Shown: positions 1-64,000 of the stretch, in pieces
How the letters are laid out: each line of letters begins with the position of its first letter
Position numbering within the stretch: position 1 is the stretch's first letter
Source: Cerasicoccus arenae
GTDB taxonomy: Bacteria; Verrucomicrobiota; Verrucomicrobiia; Opitutales; Cerasicoccaceae
Direction of reading: 5' to 3'
DNA: 64,000 nt
NCBI RefSeq assembly: GCF_014651635.1
Contig: NZ_BMXG01000009.1
Location: 1 to 64,000 of the forward strand
Program-made: the position numbers and the translations under genes
Notes under the pieces: generated by a model
The model's database searches: none
Seen by the model: the letters and a program-made list of their open reading frames with translations, nothing else
What the model was told of the DNA's origin: nothing

Positions 1-2
1 CC

Positions 3-623
3 AAAGGTCCCCCCCCCCCTTTTACCGGGCATGCACGTGATGAAAGCGACTGGCGCTCCGAACCGGGATACCCCGAAACCCGCGTTGGCTCAGAGGCCCT
101 CGGCGGCGCTGACTATGGGAACTGGTGGCACAACGCCATGGAGCATGCCCCTTGGGGGCAACCAATGTCAGCCTGGGCGGATCACCTCGCCACCGTCACC
201 CCCCATTGCCCAATCCCAGAACGCGGCCCCCGCGAGCTGGAAGCCCTCTTCGCCACAGCGGAATTTGTCTGGCTCAACGACGATGCACGCCAAGTTCGCA
301 CCGAAGTTTCTCTTTTCTGGCCGGAAGCCGCCCAAGCACCAGAGCAGCCCGAACTCAACCTCACTTCCCCCCAAGCCCCCCCCCCTGCATTTGCCTACGA
401 CGGCTTCATCGACCTGCTCGCCCACGATGAACCCCGCGATCGCTGGCGCATTGTGGACTGGAAAACCGACCGTATCAGCAAAAATCCCGCCACCGAACTC
501 CGCGACGCCTATGGCCCGCAACTTGCAGCCTACGTCACAGCACTGCGTTCACTCTTTGGCCGCCCAGTCGAGGGCTATCTCTACAGCACCCGCGCCGCTA
601 AATGGATTCGCCTGCCCGATTGA
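3..623 (+). CDS. AddA/UvrD-type helicase-nuclease, C-terminal part (5' truncated by window edge)
   Basis: The frame is open from the first bases of the window, so the gene begins outside it; the first in-frame ATG at 138 is internal. The visible 206 residues carry the PD-(D/E)XK nuclease core of AddA/RecB-type enzymes: a GFIDLL strand, then RIVDWKTD (the D...DxK catalytic signature), then YGPQLAAYVTAL, which matches the conserved QxxxY helix. The helicase motifs must lie upstream. The enzyme would process double-strand breaks for recombination, probably with an AddB-like partner. Two poly-C tracts (11 C at 9-19, 10 C at 376-385) encode proline stretches here. A standalone nuclease cannot be excluded because the N-terminus is not visible. 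Confidence 0.75.
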   Translation, partial: KGPPPPFTGHARDESDWRSEPGYPETRVGSEALGGADYGNWWHNAMEHAPWGQPMSAWADHLATVTPHCPIPERGPRELEALFATAEFVWLNDDARQVRTEVSLFWPEAAQAPEQPELNLTSPQAPPPAFAYDGFIDLLAHDEPRDRWRIVDWKTDRISKNPATELRDAYGPQLAAYVTALRSLFGRPVEGYLYSTRAAKWIRLPD

Positions 624-652
624 TATCGGGTTTATCGTTGGGAAAACTCACA

Positions 653-1069
653 ATGTTCACTTTAATATACTCCTGCTGCATCGCCTTAATTGCCGCGTTC
701 TTATTTCCACTGATTCTAGGTGGCTTAACTTTAGACCGACCAAGTGGCAACTCAGACAATCTCCTTCAAATAATGCCTGCTGTATTTATATTTTACGGCT
801 ATTTCTCCATATTTTCATGTGCCGTCTACGCAATGGGCACCCGGCGAGGATATTGGAAAGCTACATGGTGGAAAAACGGCCTACTTTTTCTGCTGATGCT
901 CGTCATACTGCCTCCGACAACGATCATAGTTTCCATCAAACTCTTTGGCGCTAATGCTCAAGCTAGCACAATATCACCTTTTACTCAATTTCCCGCCTAC
1001 ATCGTGCTAACTATTGCTGTGCTCATTATCGGCTTTTGTTTAAAGCCTCGATCTTCGTTAACCACCTAA
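653..1069 (+). CDS. Small integral membrane protein, unknown function
   Basis: I do not recognise this protein. It has 138 residues if the ATG at 653 is used; an earlier in-frame ATG at 602 overlaps the upstream gene and would add a non-hydrophobic lead. About four hydrophobic segments are visible (near residues 3-27, 40-62, 75-98 and 112-133), with a basic cytoplasmic-looking loop around GTRRGYWKATWWK. It follows the helicase-nuclease by 29 bases and precedes a lipoprotein gene by 11 bases, but nothing ties it functionally to either. Base composition is somewhat lower in GC than the flanks. Confidence 0.55.
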   Translation: MFTLIYSCCIALIAAFLFPLILGGLTLDRPSGNSDNLLQIMPAVFIFYGYFSIFSCAVYAMGTRRGYWKATWWKNGLLFLLMLVILPPTTIIVSIKLFGANAQASTISPFTQFPAYIVLTIAVLIIGFCLKPRSSLTT

Positions 1070-1080
1070 TTTCTCAACGC

Positions 1081-2673
1081 ATGTTCTCAAAAGTTAATTG
1101 CTTCGCCGCGCTCCTTGCTCTGGCCGCGCTCTTCGCCGGTTGTGGAGAAGGAGAGAAAGGCACCCTGAGCAGTTCCGCGCACAAGAATACCTTTATCTTC
1201 GCACGAGGCAGCGATGCCCAAAAGCTGGACCCCGCCGATGTCGACGACGGTGAATCCGTCAATACGATCGCCCAAGTCTGCGAAGGACTGCTCCGCTTTA
1301 AGCCTGGCACGGTCGAGCTTGAACCTTGGCTTGCTGAGTCCTTCACCTCGTCGCCGGATGGCCTCACACACACCTTCAAGCTGCGTCCCGGAATTAAGTT
1401 TCACGATGGGACCCCGCTCAACGCCGAAGCTGCTGCATTCTCCTTTCGCCGCCAACTAGACCCTGAACACCCTGCACATTTGCCCACAGCCAGCTTCGTT
1501 TACTGGAACTTCCTGTACAACGAAATCCAATCAGTTGAAGTCATCGACGAAATGACGCTGCGCTTTCATCTCAACGAGCCTAATGCGACTATTTTGTATT
1601 CCCTGGCAATTTTTCCGGCATGGCTGATCAGCCCGAAAACGCCTCCCACAGACATCCCCTATAAGCCCGTTGGCACGGGGCCCTATCAATTCGCAGAGTG
1701 GGCAGTGGGCCAGGCTATCGTCCTGAAGCGCAACCCCAATTACTGGGCATATACGCCTCAGTTCGACCGCATTATTTTCAAGGCCGTGCCCGAAAACACC
1801 GTTCGCCGCCTCGAACTAGAGGCTGGCGACATAGATGGCATCGACGGCGTTCAGCCCGCCGAAGCCATTGCTTTAAGCAAGAACCCGGATTTTAAGCTCT
1901 ATCGCGGGCCCAGCATGAATGTCGGCTATCTAGCGATCCAGACTCAAAATGTCCGCTGGCAAGACCCTGATATTCGTCGTGCATTGGCCATGGCAATTGA
2001 CCGCAAGGCCATTGTCGAACTCGCGCTCGACGGCGCAGCAGTCCCGGCAGACTATCCAATTCCACCGGGCTTCCTTGGTGAACCCCAAGACCAACCACCG
2101 CCGTACCAACACGATCCCGTCGCCGCAAAAGCCCTCTTGACTAAATTTCCTCAGCTGCTCAAGACGCCAATTGTGCTAAGCACCCTTAGCGACTCGCGGC
2201 CGTATTTCCCTGACCCACAGCGTGTAGCCTCCCTCATTCGCAGCGACTTAGAGACCATCGGCTTGACCGTTAAAATCGAGACCCGTGACTTCAAGAGTCA
2301 TCTGCAAACGCTTCGCAACGGCGACTTCGAAATCGCTCTCATTGGCTGGATCGGTGACAACGGTGACACGGATAATTTCCTCGCAACCTTCTTTCACAGC
2401 CGCGCCGCGGTCCCCGGCAGCGCCACGAATTATTCATTTTACAAGAACCCGGAAATGGACCACCTGCTTGACGCCGCACGCCGCGTTAGCAACCCAACTG
2501 AGCGCACCAAACTCTACAACGAAGCACTCAAGGTCTGGTCGCGCGATCTACCAATGATCCCCCTCGTTCATGCGGAACAAATGATTCTCCTGCGCAAGCA
2601 GGTAACAGACTTCACGCTGTCCCCGACCGGCAATGTATTCCTTGGCCCAGTTGGCTGGTCATCGTCTGATTGA
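1081..2673 (+). CDS. Peptide/nickel-type ABC transporter substrate-binding lipoprotein (OppA/DppA family)
   Basis: The ATG at 1081 gives a type II signal peptide with lipobox LFAGC (Cys21), which fixes the start; the longer frame from 1036 lacks such an N-terminus. The 530-residue length and the sequence fit the SBP_bac_5 family: early KLDPADVDDGES segment, then GLTHTFKLRPGIKFHDGTPL, VGTGPYQF, LKRNPNYW, VRWQDPDIRRALAMAIDR and a C-terminal segment ending in a DLPMIPLVH stretch. It would sit lipid-anchored in the periplasm and deliver oligopeptides or a similar ligand. No permease or ATPase gene of this class is adjacent, so it must work with components encoded elsewhere. The gene converges on the zinc-transporter operon with 12 bases between. 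Confidence 0.9.
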   Translation: MFSKVNCFAALLALAALFAGCGEGEKGTLSSSAHKNTFIFARGSDAQKLDPADVDDGESVNTIAQVCEGLLRFKPGTVELEPWLAESFTSSPDGLTHTFKLRPGIKFHDGTPLNAEAAAFSFRRQLDPEHPAHLPTASFVYWNFLYNEIQSVEVIDEMTLRFHLNEPNATILYSLAIFPAWLISPKTPPTDIPYKPVGTGPYQFAEWAVGQAIVLKRNPNYWAYTPQFDRIIFKAVPENTVRRLELEAGDIDGIDGVQPAEAIALSKNPDFKLYRGPSMNVGYLAIQTQNVRWQDPDIRRALAMAIDRKAIVELALDGAAVPADYPIPPGFLGEPQDQPPPYQHDPVAAKALLTKFPQLLKTPIVLSTLSDSRPYFPDPQRVASLIRSDLETIGLTVKIETRDFKSHLQTLRNGDFEIALIGWIGDNGDTDNFLATFFHSRAAVPGSATNYSFYKNPEMDHLLDAARRVSNPTERTKLYNEALKVWSRDLPMIPLVHAEQMILLRKQVTDFTLSPTGNVFLGPVGWSSSD

Positions 2674-2685
2674 ATCTGAAGCAGC

Positions 2686-3498
2686 TCAGCCGCGCCACGC
2701 GCGGGCAAGCCAACTGCCTGCAAAGCACGCCGTGGATGCTAGGACAATCGATGCCCCGGAGCTAAAATCAAACTGGTAGGAAATGATCAGCCCAGCAATC
2801 ACGCTGAAAGCTGCAATCCCCGACGCCAACAGCATTGCGATGCCCACCGAACGCGCCCAAATCAATGCGGCGGCGGCAGGTGTTATCAGTAGAGCAGTCG
2901 CCATCAGGGCACCGACCACACGCACCGCCGTAACGACGCTCAGCGCCGTCAATACGAGCAACACGGTGCGCATCCGATCGGGCCGGGCACCGATCACCCG
3001 CGCGTATTCTGGGTCCACCGAAGCCAGTTCGAGCTCCTTATTGATGAGGCCTACGGCAATCAGCACAATCACGGTCACAATCGCAGTTAAAATCAGGTCC
3101 GCTGGGGCAACGCCCAGTACACTACCAAAGAGCAAGGCGTTGAAATCACGGAAAGAATTAACCTGGCTCATCATCAGGACGCCGAGAGCAAACATGCCAG
3201 AAAGCACCACGCCGATGGCGGCGTCTTCCCCCACTTCACGTCGGCGAGCCAACCAACTCACACCAAAGGCTGTCGCCAATGCCGCGCCCAGCGCGCCCCA
3301 GAAAATGTCCAGCCCACGCAGAAAGGCGAAGACCATGCCCGGCAAGACTGTGTGCGAAAGCGCACCGCCAAAAAACGACATGCGCCGCTGGACGATATAT
3401 ACGCCAATGACTGCACAATTGACGCCTGCCAAAGCGGCGGCGAGTAACGCGCGTTGCATGAACGGCGCAGCAAAAGGATCAAGCAGCCAATCGATCAT
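2686..3498 (-). CDS. znuB: Zinc/manganese ABC transporter permease (ZnuB/MntB-type, ABC-3 family)
   Basis: This 270-residue polytopic protein has the ABC-3 permease layout with about eight hydrophobic segments. The N-terminal PFMQRALLAAALAGV and the following YIVQRRMSFFGGALSHTVLPG region match the family's conserved cytoplasmic coupling loop (R-R-x-x-F-x-G-x-A-x-x-H). Its ATG overlaps the last four bases of the ATPase gene (ATGA overlap), so the two are translationally coupled. It is the last gene of the leftward operon Fur-like - SBP - ATPase - permease. Whether zinc or manganese is carried cannot be decided from this protein; the His-rich loop of the binding protein favours zinc. Confidence 0.9.
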   Translation of the reverse strand: MIDWLLDPFAAPFMQRALLAAALAGVNCAVIGVYIVQRRMSFFGGALSHTVLPGMVFAFLRGLDIFWGALGAALATAFGVSWLARRREVGEDAAIGVVLSGMFALGVLMMSQVNSFRDFNALLFGSVLGVAPADLILTAIVTVIVLIAVGLINKELELASVDPEYARVIGARPDRMRTVLLVLTALSVVTAVRVVGALMATALLITPAAAALIWARSVGIAMLLASGIAAFSVIAGLIISYQFDFSSGASIVLASTACFAGSWLARAWRG

Positions 3499-4214
3499 GG
3501 TGCGCCCTCCTCTGTCAGAGAGCCGTCAGTCAGGCGAAAACGGGCGTCAAAGAAGTCTTCTCCAAAATCTAGCTCATGGGTAGCGGTCACCAACGTTTTA
3601 CCTTCGGCCTTGAGCCCGCGCAAAACGCCACGCACAAGTGCGCGATTCTCGGCATCAACCGCATTAAAGGGTTCGTCGAGCAGGAGTAGGTCCGCCCCAT
3701 GAAGCAATGTTCGCGCCAGCAGAAGACGCTGCTGTTGCCCCCCCGAGAGCTCGTTGATACGCCGCTCCGCCAGCGAGGTAAGCGTTAACCGATCAAGTAT
3801 TTCGGCGGCTGCCTTGCGTTGTACACGCCCCGGGCGACGAAACCACCCCAAGTGAATGTAAAGGCCAGTCAGTACAAAACGTTGCACGCTAATCGGGAAG
3901 TCCCAATCGATATCTCGATGCTGTGGCAGATAAGCGACTTGATGGTGACACTGTCCAACAGCGTGACCAAGCACCGAGATCTTCCCCTGACGTAGTCGAA
4001 GCAGACCAGCGATGCTCTTGAGCAAGGTCGATTTGCCAGAGCCGTTATCACCGAGCAGCGCAATACTGCGGCCGCGATCCAGAGTCAGATTTAATCCACT
4101 GAGTACAGAGGAATCGGCACCCGGATAGCCCAAGGCGACATTCTGAAAGACCAATGCAGGAGACTCATGGGCGTGATGCCCTCCGCAGGTCGCATGATAG
4201 CGCAAAGTTTTCAA
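3495..4214 (-). CDS. znuC: Zinc/manganese ABC transporter ATP-binding protein (ZnuC-type)
   Basis: The 239-residue ATPase shows Walker A (GDNGSGKST), the ABC signature (LSGGQQQRLLLART), Walker B with catalytic Glu (LLLLDEPF) and the switch His (TATHE). The family pairs with ABC-3 permeases to import divalent metals. It begins six bases after the binding-protein gene and overlaps the permease gene by four. One oddity is a short N-terminal extension with Cys and several His (CGGHHAHE), which ABC ATPases do not normally carry and which could bind metal; the next downstream Met would not leave a complete domain, so the extension is probably real. Confidence 0.92.
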   Translation of the reverse strand: MKTLRYHATCGGHHAHESPALVFQNVALGYPGADSSVLSGLNLTLDRGRSIALLGDNGSGKSTLLKSIAGLLRLRQGKISVLGHAVGQCHHQVAYLPQHRDIDWDFPISVQRFVLTGLYIHLGWFRRPGRVQRKAAAEILDRLTLTSLAERRINELSGGQQQRLLLARTLLHGADLLLLDEPFNAVDAENRALVRGVLRGLKAEGKTLVTATHELDFGEDFFDARFRLTDGSLTEEGAP

Positions 4215-4220
4215 AAGCGA

Positions 4221-5246
4221 TTAGCGTAGGGCCGTGACGATCGTTTCAACATTCCCACGCATGAGAGAGAGATAGTCCGGTGCTCGACCATCGGCAGCAG
4301 TGACGTTGCCAGTGTAGAGGACAAAAGGTGTGGGGAGACCGGCCTCACGAACGACCTGCTCAGCCAAGCGCGGGTTCGCCGTAGAATCGACAAATACAGC
4401 TGGCACGCCGAATCTACTGATTAATTTAAGCAGGCGATTGAAATCGCGAGCAGAAGGGTCAGGAGACTCCGTACTCACACTGCCTAAAATGCTCGTTGGG
4501 GTAAAAAAACCGTAGCGCCTCCCAAAATAGCGGAGATTGTCGTGATAATTGATCAACAGTCTGCGGCGGGTGGGGATTTCGCCCAAGCGGGCCTCCGCCC
4601 ATTCGTCCAGCGTGATAATCTCATCTAAATACTTTTCGCGGCGCTTGTCGAAGTAGGCTGCATGTATCGGATCAAGCTCATTGAGCGCATTGTTGATCGA
4701 AAGGATCATTAAAACGGCCATTTGGGGATCGAGCCAGACATGAGGATCATATCCATGATCATGATCATGCCCATGTCCGTCATTCGCTGATTTGGGCATT
4801 TGCGGAATCATTGAGGTCCAGATTTCATTCGCCACCAACGCATCTTCCTTACAACAGGGAGGCTTATTGGCGGCGTCTGGATAAAGCAGGGGGCGATCAA
4901 CCCAAAATGCTTCACCTGGCTCCAAGAGGTCCAAGCCATCAGTAAGAATCAACTTCCTAGCGGAAGTTCCACTGGCGACTATTGCCTCATTGAGCCAAGG
5001 CTCAAGTCCCTCTCCAAAGGCAACAATCAGGTCTGCCTTGGCAAGTTCGTTGATCTGACGTGGGCTGGGCTCAAAATGATGCGGGTCCGCTCCCGAGTCG
5101 GCAAAAGACGCAACCTGTACTTGGTTGCCACCCACTTGGCGCACCCAATCCGCAGCAATGCCGTTACTCGCAGCTACGGTTAAACGTGCTGGCAGATGTG
5201 CGACAGCTAAAAAGGCTGCAAGCGTGATAATCCACTTCATCGCCAC
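4221..5246 (-). CDS. znuA: Zinc-type metal ABC transporter substrate-binding protein (ZnuA family)
   Basis: This is a cluster A-I metal-binding protein of 341 residues with a Sec signal peptide (MKWIITLAAFLAVAHL...). Family landmarks are DPHHFEPSP (first His ligand), a His-rich mobile loop GHGHDHDHGYDPHVWLDP typical of zinc rather than manganese binders, NYHDNLRYFGRRYGF and a late FVDSTANPRLAEQ Asp/Glu segment. A further insertion contains a CC pair (KPPCCKED). The frame opens with GTG at 5246, preceded by GGAGG about 12 bases upstream; an ATG two codons later (5240) is the alternative start. It is the second gene of the operon, 52 bases after the Fur-like regulator. Confidence 0.9.
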   Translation of the reverse strand: MAMKWIITLAAFLAVAHLPARLTVAASNGIAADWVRQVGGNQVQVASFADSGADPHHFEPSPRQINELAKADLIVAFGEGLEPWLNEAIVASGTSARKLILTDGLDLLEPGEAFWVDRPLLYPDAANKPPCCKEDALVANEIWTSMIPQMPKSANDGHGHDHDHGYDPHVWLDPQMAVLMILSINNALNELDPIHAAYFDKRREKYLDEIITLDEWAEARLGEIPTRRRLLINYHDNLRYFGRRYGFFTPTSILGSVSTESPDPSARDFNRLLKLISRFGVPAVFVDSTANPRLAEQVVREAGLPTPFVLYTGNVTAADGRAPDYLSLMRGNVETIVTALR

Positions 5247-5298
5247 AAACTGGCGAGACCTCCGAGGAAATGCAAATCTTTTGCAGTAAGAGGTTTCG

Positions 5299-5682
5299 CT
5301 AGTCTTCGTCTACAAATTGCCCGTAAATATAAATCTCGATTTCTTCCGGCTGGAAGCCTTCGGGCAGGGAGTCATGGTCAATTTTAATGTCCATGCCTTC
5401 GGCTAAGCGCACACGGTTCGTTTTACGGCATATAACGACAGCACGCTGGTTACTGCGTGGCAAAAGATAGCAAGTGCGATGGCCTGGTACCTCAAGTGCC
5501 TCGATCTCTTGACTATCTAGTAATAAGCGAATGTTCCGATAAACCGTGGCAATGCCCAAGCCTGGCGCATGGTCTGCCGCCTGTTCCCGAATTTCCTTCG
5601 GCGTCAGGGGATGCTCAGCTATGCGCAAAGTAGCCAAGATCGCGGCCCGCTGCTTCGTCTCACGAAAAATTTTTCCCATCAA
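5299..5682 (-). CDS. Fur-family regulator lacking the usual metal-binding residues
   Basis: The first 80 residues form a Fur winged helix: TKQRAAILATL, HPLTPKEI, then the recognition helix GIATVYRNIRLLLD. After it, the canonical H-x-H-x-x-C-x-x-C segment is degenerate. Where a normal Fur reads like HCPHFICRKC (as in the second Fur gene of this window), this one reads NQRAVVICRKTN, so the paired His and the second Cys are gone. The C-terminal CxxC is also missing and the protein ends YIYGQFVDED. It heads the operon with znuA, znuC and znuB, so it probably controls metal uptake, but it may sense metal differently, sense something else, or need a partner. The length of 127 residues is slightly short for Fur. 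Confidence 0.8.
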   Translation of the reverse strand: MMGKIFRETKQRAAILATLRIAEHPLTPKEIREQAADHAPGLGIATVYRNIRLLLDSQEIEALEVPGHRTCYLLPRSNQRAVVICRKTNRVRLAEGMDIKIDHDSLPEGFQPEEIEIYIYGQFVDED

Positions 5683-5745
5683 ATCTACAATTCACCTAAC
5701 TAATTGGCTATCAGGTAATTTCTTTTCAATGCAAAAATCAGAAAA

Positions 5746-5764
5746 AATGATATACACTGTTATT
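5746..5764. promoter_or_regulatory. Candidate Fur/Zur-type operator ahead of the metal-uptake operon
   Basis: AATGATA-TACAC-TGTTATT is an imperfect 7-5-7 inverted repeat (five of seven positions pair) in an AT-rich stretch about 65 bases upstream of the Fur-like gene start. AT-rich dyads of this kind are typical for Fur and Zur sites. The match is weak, and assignment rests mainly on position. Confidence 0.3.
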
Positions 5765-5848
5765 GATAGTCGATTCTCACCTTCAAAACAAACGTTTGTT
5801 TAAGGAATGGAGCGGATTGACAAGTATTTGACACATAAACAGTGGTCC

Positions 5849-6343
5849 TCAATTTGAAACAGGGTTGTTAGTCAGGAACCAACTAAGAACCCAAACACCA
5901 GCGGGTCGACGAAAGCTCGGCCCTGAACCACGCTCCAGGCAAAGAAGACCGCTTTTTTTGAAGTCTATGCAATCAGCACTCGGGTTCCCCGTCAGCAACC
6001 AAGCAGTCAGGATGGATAAATGTGGATTGTGGCCAACGATCATTAGATCTTTATCCGAACCGTGCAAAAAAGACAACAAAGCCAAAGGATCGTTCTCCGG
6101 GGCAAGACCAGCGATTTCAATTTGCGGGATGCTCAACCCAAGCCCTTCACGAAATAGCTGAGCCGTCTGTTTAGCACGCAGCAAGGTGCTGTGGTGGACT
6201 GCCAAGAGATCACCGAACTCCTTGGGTTTTAGCAGGCCACAAAGTTTTTCAATGGATTTCTCACCCTTAGGCGTCAACTCACGCTCCGAGTCGCTTGGCG
6301 CATCGTAAGAAGCTTCGGCGTGGCGTAGGAGGTATAATCGCAT
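5849..6343 (-). CDS. sixA: SixA-type phosphohistidine phosphatase
   Basis: This is a 164-residue branch-1 histidine phosphatase. The catalytic RHG-like motif is present as LYLLRHAEAS, followed by LTPKGEKSIEKL, the HHSTLLRAKQTAQLF segment and the second catalytic His in LMIVGHNPHLS. Length and motif spacing match SixA, which removes phosphate from histidine residues of phosphorelay or phosphotransferase proteins. The gene stands between the metal-uptake operon and a DUF983 gene on the same strand, with no obvious functional link to either. Confidence 0.88.
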   Translation of the reverse strand: MRLYLLRHAEASYDAPSDSERELTPKGEKSIEKLCGLLKPKEFGDLLAVHHSTLLRAKQTAQLFREGLGLSIPQIEIAGLAPENDPLALLSFLHGSDKDLMIVGHNPHLSILTAWLLTGNPSADCIDFKKSGLLCLERGSGPSFRRPAGVWVLSWFLTNNPVSN

Positions 6344-6393
6344 ACCGGTTTGTAGCAGGATACGCGCACATGTCTAGCGAAACGTGATATTTT

Positions 6394-6840
6394 TCATTCA
6401 TCTTCATCAACTGAGCCGTCATCCGCCGCATTGGCAGGTAATTCATGAGGCAAGGCCAAATAGTAACTCATCAGCCAGAGACTCCAAGCCCAGGGATAAA
6501 TGAGCGGCGGCAAAAGCACCCCCACCGCCACACAAAGCACCCCTAGAATCGTGCTGGAATATGCTCCTGCCAGGTAGAGCGCGATCAGCACAGGGAAGCA
6601 GCCAAAGACGGTGAGGCCATAATTCCAAACCATTGCCCCCAAATAAAAGCCCTCCGTTCGCGTCAGCTTCAGTGAACAGTGTGGGCATCGGTAATGCAAT
6701 CGAAACCAAGTCCGGAAAATCTGCCTACCACCACAATTTGGACAGCAGACAGTCAAGCCACGTAGGAAAATCTGGAATCGATTGACAGGAACCATCCCCC
6801 ACACCATGCGCAAGTAAATCAACTTGGCAAGCAGCGCCAT
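6394..6840 (-). CDS. DUF983 family membrane protein with zinc-ribbon motif
   Basis: The protein has the DUF983 pattern: FLRGLTVCCPNCGG followed by HYRCPHCSLKLTRTEGFYLGAM, that is two CxxC knuckles, and then two hydrophobic hairpins. It ends with an acidic tail. The start is uncertain: the frame is open back to 6915, and ATG codons at 6840, 6807 and 6795 are all possible. The last gives an N-terminus right before RFQIFLRGL, as usual in the family. Function of DUF983 is not known; a membrane role with a bound zinc is implied by the motifs. Confidence 0.75.
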   Translation of the reverse strand: MALLAKLIYLRMVWGMVPVNRFQIFLRGLTVCCPNCGGRQIFRTWFRLHYRCPHCSLKLTRTEGFYLGAMVWNYGLTVFGCFPVLIALYLAGAYSSTILGVLCVAVGVLLPPLIYPWAWSLWLMSYYLALPHELPANAADDGSVDEDE

Positions 6841-7168
6841 AAAAGCTTTGCACCGAAGATCTTTGTTATAATTAAGTTGGCGCACGCCACGTATGTGAGG
6901 GTCCCAGATGCGCATAAGGATGCGTGTTATTAACCAGACCCCAGCCCTTGCCTTCCCAACGACAAGCCATGAACTCCAATAGACGCCCCAAATCCTCTGA
7001 AAAAAAAGAGTGAGGGCCTGGCCTAGGTGTTTTCTTCATTCATGTTTGACGCGATCCTCATTCCCTTTTTCGTATTATTTTATATATGCAAAAAAAGACA
7101 TTTACCTTTTTATATAGTGATGCAACTTTGCTGCGACTGCTACATCAGAAACCCATAAATAATCTAAA
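6841..7168. other. Intergenic region with no recognised gene
   Basis: The left part may encode extra N-terminal residues of the DUF983 gene if an upstream start is used. The right part is AT-rich (TTGACG near 7046, TATTAT near 7073 with an over-long 21-base spacer) and presumably contains the promoter of the following outer-membrane protein. I see no RNA gene or repeat. Confidence 0.3.
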
Positions 7169-7741
7169 ATGACAAATAGCAAAAAAATCCTCGCAATTGG
7201 AGCCGTCGCCTTACTGGCAAGCGCCACTCAAGCTGTCGCAGAAGGCGGCGAATGGTATATATCCGCTAAGGGCGGTGCAAATTTCCCGGACCAGGGTCTG
7301 GACACCGGTTGGCAAATCGACGGCGGAATCGGCTATCGTTTCTTCTTGGACGAATCTGTTAATAAAGGCACGGACAACGAATTTGCACTACGCTTGGAGT
7401 TCAATCCCGGCTTCCTCCAAAACAAGCCATCAGGTGCCACGAACAATGTAAACGTAGGGCGCTTCATGGGCAATGTCCTCCTTGACGTTCCCGTCATCGA
7501 CTGGGCTTACCTCTATGGTGGCCTCGGCATCGGCGGCGCATACTATAATGTGGAGTCAGTCGATAACGACTTCGTGTTTGCCTATCAGGGCATGGCTGGC
7601 GTCGGTTTCGTCGTGGCAGAAAACGTTAAACTGGAAGTTGGCTATCGCTACTTCACCACCCTGGACCCCACCTTGCTCGGATTCGCCGTTACCGCGCCAA
7701 AATATCACGCAGCAGAAGCAGGCATCCGCTTCGAGTTCTAA
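7169..7741 (+). CDS. Outer-membrane beta-barrel protein
   Basis: The 190-residue protein starts with a clear Sec signal peptide (KKILAIGAVALLASATQAVA, cleavage after AVA). The mature part alternates hydrophobic and polar residues in strands such as EWYISAKGGANF, WQIDGGIGYRFF and VKLEVGYRYF, and it ends in a terminal Phe (IRFEF), the signature of BAM-inserted barrels. About eight strands fit the length, as in OmpA/OmpX-type small porin-like proteins. A strong terminator follows at once, so it is transcribed alone or as a last gene. The exact role is unknown. Confidence 0.82.
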   Translation: MTNSKKILAIGAVALLASATQAVAEGGEWYISAKGGANFPDQGLDTGWQIDGGIGYRFFLDESVNKGTDNEFALRLEFNPGFLQNKPSGATNNVNVGRFMGNVLLDVPVIDWAYLYGGLGIGGAYYNVESVDNDFVFAYQGMAGVGFVVAENVKLEVGYRYFTTLDPTLLGFAVTAPKYHAAEAGIRFEF

Positions 7742-7767
7742 GGCACTTCCTCAGTTTTGTTTGCAAG

Positions 7768-7791
7768 ACCCGCCTTCCGGCGGGTTTTTTT
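7768..7791 (+). terminator. Rho-independent terminator after the outer-membrane barrel gene
   Basis: A perfect 7-bp stem (ACCCGCC / GGCGGGT, loop TTCC) is followed by seven T, 27 bases after the stop codon. Confidence 0.92.
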
Positions 7792-8073
7792 ATGAACCTG
7801 ACTAGCCAATCAGTAACAACTGACAGGCTTTCCTACAGCTAGAACCGATTCGGCGAAATCGAGGTGCAGTTAATTCACAACAATCAAGCATTCTACTGAT
7901 CAATATAAGCGCATTTCATAGACCTCTGTCCCCCCTCTATTCTTCTGTAAAATCGTGTGATCCGAAGCAACATAGCTGATAATCACGGTGAAATATTTTT
8001 AATTTGCAATTTCCCTGCCACCGACAGTAAATCTTACGTACCAATCAACACAATTTAACCATCACATACACCT

Positions 8074-9990
8074 ATGAAGCGTAGATTCAATGTAACCGTT
8101 GCAACCATCGCATGCCTATCTAATATGGCATTTGCTGAAACCTTCAATGAGCAAGTCACCATTGATGACGGCAATTCAGCCCAAATCGATTTGGTCGTTT
8201 CAGGCGATGCCTCCGTAGCAGGCGATTTAACTGTAGGCGGCGGGAATGTCCTGACAGACCTCATCATCGATCCCGCTTTGAATATATATACCAACGACTA
8301 TATCACGGCGACCAATCCATACATCCTGGACCAAAAGTTGTATCATCCTTTATTGACAAACATCCTCTTCCTGGCCCCTCAGCAATTCGACGTCAGCGCA
8401 ACATTGGATGCTTCAGCAATACCGACGAGCCAAGTTGCCTATTTGTTTGATGGCAACCATCACGATGAGAATGTGTATGCAAGTGGTGGAGAACTCGTCA
8501 TTACAATCGATTTTTCGCAGAGCAATTATTTGGCCCCATCTCAGGGCCTAGGTTACGGCGCAGGCGAATTGGTACTCGCTGCCTATGATGGAACCACCCA
8601 CCCCAGCGCCGTGTCCGCTCGCATTTATTCGCCCACTCATAATTGGTTGCCTTTGAGTAAGCTACCAGACCTATACGGAGTTGCAAATGGCGACATCTAT
8701 GGAAATGGCAAACTGTGGTTTCTGCGGTTAGTGAGTGACAATCATTCGCCGTCAACAAAACTGGAAATTACCATTACAATGGATCCAGGCTGTTCCTTGT
8801 CTGAACTAGAATTCCACCCTCAAAAGCCGTATAGATTATTTCAGACACCGGTGGTGACAAAATACCAAGACGAAATCCTATACAATGATATCAGTTTTTA
8901 CGACTCAAGCAAAACTGAATCCATCAATTTTGATGCGGAAGCGGGTGCCATTACGGCCAGAGAACTCGTTATTGACGGCTTTACATTAGACAGCAGCAAC
9001 AACACCTTGGTGTTCGAAGACAGCCAATCATCCGGCAACGCCTCTATCGAAATCGGAGCCGCCAACCCGGTCATGGTCTTTCAGGATACAAATATGGTGT
9101 TTGGTGAAGCCAGCGGTAATCTATCTTCGATAACTGGAGCCGACAACTTAGTCTTTGGCAATAGCGCAGCCCAAAACTTAACGACAGGCTTCAACAACAT
9201 CGCATTGGGAGAATATAGCTTGGGTTATGCAGATGAAGGAGATGGAAATATAGCTTTAGGAGCTGCTTCAATGATAAATGCAGCGGGGCCAAATAGTAGG
9301 ATTAACATAGCCATTGGCGGATGGACGCTCTCCAGAATCAAAGACTATATGAACATCGCAATTGGAAATGCCGCTCTCCGATATCAAGAAACGGGAAGTT
9401 TTCAAATTGCAATTGGGACAAATGCCATGGGTGGTAGCGGTGCAGGCTCTGCCCCTGGAAACACCTCATATTCCCTCGCAATCGGATATGCCGCGCTCAA
9501 TAACCTCGATAACGGAACACATAATCTAGCAATAGGCGGTTACGCTGGCGATGAGCTAGTAACTGGATATAATAATACGTTCGTAGGGGCAGGAGCAGCG
9601 GGTCTTCTTACAACAGGTTCACATAACGCTTTATTTGGAGGAAACGCAGGCTCTGCTCTAACCTACGGTGATTATAATTCGATGTTCGGCCGTTATGCTG
9701 GTGATAATCTCGTGACGGGTCATCGAAACATTGCGATCGGCTATCAAGCGACATTCCCCAATGCAAACGCCAGCGACCAGCTCAACATCGGCAACACGAT
9801 CTACGGTGACCTCGCAACCGACAAAGTCGGGATAGGCGTCACAGATCCTCAAGCCACACTCGATGTCGGCGGAGACGCAATTGTCTCTGGCAACGCTGAT
9901 GTCGGCGGAGACCTTCAGGTAGCTGGCACCATTACCATGACTGCACCCGCAGGCGACATATCCATGGGGATTTTTGGAACTAATCCATAA
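8074..9990 (+). CDS. Secreted protein with YadA-head/tail-fibre-like repeats
   Basis: This 638-residue protein has a signal peptide ending AFA. The first half (residues 25-350) shows no family I can name; it is probably beta-rich. Residues about 357-562 consist of around 12 units of 16-18 residues with the core N-I-A-I-G-x-x-A-L, as in trimeric autotransporter heads and many phage-tail-fibre-like proteins. The C-terminus continues with KVGIGVTDPQATLDVGG and a GDLQVAGTITM segment, the usual lead-in to an S74 chaperone domain, but no chaperone or membrane anchor follows. It is likely exported and trimeric; how it is attached is unclear. A terminator follows 28 bases downstream. Confidence 0.6.
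   Translation: MKRRFNVTVATIACLSNMAFAETFNEQVTIDDGNSAQIDLVVSGDASVAGDLTVGGGNVLTDLIIDPALNIYTNDYITATNPYILDQKLYHPLLTNILFLAPQQFDVSATLDASAIPTSQVAYLFDGNHHDENVYASGGELVITIDFSQSNYLAPSQGLGYGAGELVLAAYDGTTHPSAVSARIYSPTHNWLPLSKLPDLYGVANGDIYGNGKLWFLRLVSDNHSPSTKLEITITMDPGCSLSELEFHPQKPYRLFQTPVVTKYQDEILYNDISFYDSSKTESINFDAEAGAITARELVIDGFTLDSSNNTLVFEDSQSSGNASIEIGAANPVMVFQDTNMVFGEASGNLSSITGADNLVFGNSAAQNLTTGFNNIALGEYSLGYADEGDGNIALGAASMINAAGPNSRINIAIGGWTLSRIKDYMNIAIGNAALRYQETGSFQIAIGTNAMGGSGAGSAPGNTSYSLAIGYAALNNLDNGTHNLAIGGYAGDELVTGYNNTFVGAGAAGLLTTGSHNALFGGNAGSALTYGDYNSMFGRYAGDNLVTGHRNIAIGYQATFPNANASDQLNIGNTIYGDLATDKVGIGVTDPQATLDVGGDAIVSGNADVGGDLQVAGTITMTAPAGDISMGIFGTNP
9144..9760 (+). repeat. Protein-coding repeat array: about 12 units of N-x-A-I-G-x-x-A-L
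   Basis: Units such as FNNIALGEYSLG, MNIAIGNAALRY, YSLAIGYAALNN and RNIAIGYQATF recur every 16 to 18 codons. The units are similar at protein level but diverged in DNA, so this is an old array and not a recent tandem duplication. In the families that carry it, each unit forms one turn of a left-handed beta-roll. Confidence 0.75.
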
Positions 9991-10018
9991 AAAGCAGCAG
10001 TCTTTTCTGTTTCCCCAA

Positions 10019-10047
10019 AGCCCCGCCATCGTGCGGGGCTTTTTTTA
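10019..10047 (+). terminator. Rho-independent terminator after the repeat protein
   Basis: An 8-bp stem AGCCCCGC / GCGGGGCT with a six-base loop is followed by a run of T. Confidence 0.92.
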
Positions 10048-10156
10048 CAATCCGATACATTCATTGGCGAACGCCAAGCACCTCGGCTCAAGGCAACCGC
10101 CCCGCTACCCTAATCAACCAAAACGAAACTCTAACCTCCAGCGCCTGTGGCGCTGG

Positions 10157-11035
10157 TTAGTGCACCCGCTGCTCCATATAGCGGGCGAGCTCAATGAGAA
10201 CCGTGTTGTTGCCGCCGAGCTGTTCAAAGCCCTTAATCGCTTCGTCAGTGTGTTCCTTAGCCTTCGCGCGGGAAGCCTCAAGACCGTAGAGACTTGGATA
10301 AGTCATCTTGTTGTTTTCTTCGTCAGCGCCCACGGGCTTACCCATGGTCTCAGCGTCAGAAGTGGCGTCGAGAATGTCGTCGATGATCTGGAAGGCGAGG
10401 CCGAGGTGGCGGCCCGCTTCGCGCATGATCGCTACGTTTTCTGCGGACGCACCAGTCAGGCGATAGCCCATGGTCAGGCTGGTCGTCATGAGGGCACCGG
10501 TCTTATTTAAATGAATGAACTCCAAGCGCTCGGCGGTGGGTTCGTCACGCTCACCGAGAAGGTCTTCCATCTGCCCGCCGATGAGTTTCTCGCTGCCAGC
10601 GGCATCGCCAAGGTCATGGACGAGGTCCACCGCAAGTGCGGGATCGTAGCGATATTTATCGGCGAGAATCCAGAGCGCATAGGTCAGCAGGGCGTCACCA
10701 GCCAGCAACGCAGTTTCGTCGTCGAACTGCTTGTGGCAGGTCGGGTTTCCCCGACGCAGGTCACTGTCATCCATGCAAGGCAAATCGTCGTGGATGAGAC
10801 TGTAGGTGTGCAGGCACTCCATGGCGACGCAAGCTGGAAGCGGGTCGTTGTCCGACGGAAACAGTTCGTAGGCGGCCAAGATCAGGCATGGACGCAGACG
10901 TTTGCCACCAGCCTGGAGGCTGTAGCGCATGGCTTCGTGGAGCACAGCTGGGCGCGTCGCAGCAGGCGGCGTTAAATCATTGAGGGCTTGTTCGACGCGG
11001 TCGCGGTAATCCTTTATCGTTGCTTTGAAGTCCAT
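10157..11035 (-). CDS. ispA: Polyprenyl (farnesyl/geranylgeranyl) diphosphate synthase
   Basis: The enzyme condenses isopentenyl diphosphate with allylic diphosphates to make farnesyl or geranylgeranyl diphosphate. Both Asp-rich motifs are present: HDDLPCMDDSDLRRG (first, with two residues between the Asp pairs, the bacterial type) and QIIDDILDATSD (second), plus GGKRLRP at the isopentenyl-binding site. From the ATG at 11035 the product is 292 residues, the normal size; the frame extends to 11125 but those residues would overlap the divergent gene's start. Product chain length cannot be read reliably. Confidence 0.93.
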   Translation of the reverse strand: MDFKATIKDYRDRVEQALNDLTPPAATRPAVLHEAMRYSLQAGGKRLRPCLILAAYELFPSDNDPLPACVAMECLHTYSLIHDDLPCMDDSDLRRGNPTCHKQFDDETALLAGDALLTYALWILADKYRYDPALAVDLVHDLGDAAGSEKLIGGQMEDLLGERDEPTAERLEFIHLNKTGALMTTSLTMGYRLTGASAENVAIMREAGRHLGLAFQIIDDILDATSDAETMGKPVGADEENNKMTYPSLYGLEASRAKAKEHTDEAIKGFEQLGGNNTVLIELARYMEQRVH

Positions 11036-11083
11036 GAGAGTAATGATCGTCGGCTTAATCTTAAGCGTTAAAACCGGCAGGAT

Positions 11084-11692
11084 ATGGCAAGCATTGAACA
11101 GATAGGCGAGCGCATTTTTCGACAAGAAGATAGCTGGAAGCGGCTGCTAATCGGCGGAGCCCTGTGTTTAACAGTGTTCGGACTACCGCTGGCCTTCGGT
11201 TACCTCTTCGTATACTCTTTTAACCTGAAGAAAGACCCCGAGGCCCCCCTCCCCCCTTGGGACAACTGGTCGCGCATGTTCATCGTGGGGCTGCACGGGC
11301 TGGCAGTCTTCCTGGCTTGGGTGGGCATACCGCTCGCCATCGCGTGCCTGCTGACATGGCTCTTCGGCATGGCACCGGGCAGCTTCCTAGATATATTTAG
11401 TTGGCTGGCGCGAGCAGTGGCCTTTGTGGTTGGATTGCCGCTCTTCGCTTCGGCGCTCATCCATTACCAGCGCGAACACGAGTGGAAAGCCCTGGCCGAT
11501 TTCGAAGCCATTTGCCGCCCCGTGGAGAAGCACTGGAAGGCGCTTATTCTGCCCGGCGTCGCTTGGTGCGGCCTGATGGCAATTGGTCTACCACTGCTTC
11601 CCTTCACATTTTTTCTTGGCATGGTCGTCTTCCTCGCTTACGCGATTCCGCTACTTTCCCAACCAATACCGGGCAAAGCTCCAAAAATTTAA
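11084..11692 (+). CDS. DUF4013 family membrane protein
   Basis: The protein has 202 residues with four or five hydrophobic segments. The signature of DUF4013 is visible: a first membrane segment, then LPPWDNWSRMFIVGLHGLA with the conserved W-x-x-W motif, then long membrane stretches. It is divergent from the isoprenoid synthase gene and precedes the FmdB gene by five bases, so the two probably form one transcript. Function of the family is unknown. Confidence 0.7.
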   Translation: MASIEQIGERIFRQEDSWKRLLIGGALCLTVFGLPLAFGYLFVYSFNLKKDPEAPLPPWDNWSRMFIVGLHGLAVFLAWVGIPLAIACLLTWLFGMAPGSFLDIFSWLARAVAFVVGLPLFASALIHYQREHEWKALADFEAICRPVEKHWKALILPGVAWCGLMAIGLPLLPFTFFLGMVVFLAYAIPLLSQPIPGKAPKI

Positions 11693-11697
11693 CGACT

Positions 11698-11982
11698 ATG
11701 CCAACTTACGATTACCACTGTTCCGCCTGCGAAACGGACTTCGAGCACGTCCAATCCATGAAGGACGCGCCGCTAACGGCCTGCCCGCTCTGTAAAAAGA
11801 AGGGCAAAGTAAAGCGGATGATCAGCTCTGGTGCCGGCATCATTTTTAAAGGCACGGGATTCTACGAAACCGACTACAAGAAAAAATCTGGCGGGGAGCC
11901 AAAGAATGAGACCCCGAAAGCCGAGACGAAGTCTGAGCCCAAAACCGAGAGCAAAAAGAGCGACTCGAAAAAGTCGGATTAA
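11698..11982 (+). CDS. FmdB-family zinc-ribbon protein
   Basis: From the ATG at 11698 the protein reads MPTYDYHCSACETDFE and then CPLCKKKGKVKRMISSG, the FmdB/CxxC_CXXC_SSSS pattern with two zinc knuckles. After GIIFKGTGFYETDY, the usual end of the conserved region, a low-complexity tail rich in Lys, Glu, Ser and Thr follows (about 30 residues), as is common for the family. It has 94 residues. FmdB was proposed as a regulator in one methylotroph; its general role is not established. Confidence 0.88.
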   Translation: MPTYDYHCSACETDFEHVQSMKDAPLTACPLCKKKGKVKRMISSGAGIIFKGTGFYETDYKKKSGGEPKNETPKAETKSEPKTESKKSDSKKSD

Positions 11983-12079
11983 AAGGTGAATTCAAATGCG
12001 GCGCAAATCGTCCTAGATTGGCATTACATTGGATGAGCCGAATGGAACTGCGGATCGAGATGATCCTCACCGCCTTCAT

Positions 12080-12107
12080 TTGACTTGGTTCGCAACATTA
12101 CTGATAC
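12080..12107 (+). promoter_or_regulatory. Candidate sigma-70-type promoter ahead of the PurA homologue
   Basis: TTGACT and TGATAC are separated by 16 bases, about 140 bases upstream of the ATG at 12247. The rest of the 264-base gap between the FmdB and PurA genes shows nothing I can name. Confidence 0.3.
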
Positions 12108-12246
12108 GTGCCTTCACAGTCAGTATTCAGTCGATTGACTATGCAGGCATTGGTTACGCTTGCATTGAGAGTCCGACTCGCTACTCTGCAACGTTTTGCC
12201 CGAATTCGGGGTACCAATAGCAACACTCTAGCACACAAAGTTTACC

Positions 12247-13782
12247 ATGGCCCTAACTCCATTTTCCAGCCGCCTCATTGCCGACGTTGGTGTCAGCATG
12301 GGGGACGAAGGCAAGGGACGGCTCATCCCAGAGGTGATTGCCGAGATAGCGGAGCAGACGGGTCATCCAGACGCCGTAGGCATCGTGATGAAGGTCAACG
12401 GCGGGGCCAACAGCGGGCACACTGCTGGTGGGCTGAAGCTTAATCTGCTCCCTGCTGGCGTAGTCGATGCCTCGGTACGCTGGCTTGCAATTGGCAGCGG
12501 CGTAGTTGCCGATCCGCGTAAGGCGCTTTGGGAGCTCAAGCCCCTTGAGGCCAAGGGCTATAAGCTTTGGAACCGCCTCGTCTTTGATGAACGCACGATG
12601 GTCAGTGATCTGTCCCATCGCCTCCTCGATCTAGCTTGGGAAGACTACCGACAGAACGTTTTAAAGGGCGAACCCCGTGGCTCGACCGGCCGTGGCATCA
12701 CCCCGGCCTACCTCGACGAAGTTGGCCAGATGCAGATTTTTTACGGCGACATTACTGAGAGCCCCAAAGCGTTGGCCAAGCTCTTCCGCGAACGCCTTGA
12801 GCGCGCTGTAAGCATCATTCGCCACGTTTGCGAAGTGACGCCCGCAGCCTGGAGCGAGTTCTTCGACACCCTCACCAACGCAGAAACGCGCGCGAACAAA
12901 GATAGCATCGAAGCAGGCATTTTTCAGACCAGCGAGTTCGACTTCACCCAGTTCCGTGGCGACGGTGATTACGGCCTCAACATCGACCGCGTGGTCGAAG
13001 TTTACACCGCAGCCCTCTCCGAGTTGAAAGGCAACATATCCGACGTGCGCGAGCTCGTGCTGGCTAATCAACAGGCTGGCAAATACTTGGTTGGCGAGTT
13101 TGGTCAAAGCTACTGGTTGGACAAGCGGGCGGGCTTCTCGCCCAACGTCACTGCCTCCCACACCTTCACACCTGAGCTATTCCAGAGCGCCGGCATCCCC
13201 GTCCAGCCCGTGCACACCATCGGCTGCTGCAAGGCCTACGACACCAAGGTCGGCACCCACATTTTCCTCACTCAGATGGACGACACGGCACCACTGACGA
13301 TCGCGCTGAAAAAGCTCGAGTTCGGCGTCAGCACTGGCCGTCAACGCATGGTCGGCTGGTTCGATGCGGTGGAGAAAGGTGACTGCTTGCGCTTCGGCGG
13401 CTATCAGGACCTCGTCATCAACAAGCTCGACGCCCTCACCCAACCCGACGGCGGCAAGCTGAAAGTCTGTATTGCCTACCGAGCACCTGACGGATCAGTC
13501 GTCAACGCCGTACCACGCGAAGACGCTACCCGTCGCAGGTTGAAACCCATTTACGAAGAACTGGAAGGTTGGACTCAGGACATTTCTACCGTGCGTTCCT
13601 TCGCCGATCTTCCTACTGCAGCCCAGCGCTACGTGGCGTTCTGCACCAAGGCCACGCTTGATGTCGCGGGGCGCGGAGGCGAACATCCACCGCTCAATGT
13701 CCGCTATGTTGGCGTTGGCCCCGAACCGTCGCAAATCATCAAGGACGTGCCCGCGATTGCGGATCTGCTGAAGTTGGCATAA
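12247..13782 (+). CDS. purA: Adenylosuccinate synthetase homologue, long and divergent
   Basis: The family joins IMP and aspartate using GTP, the first committed step to AMP. Present here are SMGDEGKGR (P-loop with the catalytic Asp), [34 protein letters not shown] and NKLDAL (guanine specificity). It departs from the norm in several ways. It has 511 residues against about 430. The usual QWGDEGKGK reads SMGDEGKGR. After [12 protein letters not shown] the segment is GQMQIFYGD, where enzymes such as E. coli PurA have Arg residues, including one reaching the neighbouring subunit's IMP. Retention of the catalytic Asp argues against a phage PurZ-type enzyme. It may be the organism's only PurA or a paralogue with another substrate. 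Confidence 0.8.
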
Positions 13783-13849
13783 CGCACCACCTTTTGCCAC
13801 TTCGACTCAAGCTCCTCCCACCATTGGTGGATATGGCTAGTTGGCTTGT

Positions 13850-14254
13850 TCAGTCTTTCGGGCACTCGAGGCAGTAGCCGTAGATGATCACTTCCTCGCC
13901 TTCGGGGATGAAAGCCGGCGGGATTTTCGCTGCGTATTCTGGGAGAATGTCTTGGGTTTCCTCGGGAAGAACGAACACATTGTTGCACTTGCGGCAGATG
14001 AAATGCGGGCAGTGGTTGAACGTTGGCAGTTCGTAACGGGCGGGCTGACCGGGCAAGTAAACACGGACTAAGCTATGCTCATCGAGCATTTCTCGGACAT
14101 TCCGGAATACCGTGCGCTCGCCAAGGCGGGGGTAATGCTGACGCGACCGCTCCAGTAACTCTTCAAAGCTCAACGGGCGCTCGGCCTGTCCCAAAGCTGC
14201 ATAGATGGCTTCGCGCTGGCGGGTGCGGCGAAAGGTTGGTGAATCATCGGGCAT
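13850..14254 (-). CDS. Fur-family transcriptional regulator with complete metal sites
   Basis: The protein has 134 residues. It carries the winged helix (RRTRQREAIYAAL, PLSFEELLERS, GERTVFRNVREMLDE) and an intact zinc segment HCPHFICRKC, plus a C-terminal GYCLECPKD giving the second CxxC. It therefore has both the structural Cys4 zinc site and His ligands for sensing, unlike the Fur-like protein at 5299-5682. Which metal or peroxide it senses cannot be read from the sequence. It is alone on its strand between the PurA homologue and an SMP-30 gene. Confidence 0.88.
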   Translation of the reverse strand: MPDDSPTFRRTRQREAIYAALGQAERPLSFEELLERSRQHYPRLGERTVFRNVREMLDEHSLVRVYLPGQPARYELPTFNHCPHFICRKCNNVFVLPEETQDILPEYAAKIPPAFIPEGEEVIIYGYCLECPKD

Positions 14255-14287
14255 GGCAGCTAAGCGAAAGGCAACGCAGGCATCTGG

Positions 14288-15133
14288 TCAACGCTCCAAC
14301 GTGACACGATAGACGGATTTCACCGCAGTTACAAACAGAACGATTGGATCTTCGCTGATCACCGATACGTTCGCTGGGCGCTCGGGCAGTTCAATAGAGT
14401 CCAGGAGTTCGCCGCGACTCGAATAGATATCAACTGCTGCTGCCGTCAGGTAAACGTTACCCGCAGTATCCATCGACATCCCATCGGAGCCCTGATCCGC
14501 GAACAAAACCTTATCCTGCAACGTTCCATCCTCCCTGATTGTGTAGCGCCAGGTCTTACCAGCGCCATGGTCCGCAATGATGAGCGTCTCTCCGTCGGGC
14601 GTCCCAATAATACCATTGGGACGAACGAAGTCGTTGACCACGCGCGTCAGTGTCTTGCGGTCCGCACTTAGATGATAGACATGCTCGCCGTCCTGCTCGA
14701 GATTGTCCCTGTTCCCATAGCGCGGATCGGTGAAATAGACACCACCGTCAGGCGCGATCCACAGGTCGTTTGGGCTGTTGAGTTTCTTGCCGTCGTAGAA
14801 CTCCGCAAGCACAGTCGCCTCCCCCTTGACGATGGATTCTTCGATCAGCATCCGGTGCCTACCGGCACAAACAATCAGGTTATTATCATCGCGAAACAAC
14901 AGGCCGTTGGCCCCGCCGGAATCTTCGCGGAAAACGGTGACCTCACCCGTAGTCGCGTCCCAGCGATGAATGCGATTCTTCGGGATGTCGCTGAAATACA
15001 CGGCATCGCCATTCGGGCTGAGCGCGGGGCCCTCCGTGAAAGAAAAACCAGTCGCGAGTTGCTCGATTTGAGGCTCAGCGCAGGCAATCGAGGTAAGGAT
15101 GGTTAGCAGGGTAAAAATCAGACGATGGGGCAT
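14288..15133 (-). CDS. SMP-30/gluconolactonase-family secreted protein
   Basis: The ATG at 15133 gives a signal peptide (PHRLIFTLLTILTSIACA) and a 281-residue product; the longer open frame to 15325 lacks a plausible N-terminus and overlaps the next gene. Six-bladed beta-propeller markers are FTEGPALSPNGDAVYFSD (Glu metal ligand), LNSPNDLWIAPDGGVYFTDP (Asn ligand) and IADHGAGKTWRY (Asp ligand). The family hydrolyses lactones of sugars; the export signal suggests periplasmic sugar-lactone work. Substrate is open. Confidence 0.85.
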   Translation of the reverse strand: MPHRLIFTLLTILTSIACAEPQIEQLATGFSFTEGPALSPNGDAVYFSDIPKNRIHRWDATTGEVTVFREDSGGANGLLFRDDNNLIVCAGRHRMLIEESIVKGEATVLAEFYDGKKLNSPNDLWIAPDGGVYFTDPRYGNRDNLEQDGEHVYHLSADRKTLTRVVNDFVRPNGIIGTPDGETLIIADHGAGKTWRYTIREDGTLQDKVLFADQGSDGMSMDTAGNVYLTAAAVDIYSSRGELLDSIELPERPANVSVISEDPIVLFVTAVKSVYRVTLER

Positions 15134-15212
15134 AAAACTACCTAGATAATAGCGACACGTCGAAAGGCGAATCAAAACCAATGCCACCGCAATTCTCAAG
15201 ATCCACCGATCC

Positions 15213-15776
15213 TTATTCTCCCGCTGATTCGTGAAGCTCGGGATAAGCTTCGACAATGTCGAGATGCACTTCGCGAAAGGGAACCCATTGATCATTATCA
15301 AGGTTCGGATCATTTGAGCGCACAATATTCAGGCTGATTTGGAGTTTCTTCAGTGCGGTATCGAAACGGCTCTTCGTGCAATGAAACTCAGCCACGGCAT
15401 GCTTCCGCAAATCACCAGTAAACCATGGTTCAATCCGGATGCATTCAAAGATTTGCTGACAGAGCAAAGGCAGCTCGGAAACGGCTTGATAGGCTTTCGG
15501 GTAATGGGTGCTGCGCAAATATTCCATCTCCATAAGGACAGCGTCTCCGCCGGGCACTTTGCCGTAGAATATCTCGTCGGGAAAAGTTTGCGGGATCCGG
15601 GTTTTCCAATCCCAGATGGCGCTCACCTTTGGATTCCAGCCGCCTCCTTTGGGTTTCTTATCCGAGATATCAGTATTCTCCCAGAGTGAAGGATACGGGG
15701 AATCCTTGCTCCCAAACACGGTGCAAACTTTATGTTTCAGCACAAACTCAGTGGCATCTTCGAAGGTTTTAATCAT
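15213..15776 (-). CDS. Conserved protein resembling AlkZ-related proteins
   Basis: The 187-residue protein starts MIKTFEDATEFVLKHKVCTVFGS and contains SLWENTD, IWDWKTRIP and IFYGKVPGGDAVLMEM, a pattern I associate with AlkZ-related proteins (small relatives of winged-helix DNA glycosylases). That family assignment is from memory of pattern, not a search. No catalytic QxQ/QxD glycosylase motif is obvious, so enzymatic activity is doubtful. It lies between the SMP-30 gene and kup on the same strand. Confidence 0.5.
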   Translation of the reverse strand: MIKTFEDATEFVLKHKVCTVFGSKDSPYPSLWENTDISDKKPKGGGWNPKVSAIWDWKTRIPQTFPDEIFYGKVPGGDAVLMEMEYLRSTHYPKAYQAVSELPLLCQQIFECIRIEPWFTGDLRKHAVAEFHCTKSRFDTALKKLQISLNIVRSNDPNLDNDQWVPFREVHLDIVEAYPELHESAGE

Positions 15777-15803
15777 GGCGATAATTGTAATTTAGACCCG
15801 ACG

Positions 15804-17726
15804 CTATTTTTCCTTTTCGTCATCAAACCGGACGGTCTGAATCGTCTCAATGAAATCGTCCGGCTGCCAGCGGAAGTATTCATAGATTGGTCGGGAGTTG
15901 CGTAGCATAAAGGCAAACATCCGCTGCTTGAACTGAGACATCAGCGCATTGCGTGTCGGCGTCAGGCGTTCGCGGGAGACAAAGTAAATCACCGGGCGCG
16001 GCACGGCACCAGCGAACAAGCGCGACTCAGCCTCGGCTAGGATTTCGTCGAGATCCGGATTGTCTTCGTAACCGTAAGAGGCCGTGACCCGCACAAAACC
16101 ATGAGGCAAGGGCACCGTCTCCGTGATCATTTCCCCATCCACACGCGGAATGGACTCCGGTGCCATAGTCAGCACAATGTTCCGCTCACGCAGGGAATTA
16201 TAGACGCGCAAATGGTTGGCCAACGCGATGGGCATGATCAGATTATTGCCCGTCAGGAAAACCGCCGTGCCCGGCAGTCGATTATATTCCTCCGGCTTCA
16301 GGTTCTCCAAAAACGCGCTCAACGGCTCACGGCGTTCGGCGTGATAGGCGTGAATCAGGCGCCGTCCCGTGCGATAGGTGACCATCAGCAGGAAGACCAC
16401 GCCCGCAATCGCCAATGGATAATAACCGCCCGAAAGCAGCTTGATCAAATTCGCACCAAAAAATGCGAAATCGATCGTCAAAAACAGAACCAGCAACACA
16501 ACACTGCCCACGATTCCCTTTTTCAGGCGTTTGCGACGAACTTGGAAATAGGCAATACTCGTCACCATCATCGCACCGGTGTCCGCCAACCCATAGGCCG
16601 AGGCCAAGTTCTCCGCCGAGCGGAACATCATCACCGTAAAGACGCACATCACCCCTAGGCTCAGATTAACCAGCGGGATGAAAATCTGTGACTCGTGCTC
16701 AACTGAGGTGTGGACGATTTTTAAGGGCGGCAAGAGCCTGAGCTGGATTGCCTGACGCACCAACGCAAACGAGCCAGAGATAAGCGCCTGCGAGGCCACA
16801 ATCGTCGCCAGAGTCGCCAAAATTGTTAGCATTAGCGTTGGCCAACCGTCAGGCACCAGCGCGTAAAACGTATTCTCAGGCGGAACTCCTGCTGCCAACA
16901 CCAACGCCGCCTGACCAAAGTAGTTCAGCAGCAGCGCCGGCAGGGCAACGCCATACCAAGCCAGCTTGATCGGCAGACGCCCGAAGTGCCCCATGTCGGC
17001 AAAAAGCGCCTCGGCCCCCGTTACACAAAGCACCACAGCACCGATGACCAAAATCGCCGTGTGTGCATGGGTGAATAGAAACGTCACTGCGTGCATCGGG
17101 TTGATTGCCGACAGCACAAAAAAACCATGCTGGTATAATTGCCAGGCCCCAAGCGCGGCCAAAGTCAGGAACCACACCAGCATCACCGGGCCAAAGAGAA
17201 CACCGATCTTACCCGTGCCAAAGCGTTGCACTGCAAACAACCCAGCGAGCACCAGCATCGACAAAGGCACAATAAAGCGCTCAAGTCTTGGCTCGAAAAA
17301 CTCCAAGCCCTCCACCGCGCTCAATACCGAGATAGCGGGCGTAATCACGCCGTCCCCTAAAAGCAATGCTGCACCGAAGATAATGATTATCAATATGATA
17401 GGCGTTCCGCTCTTCGAAGCAATGTAGGGCCGCAATTGCGCCAACAGTGCAAATACCCCCCCCTCCCCGTGGTTATCCGCTCGCATAACAAAACCCAGGT
17501 ATTTCACCGAAACGACCAGAATTAGCGCCCAGAAAAACATCGACGTAATCCCGAGGACGGACTCCGTCATCTGCCCGGCATCGAGGTATTTACAGGCTGT
17601 CGAAAAAGCGTAGAGCGGGCTTGTCCCGATATCACCAAACACGACGCCGAGCGCCCCGAGCAATAACGCCCCGGACAGACCCTTCTTAGCCGCAGCCGGC
17701 TCGTCGCCCTGTATTTGCTCCCCCAC
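15804..17726 (-). CDS. kup: Low-affinity potassium transporter Kup
   Basis: The 640-residue protein has the KUP/HAK/KT signature at its N-terminus (ALGVVFGDIGTSPLYAF), about 12 membrane segments, GVITPAISVLSAVEGLE, and a soluble C-terminal domain of roughly 150 residues. It imports potassium with protons. A run of 8 C on the + strand (17456-17463) encodes the Gly-Gly of HGEGGVFALL. Potassium uptake of this kind is usually constitutive; no regulatory site is evident. Confidence 0.95.
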   Translation of the reverse strand: MGEQIQGDEPAAAKKGLSGALLLGALGVVFGDIGTSPLYAFSTACKYLDAGQMTESVLGITSMFFWALILVVSVKYLGFVMRADNHGEGGVFALLAQLRPYIASKSGTPIILIIIIFGAALLLGDGVITPAISVLSAVEGLEFFEPRLERFIVPLSMLVLAGLFAVQRFGTGKIGVLFGPVMLVWFLTLAALGAWQLYQHGFFVLSAINPMHAVTFLFTHAHTAILVIGAVVLCVTGAEALFADMGHFGRLPIKLAWYGVALPALLLNYFGQAALVLAAGVPPENTFYALVPDGWPTLMLTILATLATIVASQALISGSFALVRQAIQLRLLPPLKIVHTSVEHESQIFIPLVNLSLGVMCVFTVMMFRSAENLASAYGLADTGAMMVTSIAYFQVRRKRLKKGIVGSVVLLVLFLTIDFAFFGANLIKLLSGGYYPLAIAGVVFLLMVTYRTGRRLIHAYHAERREPLSAFLENLKPEEYNRLPGTAVFLTGNNLIMPIALANHLRVYNSLRERNIVLTMAPESIPRVDGEMITETVPLPHGFVRVTASYGYEDNPDLDEILAEAESRLFAGAVPRPVIYFVSRERLTPTRNALMSQFKQRMFAFMLRNSRPIYEYFRWQPDDFIETIQTVRFDDEKEK

Positions 17727-17780
17727 GTGGCAAAGTTCTATTTGTGCGAATCAGCAATGACAAGCTTTGGGGGATAATGT

Positions 17781-18419
17781 TTAGGGAGCCAGCCGCTCGA
17801 TGCGCCAGCTCGCCCCATTGAGCGAGTATTGTAGGCGGTCATGGAGCCGATTTGGGCGCCCCTGCCAGAACTCAAAGGTCGCGGGCGTCACTCGAAAGCC
17901 ACCCCAAAAATCCGGTAACGGAATCTGCCCATCGCCAAACTTCCGCTTCATCTCGTCCAGCTTCATCTCAAGCAAACTGCGCGAGCTGATAACGCTGCTT
18001 TGTTGCGAAACCCACGCTCCAAGCTGGCTACCTCGGGGACGGCTCAGGAAATATTTCAACGATTCCGTTGCGGAAATCTTCTTCGCCGAACCCCTGATTT
18101 TCACCTGACGCTCCAGCCCCAGCCAAGGAAACTGCAGCGCCACCCGGGCATCATTAGCAATTTCCCGCGACTTCGCGCTTTGAAAATTCGTGAAAAACAC
18201 AAAGCCGCGCTCATCGTAGGCCTTGAGCAGAACCGTACGGGAATTCGGTGCCCCGTCGGCATCCACCGTCGAGAGCGTCATCGCGTTCGGCTCGACCAAC
18301 TGCGCGGCGAGCGCCTGCTCAAACCAGAGCCGAAACTGGGCAAAGGGGTCCGCCAAGGCACTCTCCTCGGAAAGTCCAGCCTGGGCGTATTCACGGCGCA
18401 AATCTGCGGGATCAGTCAT
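17781..18419 (-). CDS. pdxH: Pyridoxamine 5'-phosphate oxidase
   Basis: The enzyme oxidises pyridoxine or pyridoxamine 5'-phosphate to pyridoxal 5'-phosphate with FMN. From the ATG at 18419 it has 212 residues, close to E. coli PdxH. Conserved parts are [48 protein letters not shown] and the C-terminal [16 protein letters not shown] and WRIERLAP. It lies 47 bases after the cupin gene on the same strand and may be cotranscribed with it. Confidence 0.95.
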
Positions 18420-18466
18420 GCAGAGAAATGTGAACGAGCAATTCCGGAAAAGCAACCCACGGCATA

Positions 18467-18967
18467 TTACCGCACTAACCGGCGAATGTCGTCCGCCCAG
18501 TCGGGATATTCCTCGATCAGTGAATCACGGTCGCCCAGCACAAAATCTTCCCAATAAAACGCAGGCGCGACCATGACGGAAAGGAAGGCGTAGCCGTGGT
18601 AACTCGTTTCGTCACTCAGGCGGGCCCCCTGCCAGACACCGCGCGGCACGATGGATGTCGGCACGTGGCCGTTGGAGTATTGGTTACTTAAGATAACTTT
18701 TTCTCCGCTGCCATCCGGATGCAGCAGTAATTGCTCCATTGCATCCCCCGCATGCCAGTGAAAGGTCTCCGTGGAGCGAAGTAACTGATGCATAGCGGAG
18801 TAATTTTCGCGGGTAACCAAGTAGTAGATGCCCGAAATCAGGCTACAAGCTGGACCCTTGACACCGGCTGGGATCTGTTCATCGTGAGTGTAAATGCGGC
18901 GGAACCATCCTCCTTCATGCGGTAGCGGCTCCAGCCCGAAATCGTGGATGATAGTTTCGGCGTCCAT
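18467..18967 (-). CDS. Cupin-like protein, DUF985 family
   Basis: The 166-residue protein shows the DUF985 cupin pattern: [68 protein letters not shown] and a terminal [13 protein letters not shown]. The barrel probably binds a metal or small ligand; function is not established. An in-frame GTG at 18988 is an alternative start. It is divergent from rpsP. Confidence 0.82.
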
Positions 18968-19000
18968 GGAATAATAACGATAGTTCACCTAGAAAGTGGC

Positions 19001-19027
19001 TTGACAGGCTGGGCAGCAACCTATTTT
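19001..19027 (+). promoter_or_regulatory. Candidate rpsP promoter
   Basis: A perfect -35 hexamer TTGACA (19001-19006) is followed after 15 bases by TATTTT, with further T that would allow a 16- to 17-base spacer. It lies about 55 bases ahead of the rpsP start codon. Confidence 0.45.
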
Positions 19028-19080
19028 TTCCTCTGTTTTCCACAATTCCAGCAACCGAATTTCCATCATTTAGATCAATC

Positions 19081-19365
19081 ATGGCCCTTAAAATCCGACT
19101 CCAGCGCCACGGCTCCACCCACAATCCGGTTTACCGCATCGTAGTGGCCGAATCCAGCAACCGCCGTGACGGCCGCCACAACGAAGTCCTCGGCAGCTAT
19201 AACCCACGCGCCCGCGGCAAGGACACCGAGCTCAGCATCAATCTTGAGCGCGTCGACTATTGGGTCAGCGTTGGTGCCAAACCAACCGACACTACCCGCA
19301 CGCTGATCAATCGCGCACGTCGCGCTGAAACAGCCGCACCAGTAGAAGCAACGGCCGAAGCCTAA
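19081..19365 (+). CDS. rpsP: 30S ribosomal protein S16
   Basis: The 94-residue protein begins MALKIRLQRHGSTHNPVYRIVVAESSNRRDGR and has the family's ELSINLERVDYWVSVGAKPTDT segment, so identity is clear. It assembles early into the small subunit. In most bacteria rpsP is followed by rimM, trmD and rplS; here a terminator and an acetyltransferase gene follow instead of rimM. The C-terminus is Ala/Glu rich. Confidence 0.98.
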   Translation: MALKIRLQRHGSTHNPVYRIVVAESSNRRDGRHNEVLGSYNPRARGKDTELSINLERVDYWVSVGAKPTDTTRTLINRARRAETAAPVEATAEA

Positions 19366-19402
19366 GCACTGCCGCAAGACTTCCAGTCCTGCGACATTCT
19401 GG

Positions 19403-19427
19403 CCCCGGCGATTTGCCGGGGTTTTTT
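19403..19427 (+). terminator. Rho-independent terminator between rpsP and the GNAT gene
   Basis: A 7-bp stem CCCCGGC / GCCGGGG with a short loop is followed by six T. It would end rpsP transcripts before trmD and so split the usual operon. Confidence 0.88.
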
Positions 19428-19485
19428 GTTGGCTGAGGTCAGCAAAACGATTTTCAAAAACACGAAGGACACCAAGAGTACGAAG

Positions 19486-20022
19486 ATGAAGACGAAGTGT
19501 GGCAAAGACCTTACTATCAGAGCAGCGACCGCAGATGACGCCAGCGCACTCATTGATTTCGTAAATCAGGTCAGTGGCGAATCCGATAGCTTGGCCTTCG
19601 GAACGGGCGAATTCGGTGTATCCGTGGAGCAAGAGGTCGATATCCTTAATGACTTTGCTCAATCGCCCAATAAAGTCTATCTAGTAGCAGTGGTCGATGA
19701 ACGAATAGTCGGCGGACTGTCTTTCAGCGCTGGACATCGACCGCGAATTCAACACTGCGGAGAATTTGGCCTTTCTATTCTTAAGGAATACTGGGGTAAA
19801 GGTATTGGTGGCTCAATGATTGATGAGCTCATTGCCTGGTGTCACAAAGGTGGCAGAGTAACAAAAATCAACCTTCATGTGCGCACAATAAATCAGCGGG
19901 CCATTGCATTGTACATGGGCAAAGGCTTTACTGTTGAAGGGAAGCACTCGAATAGTATCAAGATTGATGGCCAATACTTTGATAATTACAGTATGGGAAA
20001 AATCTTAGATTCATGTGTTTAG
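19486..20022 (+). CDS. GNAT-family N-acetyltransferase
   Basis: The 178-residue protein has a GNAT fold: LTIRAATADDASALIDFV at the N-terminus, the acetyl-CoA-binding motif A as LSILKEYWGKGIGGSMIDEL and the motif B segment NQRAIALYMGKGFTVEGK. The acceptor is unknown. The ATG at 19486 is chosen because upstream in-frame codons fall in a lysine/threonine-rich repeat (near 19455-19500) of simple-sequence character. The gene is lower in GC than its ribosomal neighbours and stands where rimM would be, which suggests insertion. Confidence 0.88.
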   Translation: MKTKCGKDLTIRAATADDASALIDFVNQVSGESDSLAFGTGEFGVSVEQEVDILNDFAQSPNKVYLVAVVDERIVGGLSFSAGHRPRIQHCGEFGLSILKEYWGKGIGGSMIDELIAWCHKGGRVTKINLHVRTINQRAIALYMGKGFTVEGKHSNSIKIDGQYFDNYSMGKILDSCV

Positions 20023-20073
20023 CTTTGAAGATAATTAACCTTCGTGATGTTCGCACCCTTTCTGGTTCAATAA

Positions 20074-20784
20074 ATGCGCTTTGATTTAATCACGCTTTTC
20101 CCTCGCATGGCCGAGGGCTACTTGCAGGAAAGCATGCTCGGGCAGGCCACCAAAAAGGGCCTGCTGGACATTGGCGTACATGATTTAAGAGATTGGTCGC
20201 AAAATAAACACAAAACCGCCGATGACCGACCCTTTGGCGGCGGCGCAGGCATGCTATTGTCGCCGGAGCCGCTATTTTTATCGATCGAGGAGGTTGCCAC
20301 TCCCGGCGCGGAAGTCATTTACCTCTGCCCCGACGGCGAGACGCTCTCCACGCCAATGGCCCGTGAACTAGCGGCCAAGGAACACATTGTGCTGGTCAGC
20401 GGACACTACGAGGGCATTGACCAACGCGTCCGCGATACACTAATCACGCGAGAGGTCTCTATCGGCGATTATGTGCTGACGAATGGCACCCTGCCCGCCT
20501 GTGTTTTGATCGACTGTGTAGCCCGTTATATACCCGACGTTTTAGGTGAAGAAAAATCCTTGACGCAAGACTCCTTTAGCGACACTTTCCTCGGTTTTCC
20601 TCAATTCACACGTCCAGCTGACTTCCGTGGGATGCAAGTTCCCGAGGTTTTGCTCAGTGGCGATCACGCCAAGATCGACGCGTGGAGACGGGAACAAAGC
20701 CTTTTGAAAACCAAGCAACGTCGGCCTGACCTGCTGGAGAAACGCTCAACTAGCAGACCCTCCGGCAAAGAAGGCCCCCAGTAA
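20074..20784 (+). CDS. trmD: tRNA (guanine37-N1)-methyltransferase
   Basis: TrmD methylates G37 next to the anticodon and so prevents frameshifting. The 236-residue sequence has the SPOUT trefoil-knot landmarks [13 protein letters not shown] and [13 protein letters not shown], plus [11 protein letters not shown] and the C-terminal substrate segment [16 protein letters not shown]. It sits 10 bases before rplS, as in many bacteria, so the pair is very likely cotranscribed. Confidence 0.97.
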
Positions 20785-20794
20785 ATTCACAGTC

Positions 20795-21163
20795 ATGCAA
20801 GCCACAATTGAATCAGTCACCGCCGATCAACTCGACAATAGCCGCCTGAATTTTAAGGTCGGTGACGGCGTGCGCGTCCACACCCGCGTCCGCGAAGGCG
20901 ACAAAGAACGTATCCAGATTTTCGCTGGCATCGTCATTGCCCGCAAGGGTTCCGGCATCCGTGAAGCCTTCACGGTTCGCCGCATTAGCTTCGGCGAAGG
21001 CGTCGAGCGCGTATTCCCAATCCACAGCCCGAACATCGACAAGATCGAAGTCGACCGTGAATCCATCACCCGCAAGGCCCGCCTCTATTACCTACGTGAT
21101 CGTATCGGTAAGGAAGCGACCAAGGTTAAGGAAAAGCGCCTGATCGAAGCTGGCCGCAAGTAA
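20795..21163 (+). CDS. rplS: 50S ribosomal protein L19
   Basis: The 122-residue protein shows the L19 pattern: [55 protein letters not shown] and [13 protein letters not shown]. It contacts the 30S subunit interface. It is followed by a 9-base C run (21164-21172) in the short gap to rplI. Confidence 0.98.
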
Positions 21164-21190
21164 CCCCCCCCCTCAAAAAGAATTTATCCA

Positions 21191-21679
21191 ATGAACACCG
21201 ACGTTTTATTGCTCCAGCCTGTCGAGAGCCTCGGCCACGAAGGCGACCAAGTCTCCGTTAAGGCCGGTTACGCACGCAACTATTTGCTACCGCGCAACCT
21301 CGCCCTTCCGGTCAACCGCGCCAACAAGAAATACATCGAGTCTCTCACAGCCCGCAAAGAATCCCGCCTCAAGCAAGAGCGCGAGCATGCGGACCAGATT
21401 CTCGCTCGTCTCGAAACCGTTTCTATCGCAATTGCGGTGAAAACTGGCGAAGGCGGCAAGATGTTCGGCTCTGTCTCTTCTCAGGATCTCATTGACCGTC
21501 TCAAAGAAGACGGCATTGAAGTCGAGCGCAAGCAGCTCAATCTGCACACGCCCGTCAAGACCCTCGGCAAGCACACCACCAAGATCAAGCTGCACCCTGA
21601 AGTCAGCTATGAACTGGAGTGGGAAGTCGTCTCGGAAAACCCGATCGAAGAAGCACCGACCGAAGAAGAACAAGCCTAG
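21191..21679 (+). CDS. rplI: 50S ribosomal protein L9
   Basis: The 162-residue protein has the L9 N-terminal domain (LLQPVESLGHEGDQVSVKAGYARNYLLP), a long connecting helix rich in charged residues, and the C-terminal domain with GKMFGSVSSQDL. The last residues are an extra acidic tail (EEAPTEEEQA). The location directly after rplS, not near rpsF and rpsR, is less common. A terminator follows. Confidence 0.97.
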   Translation: MNTDVLLLQPVESLGHEGDQVSVKAGYARNYLLPRNLALPVNRANKKYIESLTARKESRLKQEREHADQILARLETVSIAIAVKTGEGGKMFGSVSSQDLIDRLKEDGIEVERKQLNLHTPVKTLGKHTTKIKLHPEVSYELEWEVVSENPIEEAPTEEEQA

Positions 21680-21714
21680 GCACCGTCTTCAAGAAACACC
21701 CGAAACTTTCCAAT

Positions 21715-21743
21715 AACCGCCCGGACTACCGGGCGGTTTTTTT
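21715..21743 (+). terminator. Rho-independent terminator after rplI
   Basis: A perfect 10-bp stem AACCGCCCGG / CCGGGCGGTT with loop ACTA runs into seven T. Confidence 0.95.
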
Positions 21744-21773
21744 GTGCCTCCCCCCCTTTCACTTCACATAGAC

Positions 21774-21810
21774 AAAAAAATAGAGGCCCCCCTCTCCCAA
21801 GGGGGACCTC
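21774..21810 (-). terminator. Rho-independent terminator for the leftward dsbD transcript
   Basis: On the minus strand, GAGG-T-CCCCC pairs with GGGGG-(G)-CCTC around an eight-base loop and is followed by TATTTTTTT. It lies about 120 bases after the dsbD stop; a second short hairpin (CGGGT-TCTC-ACCCG, near 21840) sits between. Confidence 0.8.
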
Positions 21811-21930
21811 CCGCCATCTCTACTGTGTTATCATTCCGTCGGGTTCTCACCCGAGAAAATCTCCTATAAAGACTATATCGTCTTCCGCTTAATTAGCTTT
21901 AGCAGAAATGAGGAAATTTTTCGCAAAAAA

Positions 21931-24105
21931 TTACTCTACGCCAATTTCCGCTAACGCGGCCTGCACATTGGCCTCGGTGAGTAGCTCTGGCAGCGTGACT
22001 GGCTCCGAGCGACCCGGAATGTACAAAACGTTGAAAGGCACTGCACTTCGACCAAATTCGGCCAACGCACGCGTTACCTCCAGATTGTGATCCGTCCAAT
22101 CCGCCTTTAGCGTGGCGACATTGTTTTTCTGAAAGTCTTCAATCAGTGCCTTACTCTTATAGACACGCTTATTAACCTGACAAGTGGCGCACCAGCGAGC
22201 GGTGAAATCGATATAAACAGGGCGGCCCTCCGCTAGTAAAGTGCTCACCGTTTCGGGCGACCAAGGCTCCCACACCAAGAAGTCGAGCTTTTGCCCGGTT
22301 TCTTTTGCAAGCTGGATTTGATGCTCGCGGCGCTCGTCCTCACTAATGCGGCTAAAAGTGTAAAGTACTGGGCCAACGATCAGAATTAACGCAAAAACAA
22401 CAGCGATTCGACGCGTGCCCGCCGTTTTGTTAATGGCCCCCCAGCGACCAAACACCCAGCTGCCCATCCCCGCCAGTACAATGCTGATCAGTACGAAAAA
22501 CAGTGTATAAGGCACCACTTGATCAGCAACCACCCAAACCAGCGCCGCAACTGTAGCGTAAAGCAAGAAGGCCATGCCTTCCTTAAAGGTCTCCATCCAC
22601 GGCCCAGGACGCGGTAGCTTGCGCGTCAGCCCCGGGAAAAAGGACAAAATCAAATACGGGGCTGCCAGCCCGAGCCCCAACATCGTCAGCAGTAGCTCAC
22701 GTGCCGGTAACGACGTCTTGACGAGGGCACCGAGCACGGGGGCAAGGAATGGCGCAGCACATGGGGCACCGACCGCTACAGCGAACAGCCCAGCACTGAA
22801 GGTGCCCGCATAGCCCGCCTTTGCACTTAGCGATGAGCCTAGGCCAATAGCGGAGACTCCGAATTCAAAAAGCCCGCTTAAGCTCAGACTAAAGACAAAG
22901 ACCAGAATGATCAAAAACAGCACGAAGCGAGGCGTCAGCCAAGCAGCCCAACCACCTTCAGCCTGACCAGTGCTAAGGAATGTCTGGTGCACCGGCTCGA
23001 ACATCAACCCAATCGCCCAGAAGCTCACCAGCACGCCCAACGTGTAGACTAGGCCATGGGCAATGACCTTGCCCGGCGACTCACCCGCCTGATTCACAAA
23101 GCCCATGACTTTGAGCCCAATCACCGGGAAAACGCACGGCATTAAATTAAGAATCAGCCCACCCAAAAAGGCCAACGCCAACAGCCCGAAATAAGAACGG
23201 CCAGCAGTCTCAGATCCCTTCGCGCTATCCGCCACTAAAGGTGTTGAAGCGGTCGCACCAAAGGTTGGGTCAATAGACATGCCAATGCCCTCTCCGCTCG
23301 CGAGCCAGCCCTTCTCTGCCCGCAGTACCCCTGGCAGAGCCGATGCTGATCCGGAGAAATACTCGCTCTTGGTCAGCTCAATGGTTAGCGTCCCATTAGG
23401 CGCACGGGTGACGACTTGCGGGGCGCTTGGCTCCACATAGGCATTGGCCGAAAAGAATGTCACCTCGCCCGGATTGTGATGGGGGGGGGCGGACAATGGA
23501 CGCACCGTTAAGGTGATCGTAGTGGCCGATTGCTTTGCCTCGGCTGCCCAATCCTCTGATAATTCGCGGGGCCAAAAGTCTTGCTCGGTGGCCTGAAGTG
23601 CGGGGGCCCACGTTGAGGGGGGGGGGGGGGCGTTTTCTACGGGCAGTTCCAATTTTAGGTCAACACCGCCTGGCACGCAGGTTTTGTCATCACACTCCAA
23701 CCAATCTGCGCGCGCAGCCAACTGCAAATTGTCACCAGCCGGTAAATTAGCTGACGGCGTGGCCTGCATGATGAGGAAGACCTCGCCTTCGTAGACATAA
23801 TTGACGATTCCGCCCTGATCGAAGCTATGCGGCGTCGGCCAATGAATTTCGCCAATGGTCAGGCCTTCCGGCAGGTTTTGCCACTCGATCTCAGTGACCA
23901 AGCCTGCGTCGCCGGGATTTTTCCAATAGGTGTGCCAATGCGGGTCCATTTTCATCCGCAGGGCGATCTCAAACGGCTTACCGGGCTGAATGCTCGTCAC
24001 ATTGGCCACTAATTCGGCCTCCACATGCTGGCTGCGTGCGGGTTCGGCGGACAGCACACCGAGGCCAACCAGCCACAATACAAATATACGTAAAACGGTT
24101 TTCAT
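21931..24105 (-). CDS. dsbD: DsbD/ScsB-family thiol:disulfide interchange protein
   Basis: The protein has 724 residues from the ATG at 24105, with a signal peptide (MKTVLRIFVLWLVGLGVLSA). An N-terminal periplasmic domain of about 290 residues (HWHTYWKNPGDAG) is followed by about eight membrane segments with the two electron-carrying Cys in LMPCVFPVIGL and GAPCAAPFLAP. A C-terminal thioredoxin domain has the active site RWCATCQVNKRV. It passes electrons from cytoplasmic thioredoxin to the periplasm. The periplasmic linker is encoded by 14 consecutive C (23617-23630 on the + strand reads G), and another 9-base run lies at 23481-23489. Length changes there would truncate the protein. It follows the lipoprotein gene by 52 bases. 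Confidence 0.92.
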   Translation of the reverse strand: MKTVLRIFVLWLVGLGVLSAEPARSQHVEAELVANVTSIQPGKPFEIALRMKMDPHWHTYWKNPGDAGLVTEIEWQNLPEGLTIGEIHWPTPHSFDQGGIVNYVYEGEVFLIMQATPSANLPAGDNLQLAARADWLECDDKTCVPGGVDLKLELPVENAPPPPSTWAPALQATEQDFWPRELSEDWAAEAKQSATTITLTVRPLSAPPHHNPGEVTFFSANAYVEPSAPQVVTRAPNGTLTIELTKSEYFSGSASALPGVLRAEKGWLASGEGIGMSIDPTFGATASTPLVADSAKGSETAGRSYFGLLALAFLGGLILNLMPCVFPVIGLKVMGFVNQAGESPGKVIAHGLVYTLGVLVSFWAIGLMFEPVHQTFLSTGQAEGGWAAWLTPRFVLFLIILVFVFSLSLSGLFEFGVSAIGLGSSLSAKAGYAGTFSAGLFAVAVGAPCAAPFLAPVLGALVKTSLPARELLLTMLGLGLAAPYLILSFFPGLTRKLPRPGPWMETFKEGMAFLLYATVAALVWVVADQVVPYTLFFVLISIVLAGMGSWVFGRWGAINKTAGTRRIAVVFALILIVGPVLYTFSRISEDERREHQIQLAKETGQKLDFLVWEPWSPETVSTLLAEGRPVYIDFTARWCATCQVNKRVYKSKALIEDFQKNNVATLKADWTDHNLEVTRALAEFGRSAVPFNVLYIPGRSEPVTLPELLTEANVQAALAEIGVE
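23617..23630 (-). repeat. Homopolymer tract of 14 C in the sense strand of dsbD
   Basis: The tract encodes the Pro run in the linker ENAPPPPSTWAP. It is the longest homopolymer in the window and is in frame here. Confidence 0.95.
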
Positions 24106-24157
24106 GAAACACTTGCGTCGCAAATATCTTTGCTTCCTGACAGCAAAGTTTAACGGA

Positions 24158-24601
24158 TCACTGGATAAATTGAATGGCCATGCCGCGGAAAATCGAACGC
24201 GAGCGAACGGTTTCCGTGTAGAAAACACCCCAATCATAGACGTAGTTTGGTGTCGTGTAGCTATCCACCGCCATTTGCGGATCGAGCAATATCACACCAT
24301 CGGCACCGACCTCAGCCGCCTTATCGCGGAAGAGCTGGAAGATTTCCTCCTGCGGGGGTACCGTTTGATAAGTCGGAATCGTTATCACGCCAAGCTCACG
24401 GTATTCTCCCTGCGGGCGCTGCGTCAGGAACAGTGTCACCTCCGAGGGCGAAATCGGCCCGCGTGCTGCCACAGCCGACGCATCCTCAGCATTCAGCGGA
24501 GTGATCGGATTATTCAGCGCCGAATATTGCACGTTGTAGCCACAGCCTGCAAAAGCCAGTGACGCAGTTAAAAGAAGTCCGGATATTTTCACTTTCGACA
24601 C
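24158..24601 (-). CDS. Hypothetical lipoprotein upstream of dsbD
   Basis: A GTG start at 24601 gives MSKVKISGLLLTASLAFAGCGYN, a lipoprotein signal with lipobox AFAGC. The 147-residue protein contains VTLFLTQRPQGEYRELGVITI and GADGVILLDPQ, a pattern seen in small lipoproteins with a compact alpha/beta domain, but I cannot name a family with certainty. It is the first gene of a likely two-gene unit with dsbD. Confidence 0.65.
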   Translation of the reverse strand: MSKVKISGLLLTASLAFAGCGYNVQYSALNNPITPLNAEDASAVAARGPISPSEVTLFLTQRPQGEYRELGVITIPTYQTVPPQEEIFQLFRDKAAEVGADGVILLDPQMAVDSYTTPNYVYDWGVFYTETVRSRSIFRGMAIQFIQ

Positions 24602-24790
24602 GCTAACTCAATTTTCCCTGAACGCCAATCGAATTGGTGAAAAGGAAATCACGCCGAGCAATTTTGCCCATGTCCCCTCGCCTCTCATTCCTACTCCTTT
24701 CGCCTTTAATCTGCCCTAGCTAAAAGCTTCCCCTTGCCCCTGCTATAAAAATAGGCATACTGGCAGCCAATCTGCTAACCTAACTACTGC

Positions 24791-26050
24791 ATGCCCAAGA
24801 ACATCGGATTTATCTCGACTCGCTTCGCCGGAACAGACGGCGTCTCTCTCGAAAGCGCCAAGTGGGCTGAAGTCCTCTGGGACGACCGCCATATAAGCTA
24901 CTGGTACAGTGGGCTGAGCGACCGCAGTAAAGACATCGCATACGTCGTGCCCGAAGCCCACTTTGGCCACCCGGAAAACGAATGGATCAACGAACGCCTG
25001 TGGAAACGTACCCAGCGCGATCCCCTCGTATCTTCGCGTATCCGCGATTTAGCCGACTACCTGAAGGGTACGCTGCACGATTTTGCCCGTCGGTATAATC
25101 TCGATTTCATTATTCCGCAAAATGTGCTGACAATTCCCATGCACGTTCCCCTTGGAATCGCGGTAACCGAGTTTCTCGCGGAGACAGGAATGCCCGCCAT
25201 CGCGCACCATCACGATTTCTACTGGGAACGCACGCGCTTCTCGGTGGGCTGCATCCAAGACTACCTCGACGCGGCCTTCCCACCCAGCCTATCGAACATC
25301 CGCAATGTCGTCATCAATCGGCCGGCCCAAGAACAGTTTGCGCTGCGTAAGGGCGAGTCTGCGCTGCTGATCCCCAATGTTTTTGATTTTGACCAGCCGG
25401 CTCCTCAGCCCGACGAATACTCAGCCGATATTCGTGAACAAATCGGTCTGGAAAAAGATGACCTGCTCATCCTCCAGCCCACGCGCATCGTCCCACGCAA
25501 AGGCATCGAACACGCGATCACCGCCGTGGGGATGCTCAAGGACCCGCGCTGCAAACTCGTCATCTCGCACGCCGCTGGAGACGAAGGCATGGACTACAAA
25601 CACATGCTCGAAGAGAAAGCGCGCGAGGAAGGTGTCGATGTCCGTTTCTTCGACGAGCGCATTGGGGAAGTCCGCCAGTTTGACGACGAAGGCCGGAAAA
25701 TTTACACGCTGTGGGATCTCTATCCGCACGCGGACTTCGTTACCTACCCGAGCACCTACGAGGGCTTTGGCAACGCCCTGCTGGAGGCCGTGTATTTCCG
25801 CAAGCCAACGCTAGTCAACCGCTACTCAATCTTCATTCAGGACATCGAGCCCAAGGGCTTCCGTTTCGCCTTGATGGACGGTATCGTCACCAACCGCGTC
25901 GTCCGCGAGATCAAGCGCATCCTCGACGACCCTGCCTACCGCGAAGAAATGTGCGAGCACAACTACCGCGTCGCGCGACGGCATTATTCTTATACGGTAC
26001 TGAGACGATCGCTGCGCACATTGATGACGGCGTTGACTGGCCTCAATTAA
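24791..26050 (+). CDS. Glycosyltransferase family 4 protein, paired with a sugar phosphorylase
   Basis: The 419-residue protein starts GFISTRFAGTDGVSLESAKW, the N-terminal nucleotide-binding fold of GT-B enzymes, and has the C-terminal donor site in LQPTRIVPRKGIEHAI and YPSTYEGFGNALLEAVYF (E-x7-E type). Together with the GH13 phosphorylase downstream it may make or recycle a small glucoside such as a compatible solute; this is inference from neighbourhood. The stop codon lies inside a perfect 16-bp palindrome at 26041-26056, immediately before the inserted four-helix-bundle element. Confidence 0.8.
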   Translation: MPKNIGFISTRFAGTDGVSLESAKWAEVLWDDRHISYWYSGLSDRSKDIAYVVPEAHFGHPENEWINERLWKRTQRDPLVSSRIRDLADYLKGTLHDFARRYNLDFIIPQNVLTIPMHVPLGIAVTEFLAETGMPAIAHHHDFYWERTRFSVGCIQDYLDAAFPPSLSNIRNVVINRPAQEQFALRKGESALLIPNVFDFDQPAPQPDEYSADIREQIGLEKDDLLILQPTRIVPRKGIEHAITAVGMLKDPRCKLVISHAAGDEGMDYKHMLEEKAREEGVDVRFFDERIGEVRQFDDEGRKIYTLWDLYPHADFVTYPSTYEGFGNALLEAVYFRKPTLVNRYSIFIQDIEPKGFRFALMDGIVTNRVVREIKRILDDPAYREEMCEHNYRVARRHYSYTVLRRSLRTLMTALTGLN

Positions 26051-26056
26051 TTGAGG
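26041..26056. repeat. Perfect 16-bp palindrome at the glycosyltransferase stop codon
   Basis: CCTCAATTAATTGAGG reads the same on both strands and includes the TAA stop. It abuts the left inverted repeat of the inserted element by four bases and may mark the insertion target or a remnant of an earlier terminator. Confidence 0.8.
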
Positions 26057-26060
26057 CCAG

Positions 26061-26091
26061 AGGTTAAAGTTTTAAGGTTAAAGGCTAAAGT
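26061..26091 (+). repeat. Left 31-bp inverted repeat of the four-helix-bundle element
   Basis: It pairs with 26497-26527 in 29 of 31 positions. Its inner end carries AAAGG five bases before the GTG start at 26090, so the repeat seems to supply the ribosome binding site of the gene. Confidence 0.92.
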
Positions 26092-26503
26092 GGAATTTGA
26101 AATTGAGGAACCGGGAAAATCTTTTGAAAACTTGAACGTATGGAAGCGATCATGTCGCTTAGCTGTTTCAGTGTATCAGGCATTGGGAAATTTCCCTGAT
26201 CGGAGTTTGAAGGATCAGATGACCCGGGCCGTTGTTTCGATCGCCTCAAATATTGCTGAAGGACATGAGAGAAATAGCCCCAAAGACTTTATTCGATTTC
26301 TTCGAATCGCCAAAGGCTCAACCGGCGAACTCAAGACCCAACTTTATATTGCTCAAGCAATCGGTTATCTCGGTAAAGAGGCATGCGATCCTCTCGCACA
26401 GGAGTGCCGCGAAATTTCGGCCATGATCCAAGGCCTCATTCGGAGTATCCCCACTGATAAGCCTAAAGCTAGCGATAAAACCCACATACTTCAGCAACTT
26501 TAA
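26090..26503 (+). CDS. Four-helix-bundle protein (23S rRNA intervening-sequence/S23 family)
   Basis: The product (137 residues from GTG 26090) has the family's sequence order: FENLNVWKRSCRLAVSVYQAL, FPDRSLKDQMTRAVVSIASNIAEGHER, then FIRFLRIAKGSTGELKTQL and a last helix ending MIQGLIRSI. An in-frame TTG at 26051 is the alternative start, but that would translate the inverted repeat; GTG 26090 has a Shine-Dalgarno-like AAAGG. The family is known from rRNA intervening sequences and, as Avd, from diversity-generating retroelements; its biochemical role is thought to be nucleic-acid binding. The stop codon lies within the right inverted repeat. Confidence 0.9.
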   Translation: MEFEIEEPGKSFENLNVWKRSCRLAVSVYQALGNFPDRSLKDQMTRAVVSIASNIAEGHERNSPKDFIRFLRIAKGSTGELKTQLYIAQAIGYLGKEACDPLAQECREISAMIQGLIRSIPTDKPKASDKTHILQQL

Positions 26504-26527
26504 CCTTTAACCTTACAACTTTAACCT
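26497..26527 (-). repeat. Right 31-bp inverted repeat of the four-helix-bundle element
   Basis: It mirrors 26061-26091 with two mismatches and overlaps the 3' end of the four-helix-bundle gene. The phosphorylase ATG follows eight bases later with no clear Shine-Dalgarno sequence. Confidence 0.92.
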
Positions 26528-26534
26528 TCTCCCC

Positions 26535-28283
26535 ATGATCAAATACATCGACCACGCCATTCTTTCCCGCATCAAGCGACGGCTCTTCAATCTTTATGGT
26601 GATCGCGCGGACCAATTGACCGAGCGACTCTACTATCTCGTTGGACGGTATGGAGTGGGTGCACAGCCGCCTGTCGCGCCTGAACAACGCTGGACCGAAA
26701 ACGATGTTTTCCTGATTACATACGCCGACATGGTGCAGTCCGAGGAGGATACGCCGCTGGCCACGCTCAAGCGTTTTTCCACAGAGCACCTCAAGGGTGC
26801 AATCAATACGATCCATATTTTGCCGTTCTATCCTTGGTCCAGTGACGATGGTTTTTCAGTCATTGATTACCGCGCGGTAAAAACCGATTACGGTAGTTGG
26901 AAGGATGTCGAAAACATTGGCGATGAATTCAAGCTGATGTTTGACCTCGTGCTCAACCACTGCTCCAGCCAAAGCGCGTGGTTCCGCGACTTCTTGACCG
27001 GTATTGCACCAGCCAACGAATACTTTGTGGAGATGGACCCCAAGACGGACCTCTCCGCCGTCGTTCGCCCGCGCACCTCGCCTCTGCTCACCAAGACCAT
27101 TACCCGTGACGGCGATGCCTGGGTCTGGACGACCTTTAGTGCTGATCAGGTGGATCTGAATTGGAAAAACCCTGACCTACTCTTCGAGTTTCTAGACATT
27201 CTGCTGCTCTACATTAGCCACGGTGCCACCACACTACGCCTCGACGCCTGTGCCTTTATGTGGAAAGAACTGGGCACGGACTGCCTGCACCTGCCGCAGA
27301 CCCACGAGATGATCAAGCTTATGCGCGACGTTTGCGAGCTCGTTGCGCCACAGGTGCTGATCATCACTGAAACCAATGTGCCGCACGAAGAAAACATCAG
27401 CTACTTCGGCCAAAACGACGAAGCGCATTTGGTCTACAATTTCAGCCTGCCGCCGCTGCTCCTGCACGCGCTGTTGACCAGCAACAGCAAATACCTAACG
27501 AAATGGGCGTCGGAGCTCGCCTTCCCCGAAGCAGGCAAAGGTACGTTCTTTAACTTTACCGCCTCGCATGATGGTGTTGGCGTGCGCCCGCTCCAGGGGC
27601 TCCTGCCCAAGAAGGAGTTCGACAAGCTCATCCATGCAGTCGAAGAGCGCGGTGCCCACGTTTCCAAACGCACACTGCCAGATGGTTCGCAAAGCCCGTA
27701 CGAACTCAACATCACCTACTACTCCGCCCTGGCCAGCCGGCATGATTCCGAGGGGCTCGGCATCGCGCGTTTCCTTTGCTCACAGGCCGTAGCCCTCGCA
27801 TTCAAGGGCGTACCCGCGGTGTATTTCCACAGTTTGGTCGCCACGCCCAACTATCACGAGGGCGTCGAAAAAACCCATCAACCGCGTACGATCAATCGGC
27901 GTAAATACAATGAGGCCGAGCTCATGCACCAGTTGGCCGCCGAAAATGGCCCACAAGGAAAAGTCTTCCGCAAGTATCTACAGATGCTCCGTCGCCGTAC
28001 GAATTACCCAGCCTTTCATCCGGATGGCGACCAAAAGATCATCGATGCCGGGCCCAATCTTTTTGCGCTCGAACGCACATCTCCGAGTAAGAATCAGACC
28101 GTCTTCTGTGTCTTCAATTTCACCGATGAGGAACAGGCGGTGGTCAATCCCAAGGACACCGAAATGCTCAAGAAAGCAAAGAAGTTTTATGACATTCTTT
28201 CCGGAAAAACCCATAGCGACGGCTCGCGTGGAATCAAGCTGGCACCCTACCAAGCCATGTGGCTCGTCCCACGCATTGAATAA
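26535..28283 (+). CDS. GH13 subfamily 18 sugar phosphorylase (sucrose/glucosylglycerate phosphorylase type)
   Basis: The 582-residue protein shows the (beta/alpha)8 GH13 motifs: HILPFYPWSSDDGFSVIDY, DLVLNHCS, the nucleophile in TLRLDACAFMW, the acid/base in LIITETNVPHEEN and FTASHDGVGVRP. The opening FLITYADM and overall length match GH13_18, whose members split sucrose, sucrose-6-phosphate or glucosylglycerate with phosphate. Which acceptor applies cannot be read. The neighbouring glycosyltransferase suggests turnover of a glucoside made in the same cell. The inserted element probably separated the two genes of a former operon. Confidence 0.9.
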   Translation: MIKYIDHAILSRIKRRLFNLYGDRADQLTERLYYLVGRYGVGAQPPVAPEQRWTENDVFLITYADMVQSEEDTPLATLKRFSTEHLKGAINTIHILPFYPWSSDDGFSVIDYRAVKTDYGSWKDVENIGDEFKLMFDLVLNHCSSQSAWFRDFLTGIAPANEYFVEMDPKTDLSAVVRPRTSPLLTKTITRDGDAWVWTTFSADQVDLNWKNPDLLFEFLDILLLYISHGATTLRLDACAFMWKELGTDCLHLPQTHEMIKLMRDVCELVAPQVLIITETNVPHEENISYFGQNDEAHLVYNFSLPPLLLHALLTSNSKYLTKWASELAFPEAGKGTFFNFTASHDGVGVRPLQGLLPKKEFDKLIHAVEERGAHVSKRTLPDGSQSPYELNITYYSALASRHDSEGLGIARFLCSQAVALAFKGVPAVYFHSLVATPNYHEGVEKTHQPRTINRRKYNEAELMHQLAAENGPQGKVFRKYLQMLRRRTNYPAFHPDGDQKIIDAGPNLFALERTSPSKNQTVFCVFNFTDEEQAVVNPKDTEMLKKAKKFYDILSGKTHSDGSRGIKLAPYQAMWLVPRIE

Positions 28284-28327
28284 TTTGACTGGTAATTTGG
28301 TTCCATACTTTCTATCGCAGAGTGAAA

Positions 28328-30523
28328 ATGAGCGAAACTGACTCTGCCACCGCAACGGAACCGACCAAGAAAAAGCTATCGCTGACCACGATGATCATGA
28401 TCGGGGTGGGCCTTGGATTGCTCACCGGCTTATTCTTTGGCGAGGCGTGCGCGGGGCTTGATTTTGTCGGCCAGGCTTTTATCCGCCTACTGCAAATGAC
28501 GATCCTGCCCTACATCGTCGCCTCCCTGATCCTTGGTATTGGTAGTCTGACCATTGAAAAAGCCAAGATGCTTGCGATCTACGTGGGTGCACTGCTGCTA
28601 GTATTTTGGGCGATTGGTTTCGTTGTCACCATGCTCATGCCGATCGCTTTCCCCAGTTGGCAAACGGCTTCTTTCTTCAGTACATCCTTGCTAGCACCCC
28701 CGCACCAAGTCGACTTCTTAGAGCTCTATATTCCAGCCAACCCATTTAACTCACTCGCACAAAACGTCATCCCCGCTGTCGTGCTGTTCAGCCTGGCCCT
28801 CGGCATTGCGCTGATCAAAGTGAAGGAAAAAAAGACCCTGCTCGACAACCTGCGCACCGTGGCCGAAGCCCTGACCACAGTCGCCGGTATGATTGTTAAG
28901 CTGACCCCGATCGGCGTATTCGCCATCACCGCTTCAGCCGCTGGCACACTAACTCTGGAGGAGTTGAGCAAGCTCCAAGTCTACTTCGTCAGCTACATGA
29001 GTATCGCGTTGTTCCTCTCGATCTGGCTGCTACCGATGTTAACTGCGGCGATCACGCCATTCTCCTACAGAGAGATCATGCGTGTCTCACGCGATGCGCT
29101 CCTTACTGGCTTCACAACAGGCAACCTGTTTATTATTCTGCCCGTGCTTACGCAGAACTGCCGCGAACTGTTTGAACTGAAAAAAATCAAAACAGAAAAT
29201 ACCGATTCCTACATCGACGTCGTCATCCCAGTGACCTTCAATTTTCCCAACTTGGGCAAAGTCACGATGCTTCTCTTCATCTTGTTCGCTCTCTGGTTTA
29301 GTGGCGGAGATTTAAGCATCACGCAATATCCTGTGTTTATATTCTCCGGCTTGTTCAGCCTCTTTGGCAGCTTGAATGTTGCCGTACCGTTCCTGCTCAA
29401 CTTGCTCAATGTCCCGGCGGACCTCTATCAGCTCTACGTCATCACGGGTATCATCAACGGACGCTTTGCCACGCTGCTTGCAGCGATGAATTTGCTCACG
29501 TTCACACTGATCGCGGTGTGCGCGATGACCCGCAATCTGCGGTTCAACCCCATCGCGCTCGGGCGTTTTGGGGCAACCACCGCTGGACTACTGGTGGCAA
29601 TTATTGTCCTCAACCGAACTTATTTCGAATATGCCGTTAAAAACGAGTATGACATGGACAAGCAACTCGCCTCCATGCACACGCTGCTGACACCCAGCAA
29701 CGCCAAGGTTTACAAGGATAACCCGCCCACGCCACCGCCGCTTACCTCACGCCAATCAAGACTCGATCGCATCAAGGAGGAAAAACTCCTCCGCGTAGGC
29801 TACTTGCCAGAGCACCTGCCCTTCACCTTTTTTAATGAAGAAGACCAGCTTGTCGGCTTCGACGTCGACGTCGCCAATCTCTTAGCTGAGCAACTGAATG
29901 TTGCCTTGGAATTCATCCCCGTTAAGGAGAGTACCATGGCCGAGCAAATCCAGCGTGGTGAGTGCGACATCGTTATGTCTGGCATTGCGATGAACGTTGC
30001 AAGGCTCGAGCAAATGTCCTTCTCCCAGCCCTACGAGCACCTCACCTTTGCATTCATTACTACCGACAAGAAAAAAGACATTTTCTCGGATCGCGTACGC
30101 TTGACCAATACCAAAGGCCTGACCATCGCCGTCGTCAACGATAGCTACTATGCAAAGAGCCTGAAAATTTATCTGCCGCTAGCCAACATCAAGAACATCA
30201 ATACGATGGAGGAATACTTCAAGGCACCTACGGGCACCTACGATGCCGTCCTCACCAGTGCAGAAGAAGGCTCAGCTTGGACACTACTTTATCCAAGCTT
30301 CGCCGTGACCATTCCCAAGCCGGGCACGGTGTCACTCCCCATTGCTTACCCGGTTCCTTACGACGACGTTGAGTTTGAAGATTTCATTTCCAAGTGGATT
30401 GCGGTTAATCATGGCGGCCTGCGATACGAAGAAATCTACAACCACTGGATCCTTGGTCGCGGCGCCAGCGTCACCAAGCCTCGCTGGTGCATCATGCGCA
30501 ATGTACTCGGTTGGGGAGACTAA
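28328..30523 (+). CDS. Dicarboxylate/amino-acid:cation symporter fused to a periplasmic solute-binding domain
   Basis: The start is the ATG at 28328 (in-frame GTG six bases earlier). Residues about 20-440 are a DAACS/GltP-type symporter with several membrane helices. Near residue 486 a class 3 solute-binding domain begins: LLRVGYLPEHLPFTFF, GFDVDVANLLAEQLNV, QRGECDIVMSGIAM and IAVVNDSYYAKS. The total is 731 residues. Secondary transporters of this family normally have no binding domain, so a tethered domain probably captures substrate and raises affinity, or senses it. The frame is continuous through the junction, so this is a real fusion in the assembly. Confidence 0.88.
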   Translation: MSETDSATATEPTKKKLSLTTMIMIGVGLGLLTGLFFGEACAGLDFVGQAFIRLLQMTILPYIVASLILGIGSLTIEKAKMLAIYVGALLLVFWAIGFVVTMLMPIAFPSWQTASFFSTSLLAPPHQVDFLELYIPANPFNSLAQNVIPAVVLFSLALGIALIKVKEKKTLLDNLRTVAEALTTVAGMIVKLTPIGVFAITASAAGTLTLEELSKLQVYFVSYMSIALFLSIWLLPMLTAAITPFSYREIMRVSRDALLTGFTTGNLFIILPVLTQNCRELFELKKIKTENTDSYIDVVIPVTFNFPNLGKVTMLLFILFALWFSGGDLSITQYPVFIFSGLFSLFGSLNVAVPFLLNLLNVPADLYQLYVITGIINGRFATLLAAMNLLTFTLIAVCAMTRNLRFNPIALGRFGATTAGLLVAIIVLNRTYFEYAVKNEYDMDKQLASMHTLLTPSNAKVYKDNPPTPPPLTSRQSRLDRIKEEKLLRVGYLPEHLPFTFFNEEDQLVGFDVDVANLLAEQLNVALEFIPVKESTMAEQIQRGECDIVMSGIAMNVARLEQMSFSQPYEHLTFAFITTDKKKDIFSDRVRLTNTKGLTIAVVNDSYYAKSLKIYLPLANIKNINTMEEYFKAPTGTYDAVLTSAEEGSAWTLLYPSFAVTIPKPGTVSLPIAYPVPYDDVEFEDFISKWIAVNHGGLRYEEIYNHWILGRGASVTKPRWCIMRNVLGWGD

Positions 30524-30571
30524 CCTTTTAAAGTGCGGATTACCAAACAAGGCCCTTGAAAACAAAATTCA

Positions 30572-31051
30572 TCAACTAGATTTTGCCGAAGAATTACCAA
30601 TCCCAGTCGGGTTTTGCTTCATGAACACATCCAATTTGGTTTGCTCAAGATATTGATGCATCTGGTCATTCAACGACATTAGCTGATCATGCAAGGGGCA
30701 GGGATCTTGCTTACCGCACCAATTCGGCCCAAACGGGCACATGATTCGATCTTCGACCTTCTCGAACAGACTCACGATCTCCAGCAGTCTGATTTTAGAT
30801 GGATGCTTTGCCAGTGAATACCCACCACGAGGTCCTGGAGCCCCTCCGACCAACCCTCCTTGCGACAATATCACCAGCAATTTCGCGACAAGGGGTTTCG
30901 TCAACTCACGTTTCTCCGCGATATCTAACGAGCTGAGGCGAATGCCTGCGCCATAGACTTCCGCCAAGTAGCTCATCGCCGATATCGCATTTTGCGCAGT
31001 CTTTCCGTATTTGAACATCAATTGTGGGCTGTGATCGTTAACAGAACACAT
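30572..31051 (-). CDS. Rrf2-family regulator with three Cys (NsrR/IscR-like)
   Basis: The 159-residue protein has a winged helix (KTAQNAISAMSYLAE, SLDIAEKRELTKPLVAKLL, GAPGPRGGYSLAK) and three Cys in CPFGPNWCGKQDPC, at residues 105, 112 and 118. This is the iron-sulfur cluster loop of Rrf2 sensors. Spacing Cx6Cx5C is close to that of NsrR, the nitric-oxide sensor. It is divergent from a YecH-like gene and an NnrS gene, which supports a role in nitric-oxide response. Confidence 0.88.
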   Translation of the reverse strand: MCSVNDHSPQLMFKYGKTAQNAISAMSYLAEVYGAGIRLSSLDIAEKRELTKPLVAKLLVILSQGGLVGGAPGPRGGYSLAKHPSKIRLLEIVSLFEKVEDRIMCPFGPNWCGKQDPCPLHDQLMSLNDQMHQYLEQTKLDVFMKQNPTGIGNSSAKSS

Positions 31052-31077
31052 TAGAAATCTATCATCAATTCAAGAAT

Positions 31078-31100
31078 AAAATGTATTTAATTATTGATTA
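31078..31100. promoter_or_regulatory. Candidate NsrR-type operator in the divergent Rrf2/YecH gap
   Basis: The 23-bp AT-rich sequence begins AAAATGTATTT, one good half-site of the NsrR consensus (A-A-G-A-T-G-Y-A-T-T-T); the second half (ending TTGATTA) matches poorly. The site lies between the two divergent start codons. Confidence 0.3.
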
Positions 31101-31170
31101 TTGATTCGAGACCGCTAAATTTTCCAAATCACAGAGCTTAATAAGAAATCAACACCCAATCAACGACCTC

Positions 31171-31425
31171 ATGAATCACGACATAGTGAATGAAACCCAC
31201 GGCCACGCAGTACTGCAAATGATGGACGAATCCGGCAAGACTTACTCACAGGAATCACTCCTTGACGCCATCAATAAAAAGTTTGGCGATAGCACTCGCT
31301 TTGTCATCTGCTCCGGCGGCAATCTGACTGCTAGCGAACTAATCGAAGCACTCGACGCCAAAGGTAAATTTATCGGCGAGAAAGATGCTTTCAAATTCGA
31401 CCCTGACGCCATGTGCAATCACTAA
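31171..31425 (+). CDS. YecH-like putative metal-binding protein (DUF2492 type)
   Basis: The 84-residue protein matches the small YecH/TIGR03853 family: HGHAVLQMMDESGKTYSQESLLDAI, FGDSTRFVICSGGNLTASELIEAL and a terminal FDPDAMCNH. His and Cys near both ends suggest metal binding. The family often lies beside Rrf2 regulators and nitric-oxide response genes, as here. It is followed by nnrS after 44 bases. Confidence 0.78.
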   Translation: MNHDIVNETHGHAVLQMMDESGKTYSQESLLDAINKKFGDSTRFVICSGGNLTASELIEALDAKGKFIGEKDAFKFDPDAMCNH

Positions 31426-31469
31426 CCCCGGCTCGACATAGCTTGTAGAACCAAGGAAGGACTTCTCTC

Positions 31470-32696
31470 ATGCCAAACGATAATGCCAGCCAACCATCGC
31501 ACTCGTCATTCGAGCGCCCGGGCTACTGGAAATTAGTCGCAGCGGGGGAACCCTATCGCCTGCTTTTTGTAGTCGGGTCAGTTCTCGGTCTATTGGGCAT
31601 CGGGCTATGGCCTGCATATGCTTTGAAATGGATAGATTTCTACCCCGGCCTGATGCACGCACGCATCATGATTGAGGGGTTCCTGACCTGCTTCGTCGTT
31701 GGTTTTCTGGGAACAGCGTTCCCTCGCCTACTGGACGTAAAACGCTTCAGTCTTGAAGAAAGCCTGACGTGGACAGTCGCTCTGATCACAGCAAGCCTGT
31801 GCCACTTATTCGGCAATTACCTCTGGGGCGATTTTCTTTTTACGTTATCCATACTCCTACTAGTCTACAACTTATTAACGCGATTTGCTTCGCGCAAGGA
31901 CACGCCTCCGCCGGGTTTCATCTTGGTAATGCTGGGCATGTTGTGTGCACTGTTTGGCGGCACGCTCCAAGTTGTAATTCATCTGTCTCCAGACGGCATC
32001 AATTATGCCATGTCAACTTTCTCTAGGCTCGCACTCAATCAAGGCTACCTGCTCCTGCCGGTTATGGGCATCGGAGCGTTTCTAATACCTCGATTTTTTG
32101 GTCTGCCAAATCGTCAAAACTTTCCTGAATCCAAGAAACTTCCCGTTGGCTGGATTCCAAGGGCACTCTTTGCTCTGTTTTGCGGCATACTTGTTTTGGC
32201 AAGTTTCGTACTAGAAGCCAACAATTACCTACACACAGGCTACTCACTGAGAGCCTTTGCGATTTTGTTGTATTTTTTCCGCGAATTACCGATCCATCAG
32301 GCAAAGTTCAATCAAGGTGCCCTGGCGCTTTCAATACGAATTGCCCTGATCTCCATTCCACTCGGCTACATACTGATGGCGATTTGGCCCGAGCGACAGG
32401 CTGCGTTTATTCACGTCGTGTTCATCTCTGGCTTCAGCCTGTTAACATTTATCGTGGCTAGTCGAGTGATCCTGGGGCACAGCGGCCAGTCTCATATGTT
32501 TCGCAAGAATTTGAAATCGGTGTATGCCCTGCTTGCTTTAATGTGCCTGGCCATGCTCACCCGAGTCAGTGCTGACTGGCTACCCAGTGTCCGTATGAAC
32601 CATCTAGGCTATGCAGCAGCAACATGGATGATTGCTGTCATTCTTTGGGGAACTCAGTTTTTTAAGTATCTCTCGCACGAAGATTGCGAATCATAG
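31470..32696 (+). CDS. nnrS: NnrS-family membrane protein
   Basis: The 408-residue protein has about 12 hydrophobic segments and NnrS landmarks: LMHARIMIEGFLTCFVVGFLGT with a conserved His near the start, and FIVASRVILGHSGQ near the end. NnrS is a haem- and copper-containing protein that relieves nitric-oxide stress in denitrifying and other bacteria. It starts after a good Shine-Dalgarno (AAGGAAGGA). With the YecH-like gene and the divergent Rrf2 regulator it makes a compact set. Confidence 0.82.
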   Translation: MPNDNASQPSHSSFERPGYWKLVAAGEPYRLLFVVGSVLGLLGIGLWPAYALKWIDFYPGLMHARIMIEGFLTCFVVGFLGTAFPRLLDVKRFSLEESLTWTVALITASLCHLFGNYLWGDFLFTLSILLLVYNLLTRFASRKDTPPPGFILVMLGMLCALFGGTLQVVIHLSPDGINYAMSTFSRLALNQGYLLLPVMGIGAFLIPRFFGLPNRQNFPESKKLPVGWIPRALFALFCGILVLASFVLEANNYLHTGYSLRAFAILLYFFRELPIHQAKFNQGALALSIRIALISIPLGYILMAIWPERQAAFIHVVFISGFSLLTFIVASRVILGHSGQSHMFRKNLKSVYALLALMCLAMLTRVSADWLPSVRMNHLGYAAATWMIAVILWGTQFFKYLSHEDCES

Positions 32697-32768
32697 ACCA
32701 ACCCTAACTAGCACAATCGAAGCCTTCTTTTAGTTGGCAAATACAGCCGAAATCAGAAAACTGGCCAC

Positions 32769-33341
32769 ATGTCCGTAGTCGTTGCTGTCGAAAAAGGAAA
32801 TCGGGTGGCCATTGCCGCCGACTCACTATACACCGCTGGAAATCTCCGCGTTCCGCCAGAATACAAAATCAACCATCAAAAGCTATTCAAGTGGGGGTCT
32901 TGCTGGCTGGGGCTCATCGGATGGGGCGCATTGAGCAACATCACCGAGTCACTCATCCGCGATTACCCCGACGCAATGAACGACCCGTCCAGACAAGGCG
33001 TTTTTGACTCCCTCCGCGCACTGCACCCCATTATGCGCGACGATTTTTACTTGGAAACCAGCGAGGACAAAGGCCAACCAGTGGAATCCTCTCAGCTCGA
33101 CGGCCTCTTAATATCTTCGCGTGGCATCGTTGGCTTCAGTAGCTATCGCAACGTCAATGAATACGCACGCTTCTGGGCGATTGGCGCTGGCCGCGAATAT
33201 GCGCTGGGTGCGATGCACGCTTGCTACGACCGCCTCCGCGATCCGGCAGCCATTGCGCGAAATGGCGTCAACGCCGCGATTACCTTTAACGACTCCTGTG
33301 GCGCGCCAGTACAAATCCATACGCTGAGCAAGAAGCACTGA
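32769..33341 (+). CDS. Proteasome-like Ntn hydrolase with Ser nucleophile
   Basis: The 190-residue protein begins MSVVVAVEKGNRVAIAADS. After removal of Met the N-terminus is Ser, aligned with the Thr of HslV; Asp in IAADS and Lys in NHQKLFKW fit the other catalytic positions. FWAIGAGREYALGAMHACYD matches the late alpha-helical turn of T1-type peptidases. No HslU-like ATPase is nearby. Similar standalone Ser/Thr proteins are known (Anbu-like), so self-assembly without an unfoldase is possible. Substrate is unknown. Confidence 0.7.
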   Translation: MSVVVAVEKGNRVAIAADSLYTAGNLRVPPEYKINHQKLFKWGSCWLGLIGWGALSNITESLIRDYPDAMNDPSRQGVFDSLRALHPIMRDDFYLETSEDKGQPVESSQLDGLLISSRGIVGFSSYRNVNEYARFWAIGAGREYALGAMHACYDRLRDPAAIARNGVNAAITFNDSCGAPVQIHTLSKKH

Positions 33342-33364
33342 CCTTCAGCGTGAGGCCAACATAC

Positions 33365-34345
33365 CTATTCACTTTGCGATGCAAAGCCGAAATCTAAACC
33401 AATGGGATAATGGTCGCTACCGAGATCCGGGCCAGTCCATTGTGTAACCGCGCCCAAGCCATCACTCAGGAAAAACTGGTCAATGGGAATCCAAAGCAGC
33501 GGATTCGTAGTGGGCCAAGTCCGTCGCGGCAAAATACTGGTAACGACCGGAGTCACGTTGCTTTTCGATACAAAGTCTCGGTAAAATGGCGACCAAGGCG
33601 TAGTGTTCATATCCCCCATGACCAAAGTCGGGACTCGCTCGGATTCTTTGGCGCTGTAGTTGGCAATGGCAGTCAGCGCATTGCTGCGCCAGTTCCACGC
33701 TTTTTCATTAGTCGGTGAAAGAGGGTGAATCAACAGCAGCAGCAGTGGTCCATCGGGCGTCATCACCTCATAGGGCACTGAACCAACGCCCGCAAAGCCA
33801 GGCGCTGTTTGCTCTGTCGGCGGAAAGCGACTAAGCACCGCCGCGCCATAGCGTCCGCCCCACATCTGCACCTGCTGATAGGGTAGAATGTCCTTTAAAT
33901 TCTCCAAGACGACTTGCCAATCACTGGTGAGTTCGATCAGCGCAACGAAATCAGGCTCCTGCTGCCTAATCCATGTCTCGGTACGGTCCAGTTGGGAATT
34001 TTTCGTGTAAACGTTGGCACTGATGGCGCGATATGTGCGCTCAGGTGACTCTATGCGTTCCGTTGAAAAGTTAAAAATCTCCCAACCGTTCCAGAGAACA
34101 ATCACCAAGCTCAGGCCGAGGATGACTCCGTAGCGACGCCATGCAGCAACGGCACACAGGACCAAGGCCCCTAGATAATACTGCATCTTAAAATTCGCAA
34201 AAAGCTCCAGCCGCCAATCATCCCGCCCCCAGTAACCAGCCATGCCTGCTGCGAACAGTACCAGCCATGCAACGCCCAGACTGAGCCTCTCAACATTGCG
34301 CCAGCTAACAATGCTACGACGCGCACGATTGTGCTGAGTCGCCAT
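33365..34345 (-). CDS. Endonuclease/exonuclease/phosphatase-family membrane protein
   Basis: The N-terminal 90 residues hold about three membrane helices. The rest is an EEP-fold domain: YRAISANVYTKN, QEPDFVALIELTSDW, the catalytic GDMNTTPWSPFYRDF and the final GPDLGSDHYPIGLD. These metal-dependent enzymes cut phosphodiesters of nucleic acid, phospholipid or inositol phosphates. The membrane anchor with a domain facing outward argues for an envelope or extracellular substrate. It converges on the Ntn hydrolase gene. Confidence 0.85.
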   Translation of the reverse strand: MATQHNRARRSIVSWRNVERLSLGVAWLVLFAAGMAGYWGRDDWRLELFANFKMQYYLGALVLCAVAAWRRYGVILGLSLVIVLWNGWEIFNFSTERIESPERTYRAISANVYTKNSQLDRTETWIRQQEPDFVALIELTSDWQVVLENLKDILPYQQVQMWGGRYGAAVLSRFPPTEQTAPGFAGVGSVPYEVMTPDGPLLLLLIHPLSPTNEKAWNWRSNALTAIANYSAKESERVPTLVMGDMNTTPWSPFYRDFVSKSNVTPVVTSILPRRTWPTTNPLLWIPIDQFFLSDGLGAVTQWTGPDLGSDHYPIGLDFGFASQSE

Positions 34346-34418
34346 TTACGCCCCTGCCCTCCGCTGAGTCTGCGGGAAAATGCTTGCCGCGATGGGCGAC
34401 ATGCCAAGCCTGTCTGTC

Positions 34419-34889
34419 ATGCTCCGCACTTGTTTCATCGCAATGGGTTTATTCGCCATGCTTGCTGGGTGTCAAACCATGCCGTCAGCGGAATCGTCTC
34501 CAGAGCCCGGCGCGGTATTCCATTTCCTCGCAATCTGGCTCAAAGACCCGACTGACCAAGCGGCTCGCGAGCGCATTGCTACTCAGACGGAAGCTTGGCG
34601 AGATTACCCCGGAGTAATCAGCACCGTATGCGGTCAAGGCCTACCCGGCGAGCGCACAATTGTGCAAAACTACGACCTCGGCGTCATGATTGTCTTTACC
34701 AACGAAGCCGCGCTCCGCGCCTACGAACAGGACCCGGCGCACCAACATATCATCCGTGAAATTCTGGCACCCGCAGCCGAAAAGGTAATGATTTATGACT
34801 TTTTGGTGTCAAATGAAGCCGCAACTGGAGTTAGCCGAGCGATCCTCCGACAGCGTCAATATCAGCATTATCGGGAGTTCGCAAATTAA
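34419..34889 (+). CDS. Dabb-domain lipoprotein
   Basis: The ATG at 34419 starts a lipoprotein signal peptide MLRTCFIAMGLFAMLAGC. The rest is a stress-responsive A/B barrel (Dabb) domain: VFHFLAIWLKDPTDQAARERI, YDLGVMIVFTNEAALRAYEQDPAHQHI. These ferredoxin-like dimers have varied or unknown functions, and Dabb domains on lipoproteins are common in Verrucomicrobia and Planctomycetes. The gene is divergent from the EEP gene. Confidence 0.75.
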   Translation: MLRTCFIAMGLFAMLAGCQTMPSAESSPEPGAVFHFLAIWLKDPTDQAARERIATQTEAWRDYPGVISTVCGQGLPGERTIVQNYDLGVMIVFTNEAALRAYEQDPAHQHIIREILAPAAEKVMIYDFLVSNEAATGVSRAILRQRQYQHYREFAN

Positions 34890-34975
34890 ACGCTAGGCGG
34901 CGTGAACATAGTTACAATCTGGCTTCACGAAACTTTTACTTGCTTTTGCAAAGTAACTTTGCCATACAAAGGAGC

Positions 34976-35620
34976 ATGTCATTCGGCCTGCATCATGCCT
35001 TGCGCGAAGTGCGCCAGCTAAAGCGCCATATCCTCACCAAGCAACGCTTTAAGGGCTATTCAGGCCGCGCCCGAGCACTTGGTGGATGCGCCGCGCTGGC
35101 AGCGGCCCTCATTTTACGCGGTGAATACATAAATGCTGACTTACCGAGCCTACTCAGCATCTGGGGTGCCGTGCTGGCCTTGGGACTCTCGCTCAACTAC
35201 GGCGCACTTGTTTACTGGTTTCTCTACGATGAAGAAGTCGGGCGCGATTGGCATAGCCTAAAACCCGCTTTGGAAGTCTTGCCAGCATTTGCGGTCGGCG
35301 CGTTGGCAACAGTAGCCTGCATCCAGCAGGGCTGCGTGGAACTGCTTCCCGGCCTATGGATGTCCCTTTACGGTCTGGCGAATCTAGCTTCGCGCCATGT
35401 ATTGCCACATAAAATCAGCTGGATCGGTGGCTGGTATATTGCCGCTGGCGGCGCATGCCTTCTTTGGCCAGTTTGGGCGTGGACGCAGCCGCTCGCGATG
35501 GGAGGGGTGTTTTTCGTCGGCGAATGGCTCGGCGGGCTCGTTTTACATAACGACGAGGCTGAGGGGCGCACTGTTTGGAGTTTTTTCGGACTACCCAACT
35601 TATCCCAAAATTATGAGTAA
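34976..35620 (+). CDS. Conserved multi-pass membrane protein of a regulator cluster
   Basis: The ATG at 34976 follows GGAG by one base. The 214-residue protein has a basic N-terminal amphipathic segment and about six hydrophobic segments. I cannot assign a known family. It overlaps the downstream winged-helix regulator by 8 bases (stop at 35618), so the two are coupled. Such membrane protein plus winged-helix pairs in front of a secreted hydrolase are a recognisable but uncharacterised arrangement. Confidence 0.6.
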   Translation: MSFGLHHALREVRQLKRHILTKQRFKGYSGRARALGGCAALAAALILRGEYINADLPSLLSIWGAVLALGLSLNYGALVYWFLYDEEVGRDWHSLKPALEVLPAFAVGALATVACIQQGCVELLPGLWMSLYGLANLASRHVLPHKISWIGGWYIAAGGACLLWPVWAWTQPLAMGGVFFVGEWLGGLVLHNDEAEGRTVWSFFGLPNLSQNYE

Positions 35621-35981
35621 GAAAACGGAGAACCCATACGATAACCTCGAACGCATCTTCCACGAGCCCAAACGCTTAGCGATGATAGCCGCAGTAGCCG
35701 AGTCCGAAACAGGGCTGAGCTTTAGCGAGCTAAAGGAAGCCTGCGGCCTGACCGACGGCAACCTGAACCGCCACCTTAAGCTACTCGAGGAAGAAAAAAT
35801 CGTGATCGCCAAGAAATCACTCGCTGGCAACCGAGCACGGACCATCGTGCGCCTTTCTGCCGCAGGCCGCCGTAAGTTCGTAAAGTATCTTGAATCACTT
35901 GAGGAAGCGCTGCAGCAAGCCGCTCAATCCATGGGTGCCAAAACCAGCAGAACCAGCATCCTGAAGGGCGTCACATCATAA
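35613..35981 (+). CDS. Winged-helix transcriptional regulator, ArsR/MarR-like
   Basis: The 122-residue protein has a helix-turn-helix: FHEPKRLAMIAAVAES, GLSFSELKEACGLTDGNLNRHLKLLEE and a wing at IAKKSLAGNRARTIVRLS. This resembles PF13601-type winged-helix domains. Overlap with the membrane protein gene suggests that it controls, or is controlled by, that protein. No sensor domain is visible. Confidence 0.75.
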   Translation: MSKKTENPYDNLERIFHEPKRLAMIAAVAESETGLSFSELKEACGLTDGNLNRHLKLLEEEKIVIAKKSLAGNRARTIVRLSAAGRRKFVKYLESLEEALQQAAQSMGAKTSRTSILKGVTS

Positions 35982-35990
35982 GGAACACTA

Positions 35991-37376
35991 ATGATCAGAA
36001 GTCTCTCCATTCTTCTGCTGGTAATGCTAGCGGGTAGTTTGGGCGTCCTTAGCGCCCAACACGAGGAATCGGAGAAATCTGCTCGGCCCGCCTTTACTCA
36101 AACGCAGGCCGAGCAATGGCTAGAAGAAGTGCTGCCCGTCCTCGAGAAAGTCAGCGGACGGCAATTAGCCCCCCCCCTCCCAACGGTCGAGTGCGTTGGC
36201 CAAGCCGCCCTCGCCAAAGTATTGACGAGTGAATTTCTCGACGCACTGAACCGGCTGACACCTGACGACAAAGACTCGACCAACGCAATACTTGCCCAAG
36301 CACAGGGCGCTCAGATGGCTCAGGCTATGCTTGGTAAATATAGTCTGAAGCAGAAGAAACTTCTGCTCGTACCCAGTAACTTTACCCGAATCATGGACTT
36401 GGCGGACATTCCGCCTGAGCAGCTAGAGCCACTCGTCAAGCTGACCATTGCCCATGAGCTCGGGCACCGCCTGCAGGACCAGGAAATCGACCTTGCTGCG
36501 GCATTGGGGACCATTACCGAGCTGGAGCCGATGCAATCCTTCAATGCCTCAATGGAAGGCCAAGCGATTGTCTTTCATGAAATGGTCGGCGATGAACTCG
36601 GGCTGGAGGTAGCCGTTGCCACGCTGAATTACCTGATGCCAGGCGGCGGATTCATGCAGGATAAGTTTCCGAATCTCGAGAACGCCAAGACTCCCCCCCC
36701 CATCTACCATAAAATCAACTATGACTATGGCGGCGCGTATATGCGCAAACTTTATCAGGCGGGAGGCCCTGATGCGACGTGGGATGCCATGGCGAAGGCC
36801 CCTGTCGACCTGAACATTATCCTCACAGCACGCGCGGTTAGCCACGAGGGCAAGAGCTACATGGAGCGTCTTCAAGGCATTGAGCAACTGTTCGACGGAG
36901 GCAAATGGCAGGTAAAGCAGGTAGCACTGGATCAGCAAGGCGTACGCTCCCAGTTCAATCATCTACCTAAAGACCTTCGTAACAAGATGCTCGCCGCAGT
37001 CACGAGCTCTTCCAGCATCATCGCTGGCCAGCAGAGCCAGCGCATTGTCGTTTTTTCGCTGATGACCCTCAGTGATCCCAAATACGTGGCTGCTGTTCAG
37101 GAATTCATGGCCAATAGCATCGCGGAAAAAATTACCACCTTCCGCCGCCAAGGCATCCAGTTTAAGCAGAATGAACGTAATATTGAGCTGCCCAACGACG
37201 TTACCGTGTTTGAGACAACGCTCGAAATCACCATTCCGCAAACTGGCGAAAGTGCCGACCAATACCTCTGCCTGATGCAAAAGGGCGATGTCATCGTCCA
37301 AATCCTGCTATTTGGCGTTCCCAAGCCGGACGATGCCAAGTATCAGCAAATTGCCGACCGCATCTTCGACCACTAA
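35991..37376 (+). CDS. Secreted zincin-type metallopeptidase-like protein
   Basis: A signal peptide (MIRSLSILLLVMLAGSLGVLSA) opens this 461-residue protein. The metal site is LTIAHELGHRLQDQE, an HExxH zinc motif. A third ligand is likely in SFNASMEGQAIVFHEM, a gluzincin-like E-x-x-A segment. No known peptidase family is obvious. Two 9-base C runs (36169-36177, 36693-36701) encode PP stretches. It follows the winged-helix gene by 9 bases, and the three genes probably form one transcript. Confidence 0.65.
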   Translation: MIRSLSILLLVMLAGSLGVLSAQHEESEKSARPAFTQTQAEQWLEEVLPVLEKVSGRQLAPPLPTVECVGQAALAKVLTSEFLDALNRLTPDDKDSTNAILAQAQGAQMAQAMLGKYSLKQKKLLLVPSNFTRIMDLADIPPEQLEPLVKLTIAHELGHRLQDQEIDLAAALGTITELEPMQSFNASMEGQAIVFHEMVGDELGLEVAVATLNYLMPGGGFMQDKFPNLENAKTPPPIYHKINYDYGGAYMRKLYQAGGPDATWDAMAKAPVDLNIILTARAVSHEGKSYMERLQGIEQLFDGGKWQVKQVALDQQGVRSQFNHLPKDLRNKMLAAVTSSSSIIAGQQSQRIVVFSLMTLSDPKYVAAVQEFMANSIAEKITTFRRQGIQFKQNERNIELPNDVTVFETTLEITIPQTGESADQYLCLMQKGDVIVQILLFGVPKPDDAKYQQIADRIFDH

Positions 37377-37834
37377 CCCTCGTAGCCGTAGCGATCGAGC
37401 ATGTCCGTGAGCACATTGACCAGCGACTCTTTGTGTGGGAGGCCCTTCTGAGACTCCACGCAACAGCTAATGTATTCTAGTATCTGCGCCAGTCCCGGCG
37501 AAGTGCGGCCTTTTTGAGCGAGCCAATCGTAAAAATACTCCACGGCCACAATCCAATCACTCAAAGGGTCGGGTGAGTCATCCACGTGGTCGGCCAACAA
37601 GTTAAAGCCATTCGGGGCGTAGGGATGCTCCTTGGCGTGCTCGTCAAAGGCTTCCACGAGCAAGGAAAACTGCTTGGGCGTGGCACACGATTCGGCGCTG
37701 ATACGGAAAGCACGCTCGCCCAAATGCGCCTCTCCCTGTAAGAAAGCTCCCTCGGACAAGGCTTCAAGCCATGCCATATATTGGCCCTTCTCGCCATCAG
37801 CAAGTTGCTCCGCAAGTTCCTCAATGTTGGGCAT
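37373..37834 (-). CDS. Hypothetical protein
   Basis: The 153-residue acidic protein looks helical and soluble. No signal peptide, membrane segment or known motif is visible. It overlaps the metallopeptidase stop by four bases in the opposite orientation. Its promoter must lie in the same gap as the pyrG leader. Confidence 0.6.
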   Translation of the reverse strand: MPNIEELAEQLADGEKGQYMAWLEALSEGAFLQGEAHLGERAFRISAESCATPKQFSLLVEAFDEHAKEHPYAPNGFNLLADHVDDSPDPLSDWIVAVEYFYDWLAQKGRTSPGLAQILEYISCCVESQKGLPHKESLVNVLTDMLDRYGYEG

Positions 37835-37930
37835 AGAGGAAAATCTAGCCCACCTAGGCTCCGAAGCAATAATGTATTTTCCCCCTCTGTTTCAACACTT
37901 TGCAGAATCCATCCAATTATTTTCGCCTAC

Positions 37931-38015
37931 CGGAGGGAAAATCAGGTTGCGCTAACCGGGGTTCACGCCTTTTTATTGAGACCCGGGTAGCGGTCACCTC
38001 CGCCGCCCGTTTTTT
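37931..38015 (+). promoter_or_regulatory. Candidate attenuator leader of pyrG
   Basis: Directly before pyrG lies a terminator hairpin: CGGGTAGCGG pairs with CCGCCGCCCG (one mismatch and one wobble pair) around TCACCT at 37984-38009, followed by six T. Upstream CGGAGG (37931-37936) is complementary to CCTCCG (37997-38002), which overlaps the loop and 3' arm, so an alternative fold could prevent termination. The small hairpin GGTT-GCGCT-AACC lies between. No + strand gene lies just upstream, so the terminator has no gene to end except a pyrG leader. Confidence 0.5.
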
Positions 38016-38042
38016 ATTTTCCTGATTGAGCATTTTTCTTCC

Positions 38043-39704
38043 ATGGCAGACCAAGCGGCATCTCCAAAAACCAAGTATATTTTCATCACCGGTGGCGTAG
38101 TCTCGTCTCTGGGCAAGGGCCTGACGGCGGGCGCACTAGGCGCGTTGCTAGAGCAGCGCGGCTTAACTTGTCGCCTACAGAAGTTCGACCCGTATTTAAA
38201 CGTTGATCCCGGTACGATGAGCCCCTTTCAGCATGGTGAAGTCTATGTGCTGGACGACGGAGCCGAGACCGACCTAGACCTCGGCCACTACGAACGCTTC
38301 ACCAGCGGCACGCTTTCCCGGAATAACAATCTGACCTCGGGCCAAATCTACGAGGAGATCATTTTAAAGGAGCGCCGCGGCGATTTTCTAGGGAAAACCG
38401 TGCAAGTCATCCCCCATGTGACTGACGAGATCAAAAAACGCATCTATGGCGGGGGTGACGATGTTGACGTGCTCATCACCGAGATTGGTGGCACCGTCGG
38501 GGACATCGAGGGCTTGCCTTTCTTGGAAGCCATGCGCCAATTCGCGCTCGAAGTCGGCTTTGAAAACGTGCTTTTCATCCACGTCACACTGATTCCATTC
38601 CTCAAAGCGGCTGGCGAGCTGAAGACTAAGCCCAGCCAACAATCCGTCGCTAAACTGCGCGAAATCGGCATCCAGCCTCACATATTGGTCTGCCGCACGG
38701 AACAACCAATCAATCACGAAATCCGCCAGAAACTGAGCTTGTTCTGCAACATCCCGGTCAAGTCAGTCATTGAGGAGATGGACGTGGAAACTTCAATTTA
38801 CGAACTGCCCATCCGCCTTGCTCAAGAAAATTTAGACGACCTCGTAGTCGATCACCTGCGCCTCAATGCGCCCGACAGTGACATGACCGAATGGAAGTCC
38901 GTTGTCCGACGCCTCAAATATCCCGCCAGCCGTATCGACATCGGCGTGGTCGGCAAATACATCGAGCTACAGGATGCCTATAAAAGTGTTTACGAGAGTA
39001 TAACCCATGGTGGCGTCGCCAACGACTGCGGCGTAAACATTGTCCGGATCGACTCCGAAGCGATTGAGGAAGATGGCGCAGCCGCACACCTCAAAGGCCT
39101 CGGAGGCATTCTCGTCCCCGGCGGCTTTGGCGACCGCGGCATCGAAGGCAAAATCGCCGCTTGCGAATATGCCCGCGAAAACATGGTGCCCTACTTAGGC
39201 CTCTGCCTCGGTATGCAAATCCTTGTCATCGAATTCGCGCGCGCCGTTGCGGGCTATCCGACCGCGAACAGCATGGAATTTGCGCCGGACTGCGAGCACG
39301 CAGTCATCAACCTGATGGCCGACCAAGTCGGCGTGACAGACAAAGGTGCAACGATGCGCCTCGGTGCTTGGCCATGTCAACTAACCCCGGACACACATTC
39401 CTGGGCAGCCTATGCGGCACACTATGGCGAGCCCGAGGGTAACGAGTTCATCATTCAGGAACGCCATCGCCATCGCTTTGAGTTCAACAACGCCTACCGC
39501 GAAATTCTGGAACGCAGTGGCCTACGTATCGGAGGAGTTAACCCGGAGCGAAACTTGGTGGAAATCGTCGAAGTATTTGACCACCCGTGGATGGTCGGTG
39601 TCCAGTTCCACCCGGAATTCAAATCCAAGCCCAACCGTGCACACCCGCTTTTCGCAGCCTTCATTGCTGCCGCGCTTGAGCAGCGCAAAAAAGGTGCAGA
39701 TTAA
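38043..39704 (+). CDS. pyrG: CTP synthase
   Basis: CTP synthase makes CTP from UTP with glutamine. The 553-residue protein has the N-terminal synthase domain ([46 protein letters not shown]) and the C-terminal amidotransferase domain with nucleophile Cys in GLCLGMQ and the His-Glu pair in VQFHPEF. Length is normal. It starts 27 bases after the leader's T-run. Confidence 0.98.
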
Positions 39705-39717
39705 TTAGTTAAATTCA

Positions 39718-39745
39718 GTAGGCGTTGACGCCTACCCACGTTTTT
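39718..39745 (+). terminator. Probable terminator after pyrG
   Basis: A perfect 7-bp stem GTAGGCG / CGCCTAC with loop TTGA stands 14 bases after the stop codon; five T follow after a five-base gap, which makes it weaker than the other terminators here. Confidence 0.55.
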
Positions 39746-39807
39746 GTGAGATCCCTTCTGTGCGATGAGTTTTTTATCGATCGCTGCGATTTACTTTGCG
39801 GTGTTGT

Positions 39808-41643
39808 ATGCAGCCCTCACCCCAAGCCCAAGGACAAGACGTGAAATCCCTATTAGCCACTCCTAAAGCGCATCCGCGCCTTTTCCTGAATGCAGGGGAC
39901 GATATCGCCCTCCACGCAAAAATCGAATCGGATGCGTTGTTGCGCAAAGCCTCCGAGAACATCATTGCGATGGCCGATGACATGGTCACGCTGCCACCGC
40001 TCAAACGAGAGCTGGAAGGCAAACGGCTACTCGCCGTTTCCCGTACGTGCCTGAAACGCATGAATTATCTGTCGATGGCCTATCGACTCACGGGAGACAC
40101 ACGTTACGTCGAAGCCGCTGAAATGCAGATGCTCGCCGTTACGAAATTTACTGACTGGAATCCAAACCACTTCCTCGACGTTGCTGAGATGACTACCGCG
40201 CTCGCCATCGGCTACGATTGGTGCCATAACGCTCTCAGCCCGGAAACTCGCAGCAGCATCCGCGACGCCATTATAGAAAAGGGCCTGAATGCATCATTTG
40301 AGAGCGATTACCCGTGGATCAAGCGCAAGAACAATTGGAACCAAGTCTGCCACGGCGGCATGATCATCGGCGCACTTGCCATCCAGGAAGACCAGCCTGA
40401 GCTAGCTCAGCGGGTCATCGAACGCGCGATTGAAAACGTCCCCAAGGCCATGGCCGCCTACGCACCCGATGGTGCCTATCCAGAGGGGCCAATGTATTGG
40501 AACTATGGCACCTCGTATAACGTTCTGTTGATTGCAGCGTTAGACTCCGCATTGGGCACGGATTTCAATCTTTCGAAAGCTCCTGGCTTCATGGAATCCG
40601 CGGACTTTTATCAACAGGTGGCTGGGCCATCCGGCGATTTTTTCAATTACTGTGATTGCCGACAAAACAGCGGAGTCGCGCCAGCTATGTTTTGGTTTGC
40701 CACAAAACGCAACGACCCTTCCTTACTCTGGCAGCAACAGACCGCATTACAGTCTTTTTTGGATCATCCAGATAAAGCAAACGGTGAGTCCGAGCGTTTT
40801 TTCCCGCTTTTGCTGATCTGGACTGGCTCACTGGAAAATATCGCCGCCCCCACAACGACACATTGGACCGGTGAAGGAGATTCGCCCATCGGCTTGCACC
40901 GCACTGGTTGGAAGTCTCCCAACGAAACCTTTCTGGGCATCAAGGGTGGCGGCCCCAATGCAGGCCATGGCCATATGGATGCCGGCGTCTTCGTCATGGA
41001 GTCCGACGGCGTACGCTGGGCCGAGGATCTAGGCATGCAGGACTACCACAGCATAGAATCCAAGGGCATCAGTCTCTGGAGCTATGAGGGCCGGTGGTCG
41101 ATCTTGCGCCTCAACAATTTCGGGCACAATACCTTGGTCGTCGACGGTCAGCTTCAAACAGTCAAAGATAATGCCCACGCCCCGATTATCGCCCACACCG
41201 CAGATGGGCCAATGCCACACACAATCGTCGACTTAGCCACTATCTACGCCGATCAACTCGCCACCGCCAAACGCGGGGGGGGGCTTCATCAGGACGGCTA
41301 CGTGGTCATTCAGGACGAAATTAAAACACTCGATCGTGACACCGAAATTCGCTGGGCAATGGTTACCCATGCCGAGGTCAGCTTCGACAATGATCACCAA
41401 GCGACTCTCCGCCAAGACGGTCAGCAGCTCACTCTGAAAGTGCTCTCACCCTCCCCTGCCAAGCTGGAGATTTACGAAATCGAAAATCCGACCAATGACT
41501 ATGACGCCCCCAACCCCGGCGCTAAAATGATCGGCTTCAAGGTAAAGCTCTCTGCTTCAACCGAGGCAACCCTTACCGTAATACTCCAACCTGGGGAGGC
41601 ACCGAAGGCGGTACCAGCGATTGCCAAACTGGCTGATTGGTAA
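39808..41643 (+). CDS. Heparinase II/III-type polysaccharide lyase, apparently frameshifted at its signal peptide
   Basis: The 611-residue product has an alpha/alpha-toroid domain with KKNNWNQVCHGGM and ALAIGYDWCHN, then a heparinase-like beta-sandwich with GGGPNAGHGHMDAGVFV, as in lyases of families PL12/15/17/21. No signal peptide is present in this frame. However, an ATG at 39765 in another frame encodes MSFLSIAAIYFAVLYAALT. Removing one C from the four at 39820-39823 joins the two into a signal peptide ending LTQA. The gene is therefore probably secreted, and the assembly or the strain carries a one-base change. A 9-base G run is at 41275-41283. Confidence 0.8.
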   Translation: MQPSPQAQGQDVKSLLATPKAHPRLFLNAGDDIALHAKIESDALLRKASENIIAMADDMVTLPPLKRELEGKRLLAVSRTCLKRMNYLSMAYRLTGDTRYVEAAEMQMLAVTKFTDWNPNHFLDVAEMTTALAIGYDWCHNALSPETRSSIRDAIIEKGLNASFESDYPWIKRKNNWNQVCHGGMIIGALAIQEDQPELAQRVIERAIENVPKAMAAYAPDGAYPEGPMYWNYGTSYNVLLIAALDSALGTDFNLSKAPGFMESADFYQQVAGPSGDFFNYCDCRQNSGVAPAMFWFATKRNDPSLLWQQQTALQSFLDHPDKANGESERFFPLLLIWTGSLENIAAPTTTHWTGEGDSPIGLHRTGWKSPNETFLGIKGGGPNAGHGHMDAGVFVMESDGVRWAEDLGMQDYHSIESKGISLWSYEGRWSILRLNNFGHNTLVVDGQLQTVKDNAHAPIIAHTADGPMPHTIVDLATIYADQLATAKRGGGLHQDGYVVIQDEIKTLDRDTEIRWAMVTHAEVSFDNDHQATLRQDGQQLTLKVLSPSPAKLEIYEIENPTNDYDAPNPGAKMIGFKVKLSASTEATLTVILQPGEAPKAVPAIAKLADW

Positions 41644-41708
41644 TGATGCTTGTCATTTTGCTGCAACTCAATCACTCCATGTAACGCCAGCAAGAATTGG
41701 CGAGGAGC

Positions 41709-42572
41709 ATGGACATTGACATTTGCATACCGACTTTTGGCCAAGCAAAATACTTGCGGGCGACTCTGGATTCCCTCCCGTCAACGGAACTTGGAGTCAG
41801 CATTTTCGTGAGCGATGGCGGTTCCAATTTTGACCATTTACTCTATCCAATGGTGAAATGGAAGCGCCTCGAACCTGACCCTGGCTTGGTCGCTTGCTGG
41901 ACAAACGCTGCCAATCGAGGATCGTCCGATTATCTGGCCTTTATCGCTGATGACAACTGTTGGTTACCCGAAACGCTCGAGTTGATAGAGGCATTTATTA
42001 AGCGGTTTCCCAAAGCAGACATCTGGTTTGCTCGCCAACAGTTTGTGGATGCAGATGGTAAGGAAATTCACCAAGAGATTCAGAATTTCGACAATCAATT
42101 TGGACGTAATCAATTAACTGAAGGCTACCTAAATTCTGCCGAGCGCCTAATCGCTTTGGAGAAAAACAGCATTCCGCTGGAAGCCTGCGTTATCACTCGA
42201 AAAGCGTGGGAACAATTAGGCGGATTCAGCTCGGAGGCTCATGGCGCGTTGGACCGTCATTTCTTTGCCAAGGCGATCGCCGTTGGTATCGAAATCGCCT
42301 ATGATCCTTCATATTGGACCATTTTTCGGTTCCATGAACAAGCCTATTCGAGTCAATCACGCCAAGAGCAGATTCGCGGTACCCACTGGAGCTTACTAGA
42401 CGCCAGAAAATTAGCCGACATCACCACCCAGCCCGTCTTTCAACGATTAATCTGCAACAGTACACTAAATCTTTTGAGAACCTCGCTTGGAAACCTTGAT
42501 GCTTGGCGACAAGCGATAACTCAGTTCATCCGTTCGCCAGTTACATTTTTCAAAGCGGTAATGCGTTTTTAA
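41709..42572 (+). CDS. Glycosyltransferase family 2 protein
   Basis: From the ATG at 41709 (GAGGAG just before) the 287-residue protein has a GT-A fold: DICIPTFGQAKYLRATLDSL, DGGSNF, LAFIADDNCWLPETLE with the metal-binding DDN variant of DxD, and a C-terminal helical tail. It adds a sugar to a nascent glycan. It opens a short glycan gene group that continues to 45890. Confidence 0.85.
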   Translation: MDIDICIPTFGQAKYLRATLDSLPSTELGVSIFVSDGGSNFDHLLYPMVKWKRLEPDPGLVACWTNAANRGSSDYLAFIADDNCWLPETLELIEAFIKRFPKADIWFARQQFVDADGKEIHQEIQNFDNQFGRNQLTEGYLNSAERLIALEKNSIPLEACVITRKAWEQLGGFSSEAHGALDRHFFAKAIAVGIEIAYDPSYWTIFRFHEQAYSSQSRQEQIRGTHWSLLDARKLADITTQPVFQRLICNSTLNLLRTSLGNLDAWRQAITQFIRSPVTFFKAVMRF

Positions 42573-42666
42573 GCATAAAACAAAATAGCCGGCAATCATG
42601 TTGTCTGAATGATGTGTATGGAAGCACACTTGTCTTTCAATATGCGTGTGACCTATACCCTATCCC

Positions 42667-43464
42667 ATGGATTCAGCAAACGACTGCGTAATCAACGTGC
42701 AAGGCCTCGGCGTGGAGCGTGGTGAGACCACCATCCTGCACGATGTCAACTGGCAGGTCGCCCGTGGAGAACACTGGGCAATCCTTGGCGCGAATGGCTC
42801 CGGGAAGACCTCACTCCTGCAAGCGCTAACAGCATACTTGACGCCCAGCTGTGGCGTGATTCAGGTCGATGGCGAAACCTACGGCCAGACAGATTGGTCT
42901 CAATTACGACAACGCATTGGTCTGGTCAGCTCAGGCATCGCACAGAAGGTGCCTCTCGACGAACCTGCTCTCAAAACCGTGCTCAGTGGCCCTACGGCGC
43001 AACTCGGGTACTGGACACGCGAACCGCAGGCCACGGACAACGCTTTTGCCCACGAATGTCTGGCGCGCATGCGTTGCGAGCACCTCGCCGAACGCAACTG
43101 GATGTATTTGAGCCAAGGCGAACGCCAGCGTGTCTTCATTGCACGAGCACTGATGACGCGACCTGTATTGCTCATCCTCGATGAGCCTTGTGCAGGCCTA
43201 GATCCAGTCATGCGCGAAATGTTTTTAAAAGGAGTCGCTGAACTCGCGCAGCAACCCAACGCGCCAACGCTCATTCTCGTGACACATCACGTCGAGGAAA
43301 TCCTGCCAGTCTTTTCTCACACGTTGATCCTCCGCGGAGGCGAGACGCTGGCCCAAGGACCAACTGAAAACATACTGCGCAGCGACTTGCTCAGTGAAGC
43401 CTTTGGCGCACCGCTAACCGTTACGCAAACGGGGGATCGCTGGGAGCTTCGTGCTGGGCGTTAG
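42667..43464 (+). CDS. Orphan ABC transporter ATP-binding protein
   Basis: The 265-residue ATPase has Walker A (GANGSGKTS), the signature YLSQGERQRVFIARALM, Walker B (LLILDEPCAGLD) and switch His (LVTHHVEEI). No permease is adjacent. It resembles the YlmA/ModF-like group of ATPases without a permease partner nearby. It converges on the GT4 gene with a 4-base overlap of the two 3' ends. Confidence 0.85.
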   Translation: MDSANDCVINVQGLGVERGETTILHDVNWQVARGEHWAILGANGSGKTSLLQALTAYLTPSCGVIQVDGETYGQTDWSQLRQRIGLVSSGIAQKVPLDEPALKTVLSGPTAQLGYWTREPQATDNAFAHECLARMRCEHLAERNWMYLSQGERQRVFIARALMTRPVLLILDEPCAGLDPVMREMFLKGVAELAQQPNAPTLILVTHHVEEILPVFSHTLILRGGETLAQGPTENILRSDLLSEAFGAPLTVTQTGDRWELRAGR

Positions 43465-44672
43465 CGTTTCAGGCTGCGGGCAAAGGTAAGAATGTCGCGA
43501 GCATAGTCACCCCAGTTACGAAAGGTCCGAGCTTTGGCTTCGGTGGCGAGTCGTTCGCGCAACGAGACATCCTCAATGAGTTGGCGCATCGGGACCGCAA
43601 GATTCTCTGCTGTTGGCTCAATTACCATTAGACACCCCCCCCCCACGGCGACCTCCCCCAGCGCATGCTTCTCACAAACCACGCAAGGCTTCGCGTAGTG
43701 CAGACTCTCAATCACGGGCAGGCCAAATCCCTCCATCAGTGACGGATAGACGGTAAAATCGGCTTGGTGATAGGTCTCAGCGAGGCTTTTATCATCAAGC
43801 GCTCCAAGATATTCTACACTGCGTCCGGCGGCTTTAAGCTCCTCCAATCGCTTCATTGCGACGCTACCGGTTTCACGGTTGAGCATACCCACGAATCGCA
43901 GGCGAAAATCGACTCCTTGAACCCAAAGCAGCTCTGCCGCTTCCAACAGCGCAATCTGATTCTTGCGGCCTTCAAAGGTACTAACAAACAACGCTGTTAC
44001 CTGCGCGTTATGTTCACGCTTAACGGACGCCGCTGCCTGATCAAAATTAGAGAAATCCACGCCCAGCGGCACTGCCTCTACCGGCGGATGATCCGTGATC
44101 CCCTGTTCGCGCCAATGAGCCAATAAATCGTCACGCGAGGCGGCAGAGATCGCCGCAATCCCGTCGAAATCCCGGAGCTCGTTCAGGTAAGTCTGAAAAC
44201 GTTTCACTGTTCCGGCAGGAGTAAACTGCGGGAGGCGTAATGCAATGAGGTCGTAGAAAATCGCGATTTTCGGGCCACTCAGTTGAGGAAAAAGCTTAGC
44301 GTAAGCGGTATAGGTTTCTGGATAAAAAATTTCTGGCGCAATGAAGGCCTCAGCTTCTGCGAGCGCTGATTGCTGAATCGAACGGTAGCCCAACGGCAGT
44401 CCCAAGCTGGCTAACTTGCCGCGGATTTTATCTTGGGCTCGCCAGCGAGCACCACGTTTTTTCCCTGGAATGATGTTGGCGTTCCACTCAATCAGGTTCC
44501 ATTCGTAGGAGATAGGTTCGCGCCAATGACCATAGAATTTATCGTGGATGATAGCCTGCATGTCATCACGACCTTCGGCTAACTGCGCCTGACGAAAAAA
44601 CTCCCGGCAAACGCGTTGAATGCCAGTGTTGCTCGGGCAACGTGCGGTGTGTGATAGGTCTACAAGAAACAT
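43461..44672 (-). CDS. Glycosyltransferase family 4 protein
   Basis: The 403-residue protein has GT-B features: FLVDLSHTARCPSNTGIQRV at the N-terminus and the donor-binding YPSLMEGFGLPVIESLHYAKP. Such GTs with an N-terminal GIQR motif often extend surface or O-antigen chains. A tract of 10 C on the + strand (43635-43644) encodes GGG in VAVGGGCLMV near the active domain, so a length change would truncate the enzyme. Confidence 0.85.
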   Translation of the reverse strand: MFLVDLSHTARCPSNTGIQRVCREFFRQAQLAEGRDDMQAIIHDKFYGHWREPISYEWNLIEWNANIIPGKKRGARWRAQDKIRGKLASLGLPLGYRSIQQSALAEAEAFIAPEIFYPETYTAYAKLFPQLSGPKIAIFYDLIALRLPQFTPAGTVKRFQTYLNELRDFDGIAAISAASRDDLLAHWREQGITDHPPVEAVPLGVDFSNFDQAAASVKREHNAQVTALFVSTFEGRKNQIALLEAAELLWVQGVDFRLRFVGMLNRETGSVAMKRLEELKAAGRSVEYLGALDDKSLAETYHQADFTVYPSLMEGFGLPVIESLHYAKPCVVCEKHALGEVAVGGGCLMVIEPTAENLAVPMRQLIEDVSLRERLATEAKARTFRNWGDYARDILTFARSLKR

Positions 44673-44900
44673 GTTCCGGAAAGAACTCCAAAGTTGGCGT
44701 TATTGTGGTGCATATGTCAATCTGACTTATAAGTTGAGTTACTCATTAGCGGCATCCACAGATCCACCATGATGCTCAAAACCTGACCGCATCCCCCTTC
44801 ATTCTATTGCCGATTGGGCTATGCAGAAAACCATAAAGCTGGCCTCATATTCTACATTTGCCTTGCTGTCCTTTGAGGAATCGGACATCCGTTACAGGCG

Positions 44901-45890
44901 ATGCGTACCTTCTACGACCGCTACCATCTGCCAGAGATTTCCCTTGGCTTCTGCCGGGAAACCATGCGCGGCATCGCACAGACTGAACCAGAGAAAAGCT
45001 GGTATATTCAATGGATGCTTTCCCGCGCTTTTCAATTGAATCTAAACGACCATCCTGACTTCATTTTCTACAGTTGCGGTGGTAATCGGCAACACCTGCT
45101 GAATACATCTTCGATCCGCATCTTCACCACCGGGGAGAATATACCGCCCAATTGGGACGAGGCTGACTACGCCCTTACCCACGAACGAATCTATAATAAC
45201 AGACACTGGCGAGTGCCACTGTGGCGACATTGGTATGCCCATGGCCAATCAACTGTCATGCAGGATTTCGAGACCGTCAAGGCTCGGGTCGAGCGTTTCT
45301 GCAATTTCATCTACAGTAATGATCGCGCTCTGGAACGCATTGATTTCTACGACCTCCTGCACGCCCGCAAACACGTGCATGCAGGAGGCAAAGTGCGTAA
45401 TAATATCGGTGGACGCGTAGAAGACAAAGCAGCCTTTATCGCGGGATCCAAATTCACCATCGCCTTCGAAAATGAAAGTCATCCTGGTTATTCGACGGAG
45501 AAAATCATCCAGCCACTCATGGCAGGAAGTATCCCGATCTACTGGGGAGATTCTACCATCACCCAAGACCTTAACCCAAACCGGTTTATCAACGTCCACG
45601 ATTACCCATCATTTGACGCTGCTATTGACCGCGTATTGGAGATCGACCAAGACGATAAGCTATGGGAAGCTTACATTCGCGAGCCTCTCTTCCGTCATGA
45701 CAAAATACCCGACGAGCTTAGCGACGAGGCCATTCTCAACTTCTTTCACCAGATTTTCTCCAAAAAACAGCCCCAGATTGGTCGCTTGAAAAAACTCCAG
45801 CAGAAATCTGGAATGAGCCTGCGTGAATCTGCCTTAAAGAAAAATGTGAATCGTGTAAAAAATAAGATTGCTCGTAGCTTTGGCAAATAA
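44901..45890 (+). CDS. Glycosyltransferase family 10 (alpha-1,3-fucosyltransferase type)
   Basis: The 329-residue protein carries the GT10 signature FTIAFENESHPGYSTEKIIQ followed by MAGSIPIYWGD, and NPNRFINVHDYPSF. GT10 enzymes transfer fucose from GDP-fucose to GlcNAc or similar residues. The C-terminus is basic, as in many membrane-associated members. The start is the ATG at 44901; a stop in frame just upstream limits alternatives. It is divergent from the GT4 gene. Confidence 0.88.
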   Translation: MRTFYDRYHLPEISLGFCRETMRGIAQTEPEKSWYIQWMLSRAFQLNLNDHPDFIFYSCGGNRQHLLNTSSIRIFTTGENIPPNWDEADYALTHERIYNNRHWRVPLWRHWYAHGQSTVMQDFETVKARVERFCNFIYSNDRALERIDFYDLLHARKHVHAGGKVRNNIGGRVEDKAAFIAGSKFTIAFENESHPGYSTEKIIQPLMAGSIPIYWGDSTITQDLNPNRFINVHDYPSFDAAIDRVLEIDQDDKLWEAYIREPLFRHDKIPDELSDEAILNFFHQIFSKKQPQIGRLKKLQQKSGMSLRESALKKNVNRVKNKIARSFGK

Positions 45891-45913
45891 AGACGGCAGC
45901 AGGCTCTAACGGA

Positions 45914-47014
45914 CTATCCCCCTACCTTAAACAGCGCCACATCGCCGTCTTTGAAGACATACTCCTTGCCCTCGAGGCGATATTTGCCAGCATCACGAGC
46001 AGCGGGCACAGAACCTGCGGCCATCAGGTCAACATAGCTGACGACTTCTGCCTTAATGAATTTCTTCTCAAAATCAGTATGAATGACGCCCGCGCACTGC
46101 GGTGCTTTCATGCCCACATGGAAGGTCCATGCGCGCACTTCCTTTTCACCAGCAGTGAAGTAGCTCGCTAAACCGAGAAGCTTATAGGCGGCCTGAATAA
46201 GGCCCGTCACGCCACTGCCATCGACGCCCAAATCGGCCAAGTATTCCTTCGCCTCGGCGGGCTCTAGCTCCGACAATTCTTCTTCTATGCGTGCGCAGAT
46301 AACGCATGAAGAAGCACCATGATGCTCAGCGGCCCAAGCGGCGACCTTTGCAGTGTAATTATTGCTCCCGTTGGCAAGGTCATCCTCAGCCACATTACAG
46401 GCGTATAGCACATCCTTGGCGGAGAGCAGGCAGAACGATTTCAGCAGCACACGCTCGTCGTCAGTCAGATCCATCGTCACCGCTGGTTTGCCGTCGTTGA
46501 GATGCGTGACGACCTTCTCAAGCAGAGAGGCATTGGCTAGGGCTTCCTTGTCCTGCCCTTTGGCACGGCGCCGATTTTTGTCCAATTGACTTTCGGCGCT
46601 CTCTAAATCGGCGAGAATCAGCTCAGTATTAATGATCTCAATATCACGAATCGGGTCAACGGTTTCCATCTTGTGGATGATGTCGTCGTCATCAAAGCAA
46701 CGTACCACGTGGACGATAGCGTCAACCTCGCGGATGTTAGCGAGAAACTTGTTACCCAGGCCTTCGCCTTTACTCGCGCCTGCCACGAGGCCCGCAATGT
46801 CCACGAATTCAATCGCCGCTGGGATGATGACCTGCGTCTTCGCAATTTCGCGCAAAGGGGCCAAACGCTCATCTGGCACCTCGACCACGCCCACGTTGGG
46901 CTCGATCGTGCAAAATGGATAGTTTGCCGCTTCCGCCTTGCGGGAGCGAGTAAGTGCGTTGAAAAGAGTGCTTTTGCCCACGTTGGGCAGTCCGACGATG
47001 CCTGCTTGCAGCAT
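45914..47014 (-). CDS. ychF: Redox-regulated ATPase/GTPase YchF
   Basis: From the ATG at 47014 the protein has 366 residues, the usual size. [20 protein letters not shown] is the P-loop, [19 protein letters not shown] the switch II region and the C-terminal TGS domain reads [19 protein letters not shown]. YchF (Ola1) binds ATP and ribosomes and takes part in stress responses. The open frame extends to 47149, but the extra residues have no family support. Confidence 0.97.
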
Positions 47015-47104
47015 AATAAATATCTGGGTTTGAAAGAAACCCGCAACGCAAGGGCCAAAGCGGCGACGGGGCAAGCCAGTATTTAGGCCATCAACTGAGA
47101 GCCC

Positions 47105-47134
47105 CAAAAAAAGCGGCGCAAGATGCGCCGTTTT
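47105..47134 (-). terminator. Rho-independent terminator for the leftward PEP-CTERM gene
   Basis: On the minus strand a 7-bp stem CGGCGCA / TGCGCCG with a three-base loop is followed by CTTTTTTT. It separates the PEP-CTERM gene from ychF. Confidence 0.85.
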
Positions 47135-47152
47135 AGAGAAAGCAATCATGGC

Positions 47153-47968
47153 CTACTTGCGCCGTTTATTGGAGACAAAGGCCATGATGCCAATCATTCC
47201 AGCAAGCAAAGCAGCCGTAGTACCGGGTTCCGGAATAGTAGCTGGCGTGAAGCCAAGATCATCAAACGCTGCGGTGGAAATGCCGCTCGGATGGAACGTC
47301 CGAACCCGAATCTTGGAAATCCCCTCCACGCCATTATCGTAGCCAAAGTAGATATTAGACAAAGTGTTGTCCACGGATTGCGTCGAAACAATGGTTCCCG
47401 CCGGATTGTAAAAATCGACGATAGCACCAGTAGAAGTCATATTCGTCAGGCCCGTGAGCGCAAATCCAGCCGCAGTAACTGAATTGACGTCAGGATCAAA
47501 GCCAGTACTACCCGAATCATAACTTCCGAAATCAATAACGTAAGTCAGTGTTCGATTGGAACCTGAGTTATTGCGAAACTGAATAGCTTGATCCAGCGAT
47601 GTTGCCAAACTTGCACTATTAATCACATTTCCGTGAGAGCTCGCTGATGCGCTGCCTGATGCAGTGAATTGGATATCCGCATACGTCGATGCAGTAAAAC
47701 TAACCGTGTTGTCGCCAGAATTGCTCGCAACAAATCCAGGGAAATCCTTTAACACAGCAAACCCCGAAAGGGCTTCAATCGTGCTTTGTGACGTCGAACC
47801 AACTGCTTCTGCATCGATTTCAGCACCACCTACAGGGTCGATAACTGAGCCCAACGTGGGATCTGTTACGACGACGCCGTAAACACTCGCCTGCATAACG
47901 AAGAGTGCGCCGAAAATTTTACCTAAGCCAATCGCTTTATCGCTGATGAGAGAAAGGGGGGGGGGCAT
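47153..47968 (-). CDS. PEP-CTERM sorting-domain protein with a poly-C start
   Basis: The 271-residue protein has an export signal around KIFGALFVMQASVYG and ends with the PEP-CTERM tail: IPEPGTTAALLAGMIGIM, then a short basic end NKRRK. Such proteins are processed by an exosortase and are usually linked to exopolysaccharide. The middle is rich in Ser, Thr, Gly and Asn. The codons after ATG are a run of 10 C (47956-47965 on the + strand reads G), so any change of tract length by one base would shift the whole gene out of frame. No Shine-Dalgarno is obvious. Confidence 0.85.
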   Translation of the reverse strand: MPPPLSLISDKAIGLGKIFGALFVMQASVYGVVVTDPTLGSVIDPVGGAEIDAEAVGSTSQSTIEALSGFAVLKDFPGFVASNSGDNTVSFTASTYADIQFTASGSASASSHGNVINSASLATSLDQAIQFRNNSGSNRTLTYVIDFGSYDSGSTGFDPDVNSVTAAGFALTGLTNMTSTGAIVDFYNPAGTIVSTQSVDNTLSNIYFGYDNGVEGISKIRVRTFHPSGISTAAFDDLGFTPATIPEPGTTAALLAGMIGIMAFVSNKRRK

Positions 47969-48266
47969 AATTTAATAATAGTTTACATTTGAGATGCCTG
48001 CGCAGGCCGTAAGCCCGCCGGATGCGAATGCCATTATCATAGATTCTATAAAACATGATAAAAGAGCGGAATTCGATAAAATCAGTTAATCTATTAAATC
48101 ACTTTCTCTGCACTCGCACTTTCATAGTCCCGTTTAGAGCGTCACTACCAGTGATCCAATATTTTTGCTCCGAATCATTTCCAGACGAAGCACTAACAAA
48201 TTCAAATGCCGTCATAAAGGACTTAGGCCTCGACAGGGTGTTATTTCGATCACTTGATTGAGTCAA
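47969..48266. other. Intergenic region between the PEP-CTERM gene and recQ
   Basis: The 298-base gap holds the divergent promoters of the PEP-CTERM gene and recQ. The part next to the PEP-CTERM start is AT-rich with a TATTAT-like hexamer on the minus strand. A small open frame (48055-48261) has no family resemblance and I do not call it a gene. Confidence 0.3.
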
Positions 48267-50360
48267 ATGACACCGGGGGAAGGATTAAGGAAATATTTCG
48301 GCTTTGAGCAATTTCGCGAGCCACAGGATGAGATTGTATCATCCATTCTCGGGAAGCGCGATACGCTGGTCATCATGCCGACCGGCGGCGGAAAAAGCCT
48401 CTGTTATCAACTCCCCGCCCTGATGCTGCCAGGAGTCACGCTGGTCATTTCGCCGCTGATTGCGTTGATGAAAGACCAGGTCGACGCGCTCAATGCGCGA
48501 GGCATCGATGCGGCCATGATCAACAGTTCGCAGAGCTGGGACGAGCAACGCGCCTGCCTGGACAAACTCAATCGCGGCGAGTTAAAACTGGTCTATGTCG
48601 CCCCGGAACGCTTCCGCGCCCAATCTTTTGTCGACGCCCTGCGTGGCTGCGAAATTTCCTTGGTTGCGGTCGATGAGGCACATTGTATTTCCCAATGGGG
48701 CCATGACTTTCGCCCAGATTACATGCGGTTGGGCGAGGCATTGGAGCGTATCGGACATCCGCTATGCGCAGCATTCACAGCGACTGCGACGCCCGAAGTT
48801 CGCGCCGACATCGCCAAGAATCTTAACCTGCGCGACCCGTCAATCTTCGTATCAGGCTTTGGTAGAGATAACCTTTCCTTTGCGATCCGCCAAGTCGATA
48901 AACGTAAGAACAAATACGCACGCATCGTTCAGCTCATCGAAAATAATGGCGTGGGCATCATCTACTGCTCCCGGCGTAAATCCGTGGAAGAGGTGTCCGC
49001 AGGACTGCGGGAAGATCACCGCCCACACGTCATCTATCATGGCGGGATGACCGCCTCCGAACGCGACGCCGCGCAAGACCGGTTTGTTCAAGGAGAAGTC
49101 CCGTTGGCCGTCGCAACGAATGCCTTCGGAATGGGCATCGACCGGGCGGACATCCGCTTTGTTTGCCACTATGAAATGCCGGGCAGCGTGGAGGCATATT
49201 ATCAAGAGGCTGGTCGCGCTGGGCGAGATGGCAAGCCCGCCTATTGTGAAATGCTTTTCTGCTACGCAGATAAGACGACCCAGGATTTCTTTATCGACGG
49301 CTCGAACCCGCCATTGACCCTGATCTACAGTATTTACTCAGTCTTGCAAAGGAATGCCAACGAACAGCAGGAAGTCTATCTGGCCATCGACGAAATCAAA
49401 GATAGCTTGCCGGGAAAGGCAAATGGCATGGCCGTCAGCGCCGCGCTGGGCATCTTACGCCGCCATGGCGTCATCGAGCGTTTTGACGTGACGGGATCGC
49501 GCATGCGCGGCACGCGAATACTCAAGGCCGTCAAATCAGCGGGCGACCTCGGGCTGGACGCACGCGGGTTACTCATTAAGCGAGAGCGGGACGAAAATAA
49601 ATTACGGCGACTAATCCAGTTTGCCTATGCCAAGAGCTGTCGCCAGCAGTGGATACTCGAATACTTTGAAGACGCCGATGCGGCCGAATGCGGACAATGC
49701 GACCGTTGTCGCCACCGTGAGGGCGATGTTCGCGTGTTGGGCGAGGCAGAGACTCTCACTGTGCAAAAGGCGCTCAGCGGCGTCGCCCGTATGTCCACCC
49801 GACGCACGCGGCATGAGTGGGTCGCACGTTATGGCAGAGATCGCGTAATCAAGTGCCTGACCGGTAGCCAAGCCAAGACCATTCTGGAGCCCGGCCTTGA
49901 TAAACTATCGACTTGGGGAGTGCTCAAGGATGAAGGCGTAGAGTTTGTTGGCAAACTACTCGACGAGTTGGAAAACAGCGGTTATCTGGCCGTAGCCGAA
50001 GGCGATTACCCCCTGCTTGAGCTCACGGAGTCCGGCTCCAAGGTCATGTTTGGCGAGGCCAAGCCCCGCCTTGTCTGGCCTCAAACGGCGGCTTCGGTCA
50101 TGGAAACCACCGAGCCCGATGACAACCTCTATGAACAGTTGGTGAAATTGCGTAATGAAATGCGCCGCAAACGCGGCAACCCGCCCGCCTATACCATTTT
50201 TCCGAATACTGTGCTCAAGCAACTTGCCGCCTTGCAACCCGCAACAGCAGAAGAAGCCATGGTTGTTAAAGGCGTCGGGCCACAAAAAGCGCGCACGATC
50301 CTGCCACCATTTCTGGAAATAATCGCCGCCCATTCTGGGGAAGCTCAGACCGTTGGCTAA
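48267..50360 (+). CDS. recQ: ATP-dependent DNA helicase RecQ
   Basis: The 697-residue protein shows all RecQ helicase motifs: GFEQFREPQ (motif 0), MPTGGGKSLCYQLPAL (motif I), AVDEAHCISQWGHDFRP (motif II), FTATATP (III), and the later GRAGRDG (VI). The zinc-binding Cys follow in CGQCDRCRH, then winged helix and a C-terminal HRDC-type region. It unwinds recombination and replication intermediates. ATG 48267 is used; an in-frame TTG lies nine bases earlier. Confidence 0.95.
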   Translation: MTPGEGLRKYFGFEQFREPQDEIVSSILGKRDTLVIMPTGGGKSLCYQLPALMLPGVTLVISPLIALMKDQVDALNARGIDAAMINSSQSWDEQRACLDKLNRGELKLVYVAPERFRAQSFVDALRGCEISLVAVDEAHCISQWGHDFRPDYMRLGEALERIGHPLCAAFTATATPEVRADIAKNLNLRDPSIFVSGFGRDNLSFAIRQVDKRKNKYARIVQLIENNGVGIIYCSRRKSVEEVSAGLREDHRPHVIYHGGMTASERDAAQDRFVQGEVPLAVATNAFGMGIDRADIRFVCHYEMPGSVEAYYQEAGRAGRDGKPAYCEMLFCYADKTTQDFFIDGSNPPLTLIYSIYSVLQRNANEQQEVYLAIDEIKDSLPGKANGMAVSAALGILRRHGVIERFDVTGSRMRGTRILKAVKSAGDLGLDARGLLIKRERDENKLRRLIQFAYAKSCRQQWILEYFEDADAAECGQCDRCRHREGDVRVLGEAETLTVQKALSGVARMSTRRTRHEWVARYGRDRVIKCLTGSQAKTILEPGLDKLSTWGVLKDEGVEFVGKLLDELENSGYLAVAEGDYPLLELTESGSKVMFGEAKPRLVWPQTAASVMETTEPDDNLYEQLVKLRNEMRRKRGNPPAYTIFPNTVLKQLAALQPATAEEAMVVKGVGPQKARTILPPFLEIIAAHSGEAQTVG

Positions 50361-50378
50361 ATCGTTTGTAGCGTGAAG

Positions 50379-51971
50379 CTACATTGGCATATCTGGACCC
50401 CAATCACCGGGCAAACGGCCATCGCCGCTATCGCCACCACCGAGCTGCCCCGGAGGTCGGTTAGGGTCGAAACCGGTGTCGGCTGGGCGACCACCGCCAA
50501 GCCCCCCTTTACTCACCTGATCTGACCAGCGGTCCTCGTAGTCAACCTGCGCCATGCGACGTGCGACTTGTCCATCTAAGTAGAGTGTACGTGTTGGGAA
50601 GGCCACGGAGAGGCCACGTTTCTGGATGGCGCGCATGATCTTGCAGTTCACTCGCTGTCGTACATCCATGTATTCCAGCCACTTGGTAGACAGCGTGAAA
50701 TAGTAAACGAGGATATCCAGCGAGCTGTTTCCAAAGTCAGTGAAGTTCACCAGGATGAACTCTTGGTTGACGCCTTCGTCACTGCCGAGAATTTCACGAA
50801 TGTCGAAAACCAACGCATCCATATCGTCCGCAGTCGCCTCGTAGGTAATGCCAATAACCTGCTTAACGCGGCGCTTCGGCATACGCGTCCAGTTATTAAT
50901 GTATTCGTTGGCCAAGACACCATTGGGAATTGAAATGACAGTCTTCGGCCAAGTCCGCACCTTGGTCGAACGCAAGCCGATGGATTCGACATCGCCATCG
51001 ACTTTGTCACCGACGATAATCCAGTCACCCACTTTGAACGGGCGATCGAGCATGATCATGAACGTACCAAACAGATTCTTAATAGTGTCCTGTGAAGCAA
51101 AAGCAATCGCCGCACCCCCGAGGCCCAGTGTAGCCAATATCCCGCCCACATTATAGCCGAGATTGTCGATGACCAACAACATCCCGACGATAACAATGAA
51201 GATTTTCAGCGTCTTGTTGATCGTCGGAATAAAGCCATACAGCGCCGAACCGCGTTCCTGTAATGAGCCACTGAACGCATTGGTCAGCACATCAGTCGTG
51301 CGTACCAACGCCCAGACAACAATCAACATTGAACCACCGCGAAAGAGGTCCTGCAATAGACCATCAATCACTGGCGTTAGCGGCAGCGCCAAAATCGCCA
51401 GATTAATGCCCAACACCAATAGGAATAACGACACTGGCTTCTCCAGCACCGCCAATAGTGCGTCATCGTGTTCAAATGATGTCTTTTTGGCCAAGGCTTT
51501 GATCCGGCGAAAAATCACACGGGTCAGGAAGTTACGCGTCAGCATAGCCAACAGCAAAATTGTAAAGCTCAACAGCAAATCTTTCACTCGGAAACTGCCA
51601 AACTGGTAATTGAGGAAAACTTTGATCTCACGTCGAAATCCCGTTGCCTCGACCGCCTCGTTCGCAAAGTCGCGGACTGAGGCCTTGAGAGATTTCCCGA
51701 GATCATCGACGCTGCCGCCCAAAAGATCAGAAGCCTCGTCGATCGCCGTCGGCTGTGTTGCTTCAGCAGGTACATCAGTGGATACAACCGTCTTTTCAGC
51801 TGTGTCCGGTGCAATAAGCGCCTCTATCGGCGAGGTCGTCTTCTTATCCGGGGGGGGGGGGGACTGGGCGGGCTGCTCCGGAGCCGATTGAGACTCCTGC
51901 GCGGTAGAGACCACTGAGAACCACGCAATCAACGTGGCGATGAGCAGCACAAAGCTGATAAATTTTCGCAT
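50379..51971 (-). CDS. MscS-family mechanosensitive ion channel
   Basis: The 530-residue protein begins with a signal peptide (MRKFISFVLLIATLIAWF), a Pro-rich periplasmic stretch, several membrane segments and the MscS pore domain: LATLGLGGAAIAFASQDTIKNLFG, RPFKVGDWIIVGD, ISIPNGVLANEYINNW. The C-terminus is Gly/Pro rich. Such channels release solutes under hypo-osmotic shock. The linker QSPPPPDKK is encoded by 13 consecutive C, another possible frame switch. Confidence 0.93.
   Translation of the reverse strand: MRKFISFVLLIATLIAWFSVVSTAQESQSAPEQPAQSPPPPDKKTTSPIEALIAPDTAEKTVVSTDVPAEATQPTAIDEASDLLGGSVDDLGKSLKASVRDFANEAVEATGFRREIKVFLNYQFGSFRVKDLLLSFTILLLAMLTRNFLTRVIFRRIKALAKKTSFEHDDALLAVLEKPVSLFLLVLGINLAILALPLTPVIDGLLQDLFRGGSMLIVVWALVRTTDVLTNAFSGSLQERGSALYGFIPTINKTLKIFIVIVGMLLVIDNLGYNVGGILATLGLGGAAIAFASQDTIKNLFGTFMIMLDRPFKVGDWIIVGDKVDGDVESIGLRSTKVRTWPKTVISIPNGVLANEYINNWTRMPKRRVKQVIGITYEATADDMDALVFDIREILGSDEGVNQEFILVNFTDFGNSSLDILVYYFTLSTKWLEYMDVRQRVNCKIMRAIQKRGLSVAFPTRTLYLDGQVARRMAQVDYEDRWSDQVSKGGLGGGRPADTGFDPNRPPGQLGGGDSGDGRLPGDWGPDMPM
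51850..51862 (-). repeat. Homopolymer tract of 13 C in the sense strand of the MscS gene
   Basis: The tract lies about 40 codons after the start in the Pro-rich linker and is in frame here. Gain or loss of one base would abolish the channel. Confidence 0.95.
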
Positions 51972-52277
51972 GGGCCTTGTTATCAGATGTGTAGGCGGGC
52001 GATCAAGCCCGGTTCAGCTAAATATCAGCATCAAGGCGCTAGGCGCGCTCATTATGCGAAAATGGCCAATTTCGTGGAGCCAGCGGCTCAACAAAGCCGT
52101 GAAAAAAATAATTTCGCGCACAAGAATGCCTCAGTGGTTGATTGGCCGCATTTGGTCATGCAAATGGCCTTAATGCCATAGTCCGCCTGCTTGCATTTTG
52201 CATTAAATACACTCGGGGGATTTTCCTTAAAACACATTAATCCCTATAAACCAACATCTTACAAATTACCCAAGAAA
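51972..52277. other. Intergenic region upstream of the DUF1328 gene
   Basis: The gap between the divergent mscS-type and DUF1328 genes totals 371 bases. I see no gene or RNA in its first 306 bases; small open frames there lack family features. The right end carries the sigma-54 promoter listed separately. Confidence 0.3.
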
Positions 52278-52294
52278 TTGGCACCAGCAATGCA
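52278..52294 (+). promoter_or_regulatory. Sigma-54 promoter of the DUF1328 gene
   Basis: TTGGCACCAGCAATGCA has the -24 element TTGGCAC and a -12 element TGCA with GG-N10-GC spacing exact. The expected transcript start is near 52305, about 38 bases before the DUF1328 ATG. A sigma-54-dependent regulator is encoded 1.6 kb downstream. Confidence 0.72.
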
Positions 52295-52342
52295 TTAGTA
52301 GATGCGTTCTAACAATCAATAATCTCTAAAAAAGGAAACACC

Positions 52343-52516
52343 ATGTTAAGCTGGGCACTCACATTCTTCATTATCGCATTAATCGCCGCCGTATTAGGCT
52401 TTACCGGTATCGCCGGGGCAGCAGCTGGAGTCGCCAAGATATTATTCTTCGTCTTCCTCGTCCTCTTGATCGTATCCGCTTTGGTCGGTGCGCTACGTGG
52501 CAAGAAACCGATGTAA
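52343..52516 (+). CDS. DUF1328 family small membrane protein
   Basis: The 57-residue protein [19 protein letters not shown]... with [18 protein letters not shown] and a basic end RGKKP is a clear DUF1328 (YtjA-type) member with two hydrophobic helices. AAGGA precedes the ATG by seven to eight bases. The family is stress-linked in other bacteria, but its role is unknown. A sigma-54 promoter is directly upstream and a terminator directly downstream. Confidence 0.9.
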
Positions 52517-52556
52517 TTTACCACCTGGCCCTACCAACCACCATGCACATCAAAAC

Positions 52557-52592
52557 GCCCGGTCTGCGGTCCCAATCCCAGCCGGGCATTTT
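52557..52592 (+). terminator. Rho-independent terminator after the DUF1328 gene
   Basis: GCCCGG pairs with CCGGGC; inside, CTG and CAG may extend the stem. ATTTTT follows. It lies 40 bases after the DUF1328 stop, so the cardiolipin synthase gene needs its own promoter or read-through. Confidence 0.8.
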
Positions 52593-52613
52593 TAATGCCT
52601 AACCTAAATCACC

Positions 52614-53819
52614 ATGTTGGACCCTACTATGCCTGAACTCACTACCAATTTTCATTCAACAGATTCCCATGATGGTGCCGCGCCCTCACGAATAGCCTAT
52701 ATGGAGAACGCACTTGGCGTTCCCTTCACTCATGGCAACACCGTGGATGCACTCGATAACGGTGACCGCATTTTCCCGTCCATGCTCGCCGCCATACGCA
52801 GTAGCCATGACCACATTGAGCTGCTGACCTATATCTACTGGACGGGTAAGGTCGCCCAAGAATTTGCTGACGCCCTGAGCGAACGCGCCAAGGCGGGTAT
52901 TACCGTGCGCGTGTTGCTCGACTCTTTTGGCTGCTCTGATATTTCCAACAAACTCGTTGATCAAATGACCGAAGCGGGCGTCCATGTACAATGGTTTCGC
53001 CCTGTACGCCGATCCATCGTAAAATTTGATTGGCGCACACACCGAAAGATTCTGATTTGCGACGGTCGTATCGCTTTTACTGGTGGCGTGGGCATTGCCG
53101 AGGAATGGGAGGGTGACGCCCGCAACCCCAGCGAATGGCGTGAGACGCATTTTCGCCTTCGTGGGCCTGCCGTCAAGGGCCTCAGCGGAGCTTTCTGGGA
53201 CAATTGGATTGAAGAAGGCGAGCCGCCTGTTAAAATGATGACTGCCAGCCCCAACGAACGCCCTGATGGCATCTCGTTGCAAGTAATACGCTCAAACTCC
53301 GGCTATCGAGTGAGTGACGCCTTTAAGGTGCTTCACTCGCTCTTGACGCTGGCGCAGGAACGCATCGACATCGTGACGCCCTATTTCGTCCCCGAGCCAG
53401 ACCTGCTGAAGTTGCTCTGCATCCGCGCCGAAGCCGGGGTGCGCATACGCGTGCTGATCCCTGGTGAGTATACGGATAGACGCTTTGAACGACGCGAGTC
53501 AGCTCGCTATTTTGGGGAACTGCTCGAAGCTGGAGCCCAAATTTATCTCTATAAGAAGACCATGATCCACACCAAGCTGGTGCTGTGCGACCAAGAACTC
53601 GCCATGTTCGGATCGATTAATTTCAACCGCCGCTCCTTACTCAAGGACGAAGAAATCGGCGTCGTCGCCGCAAGCCCAACCTTTGTCCAGACAATGAGAG
53701 ACAAATACGAAGCCGACCTCGAATACTCCGATCGTATTGATCCCAAAACTTGGCGCGGCCCGAATATGATGGAGTCGTTGACTCACTATTTGCTCACCCC
53801 GTTTCGCAATCAGTTGTAG
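52614..53819 (+). CDS. Cardiolipin synthase-type phospholipase D protein
   Basis: The 401-residue protein has two HKD motifs, HRKILICDG and HTKLVLCDQ, the second followed by FGSINFNRRS. It lacks an N-terminal membrane anchor and so resembles ClsB more than ClsA. It probably condenses phosphatidylglycerol to cardiolipin or another phosphatidyl transfer. Position beside a stress-type membrane gene and a two-component pair fits membrane adaptation. Confidence 0.88.
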   Translation: MLDPTMPELTTNFHSTDSHDGAAPSRIAYMENALGVPFTHGNTVDALDNGDRIFPSMLAAIRSSHDHIELLTYIYWTGKVAQEFADALSERAKAGITVRVLLDSFGCSDISNKLVDQMTEAGVHVQWFRPVRRSIVKFDWRTHRKILICDGRIAFTGGVGIAEEWEGDARNPSEWRETHFRLRGPAVKGLSGAFWDNWIEEGEPPVKMMTASPNERPDGISLQVIRSNSGYRVSDAFKVLHSLLTLAQERIDIVTPYFVPEPDLLKLLCIRAEAGVRIRVLIPGEYTDRRFERRESARYFGELLEAGAQIYLYKKTMIHTKLVLCDQELAMFGSINFNRRSLLKDEEIGVVAASPTFVQTMRDKYEADLEYSDRIDPKTWRGPNMMESLTHYLLTPFRNQL

Positions 53820-53827
53820 CTCCTACC

Positions 53828-53883
53828 AAACATTGCAATTTGCATGAAAATAAGGCCTTGGCCATTTGCGATTTGCAATGTTT
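53828..53883. repeat. Long imperfect inverted repeat ahead of the AlgB-like regulator
   Basis: AAACATTGCAATTTGC (53828-53843) and GCGATTTGCAATGTTT (53868-53883) are inverted repeats with 14 of 16 matches and a 24-base spacer containing AAGGCCTT. A T-rich stretch follows. It may terminate the cardiolipin synthase transcript or be a binding site for the regulator. Confidence 0.7.
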
Positions 53884-53938
53884 CCGTTTTATTTCCCACG
53901 CCGCTATAAATATATCCATCGTACTACTAGGGCCATTT

Positions 53939-55426
53939 ATGAGTTATCGATACAGCGCTCAATCCGTGAATCCAAAGGCAACTCAAGCCATCGACCAAGA
54001 AAAGATAGAGACTAAAGGCCCTATGCCGATACGCGATAGTCATCAGTCAGCAGGAGAAGACGGCACAGGATTAGCATCAAGTGCACGTAGTATGAATATT
54101 TTGATCGTTGATGACGAAGCCAACATCCTGCGAACCACCTCCATCGCGCTTAAAAGTATGGGCCACACGCCCTTCACTGCTGAGTCTTCTCGCCGGGCAG
54201 AATTCATTCTGGCTGAAGAGAAGATCGATGCGATGTTCCTTGATGTGATGTTGGGCAATGAAAATGGCTTGGATTATCTAACCAAACTCCAAAACCGGAA
54301 AGAAAAAATCCCAGTCATAGTATTCACCGCGCATTCCTCAATCGAGTCCGCTGTCGACTCAATGAAGCGCGGCGCGTATGATTACATACAGAAGCCATTT
54401 ATCCCCGATGAAATCCGCCAGATGCTTGCCAAGCTCGCGCGCAGTATTTCGCTGGAACGGAAAGTCGAGGACCTCCAAGAGCAGGTTGCTGACGCTGATG
54501 CCACGATTCGCTTGGAATCGGAAGAGCCTACCGTCCAAAAAACTTACGACATGGCCTTCAAGGCAGCGAACTCTGAAGCCTCAATCCTGATCCTTGGGCC
54601 CAGCGGCACCGGTAAGACCGTGCTGGCCCGCAACGTCCATCAGCGCAGCCCACGCGCAACGGAGCCCTTCGTTACGGTTCACTGCCCTAGCCTCTCCAAG
54701 GAATTATTGGAAAGCGAACTTTTCGGCCACCTAAAAGGCTCATTCACGGGTGCGGTCAAGGACACTTGGGGCAAGGTCGCGGCAGCCGAAGGCGGCACGC
54801 TATTCCTCGATGAAATCGGCGAGCTGCCAATGGAAATCCAGCCCAAGCTACTCCGCCTGCTCCAAGATCGTGAATATGAGCGGCTGGGCGAAAACCGCGT
54901 GCGCAAATCAAATATCCGTGTGATTGCCGCGACGAATCGTGATCTATCCAGTGAAGTCCAAGCTGGAACCTTTCGCGAAGACTTATATTATCGCCTCAAG
55001 GTGATCGCCGTCGAAATGCCGCCGCTGTCTCAACGCCCATCAGACATCCTTCCACTGGCAGAAACATATCTGAAGCACTTTGCGCGCCGCGAAGGCCGAA
55101 AAAAACTAAACTACAATTCCACCGCCGCCCAGGCACTGATCGATTATTCTTGGCCCGGCAACCTTCGTGAAATGCGTAACGTGATCGAGCGTTCTGTCAT
55201 CCTGTCAAACGGGGACGAGATCGATGCCAGCGATTTGCCCGATGATTTTATTGCCGACGAAAATGGTGGACCACGGCCAGGCCAACTGATCTCCCTTGCC
55301 GATTTGGAGGAGGCGCACATCCGCCGCATTCTCGCCAAATCTGAAAGCCTAGAACAGGCAGCCGAAATCCTAGGTATCGATACCGCCACCCTCTACCGCA
55401 AGCGCAAGCGGTTGGGGTTAACATAG
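53939..55426 (+). CDS. Sigma-54-dependent response regulator, AlgB/NtrC type
   Basis: Counting from the ATG at 53939, a receiver domain (NILIVDDEANILRTTSIAL, phospho-acceptor Asp near residue 102 in FLDVML) is followed by the AAA+ domain: GPSGTGKTVLAR (Walker A, near residue 220), HLKGSFTGA (the sigma-54 contact loop, GSFTGA form), FLDEIGEL (Walker B) and a Fis-type helix-turn-helix LEQAAEILGIDTATLYRKRKR. ATG codons at 54023 and 54092 are alternative starts, since residues 1-51 are unlike a receiver domain. The kinase gene follows. It resembles AlgB. Confidence 0.92.
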   Translation: MSYRYSAQSVNPKATQAIDQEKIETKGPMPIRDSHQSAGEDGTGLASSARSMNILIVDDEANILRTTSIALKSMGHTPFTAESSRRAEFILAEEKIDAMFLDVMLGNENGLDYLTKLQNRKEKIPVIVFTAHSSIESAVDSMKRGAYDYIQKPFIPDEIRQMLAKLARSISLERKVEDLQEQVADADATIRLESEEPTVQKTYDMAFKAANSEASILILGPSGTGKTVLARNVHQRSPRATEPFVTVHCPSLSKELLESELFGHLKGSFTGAVKDTWGKVAAAEGGTLFLDEIGELPMEIQPKLLRLLQDREYERLGENRVRKSNIRVIAATNRDLSSEVQAGTFREDLYYRLKVIAVEMPPLSQRPSDILPLAETYLKHFARREGRKKLNYNSTAAQALIDYSWPGNLREMRNVIERSVILSNGDEIDASDLPDDFIADENGGPRPGQLISLADLEEAHIRRILAKSESLEQAAEILGIDTATLYRKRKRLGLT

Positions 55427-55549
55427 AAATCCTTGCCCTTCATATCTAGGCCAACCAATTTATTTTTAGATCACAAATTAAGAAATACGGATAAAATAAT
55501 TCTAATTACGTCCTCAAGCCATCAACGCTAAAAAATCCAACAAAACTGA

Positions 55550-57415
55550 ATGAAGAAGCTCCGCAATCGCCTATACGTCGCCCTGCTGCCGCTACAGTTG
55601 CTACTGGTCGGACTTGCGTTATGGACCTTTTTCCTGCTCGCCAACCTCGATGCCCTAGTCAGCGATGCCAAGACAACTCACGAGGAGTTTGCTGAGGTTC
55701 TCGACGAAGCACTTTTTCATCTGCATGAGTTAAGCATCCTTGTCGAGATGACGGCTGAAGTTGATGGCCACAGCCTGCGCGATGATATCAGCCGGTCACA
55801 CCGTGACTATCTGAAAGCCGTCGAGACTGTTGGCCAAAACCCACACGCCCAAGAAGCCGAACGCATGCCTCAACTAATGAGCATGAACGACCAAATTGGT
55901 CCAAGCCTCAGGAAAATGCTCGCACAGTTAAACGATCCGTTTATCGCATCACAGCGCACAGAACTACTCATGCTCTGTCAGCGTGCGGAGAACTTACTGG
56001 AAGGTCTTTCCACCGCCGCCATCGACGAGCTACTTAACCTGCAAGGTGCCTTTCGTGAACGCATTAGCCAATCATTCGCCGTGCTGGCTGTGGGCATCTT
56101 GTTGGGTGTTTTCGGCACGCTCCTGATCAGCCGCCAAATTGGCCGCATGATCCTCAGCCCACTGGAGCAACTGGAAGCCAACTTGGATGACGTCAGCCGT
56201 GGCAATTTGGACGTTGAAGCATCTTTGAATCGGCAGGATGAGATCGGTCAACTCGCACGAGCGTTCAACTTAATGGTCGGGCGCCTACGTGAATACCGTA
56301 ACCTGACTGACCAGAAATTGCTCACCACCACACGCACCTTTCGTAGCGTGTTGGAACGCACGCCGCACGCCATCATTTTCCTGACCAGTGAGATGAAGGT
56401 CTTCTTCGCCAACCCGCCGGCAGGCGCATTGCTCGAAACAGCCGAGTTCAAGAGTGACCTCCCCGAGCCCTTGCTTAAGTTTGCGCAGGATGCGCTAGAG
56501 TCTCGGGACATTGTCGTGCAAGATCGTTTGCAAGAGGCGCTTCGTATCAATGTCGCCAGCCAGCCAATGTATTTTCTGGTCGCCGCTTTTCCCGTGGACC
56601 TCGTGGACACCGGCAATAACGACTCAAGCGGCGTCGATGACGAAGGCGTCGCACTGCTCCTGCAAGACGTCACCCGGATGAAACTTGCCGACAACCTCAA
56701 GGGCAATGTCGTGGCGACCGTCAGCCACGAATTGAAAACCCCGCTCACCAGCGCACGCATGTCCCTCTACCTCCTCAGTGAGGAGACCATCGGCCCACTC
56801 AACGAGGACCAGCGTGAGCTAGTTGATACGGCCAAGGAAGATCTCGAGCGCCAGCTCGCCACCATCCAGAATTTACTCGATCTGAGTCGTATTGAGCAGA
56901 GCGATAAACGCCTTCAACGCGAAACTTGTCGGGCCAACAGTATTATCGAGAAATCAATTCTCGCACACCGCGATCTGGCGAACTCCTGCGACGTTAATTT
57001 AATCGCCGAACCTGCCGAAGACGATCCCTACATTGAAGCCGACTCCAAGGGTATCGAAATCGTACTGAACAATTTCCTGTCCAATGCGCTTCGCCACGCA
57101 CCAGCCGACTCCGACATCATTATCCAGACAATCACCCGCGGCGACAATGTGCGTTTCGCAGTCTGCGATCAGGGGCCCGGCGTCCCCGAGGAACAGCTTG
57201 AACAAATCTTTGAACGTTATGCCCAGGGAGAGGACAGCCGCCGCCACGGCAGCGCTGGCTTAGGCCTCCACATTTCCAAGGAAATCATCGAAGAACACGG
57301 TGGTCAAATCGGCTGCGAATCCGTCCTAGGCCAAGGCAGCAATTTTTACTTTGTTCTGCAAAGCGTTCCCAATCCAAACAACGAACCATCAACCGAAATA
57401 AACCATGCCAACTAA
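55550..57415 (+). CDS. Sensor histidine kinase, KinB-like
   Basis: The 621-residue kinase has a membrane segment at residues 12-32, a helical periplasmic domain, a second membrane segment near 180-200, HAMP, a PAS-like domain, HisKA (VSHELKTPLTSARMSL, His near residue 392) and HATPase_c with NNFLSNALRHAPAD and GLGLHISKEI. The order matches KinB, the partner of AlgB. Its 3' end overlaps the DUF883 gene by 11 bases. Confidence 0.92.
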   Translation: MKKLRNRLYVALLPLQLLLVGLALWTFFLLANLDALVSDAKTTHEEFAEVLDEALFHLHELSILVEMTAEVDGHSLRDDISRSHRDYLKAVETVGQNPHAQEAERMPQLMSMNDQIGPSLRKMLAQLNDPFIASQRTELLMLCQRAENLLEGLSTAAIDELLNLQGAFRERISQSFAVLAVGILLGVFGTLLISRQIGRMILSPLEQLEANLDDVSRGNLDVEASLNRQDEIGQLARAFNLMVGRLREYRNLTDQKLLTTTRTFRSVLERTPHAIIFLTSEMKVFFANPPAGALLETAEFKSDLPEPLLKFAQDALESRDIVVQDRLQEALRINVASQPMYFLVAAFPVDLVDTGNNDSSGVDDEGVALLLQDVTRMKLADNLKGNVVATVSHELKTPLTSARMSLYLLSEETIGPLNEDQRELVDTAKEDLERQLATIQNLLDLSRIEQSDKRLQRETCRANSIIEKSILAHRDLANSCDVNLIAEPAEDDPYIEADSKGIEIVLNNFLSNALRHAPADSDIIIQTITRGDNVRFAVCDQGPGVPEEQLEQIFERYAQGEDSRRHGSAGLGLHISKEIIEEHGGQIGCESVLGQGSNFYFVLQSVPNPNNEPSTEINHAN

Positions 57416-57731
57416 AACAACACCTAGCGATAAACTCGCAAAAGACCGCGATAAACTAATCGCTGACCTCAAGCTTCTAATGGAAGACGCCAAGCACCTG
57501 ACAAGCGACGCATCCGACGCCACGCAGGACTTCGCCACCGAAAAGGCTGAGCACGTCCGTGAACAACTCAATGACGTCATGGACAAGCTCAAGGACCAAG
57601 GAGAAGTCGTGAAGGCCAAGACCAAAGAAACCGCCAATGATCTTGAAAAACTGATCAAGGACAATCCTTGGCAATCACTCGGCATTGCCTTGGTAGCAGG
57701 GATCGTCATCGACCGCTTCATGCGCGATTAA
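57405..57731 (+). CDS. DUF883 (ElaB/YqjD-like) ribosome/membrane-associated protein
   Basis: The 108-residue protein has a long coiled-coil (KAEHVREQLNDVMDKLKDQ) and the family's C-terminal segment DNPWQSLGIALVAGIVIDRF, a membrane anchor. YqjD-type proteins tether ribosomes to the inner membrane in stationary phase. It overlaps the kinase stop and precedes the YqjE-like gene by three bases, as in the yqjDEK arrangement of enterobacteria. Confidence 0.88.
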   Translation: MPTKTTPSDKLAKDRDKLIADLKLLMEDAKHLTSDASDATQDFATEKAEHVREQLNDVMDKLKDQGEVVKAKTKETANDLEKLIKDNPWQSLGIALVAGIVIDRFMRD

Positions 57732-57734
57732 AGC

Positions 57735-58112
57735 ATGAAGGCTCTGGAAACCGCGGGTGCGCTCGGACAAACGTTACTCCAAATATTGGAGGCGCGCATT
57801 GAACTGTTCGGCGTCGAATACCGCTTTGAAAAGGCGCGACTAGCGGCGTTGGTAGGCTTTGCCTGCCTCGCCGCTGCCAGTCTTGTCTTAGCAGGCGTCG
57901 CTGGCATTGTCGCTTTGGCAATGGCTACGCCGGAACATTATCAGACCTTGGTCATGGCTGCGGTTAGTGGCTTTTTCCTGCTTATTCTGGTTCTTAGCAT
58001 CGCAGCCGCCGTCTACCTGATGGACCACAAACGCACCCCCTTCACCGAAACGCGCAGTGAGCTGCGCAAAGACGCCCAATGTATATCTTCACTTCTGAAA
58101 AAAAGGAAATAG
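57735..58112 (+). CDS. YqjE-like membrane protein (phage-holin 3-6 superfamily)
   Basis: The 125-residue protein has an amphipathic start (LLQILEARIELFGVEY) and two long hydrophobic helices (ALVGFACLAAASLVLAGVAG and VMAAVSGFFLLILVLSIAA), as in YqjE/DUF1469. The family name reflects resemblance to holins; a lysis role is not implied. The next gene starts inside it. Confidence 0.82.
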   Translation: MKALETAGALGQTLLQILEARIELFGVEYRFEKARLAALVGFACLAAASLVLAGVAGIVALAMATPEHYQTLVMAAVSGFFLLILVLSIAAAVYLMDHKRTPFTETRSELRKDAQCISSLLKKRK

Positions 58113-58387
58113 CGCGCGTCAAAGAACGCATCCATGCCCAGCGTATAGAGTTGCTTGAGGAAGTGAGCGAACTCCTGCCTCAAGCCAGCAAGGCGGCAGC
58201 AATGGGCAGCATCGCGTTCACATTAAAGCGTTTAACTCCACTGCTCCGCCCTGTCCTTTTCGGATTCGCCCAGCGTGCGATCAGCAGTCGTGGAAGAGGC
58301 AAACGCCGTTTCCTCAAAATCGCTACGCTCGGTGCCCTTGGCTTCGGAGCCTGGAAGCTACTTGGCAACAATGAAGACCCAGATTAA
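58079..58387 (+). CDS. YqjK-like small protein
   Basis: The 102-residue basic protein begins inside the YqjE-like gene (34-base overlap) and has a helical, charged N-terminus and a moderately hydrophobic C-terminus (FLKIATLGALGFGAWKLLG). Position and character fit YqjK, but similarity is low. It completes the small envelope gene group that follows the AlgB/KinB-like pair. Confidence 0.6.
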   Translation: MYIFTSEKKEIARVKERIHAQRIELLEEVSELLPQASKAAAMGSIAFTLKRLTPLLRPVLFGFAQRAISSRGRGKRRFLKIATLGALGFGAWKLLGNNEDPD

Positions 58388-58477
58388 CCGCTAGTAAAAA
58401 AACGCCAGAGCCTCTGTTTGAGTAAAATTAATCAAGTGTCGCCGATTTTTCCGCGTGCGTTTAACGGGAAAGTATCG

Positions 58478-59443
58478 ATGCTGACACCCATGTCTGCGCC
58501 CGTAAAAGCGGTCCTAGTGACCATGTTTGAGCCCGGTGACGACCAAGCCGGCGAACTGACCCCCTACCGTGAAGCATTTGGACTGGAGCCCATTAAGTTG
58601 CCCGGTAGTGGCTTGGACTTTGTTTACGCCAATGCAGACCGCACGCTGATCGCGCTCGTGGCGGGTGTAGGCACGGCCAACACCGCGGTTTCCCTGATGG
58701 CGCTGGGGCTGTGTGGGCAGCTCGACCTAAGCAACGCACATTGGCTGATCAGCGGCATTGCCGGCATCAATCCGCATTCAGGCGCGTTGGGGGGGGTCTA
58801 TTGGGCAGACTGGGTCGTTGACGGCGATCTCGCCCACGAAGTCGACCTACGTAGCGCACCAGAAGACTGGCCAATCGGCATTTTCCCACTGGGCGCACGC
58901 GAGCCCTACGGCCCAAGCACTTTGGAGAATGGCCTCTTTGGGCGGCCCTACCAGCGCTTTCAGATCAACCCTGAACTACTTCGCTGGGCGATGCAGAAAA
59001 CTGCGAAAATAGCCTTACTCGACCCGCCCGAGCTTTCCACGCCACGGAGTGAATTCGCGAACTACATCGGTGCCGCAAAAGCCCCACATGTGGCAGTGGG
59101 TGGTTCGCTGTCGGCCGCACGGTTTTGGCACGGACCGCATCACAACGAATGGGCGGAGCAGTGGGTTTATTACTGGACTGATGGCGCGGCGCGCTTTGTT
59201 ACCTCGGCGATGGAAGACACCGGCTCGCTCCACGCAATCAGTCAACTTGAGCGCATGGCGCGCGCGCGATTAGACCGCGTGCTGGTCTTACGTGCTGGCA
59301 GTAATTTCACCTGTCCGCCAGAAGGCAAATCGGCCGTGGAAAATCTGATTGGCGAAAACGAGCCCAACTATCCGGGCATGGTTGCCGCGCTGGAGAATGT
59401 AGTCCGCGTCGGCGGAGCCGTGCTGCGGGAATGGCTTCGCTGA
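58478..59443 (+). CDS. Purine nucleoside permease/phosphorylase-like protein (NUP family)
   Basis: The protein has the NUP pattern: KAVLVTMFEPGDDQAGELTPYR, ALVAGVGTANTAVSLMALGL, WLISGIAGINPHSGALGGVYWADW, and TSAMEDTGSLHAIS. The fold resembles nucleoside phosphorylases. The ATG at 58478 is used; an in-frame TTG at 58418 would add residues without clear homology. An 8-base G run (58789-58796) encodes GG in the conserved part. No classical signal peptide is visible, so it may act in the cytoplasm. Confidence 0.8.
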   Translation: MLTPMSAPVKAVLVTMFEPGDDQAGELTPYREAFGLEPIKLPGSGLDFVYANADRTLIALVAGVGTANTAVSLMALGLCGQLDLSNAHWLISGIAGINPHSGALGGVYWADWVVDGDLAHEVDLRSAPEDWPIGIFPLGAREPYGPSTLENGLFGRPYQRFQINPELLRWAMQKTAKIALLDPPELSTPRSEFANYIGAAKAPHVAVGGSLSAARFWHGPHHNEWAEQWVYYWTDGAARFVTSAMEDTGSLHAISQLERMARARLDRVLVLRAGSNFTCPPEGKSAVENLIGENEPNYPGMVAALENVVRVGGAVLREWLR

Positions 59444-59611
59444 ACCTCTACCGAATTGTCTGGCAGGGAATGCCTGTAGTTTGATTGCTAAAGCATACCC
59501 CTGGCGATGACTTGGCACCCGGCCTTATAGTCGCACAAAAAAACGTAAAAGCAGTTAGCTTCAACACGCGTTGGTTGGCTATTTGCCATATAACGGCTAG
59601 TTAGTTTAGCT

Positions 59612-60121
59612 ATGCCCGTACTGCACAACAACCAACGCAACCGTGAACAGTTCTTGCGAGAGCTTGTTTCCGAACTAGCTTCAACACTGCAAGACGTAGT
59701 CGGGATGGAAGAAGCGGAGGGCTTCATTAAAATGGTCGGGCTGCGCATTGGTCAGCAGATCAATGAGGACTACACAACGGCGGCAGATGTCGGCAAATGG
59801 AGCCAGCAGGATTTGACTGATGTCCTCATCGACCTGAAAGCAAAAATCGACGGGGACTTCACCGTAGAAAGTATTGAAGAGGATCGCATCGTGCTGGTCA
59901 ATAAACGTTGTCCATTCGGTGATATGGTATTGGGACGCCCCACACTTTGCCACATGACTTCCTCGGTCTTCGGCCAGATAGCGGCGTCTCACTTCAACTA
60001 TGCCAATGTGGAAATCACCGAATCTATCGCACGGGGCGACAATCGCTGCCGAGTGGTGATCGGGCTAAATCCATCCATCGCTAATCAGGGCAGTGTTCAC
60101 TTTCATCGGGGTAAGTTTTGA
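59612..60121 (+). CDS. Sensor protein resembling methanogen output domain 1 (MetOD1)
   Basis: The 169-residue protein has the pattern RCPFGDMVLGRPTLCHMTSSVFG, IAASHFNYANVEITESIARGDNRCRVVIGL. The Cys and His pairs resemble MetOD1/V4R-like domains, which may bind a metal or ligand. The gene overlaps the following kinase by four bases, so the pair is coupled. This suggests that the small protein senses a signal for the kinase. Confidence 0.6.
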   Translation: MPVLHNNQRNREQFLRELVSELASTLQDVVGMEEAEGFIKMVGLRIGQQINEDYTTAADVGKWSQQDLTDVLIDLKAKIDGDFTVESIEEDRIVLVNKRCPFGDMVLGRPTLCHMTSSVFGQIAASHFNYANVEITESIARGDNRCRVVIGLNPSIANQGSVHFHRGKF

Positions 60122-61215
60122 GCGGAAAAATCTATCAAGACCAATTCACCTTGCTCGAGCAGATCAGTTGCCCGGTTGCATTGGTGGATGAAAATTTGAC
60201 GCTGCATTTCGCCAACAACGCTTTTGAGCAACGGATAGGCGAATTACCGATTCTCGGCGACCTGGAAACCATTCTCGCTAATCCCGAAGCGGTGATGCGC
60301 AGCTTGCAGGCTGCCAGCCAGATATCCGGTCTGCTCCCACTTCGTATTGAAAGCCTGCGAGGCAGTGAGGCGCTTTTAGGCTTAATCAGCCGGGTCACAT
60401 TCGCCGGAAGACCAATGTTTCTGATCCAGGGTTCGCAGACCGACTCTAACCGCTATTACAAGATCAATCGGGAAATGGAATTCGTTGCTCATGCACTTTC
60501 CCGCGAACGGCGCATCGCCCAAGAGCACGAAAACACCTGCCACGCGATCGAGGCCTTCATCGATGTGCTCGTGCATGACATTCGTTCGCCGCTGGCTACC
60601 GTGGTGCAGGGCTTGGGGCTCTTGCCCGATGAGGTTGCAGCCGAAAACCGAGAATACAGCCGTGTCCTGATGCATGAGATAAAGCTGTCCAGCGAACGAC
60701 TGGTCGACTTTGTGGACAGCCTGTACGCGCATTCGCAGGTGCATCGCGCCAAGCTTGTTTTGGAGAGCATTGATCTGTCTATCTTGCTCGCCAATCTTCA
60801 AGTGGACCTACGGTCATTGCTCACCGAGTGTGGGGGCGAATTGACTGGGCCATCTCTGCTACCCGTAGTTAAGGCTGACCGTCAGCTCCTTCGTCAACTC
60901 TTGCAGAACCTGCTGCAAAACTCCGTGAAGTTTCGCCATACCGAACGGGCATTAAAAATCCAGATCGGCTGCGACCGCCTCAATGATTCTCACCTAGAAC
61001 TTTTTGTGAAGGACAACGGGCAAGGCTTCGATCCCAGTCGATTAAAAAACTTGTTCAACCCCTACGTACGCACTGGCCAATCCAACAACGACGGATTGGG
61101 CATTGGCTTGGCCACCTGTAAATCAATCGCCGACAAACATGGCTGGGCGATTCGCGCTGAGGGCGATCCAGGCAAAGGTGCAACTTTCCGCGTAAAAATC
61201 CCTTCCTGGTGCTAA
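60118..61215 (+). CDS. PAS-domain sensor histidine kinase, soluble
   Basis: The start codon is TTG at 60118, overlapping the TGA of the preceding gene (TTGA overlap). A PAS-like domain (CPVALVDENLTLHFANNAFEQ) is followed by HisKA (VHDIRSPLATVVQGLGLL), HATPase_c (NLLQNSVKFRH, VKDNGQGFDPS, GLGIGLATCKSI). No membrane segments are visible, so it is a cytoplasmic kinase and no response regulator follows. The overlap with the MetOD1-like gene indicates coupled synthesis. Confidence 0.9.
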   Translation: MSGKIYQDQFTLLEQISCPVALVDENLTLHFANNAFEQRIGELPILGDLETILANPEAVMRSLQAASQISGLLPLRIESLRGSEALLGLISRVTFAGRPMFLIQGSQTDSNRYYKINREMEFVAHALSRERRIAQEHENTCHAIEAFIDVLVHDIRSPLATVVQGLGLLPDEVAAENREYSRVLMHEIKLSSERLVDFVDSLYAHSQVHRAKLVLESIDLSILLANLQVDLRSLLTECGGELTGPSLLPVVKADRQLLRQLLQNLLQNSVKFRHTERALKIQIGCDRLNDSHLELFVKDNGQGFDPSRLKNLFNPYVRTGQSNNDGLGIGLATCKSIADKHGWAIRAEGDPGKGATFRVKIPSWC

Positions 61216-61265
61216 GTACGGGGCGAATTATCACTCGTTACCGCAAAACCAAGGGGGGGGAGGAG

Positions 61266-61853
61266 CTAGGCCTTCCCGAAATAGTCTGGCTCATTACCAG
61301 GCTTCCACTTGATATTACAGCCGATAGACGGTTTCTGCACGTCGTCGAGGATGCGTTCGCCTTCTAAAGTAGCGTCTAGAGCAGCACGAACATCGGAACC
61401 CGTCACGGAAACACCGTTGCCAGGACGTGACTCATCAAACTGGCCGCGATAGCAAAGATAGCGATCACGATCAAAAACGTAGAAATCGGGCGTGCAGGCG
61501 GCACGGTATGCTTTGGCGACGCCCTGAGATTCATCGACGAGATACGGAAAAGTGTAACCAGCCTCGAAAATCTGGGACTTCATTCTCTCGGGACTGTCGT
61601 CTGGATAACACTCAGCATCGTTCGCGTTGATCGCGATAACAGCGACGCCACGGTGTTGATATTCATCCGCCAGACGAGCTAAGTCCTTGCGCAAATGCAG
61701 TACATAGGGGCAATGATTACAGATGAACGCTACCAAATACGCGGTCGCGCCATCAAACTGGCCCAAAGAAACAGTGTTACCGTCTGCATCAGGCAGAGCA
61801 AACTCAGGCGCCGGAGTGCCGAGGGGGAGCATGGTGGAGTTTACCGCAGCCAT
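61266..61853 (-). CDS. Thioredoxin-like AhpC/TSA-family protein
   Basis: The 195-residue protein starts at the ATG 61853 and has the redoxin sequence APEFALPDADGNTVSLGQF followed by the active site FICNHCPYVLHLRKDL and the late ACTPDFYVFDRDRY with the cis-Pro. It probably acts as a cytoplasmic thiol peroxidase or oxidoreductase; a separate signal peptide is absent. The extra in-frame residues back to 61925 lack family features. An 8-base G run lies next to its stop (61253-61260). Confidence 0.85.
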   Translation of the reverse strand: MAAVNSTMLPLGTPAPEFALPDADGNTVSLGQFDGATAYLVAFICNHCPYVLHLRKDLARLADEYQHRGVAVIAINANDAECYPDDSPERMKSQIFEAGYTFPYLVDESQGVAKAYRAACTPDFYVFDRDRYLCYRGQFDESRPGNGVSVTGSDVRAALDATLEGERILDDVQKPSIGCNIKWKPGNEPDYFGKA

Positions 61854-61964
61854 GCCTAATAGCCTAGGAATGAAGACGGCCAAATCAAACCAAAACGAAC
61901 GTTTTAAATTCGGGCGAGAATCCAAGATTGCGAACCTGAATTTTCCGTGATACTAGGCAGGGCA

Positions 61965-62654
61965 ATGAAATTACAATACTTTGGCCATTCTGCCTGCCTG
62001 CTCGAGACAGAAGGCACCAAGCTGCTCTTCGATCCGTTCCTGTCCGGCAACTCCAAATGCACGGTCAAACCCACAGATGTCCAGTGCGACTACATCCTCC
62101 TGACGCATGGGCACGACGACCATGTGGGCGACACCGTCGCCATTGCTAATGCCAACGATGCAACCGTGATCGCTAATTTCGAGCTGGCCAGCTACCTCAA
62201 CTCCAAATTTGGCGTGAAAATCGAGCCCATGAACATTGGTGGAAGCATTACCCTGCCCTTTGGCCGAGTAAAGTTCACGCTCGCCTTCCATGGCTCCAGC
62301 TATCCAGGCGAAGACGGCCAAGCGCTCTACATGGGGATGCCAGCAGGCATCCTCGTGACTTCCGGCAAACGTAGCTTCTACCATGCGGGCGACACCGCGC
62401 TATTCGGCGACATGAGACTCATTGGTGACATGAACGACATCGAGCTTGCCATGTTACCCATTGGCGACCGCTTTACCATGGGCCCAGAAGACGCCGTAAA
62501 AGCTACGGAATTCCTCCGGCCGCGTTATGTTGTGCCGATTCATTACAATACGTTCCCACTCATTGAGCAGAATCCCGAAGATTTTGCCGACGGCGCAGCC
62601 AAACTGGGCGTCGAGGTCTGCATCATGGAGAGCGGCGACGTCATGGAGTTTTAG
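61965..62654 (+). CDS. Metal-dependent hydrolase, UPF0173 family
   Basis: The 229-residue protein has a metallo-beta-lactamase fold: LQYFGHSACLLETEGTKLLFDPFLSG, ILLTHGHDDHVGDTV (HxHxDH zinc motif) and YHAGDTALFGDM. The family includes UlaG-like enzymes; the substrate is unknown. The ATG at 61965 is selected because the six residues before it are not conserved. Confidence 0.92.
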   Translation: MKLQYFGHSACLLETEGTKLLFDPFLSGNSKCTVKPTDVQCDYILLTHGHDDHVGDTVAIANANDATVIANFELASYLNSKFGVKIEPMNIGGSITLPFGRVKFTLAFHGSSYPGEDGQALYMGMPAGILVTSGKRSFYHAGDTALFGDMRLIGDMNDIELAMLPIGDRFTMGPEDAVKATEFLRPRYVVPIHYNTFPLIEQNPEDFADGAAKLGVEVCIMESGDVMEF

Positions 62655-62799
62655 GAAACAACGGCGAAATGCTGGCCGGAGGACGGAACCATTGAGGATT
62701 GGAATAACTTTGCGGAAAACCCCATTTTCCCCACTGTGGTAACACGTATCCACCACGTTAAACTTGCCCTTCGCGCGTGGGACGCTTTACGGTCACTGT

Positions 62800-64000
62800 A
62801 TGAATACCGCGACCGCCGAATCTCTGATTGACGCATTTAAACAGGCCGGACAGGGCCAAGTCTTCCGCTACTGGGAAAAACTCGATGCGGAAGCCCGCAA
62901 AACGCTCCTGACACAAGCCTTACAAATCGACCTGAATGAAATTGCACGCCTCAATGAAACGCTCGTGCTCTGCGAAGGGGAACATGGCGTCGATCTGAGT
63001 GACCTGCACCCAGCGCCCTACATTCCACGTCCTGAGCAAGGCGGTGACCCGCAACGATGGCACACTGCGCGCTGCGCAGGTGAAGAAGCGTTGCGCGCTG
63101 GTCGCGTTGCGGCATTCACCGTTGCTGGCGGCCAAGGCACACGACTCGGCTATGATGGCCCAAAGGGCACATTCCCGGTCACTCCAGTACGCAAAGCGAC
63201 GCTCTTTCAGGTATTTGCGGAAAAAGTTCTGGCGGCGCGCCTCCGTTATGAGACCGCAATTCCGTGGTTTTTGATGACGAGCAACCTCAACCACGAGGCC
63301 ACGGTCAATTTTTTCGAGGAAAACGATTACTTCGGGCTCGGCGCAGACACTGTGCATTTCTTCCAGCAGGGCCTGATGCCCGCCGTTGATCTGGAGGGCA
63401 AAATCATGCTCGCAGACAAAGGCGAGATTGCCATGAGCCCGGATGGCCACGGTGGTTCCTTACGTGCACTCGTACGTAGTAGATCGACTGAGATCATGAA
63501 AGCCGCTGGCATCGACATTATCTCCTATTTCCAAGTTGATAACCCACTCGTCCGCAGCATTGACCCGGCCCTGATTGGCTTTCATATACAGTCCAAGAGC
63601 GAGATGTCCTCGAAAATGCTGCCCAAAGCCTATCCAATGGAGAAGGTCGGCCATTTCTGCACGCAGCACGGGCGCACCGTCGTCGTGGAATATAGTGACA
63701 TGACAGACGAGCTCGTGGAGCAGCGCACGCCTGCTGGCGAGCTCCGCTTCATCGCGGGGTCTATTGCCATCCATGTGCTTGACCGTGAGTTTGTGGAACG
63801 CATGGGGGGAGACAACCCCGATGCCGCCCTGCCCTTCCACCGCGCCAATAAGAAGGTGGCCACACTCGACGACCAAGGCCAACCCGTTAAGCCCGAAACG
63901 CCCAACGGTGTGAAATTTGAAATGTTCGTCTTCGATGCCCTTCCCTTTGCCGGACACCCAGTCATCATCGCCACGACCCGCGAAGAAGAATTTTCGCCCG
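62800..64000 (+). CDS. UDP-N-acetylglucosamine/UDP-sugar pyrophosphorylase (3' truncated by window edge)
   Basis: The first 400 residues are visible. AFTVAGGQGTRLGYDGPKGTFPV is the nucleotide-binding signature of the UAP1/UDPGP group, not of GlmU. FFQQGLMPAVD, GHGGSLRALV and YFQVDNPLVRSIDPALIG follow in the family order. It joins a sugar-1-phosphate with UTP. GlcNAc-1-P is the usual substrate of the eukaryote-like group; galactose- or glucose-1-P are possible. The gene runs off the right end. Confidence 0.9.
   Translation, partial: MNTATAESLIDAFKQAGQGQVFRYWEKLDAEARKTLLTQALQIDLNEIARLNETLVLCEGEHGVDLSDLHPAPYIPRPEQGGDPQRWHTARCAGEEALRAGRVAAFTVAGGQGTRLGYDGPKGTFPVTPVRKATLFQVFAEKVLAARLRYETAIPWFLMTSNLNHEATVNFFEENDYFGLGADTVHFFQQGLMPAVDLEGKIMLADKGEIAMSPDGHGGSLRALVRSRSTEIMKAAGIDIISYFQVDNPLVRSIDPALIGFHIQSKSEMSSKMLPKAYPMEKVGHFCTQHGRTVVVEYSDMTDELVEQRTPAGELRFIAGSIAIHVLDREFVERMGGDNPDAALPFHRANKKVATLDDQGQPVKPETPNGVKFEMFVFDALPFAGHPVIIATTREEEFSP

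Follow-up and report, generated by a model that had tools for sequence, protein, structure and literature searches.

The window is a 64,000-nt stretch of the Cerasicoccus arenae genome, in which a gene of the 23S rRNA intervening-sequence (IVP/S23) family lies between a glycosyltransferase gene and a GH13 gene (Table 1). The Pfam family concerned, PF05635, is a frequent orphan, familiar chiefly from unusual ORFs within certain rRNA genes and for its Avd fold. The family assignment made in an earlier, sequence-only reading of this DNA holds: profile searches gave the window protein an E-value of 5.7e-35 and 120.2 bits against PF05635 (curated cut-off 33.8) and 121 bits against TIGR02436 (cut-off 24), with further matches to NF008912 and to PDB 2gsc (E 1e-16). 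The placement of the element between the two carbohydrate genes was likewise borne out by profile matches on both sides; a gene for an SDF-type transporter is the third neighbor identified in this way. Glycosyltransferase homologues adjoin GH13 in most relatives searched. The IVP reading frame is open over 26051-26503, from a TTG at 26051, and the likely GTG start, located where arm 1 ends on its inner side, is shared with three congeners. Comparison of congeners shows purifying selection on this gene, with dN/dS of 0.016-0.11 in the pairs that have measurable dS, and selection of this kind is strong on IVP proteins (dN/dS 0.016-0.19).

Table 1. Features of the IVP locus, with positions in the window
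Feature	Positions	Strand	Description
Glycosyltransferase (GT group 1), upstream host gene	24791..26050	+	PF00534, E 1e-15
Palindrome	26037..26060	.	24 bp, perfect; hairpin CTGGCCTCAATT/AATTGAGGCCAG; directly 5' of arm 1
Arm 1	26061..26091	+	Array GGTTAAA-GTTTTAA-GGTTAAA-GGCTAAA
IVP / four-helix-bundle gene	26090..26503	+	137 aa from GTG 26090; PF05635, TIGR02436, NF008912
Arm 2	26497..26527	+	Inverted array; TRF period 7
GH13 family enzyme, downstream host gene	26535..28283	+	PF00128, E 5e-25

The arms of the window element

An inverted-repeat search recovered the two arms, 405 nt apart and complementary at 29 of 31 positions, as in the earlier reading. With a score of 25 (match +1, mismatch -2; arms at most 700 nt apart), they form the sole inverted repeat scoring at least 18 in the window, and none of 30 first-order Markov simulations gave a score above 15. 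The earlier reading missed that the arms do not make up a terminal repeat of fixed sequence. Both are degenerate arrays of a 7-nt unit, here GGTTAAA but different at other IVP loci, and the two arrays are mutually inverted; TRF reported CTTTAAC x 4.4 at 26498-26528, in the arm 2 region. The repeats do hold the ribosome binding site and the stop codon, as had been claimed. The putative ribosome binding site, AAAGG (26080-26084), lies in arm 1, which also overlaps the likely GTG start. The IVP stop TAA (26501-26503) lies in arm 2, which stops 7 nt short of the GH13 start codon. The perfect palindrome adjoining the element was also correctly seen, but it measures 24 bp and not 16. It includes the glycosyltransferase stop codon (26048-26050), its hairpin is present in the MFE fold, and in congeners the third-codon-position changes of its left half are compensated by its right half.

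Inverted short-unit arrays around IVP genes

The survey of IVP (PF05635) loci covered two sets, one of 97 loci within the order and one of 79 drawn from many phyla. In both, IVP genes are usually flanked by inverted arrays of 6-8-nt units, and the unit varies between loci. Each arm matches its own partner: summed scores were 3656 for the 97 loci (1757 +/- 46 when permuted) and 3392 for the 79 loci (1467 +/- 46 when permuted), and PF05635 relatives without arms gave arm scores of 16-19, which is the chance level. The period is 7 nt in 41 of 60 loci, and the host junctions are conserved operons such as sdhA-sdhB, atpA-atpG and accB-accC. The order of unit variants is mirrored between arms in 75 of 108 loci (p <=0.05), although this test is biased, since the arms were picked as best local alignments, and is no proof. 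A palindrome fixed at the upstream edge of every element was rejected, as the mean was close to control; it is a feature of a subset, since 10 of 61 loci rank in the top 5% when set against their own upstream windows, where about 3 would be expected.

Dispersed heptamer repeats have been reported several times, to our knowledge with no cause given. All 30 Xanthomonadaceae IVPs fetched adjoin accC, with accB upstream where read, and the accC-linked genes sit within inverted heptamer arrays of the GGGAATC/GGGATTC type. Pairs of the unit GKGAWTC (x2) number 15-459 per Xanthomonadaceae genome, with a control of 0, and in 9 of 9 genomes the majority A/T type genome-wide is the type of the IVP arms. 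Genomes with the two arm types differ only modestly in their T-type count, with medians of 37 and 71 (p 0.03 by Mann-Whitney test over 30 Xanthomonadaceae genomes that are related and not independent). About 70 convergent (inverted) pairs of GGGAATC repeats per genome have been published for Xanthomonas (PMC4692102). Other published heptamers are GGGGA(C/T)T of Nostoc (PMC4692102) and TAACTGA of Beggiatoaceae (PMC4679880), and all of these resemble the present arrays in being degenerate 7-nt arrays in intergenic regions. A text search of the two heptamer papers (PMC4692102, PMC4679880) turned up no mention of IVP/S23; here, arrays of this same kind beside accC contain an IVP gene. Both IVP/S23 ORFs and dispersed heptamers were known before; added here is their occurrence together, with the arm unit matching the unit dispersed in the same genome.

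Gene-less arrays, empty junctions and recent copies

The window genome contains a single strong IVP. A pattern search, which tallies overlapping unit pairs and not arrays, found 46 AAAGGTTAAAG in it, against 7 for the reversed-pattern control and 0-10 in nine relatives. About a dozen of the AAAGGTTAAAG copies are gene-less inverted pairs, or mini-elements, whose loops share no homology, unlike a classical MITE burst and unlike those of G001. The latter genome carries an IVP with GGCAGAA arms and 17 unit hits (control 3), including a homologous mini-element family of ~150 nt. G003 also has a GGCAGAA-armed IVP, yet only 5 unit hits.

One junction occurs in filled, gene-less, one-armed and clean versions. 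The glycosyltransferase-GH13 junction is shared by four congeners, whose IVPs form one clade (SH-aLRT 95), and the window gene is passed on vertically without changing its place, as in the REPIN/RAYT type of system. The same junction is clean in G004 and in most genomes outside the family, whereas in G007 it holds an IVP of a distant clade, an independent filling. At the sdhB junction of G000, G002 and G004, a single arm remains, the one that precedes the start codon. G016 contains two copies that share 92.7% identity across the whole element, arms included (453 nt), within unrelated flanks, together with one deleted copy; no target-site duplication was obvious by eye in the G016 copies and junctions. 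Many genomes carry several IVPs with different units. The terminal inverted repeats fixed in all copies that would mark IS elements or MITEs were not found, as the units are locus-specific. The recent G016 copies and the G001 mini-elements are exceptions to this locus specificity.

The sequence-only reading had proposed a mobile unit and pointed to an empty site in relatives as its sign. Clean junctions, independent insertions at one junction and the recent G016 copies agree with that proposal; relatives do not all share the same gene and repeats, and other copies exist. Its suggested kinship with rRNA intervening sequences and a life in mRNA, the latter judged from sense orientation in operons and a predicted stem, were also supported.

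Candidate roles of the IVP protein

We see an even chance for the reading that we favor, in which the window unit belongs, in full-length form, to a widely distributed class of dispersed bacterial elements whose IVP spreads arrays in trans. In this class the IVP gene is sense-oriented between operon genes and is bracketed by inverted arrays built from a short unit, mostly of 7 nt; elsewhere in the same genome that unit also makes gene-less mini-elements (inverted arrays round a short loop) and single arrays. The protein, likely a pentamer whose subunits are four-helix bundles of the Avd type, may recognize the arrays made of the unit in its own genome, either when one strand is folded or when the arms are paired, and may promote their copying and dispersal in trans, by analogy with single-copy RAYT and its REPINs. 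The element rides in host mRNA, and there its arms can pair in a long stem that encloses the gene. This reading is favored by the locus-specific match of the two arms, the recent G016 copies, the clean and the independently filled junctions, and the many cognate arrays that accompany the IVP in the window genome, in G001 and in Xanthomonadaceae. Extended to the whole IVP/S23 family, a four-helix bundle and not a transposase that would act in trans to spread or read the inverted short-unit arrays populating a genome, the proposal is more tentative, at somewhat below even confidence. Against the reading of the window unit count the non-homologous loops of the mini-elements in its genome, the few hits in G003, the modest T-type separation in Xanthomonadaceae and the genomes with several IVPs of differing units. 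We know of no catalytic residues in IVP, so a copying enzyme is missing from the model, and because arm units share only a weak motif, AG(T/A)(G/T)N(T/C)N, it is not evident that one protein family would recognize them.

RAYT is a low-copy, vertically kept gene whose flanking repeat is dispersed as species-specific inverted pairs (PMC3116915). The IVP-flanking repeat is dispersed in the same way through its own genome, in the window genome and in Xanthomonadaceae. IVP differs in being a four-helix bundle that matches PF05635 only and has no HUH (Y1) transposase, in having arrays of 7-nt units where REPINs are palindromes of 20-40 nt, and in commonly occurring several times per genome. Its fold is homologous to that of Avd, the accessory protein of diversity-generating retroelements (PMC10053308), but neither a reverse transcriptase nor a template/variable repeat was found among the neighbors examined (GT, GH13, SDF-type transporter).

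One close counterpart is the 23S rRNA intervening sequence (IVS) of Coxiella burnetii, in which terminal inverted repeats accompany tandem GACAGAT heptamers before the S23p start; heptamer number varies between strains, and RNase III cuts the arms in vitro (PMC4990558). Both elements place a PF05635-family gene between terminal inverted repeats, and the window arms form a long predicted stem around the ORF. The window element differs in lying between protein genes of an operon and not in a 23S rRNA gene, and in its unit, of which its genome holds many gene-less arrays.

An mRNA intervening sequence is an unlikely account of these elements. The arms would pair in operon mRNA and RNase III would cut the stem, freeing the IVP message and splitting the host mRNA into two translatable halves; the element would be selfish, and harmless because it is placed between cistrons. 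The orientation of IVP with respect to both neighbors (sense in 65 loci, antisense in 7) fits this account, as do the arm-arm stem in the predicted MFE and centroid folds (z -5.0), which the earlier reading had anticipated, the changes in congener arms, which affect both partners in 8 of the 31 pairs, and, by analogy, the cleavage of the Coxiella arms. However, arm mismatches have no excess of sense-strand G-U (132 sense, 168 antisense, 344 transversions), and hence do not indicate, at the level of single bases, that an mRNA stem is selected for; selection through G-U wobble is not supported by these counts. The abundance of gene-less arrays of the same unit is also left unexplained.

TRAP binds GAG/UAG repeats. 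By analogy, an IVP pentamer might bind RNA of 7-nt repeats with AG in register, repressing its own start in arm 1 and controlling genes with arrays in their leaders, a post-transcriptional role that we consider quite improbable. G exceeds C in arm 1 of 102 of 115 loci, purines recur at fixed unit positions, the window arms lie against start codons, the pre-start arm alone persists at sdhB, and Xanthomonas arrays keep their places in two species (PMC4692102), all in keeping with such a regulator. It does not need inverted pairs, though, and does not explain recent dispersal of whole elements or independent insertions at one junction. Passive microsatellites, spread by slippage and template switching that keep the arms alike, with IVP a passenger, would suit mismatches resembling unsorted mutation, freely varying units and the short palindromes at some element edges, but are very improbable given the purifying selection on IVP, the inverted arrays that accompany it in many phyla and the identity of the genome-wide enriched unit with the unit beside IVP.

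Of the mini-elements, viewed in stretches of 500-700 nt, only some, L036, L037 and L398 among them, end beside an ATG.

The pairing of IVP with heptamers merges two unexplained observations into one testable question. If the family-wide proposal is true, it would explain the published Xanthomonas heptamers and perhaps also account for those of other groups, cyanobacteria included; rRNA intervening sequences would then be IVP elements that happen to sit in rRNA. A working system would involve a protein of a novel type, which maintains or reads repeats and recognizes period more than sequence.

Structure of the element and its inverted arms

The IVP gene, which encodes a four-helix-bundle protein of family PF05635, is flanked by inverted arms that score 25; no other inverted repeat in the 64 kb is as strong, and simulations top out at 15. 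Both arms consist of degenerate repeats of the 7-mer GGTTAAA. A 24-bp palindrome lies before arm 1, the IVP stop codon lies inside arm 2, and the next start codon follows 7 nt past the end of that arm. The RNA is predicted to form the palindrome hairpin as well as the stem between the arms (MFE -155 kcal/mol, z -5.0). In a subset of elements, a hairpin directly 5' of arm 1 contains or abuts the stop codon of the upstream gene; the right half of this hairpin is a mirror of that gene's final codons and tracks their synonymous changes.

Features of the window, with their context or further occurrences
Feature	Position (nt)	Context
Palindrome, arm 1, IVP gene and arm 2	26037-26534	Between a glycosyltransferase (GT) group 1 gene and a GH13 gene
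Upstream stop-codon hairpin	26037-26060	Also in relatives G001-G003, at G022:C25 and G036:C44, and at suf and atp loci
Likely IVP start (GTG)	26090	Inner end of arm 1
ORF of 733 aa	28322-30523	PF00375 sodium:dicarboxylate symporter fused to a PF00497 family 3 extracellular solute-binding domain, an uncommon fusion type

Inverted arms and junctions across genomes

PF05635 genes occur in 26 of 54 relatives, with a maximum of 11 per genome. We oriented 106 of them and compared the upstream flank of each with the reverse complement of each downstream flank. Among loci that are related to each other and drawn mostly from draft genomes, the excess of own arm pairs over cross pairs was about 40 standard deviations (3656 versus 1757 +/- 46; 97 loci). 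A scan of all bacteria, with 79 loci from Bacteroidota and Firmicutes through Patescibacteria, gave 3392 versus 1467 +/- 46. Flanks of six weak relatives below the cut-off scored at chance (16-19), and five of these six group in a single arm-less clade, which serves as an internal negative control for arm matching. That clade, comprising L041 (G000:C18:51484, window genome) and relatives in G001, G002, G003, G004 and G006, has weakly scoring proteins with longer frames, nests among arm-bearing IVPs and is possibly a domesticated lineage.

The repeated unit varies from locus to locus (GGCAGAA, GGCACAAA, GATGAAT, GTTTGAGA, CGTTATT and others), with a period of 7 in 41 of 60 loci. A weak motif, AG(T/A)(G/T)N(T/C)N, is common to the units (2.05 bits; null maximum, 1.87), and in arm 1 G exceeds C in 102 loci versus 13 with the opposite bias.

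With directions and gene placement called from a codon usage model, 65 arm-bearing loci run in the direction of both neighbours, seven lie antisense to the two neighbours and 12 are of mixed orientation. The junctions, whose genes were recognised from sequence without profile searches, are classic operon pairs (sdhA-sdhB, atpA-atpG, cysD-cysN, pheS-pheT, oppD-oppF), together with a hisF and a suf junction. Comparison of the same junctions across ten genomes of the family sorted them into four states: with an IVP, with inverted arrays but no IVP, with one array only, and clean. Inverted arrays without IVP occur at pheS-pheT in G007, G008 and G009 (L216, L218, L219; 9-mers CACAGAGNN), at cysD-cysN in G006, and at GT-GH13 in G009 and, weakly, G005 (L046, L048); such 9-mers (e.g., CGCAAAGNN) vary by species at one junction (pheS-pheT, GT-GH13). 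At sdhA-sdhB, the full element is found in congeners G001 and G003, and G000, G002 and G004 keep a lone CTTTAAT-like array just 5' of the sdhB start codon (L182, L183, L187).

The GT-GH13 insertion is common to four congeners whose IVPs form one clade; the IVP of G007 at that junction derives from a far branch of the tree. The atpA-atpG and cysD-cysN insertions also require more than one origin. G016 contains dispersed copies with 92.7% identity whose similarity runs exactly from one arm to the other; their flanks are unrelated.

Purifying selection acts on the IVP proteins; the G001-G002 pair at GT-GH13 has a dN of 0.017 and a dS of 1.08, with 30 of 30 bases unchanged in arm 1 and 29 of 30 in arm 2. 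Counted from the sequences, the window and G001 differ at 10 of 31 positions in each arm, and eight pairs are altered on both sides with pairing kept.

Dispersed arrays and their cognate IVP

A single strong IVP is present in the window genome, where AAAGGTTAAAG occurs 46 times, versus seven for the reversed pattern and 0-10 in each of nine relatives. Among the fetched copies are inverted pairs whose loops span 21-200 nt (L032, L033, L036, L037, L344, L349, L354, L355, L362, L363, L397, L398) and many single arrays. A second dispersed repeat in this genome, found at L348 and L362 (G000:C1, C13), is an inverted element whose arms carry AAGGTGGAGCCCGGTGTCCCGACCGGGC; the two copies resemble each other over 102 nt. 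In G001, where the sdhA-sdhB IVP has GGCAGAA arms, AAGGCAGAAGG occurs 17 times (control, 3); five of the 17 form a homologous family of gene-less mini-elements of ~150 nt, with an inner arm edge, GGGAAnTGATGGA, similar to the one in the IVP element.

In X. campestris, a published survey described 186 GGGAATC-type arrays, in convergent pairs in 70 cases, and gave no cause (PMC4692102). XCC0516 (PDB 2gsc) is an IVP of X. campestris; in its relatives, all 30 fetched loci have heptamer arrays in inverted orientation together with a reading frame for accC, and the order is accB-array-IVP-array-accC where the junction was read directly. The closest matches (identity, 87 and 86%) have GGGAATC as their unit, the others GGGATTC, GTGAATC or GTGATTC. 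The type of the IVP arms (A or T at the variable site) is the majority genome-wide unit-pair type in nine of nine Xanthomonadaceae genomes, and across 30 genomes the median T-type count is 71 in those with T arms versus 37 (p 0.03). This matching supports the IVP-array link but does not prove it, since the genomes are relatives of one another, unit pairs were counted with overlaps and several types of unit occur side by side.

Proposed action in trans and its rivals

Because one IVP accompanies many cognate arrays, units match, insertions are independent and the protein is conserved, the simplest account is that one IVP would work in trans upon the many cognate arrays of its genome, as RAYT acts on REPINs (PMC3116915). 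Unlike RAYT, the IVP has no transposase, and the copying step is therefore a gap in this account. We rank behind it a role of the IVP as a leader-binding regulator, and likewise RNA processing of the element by RNase III, which is weakened by a wobble test of the arm pairs that gave no sign of selection on individual base pairs in the sense mRNA. A link between IVP and dispersed heptamers was not found in the open literature examined and may be described elsewhere. Nucleic-acid binding by the IVP is plausible, given its homology with Avd (PMC10053308).
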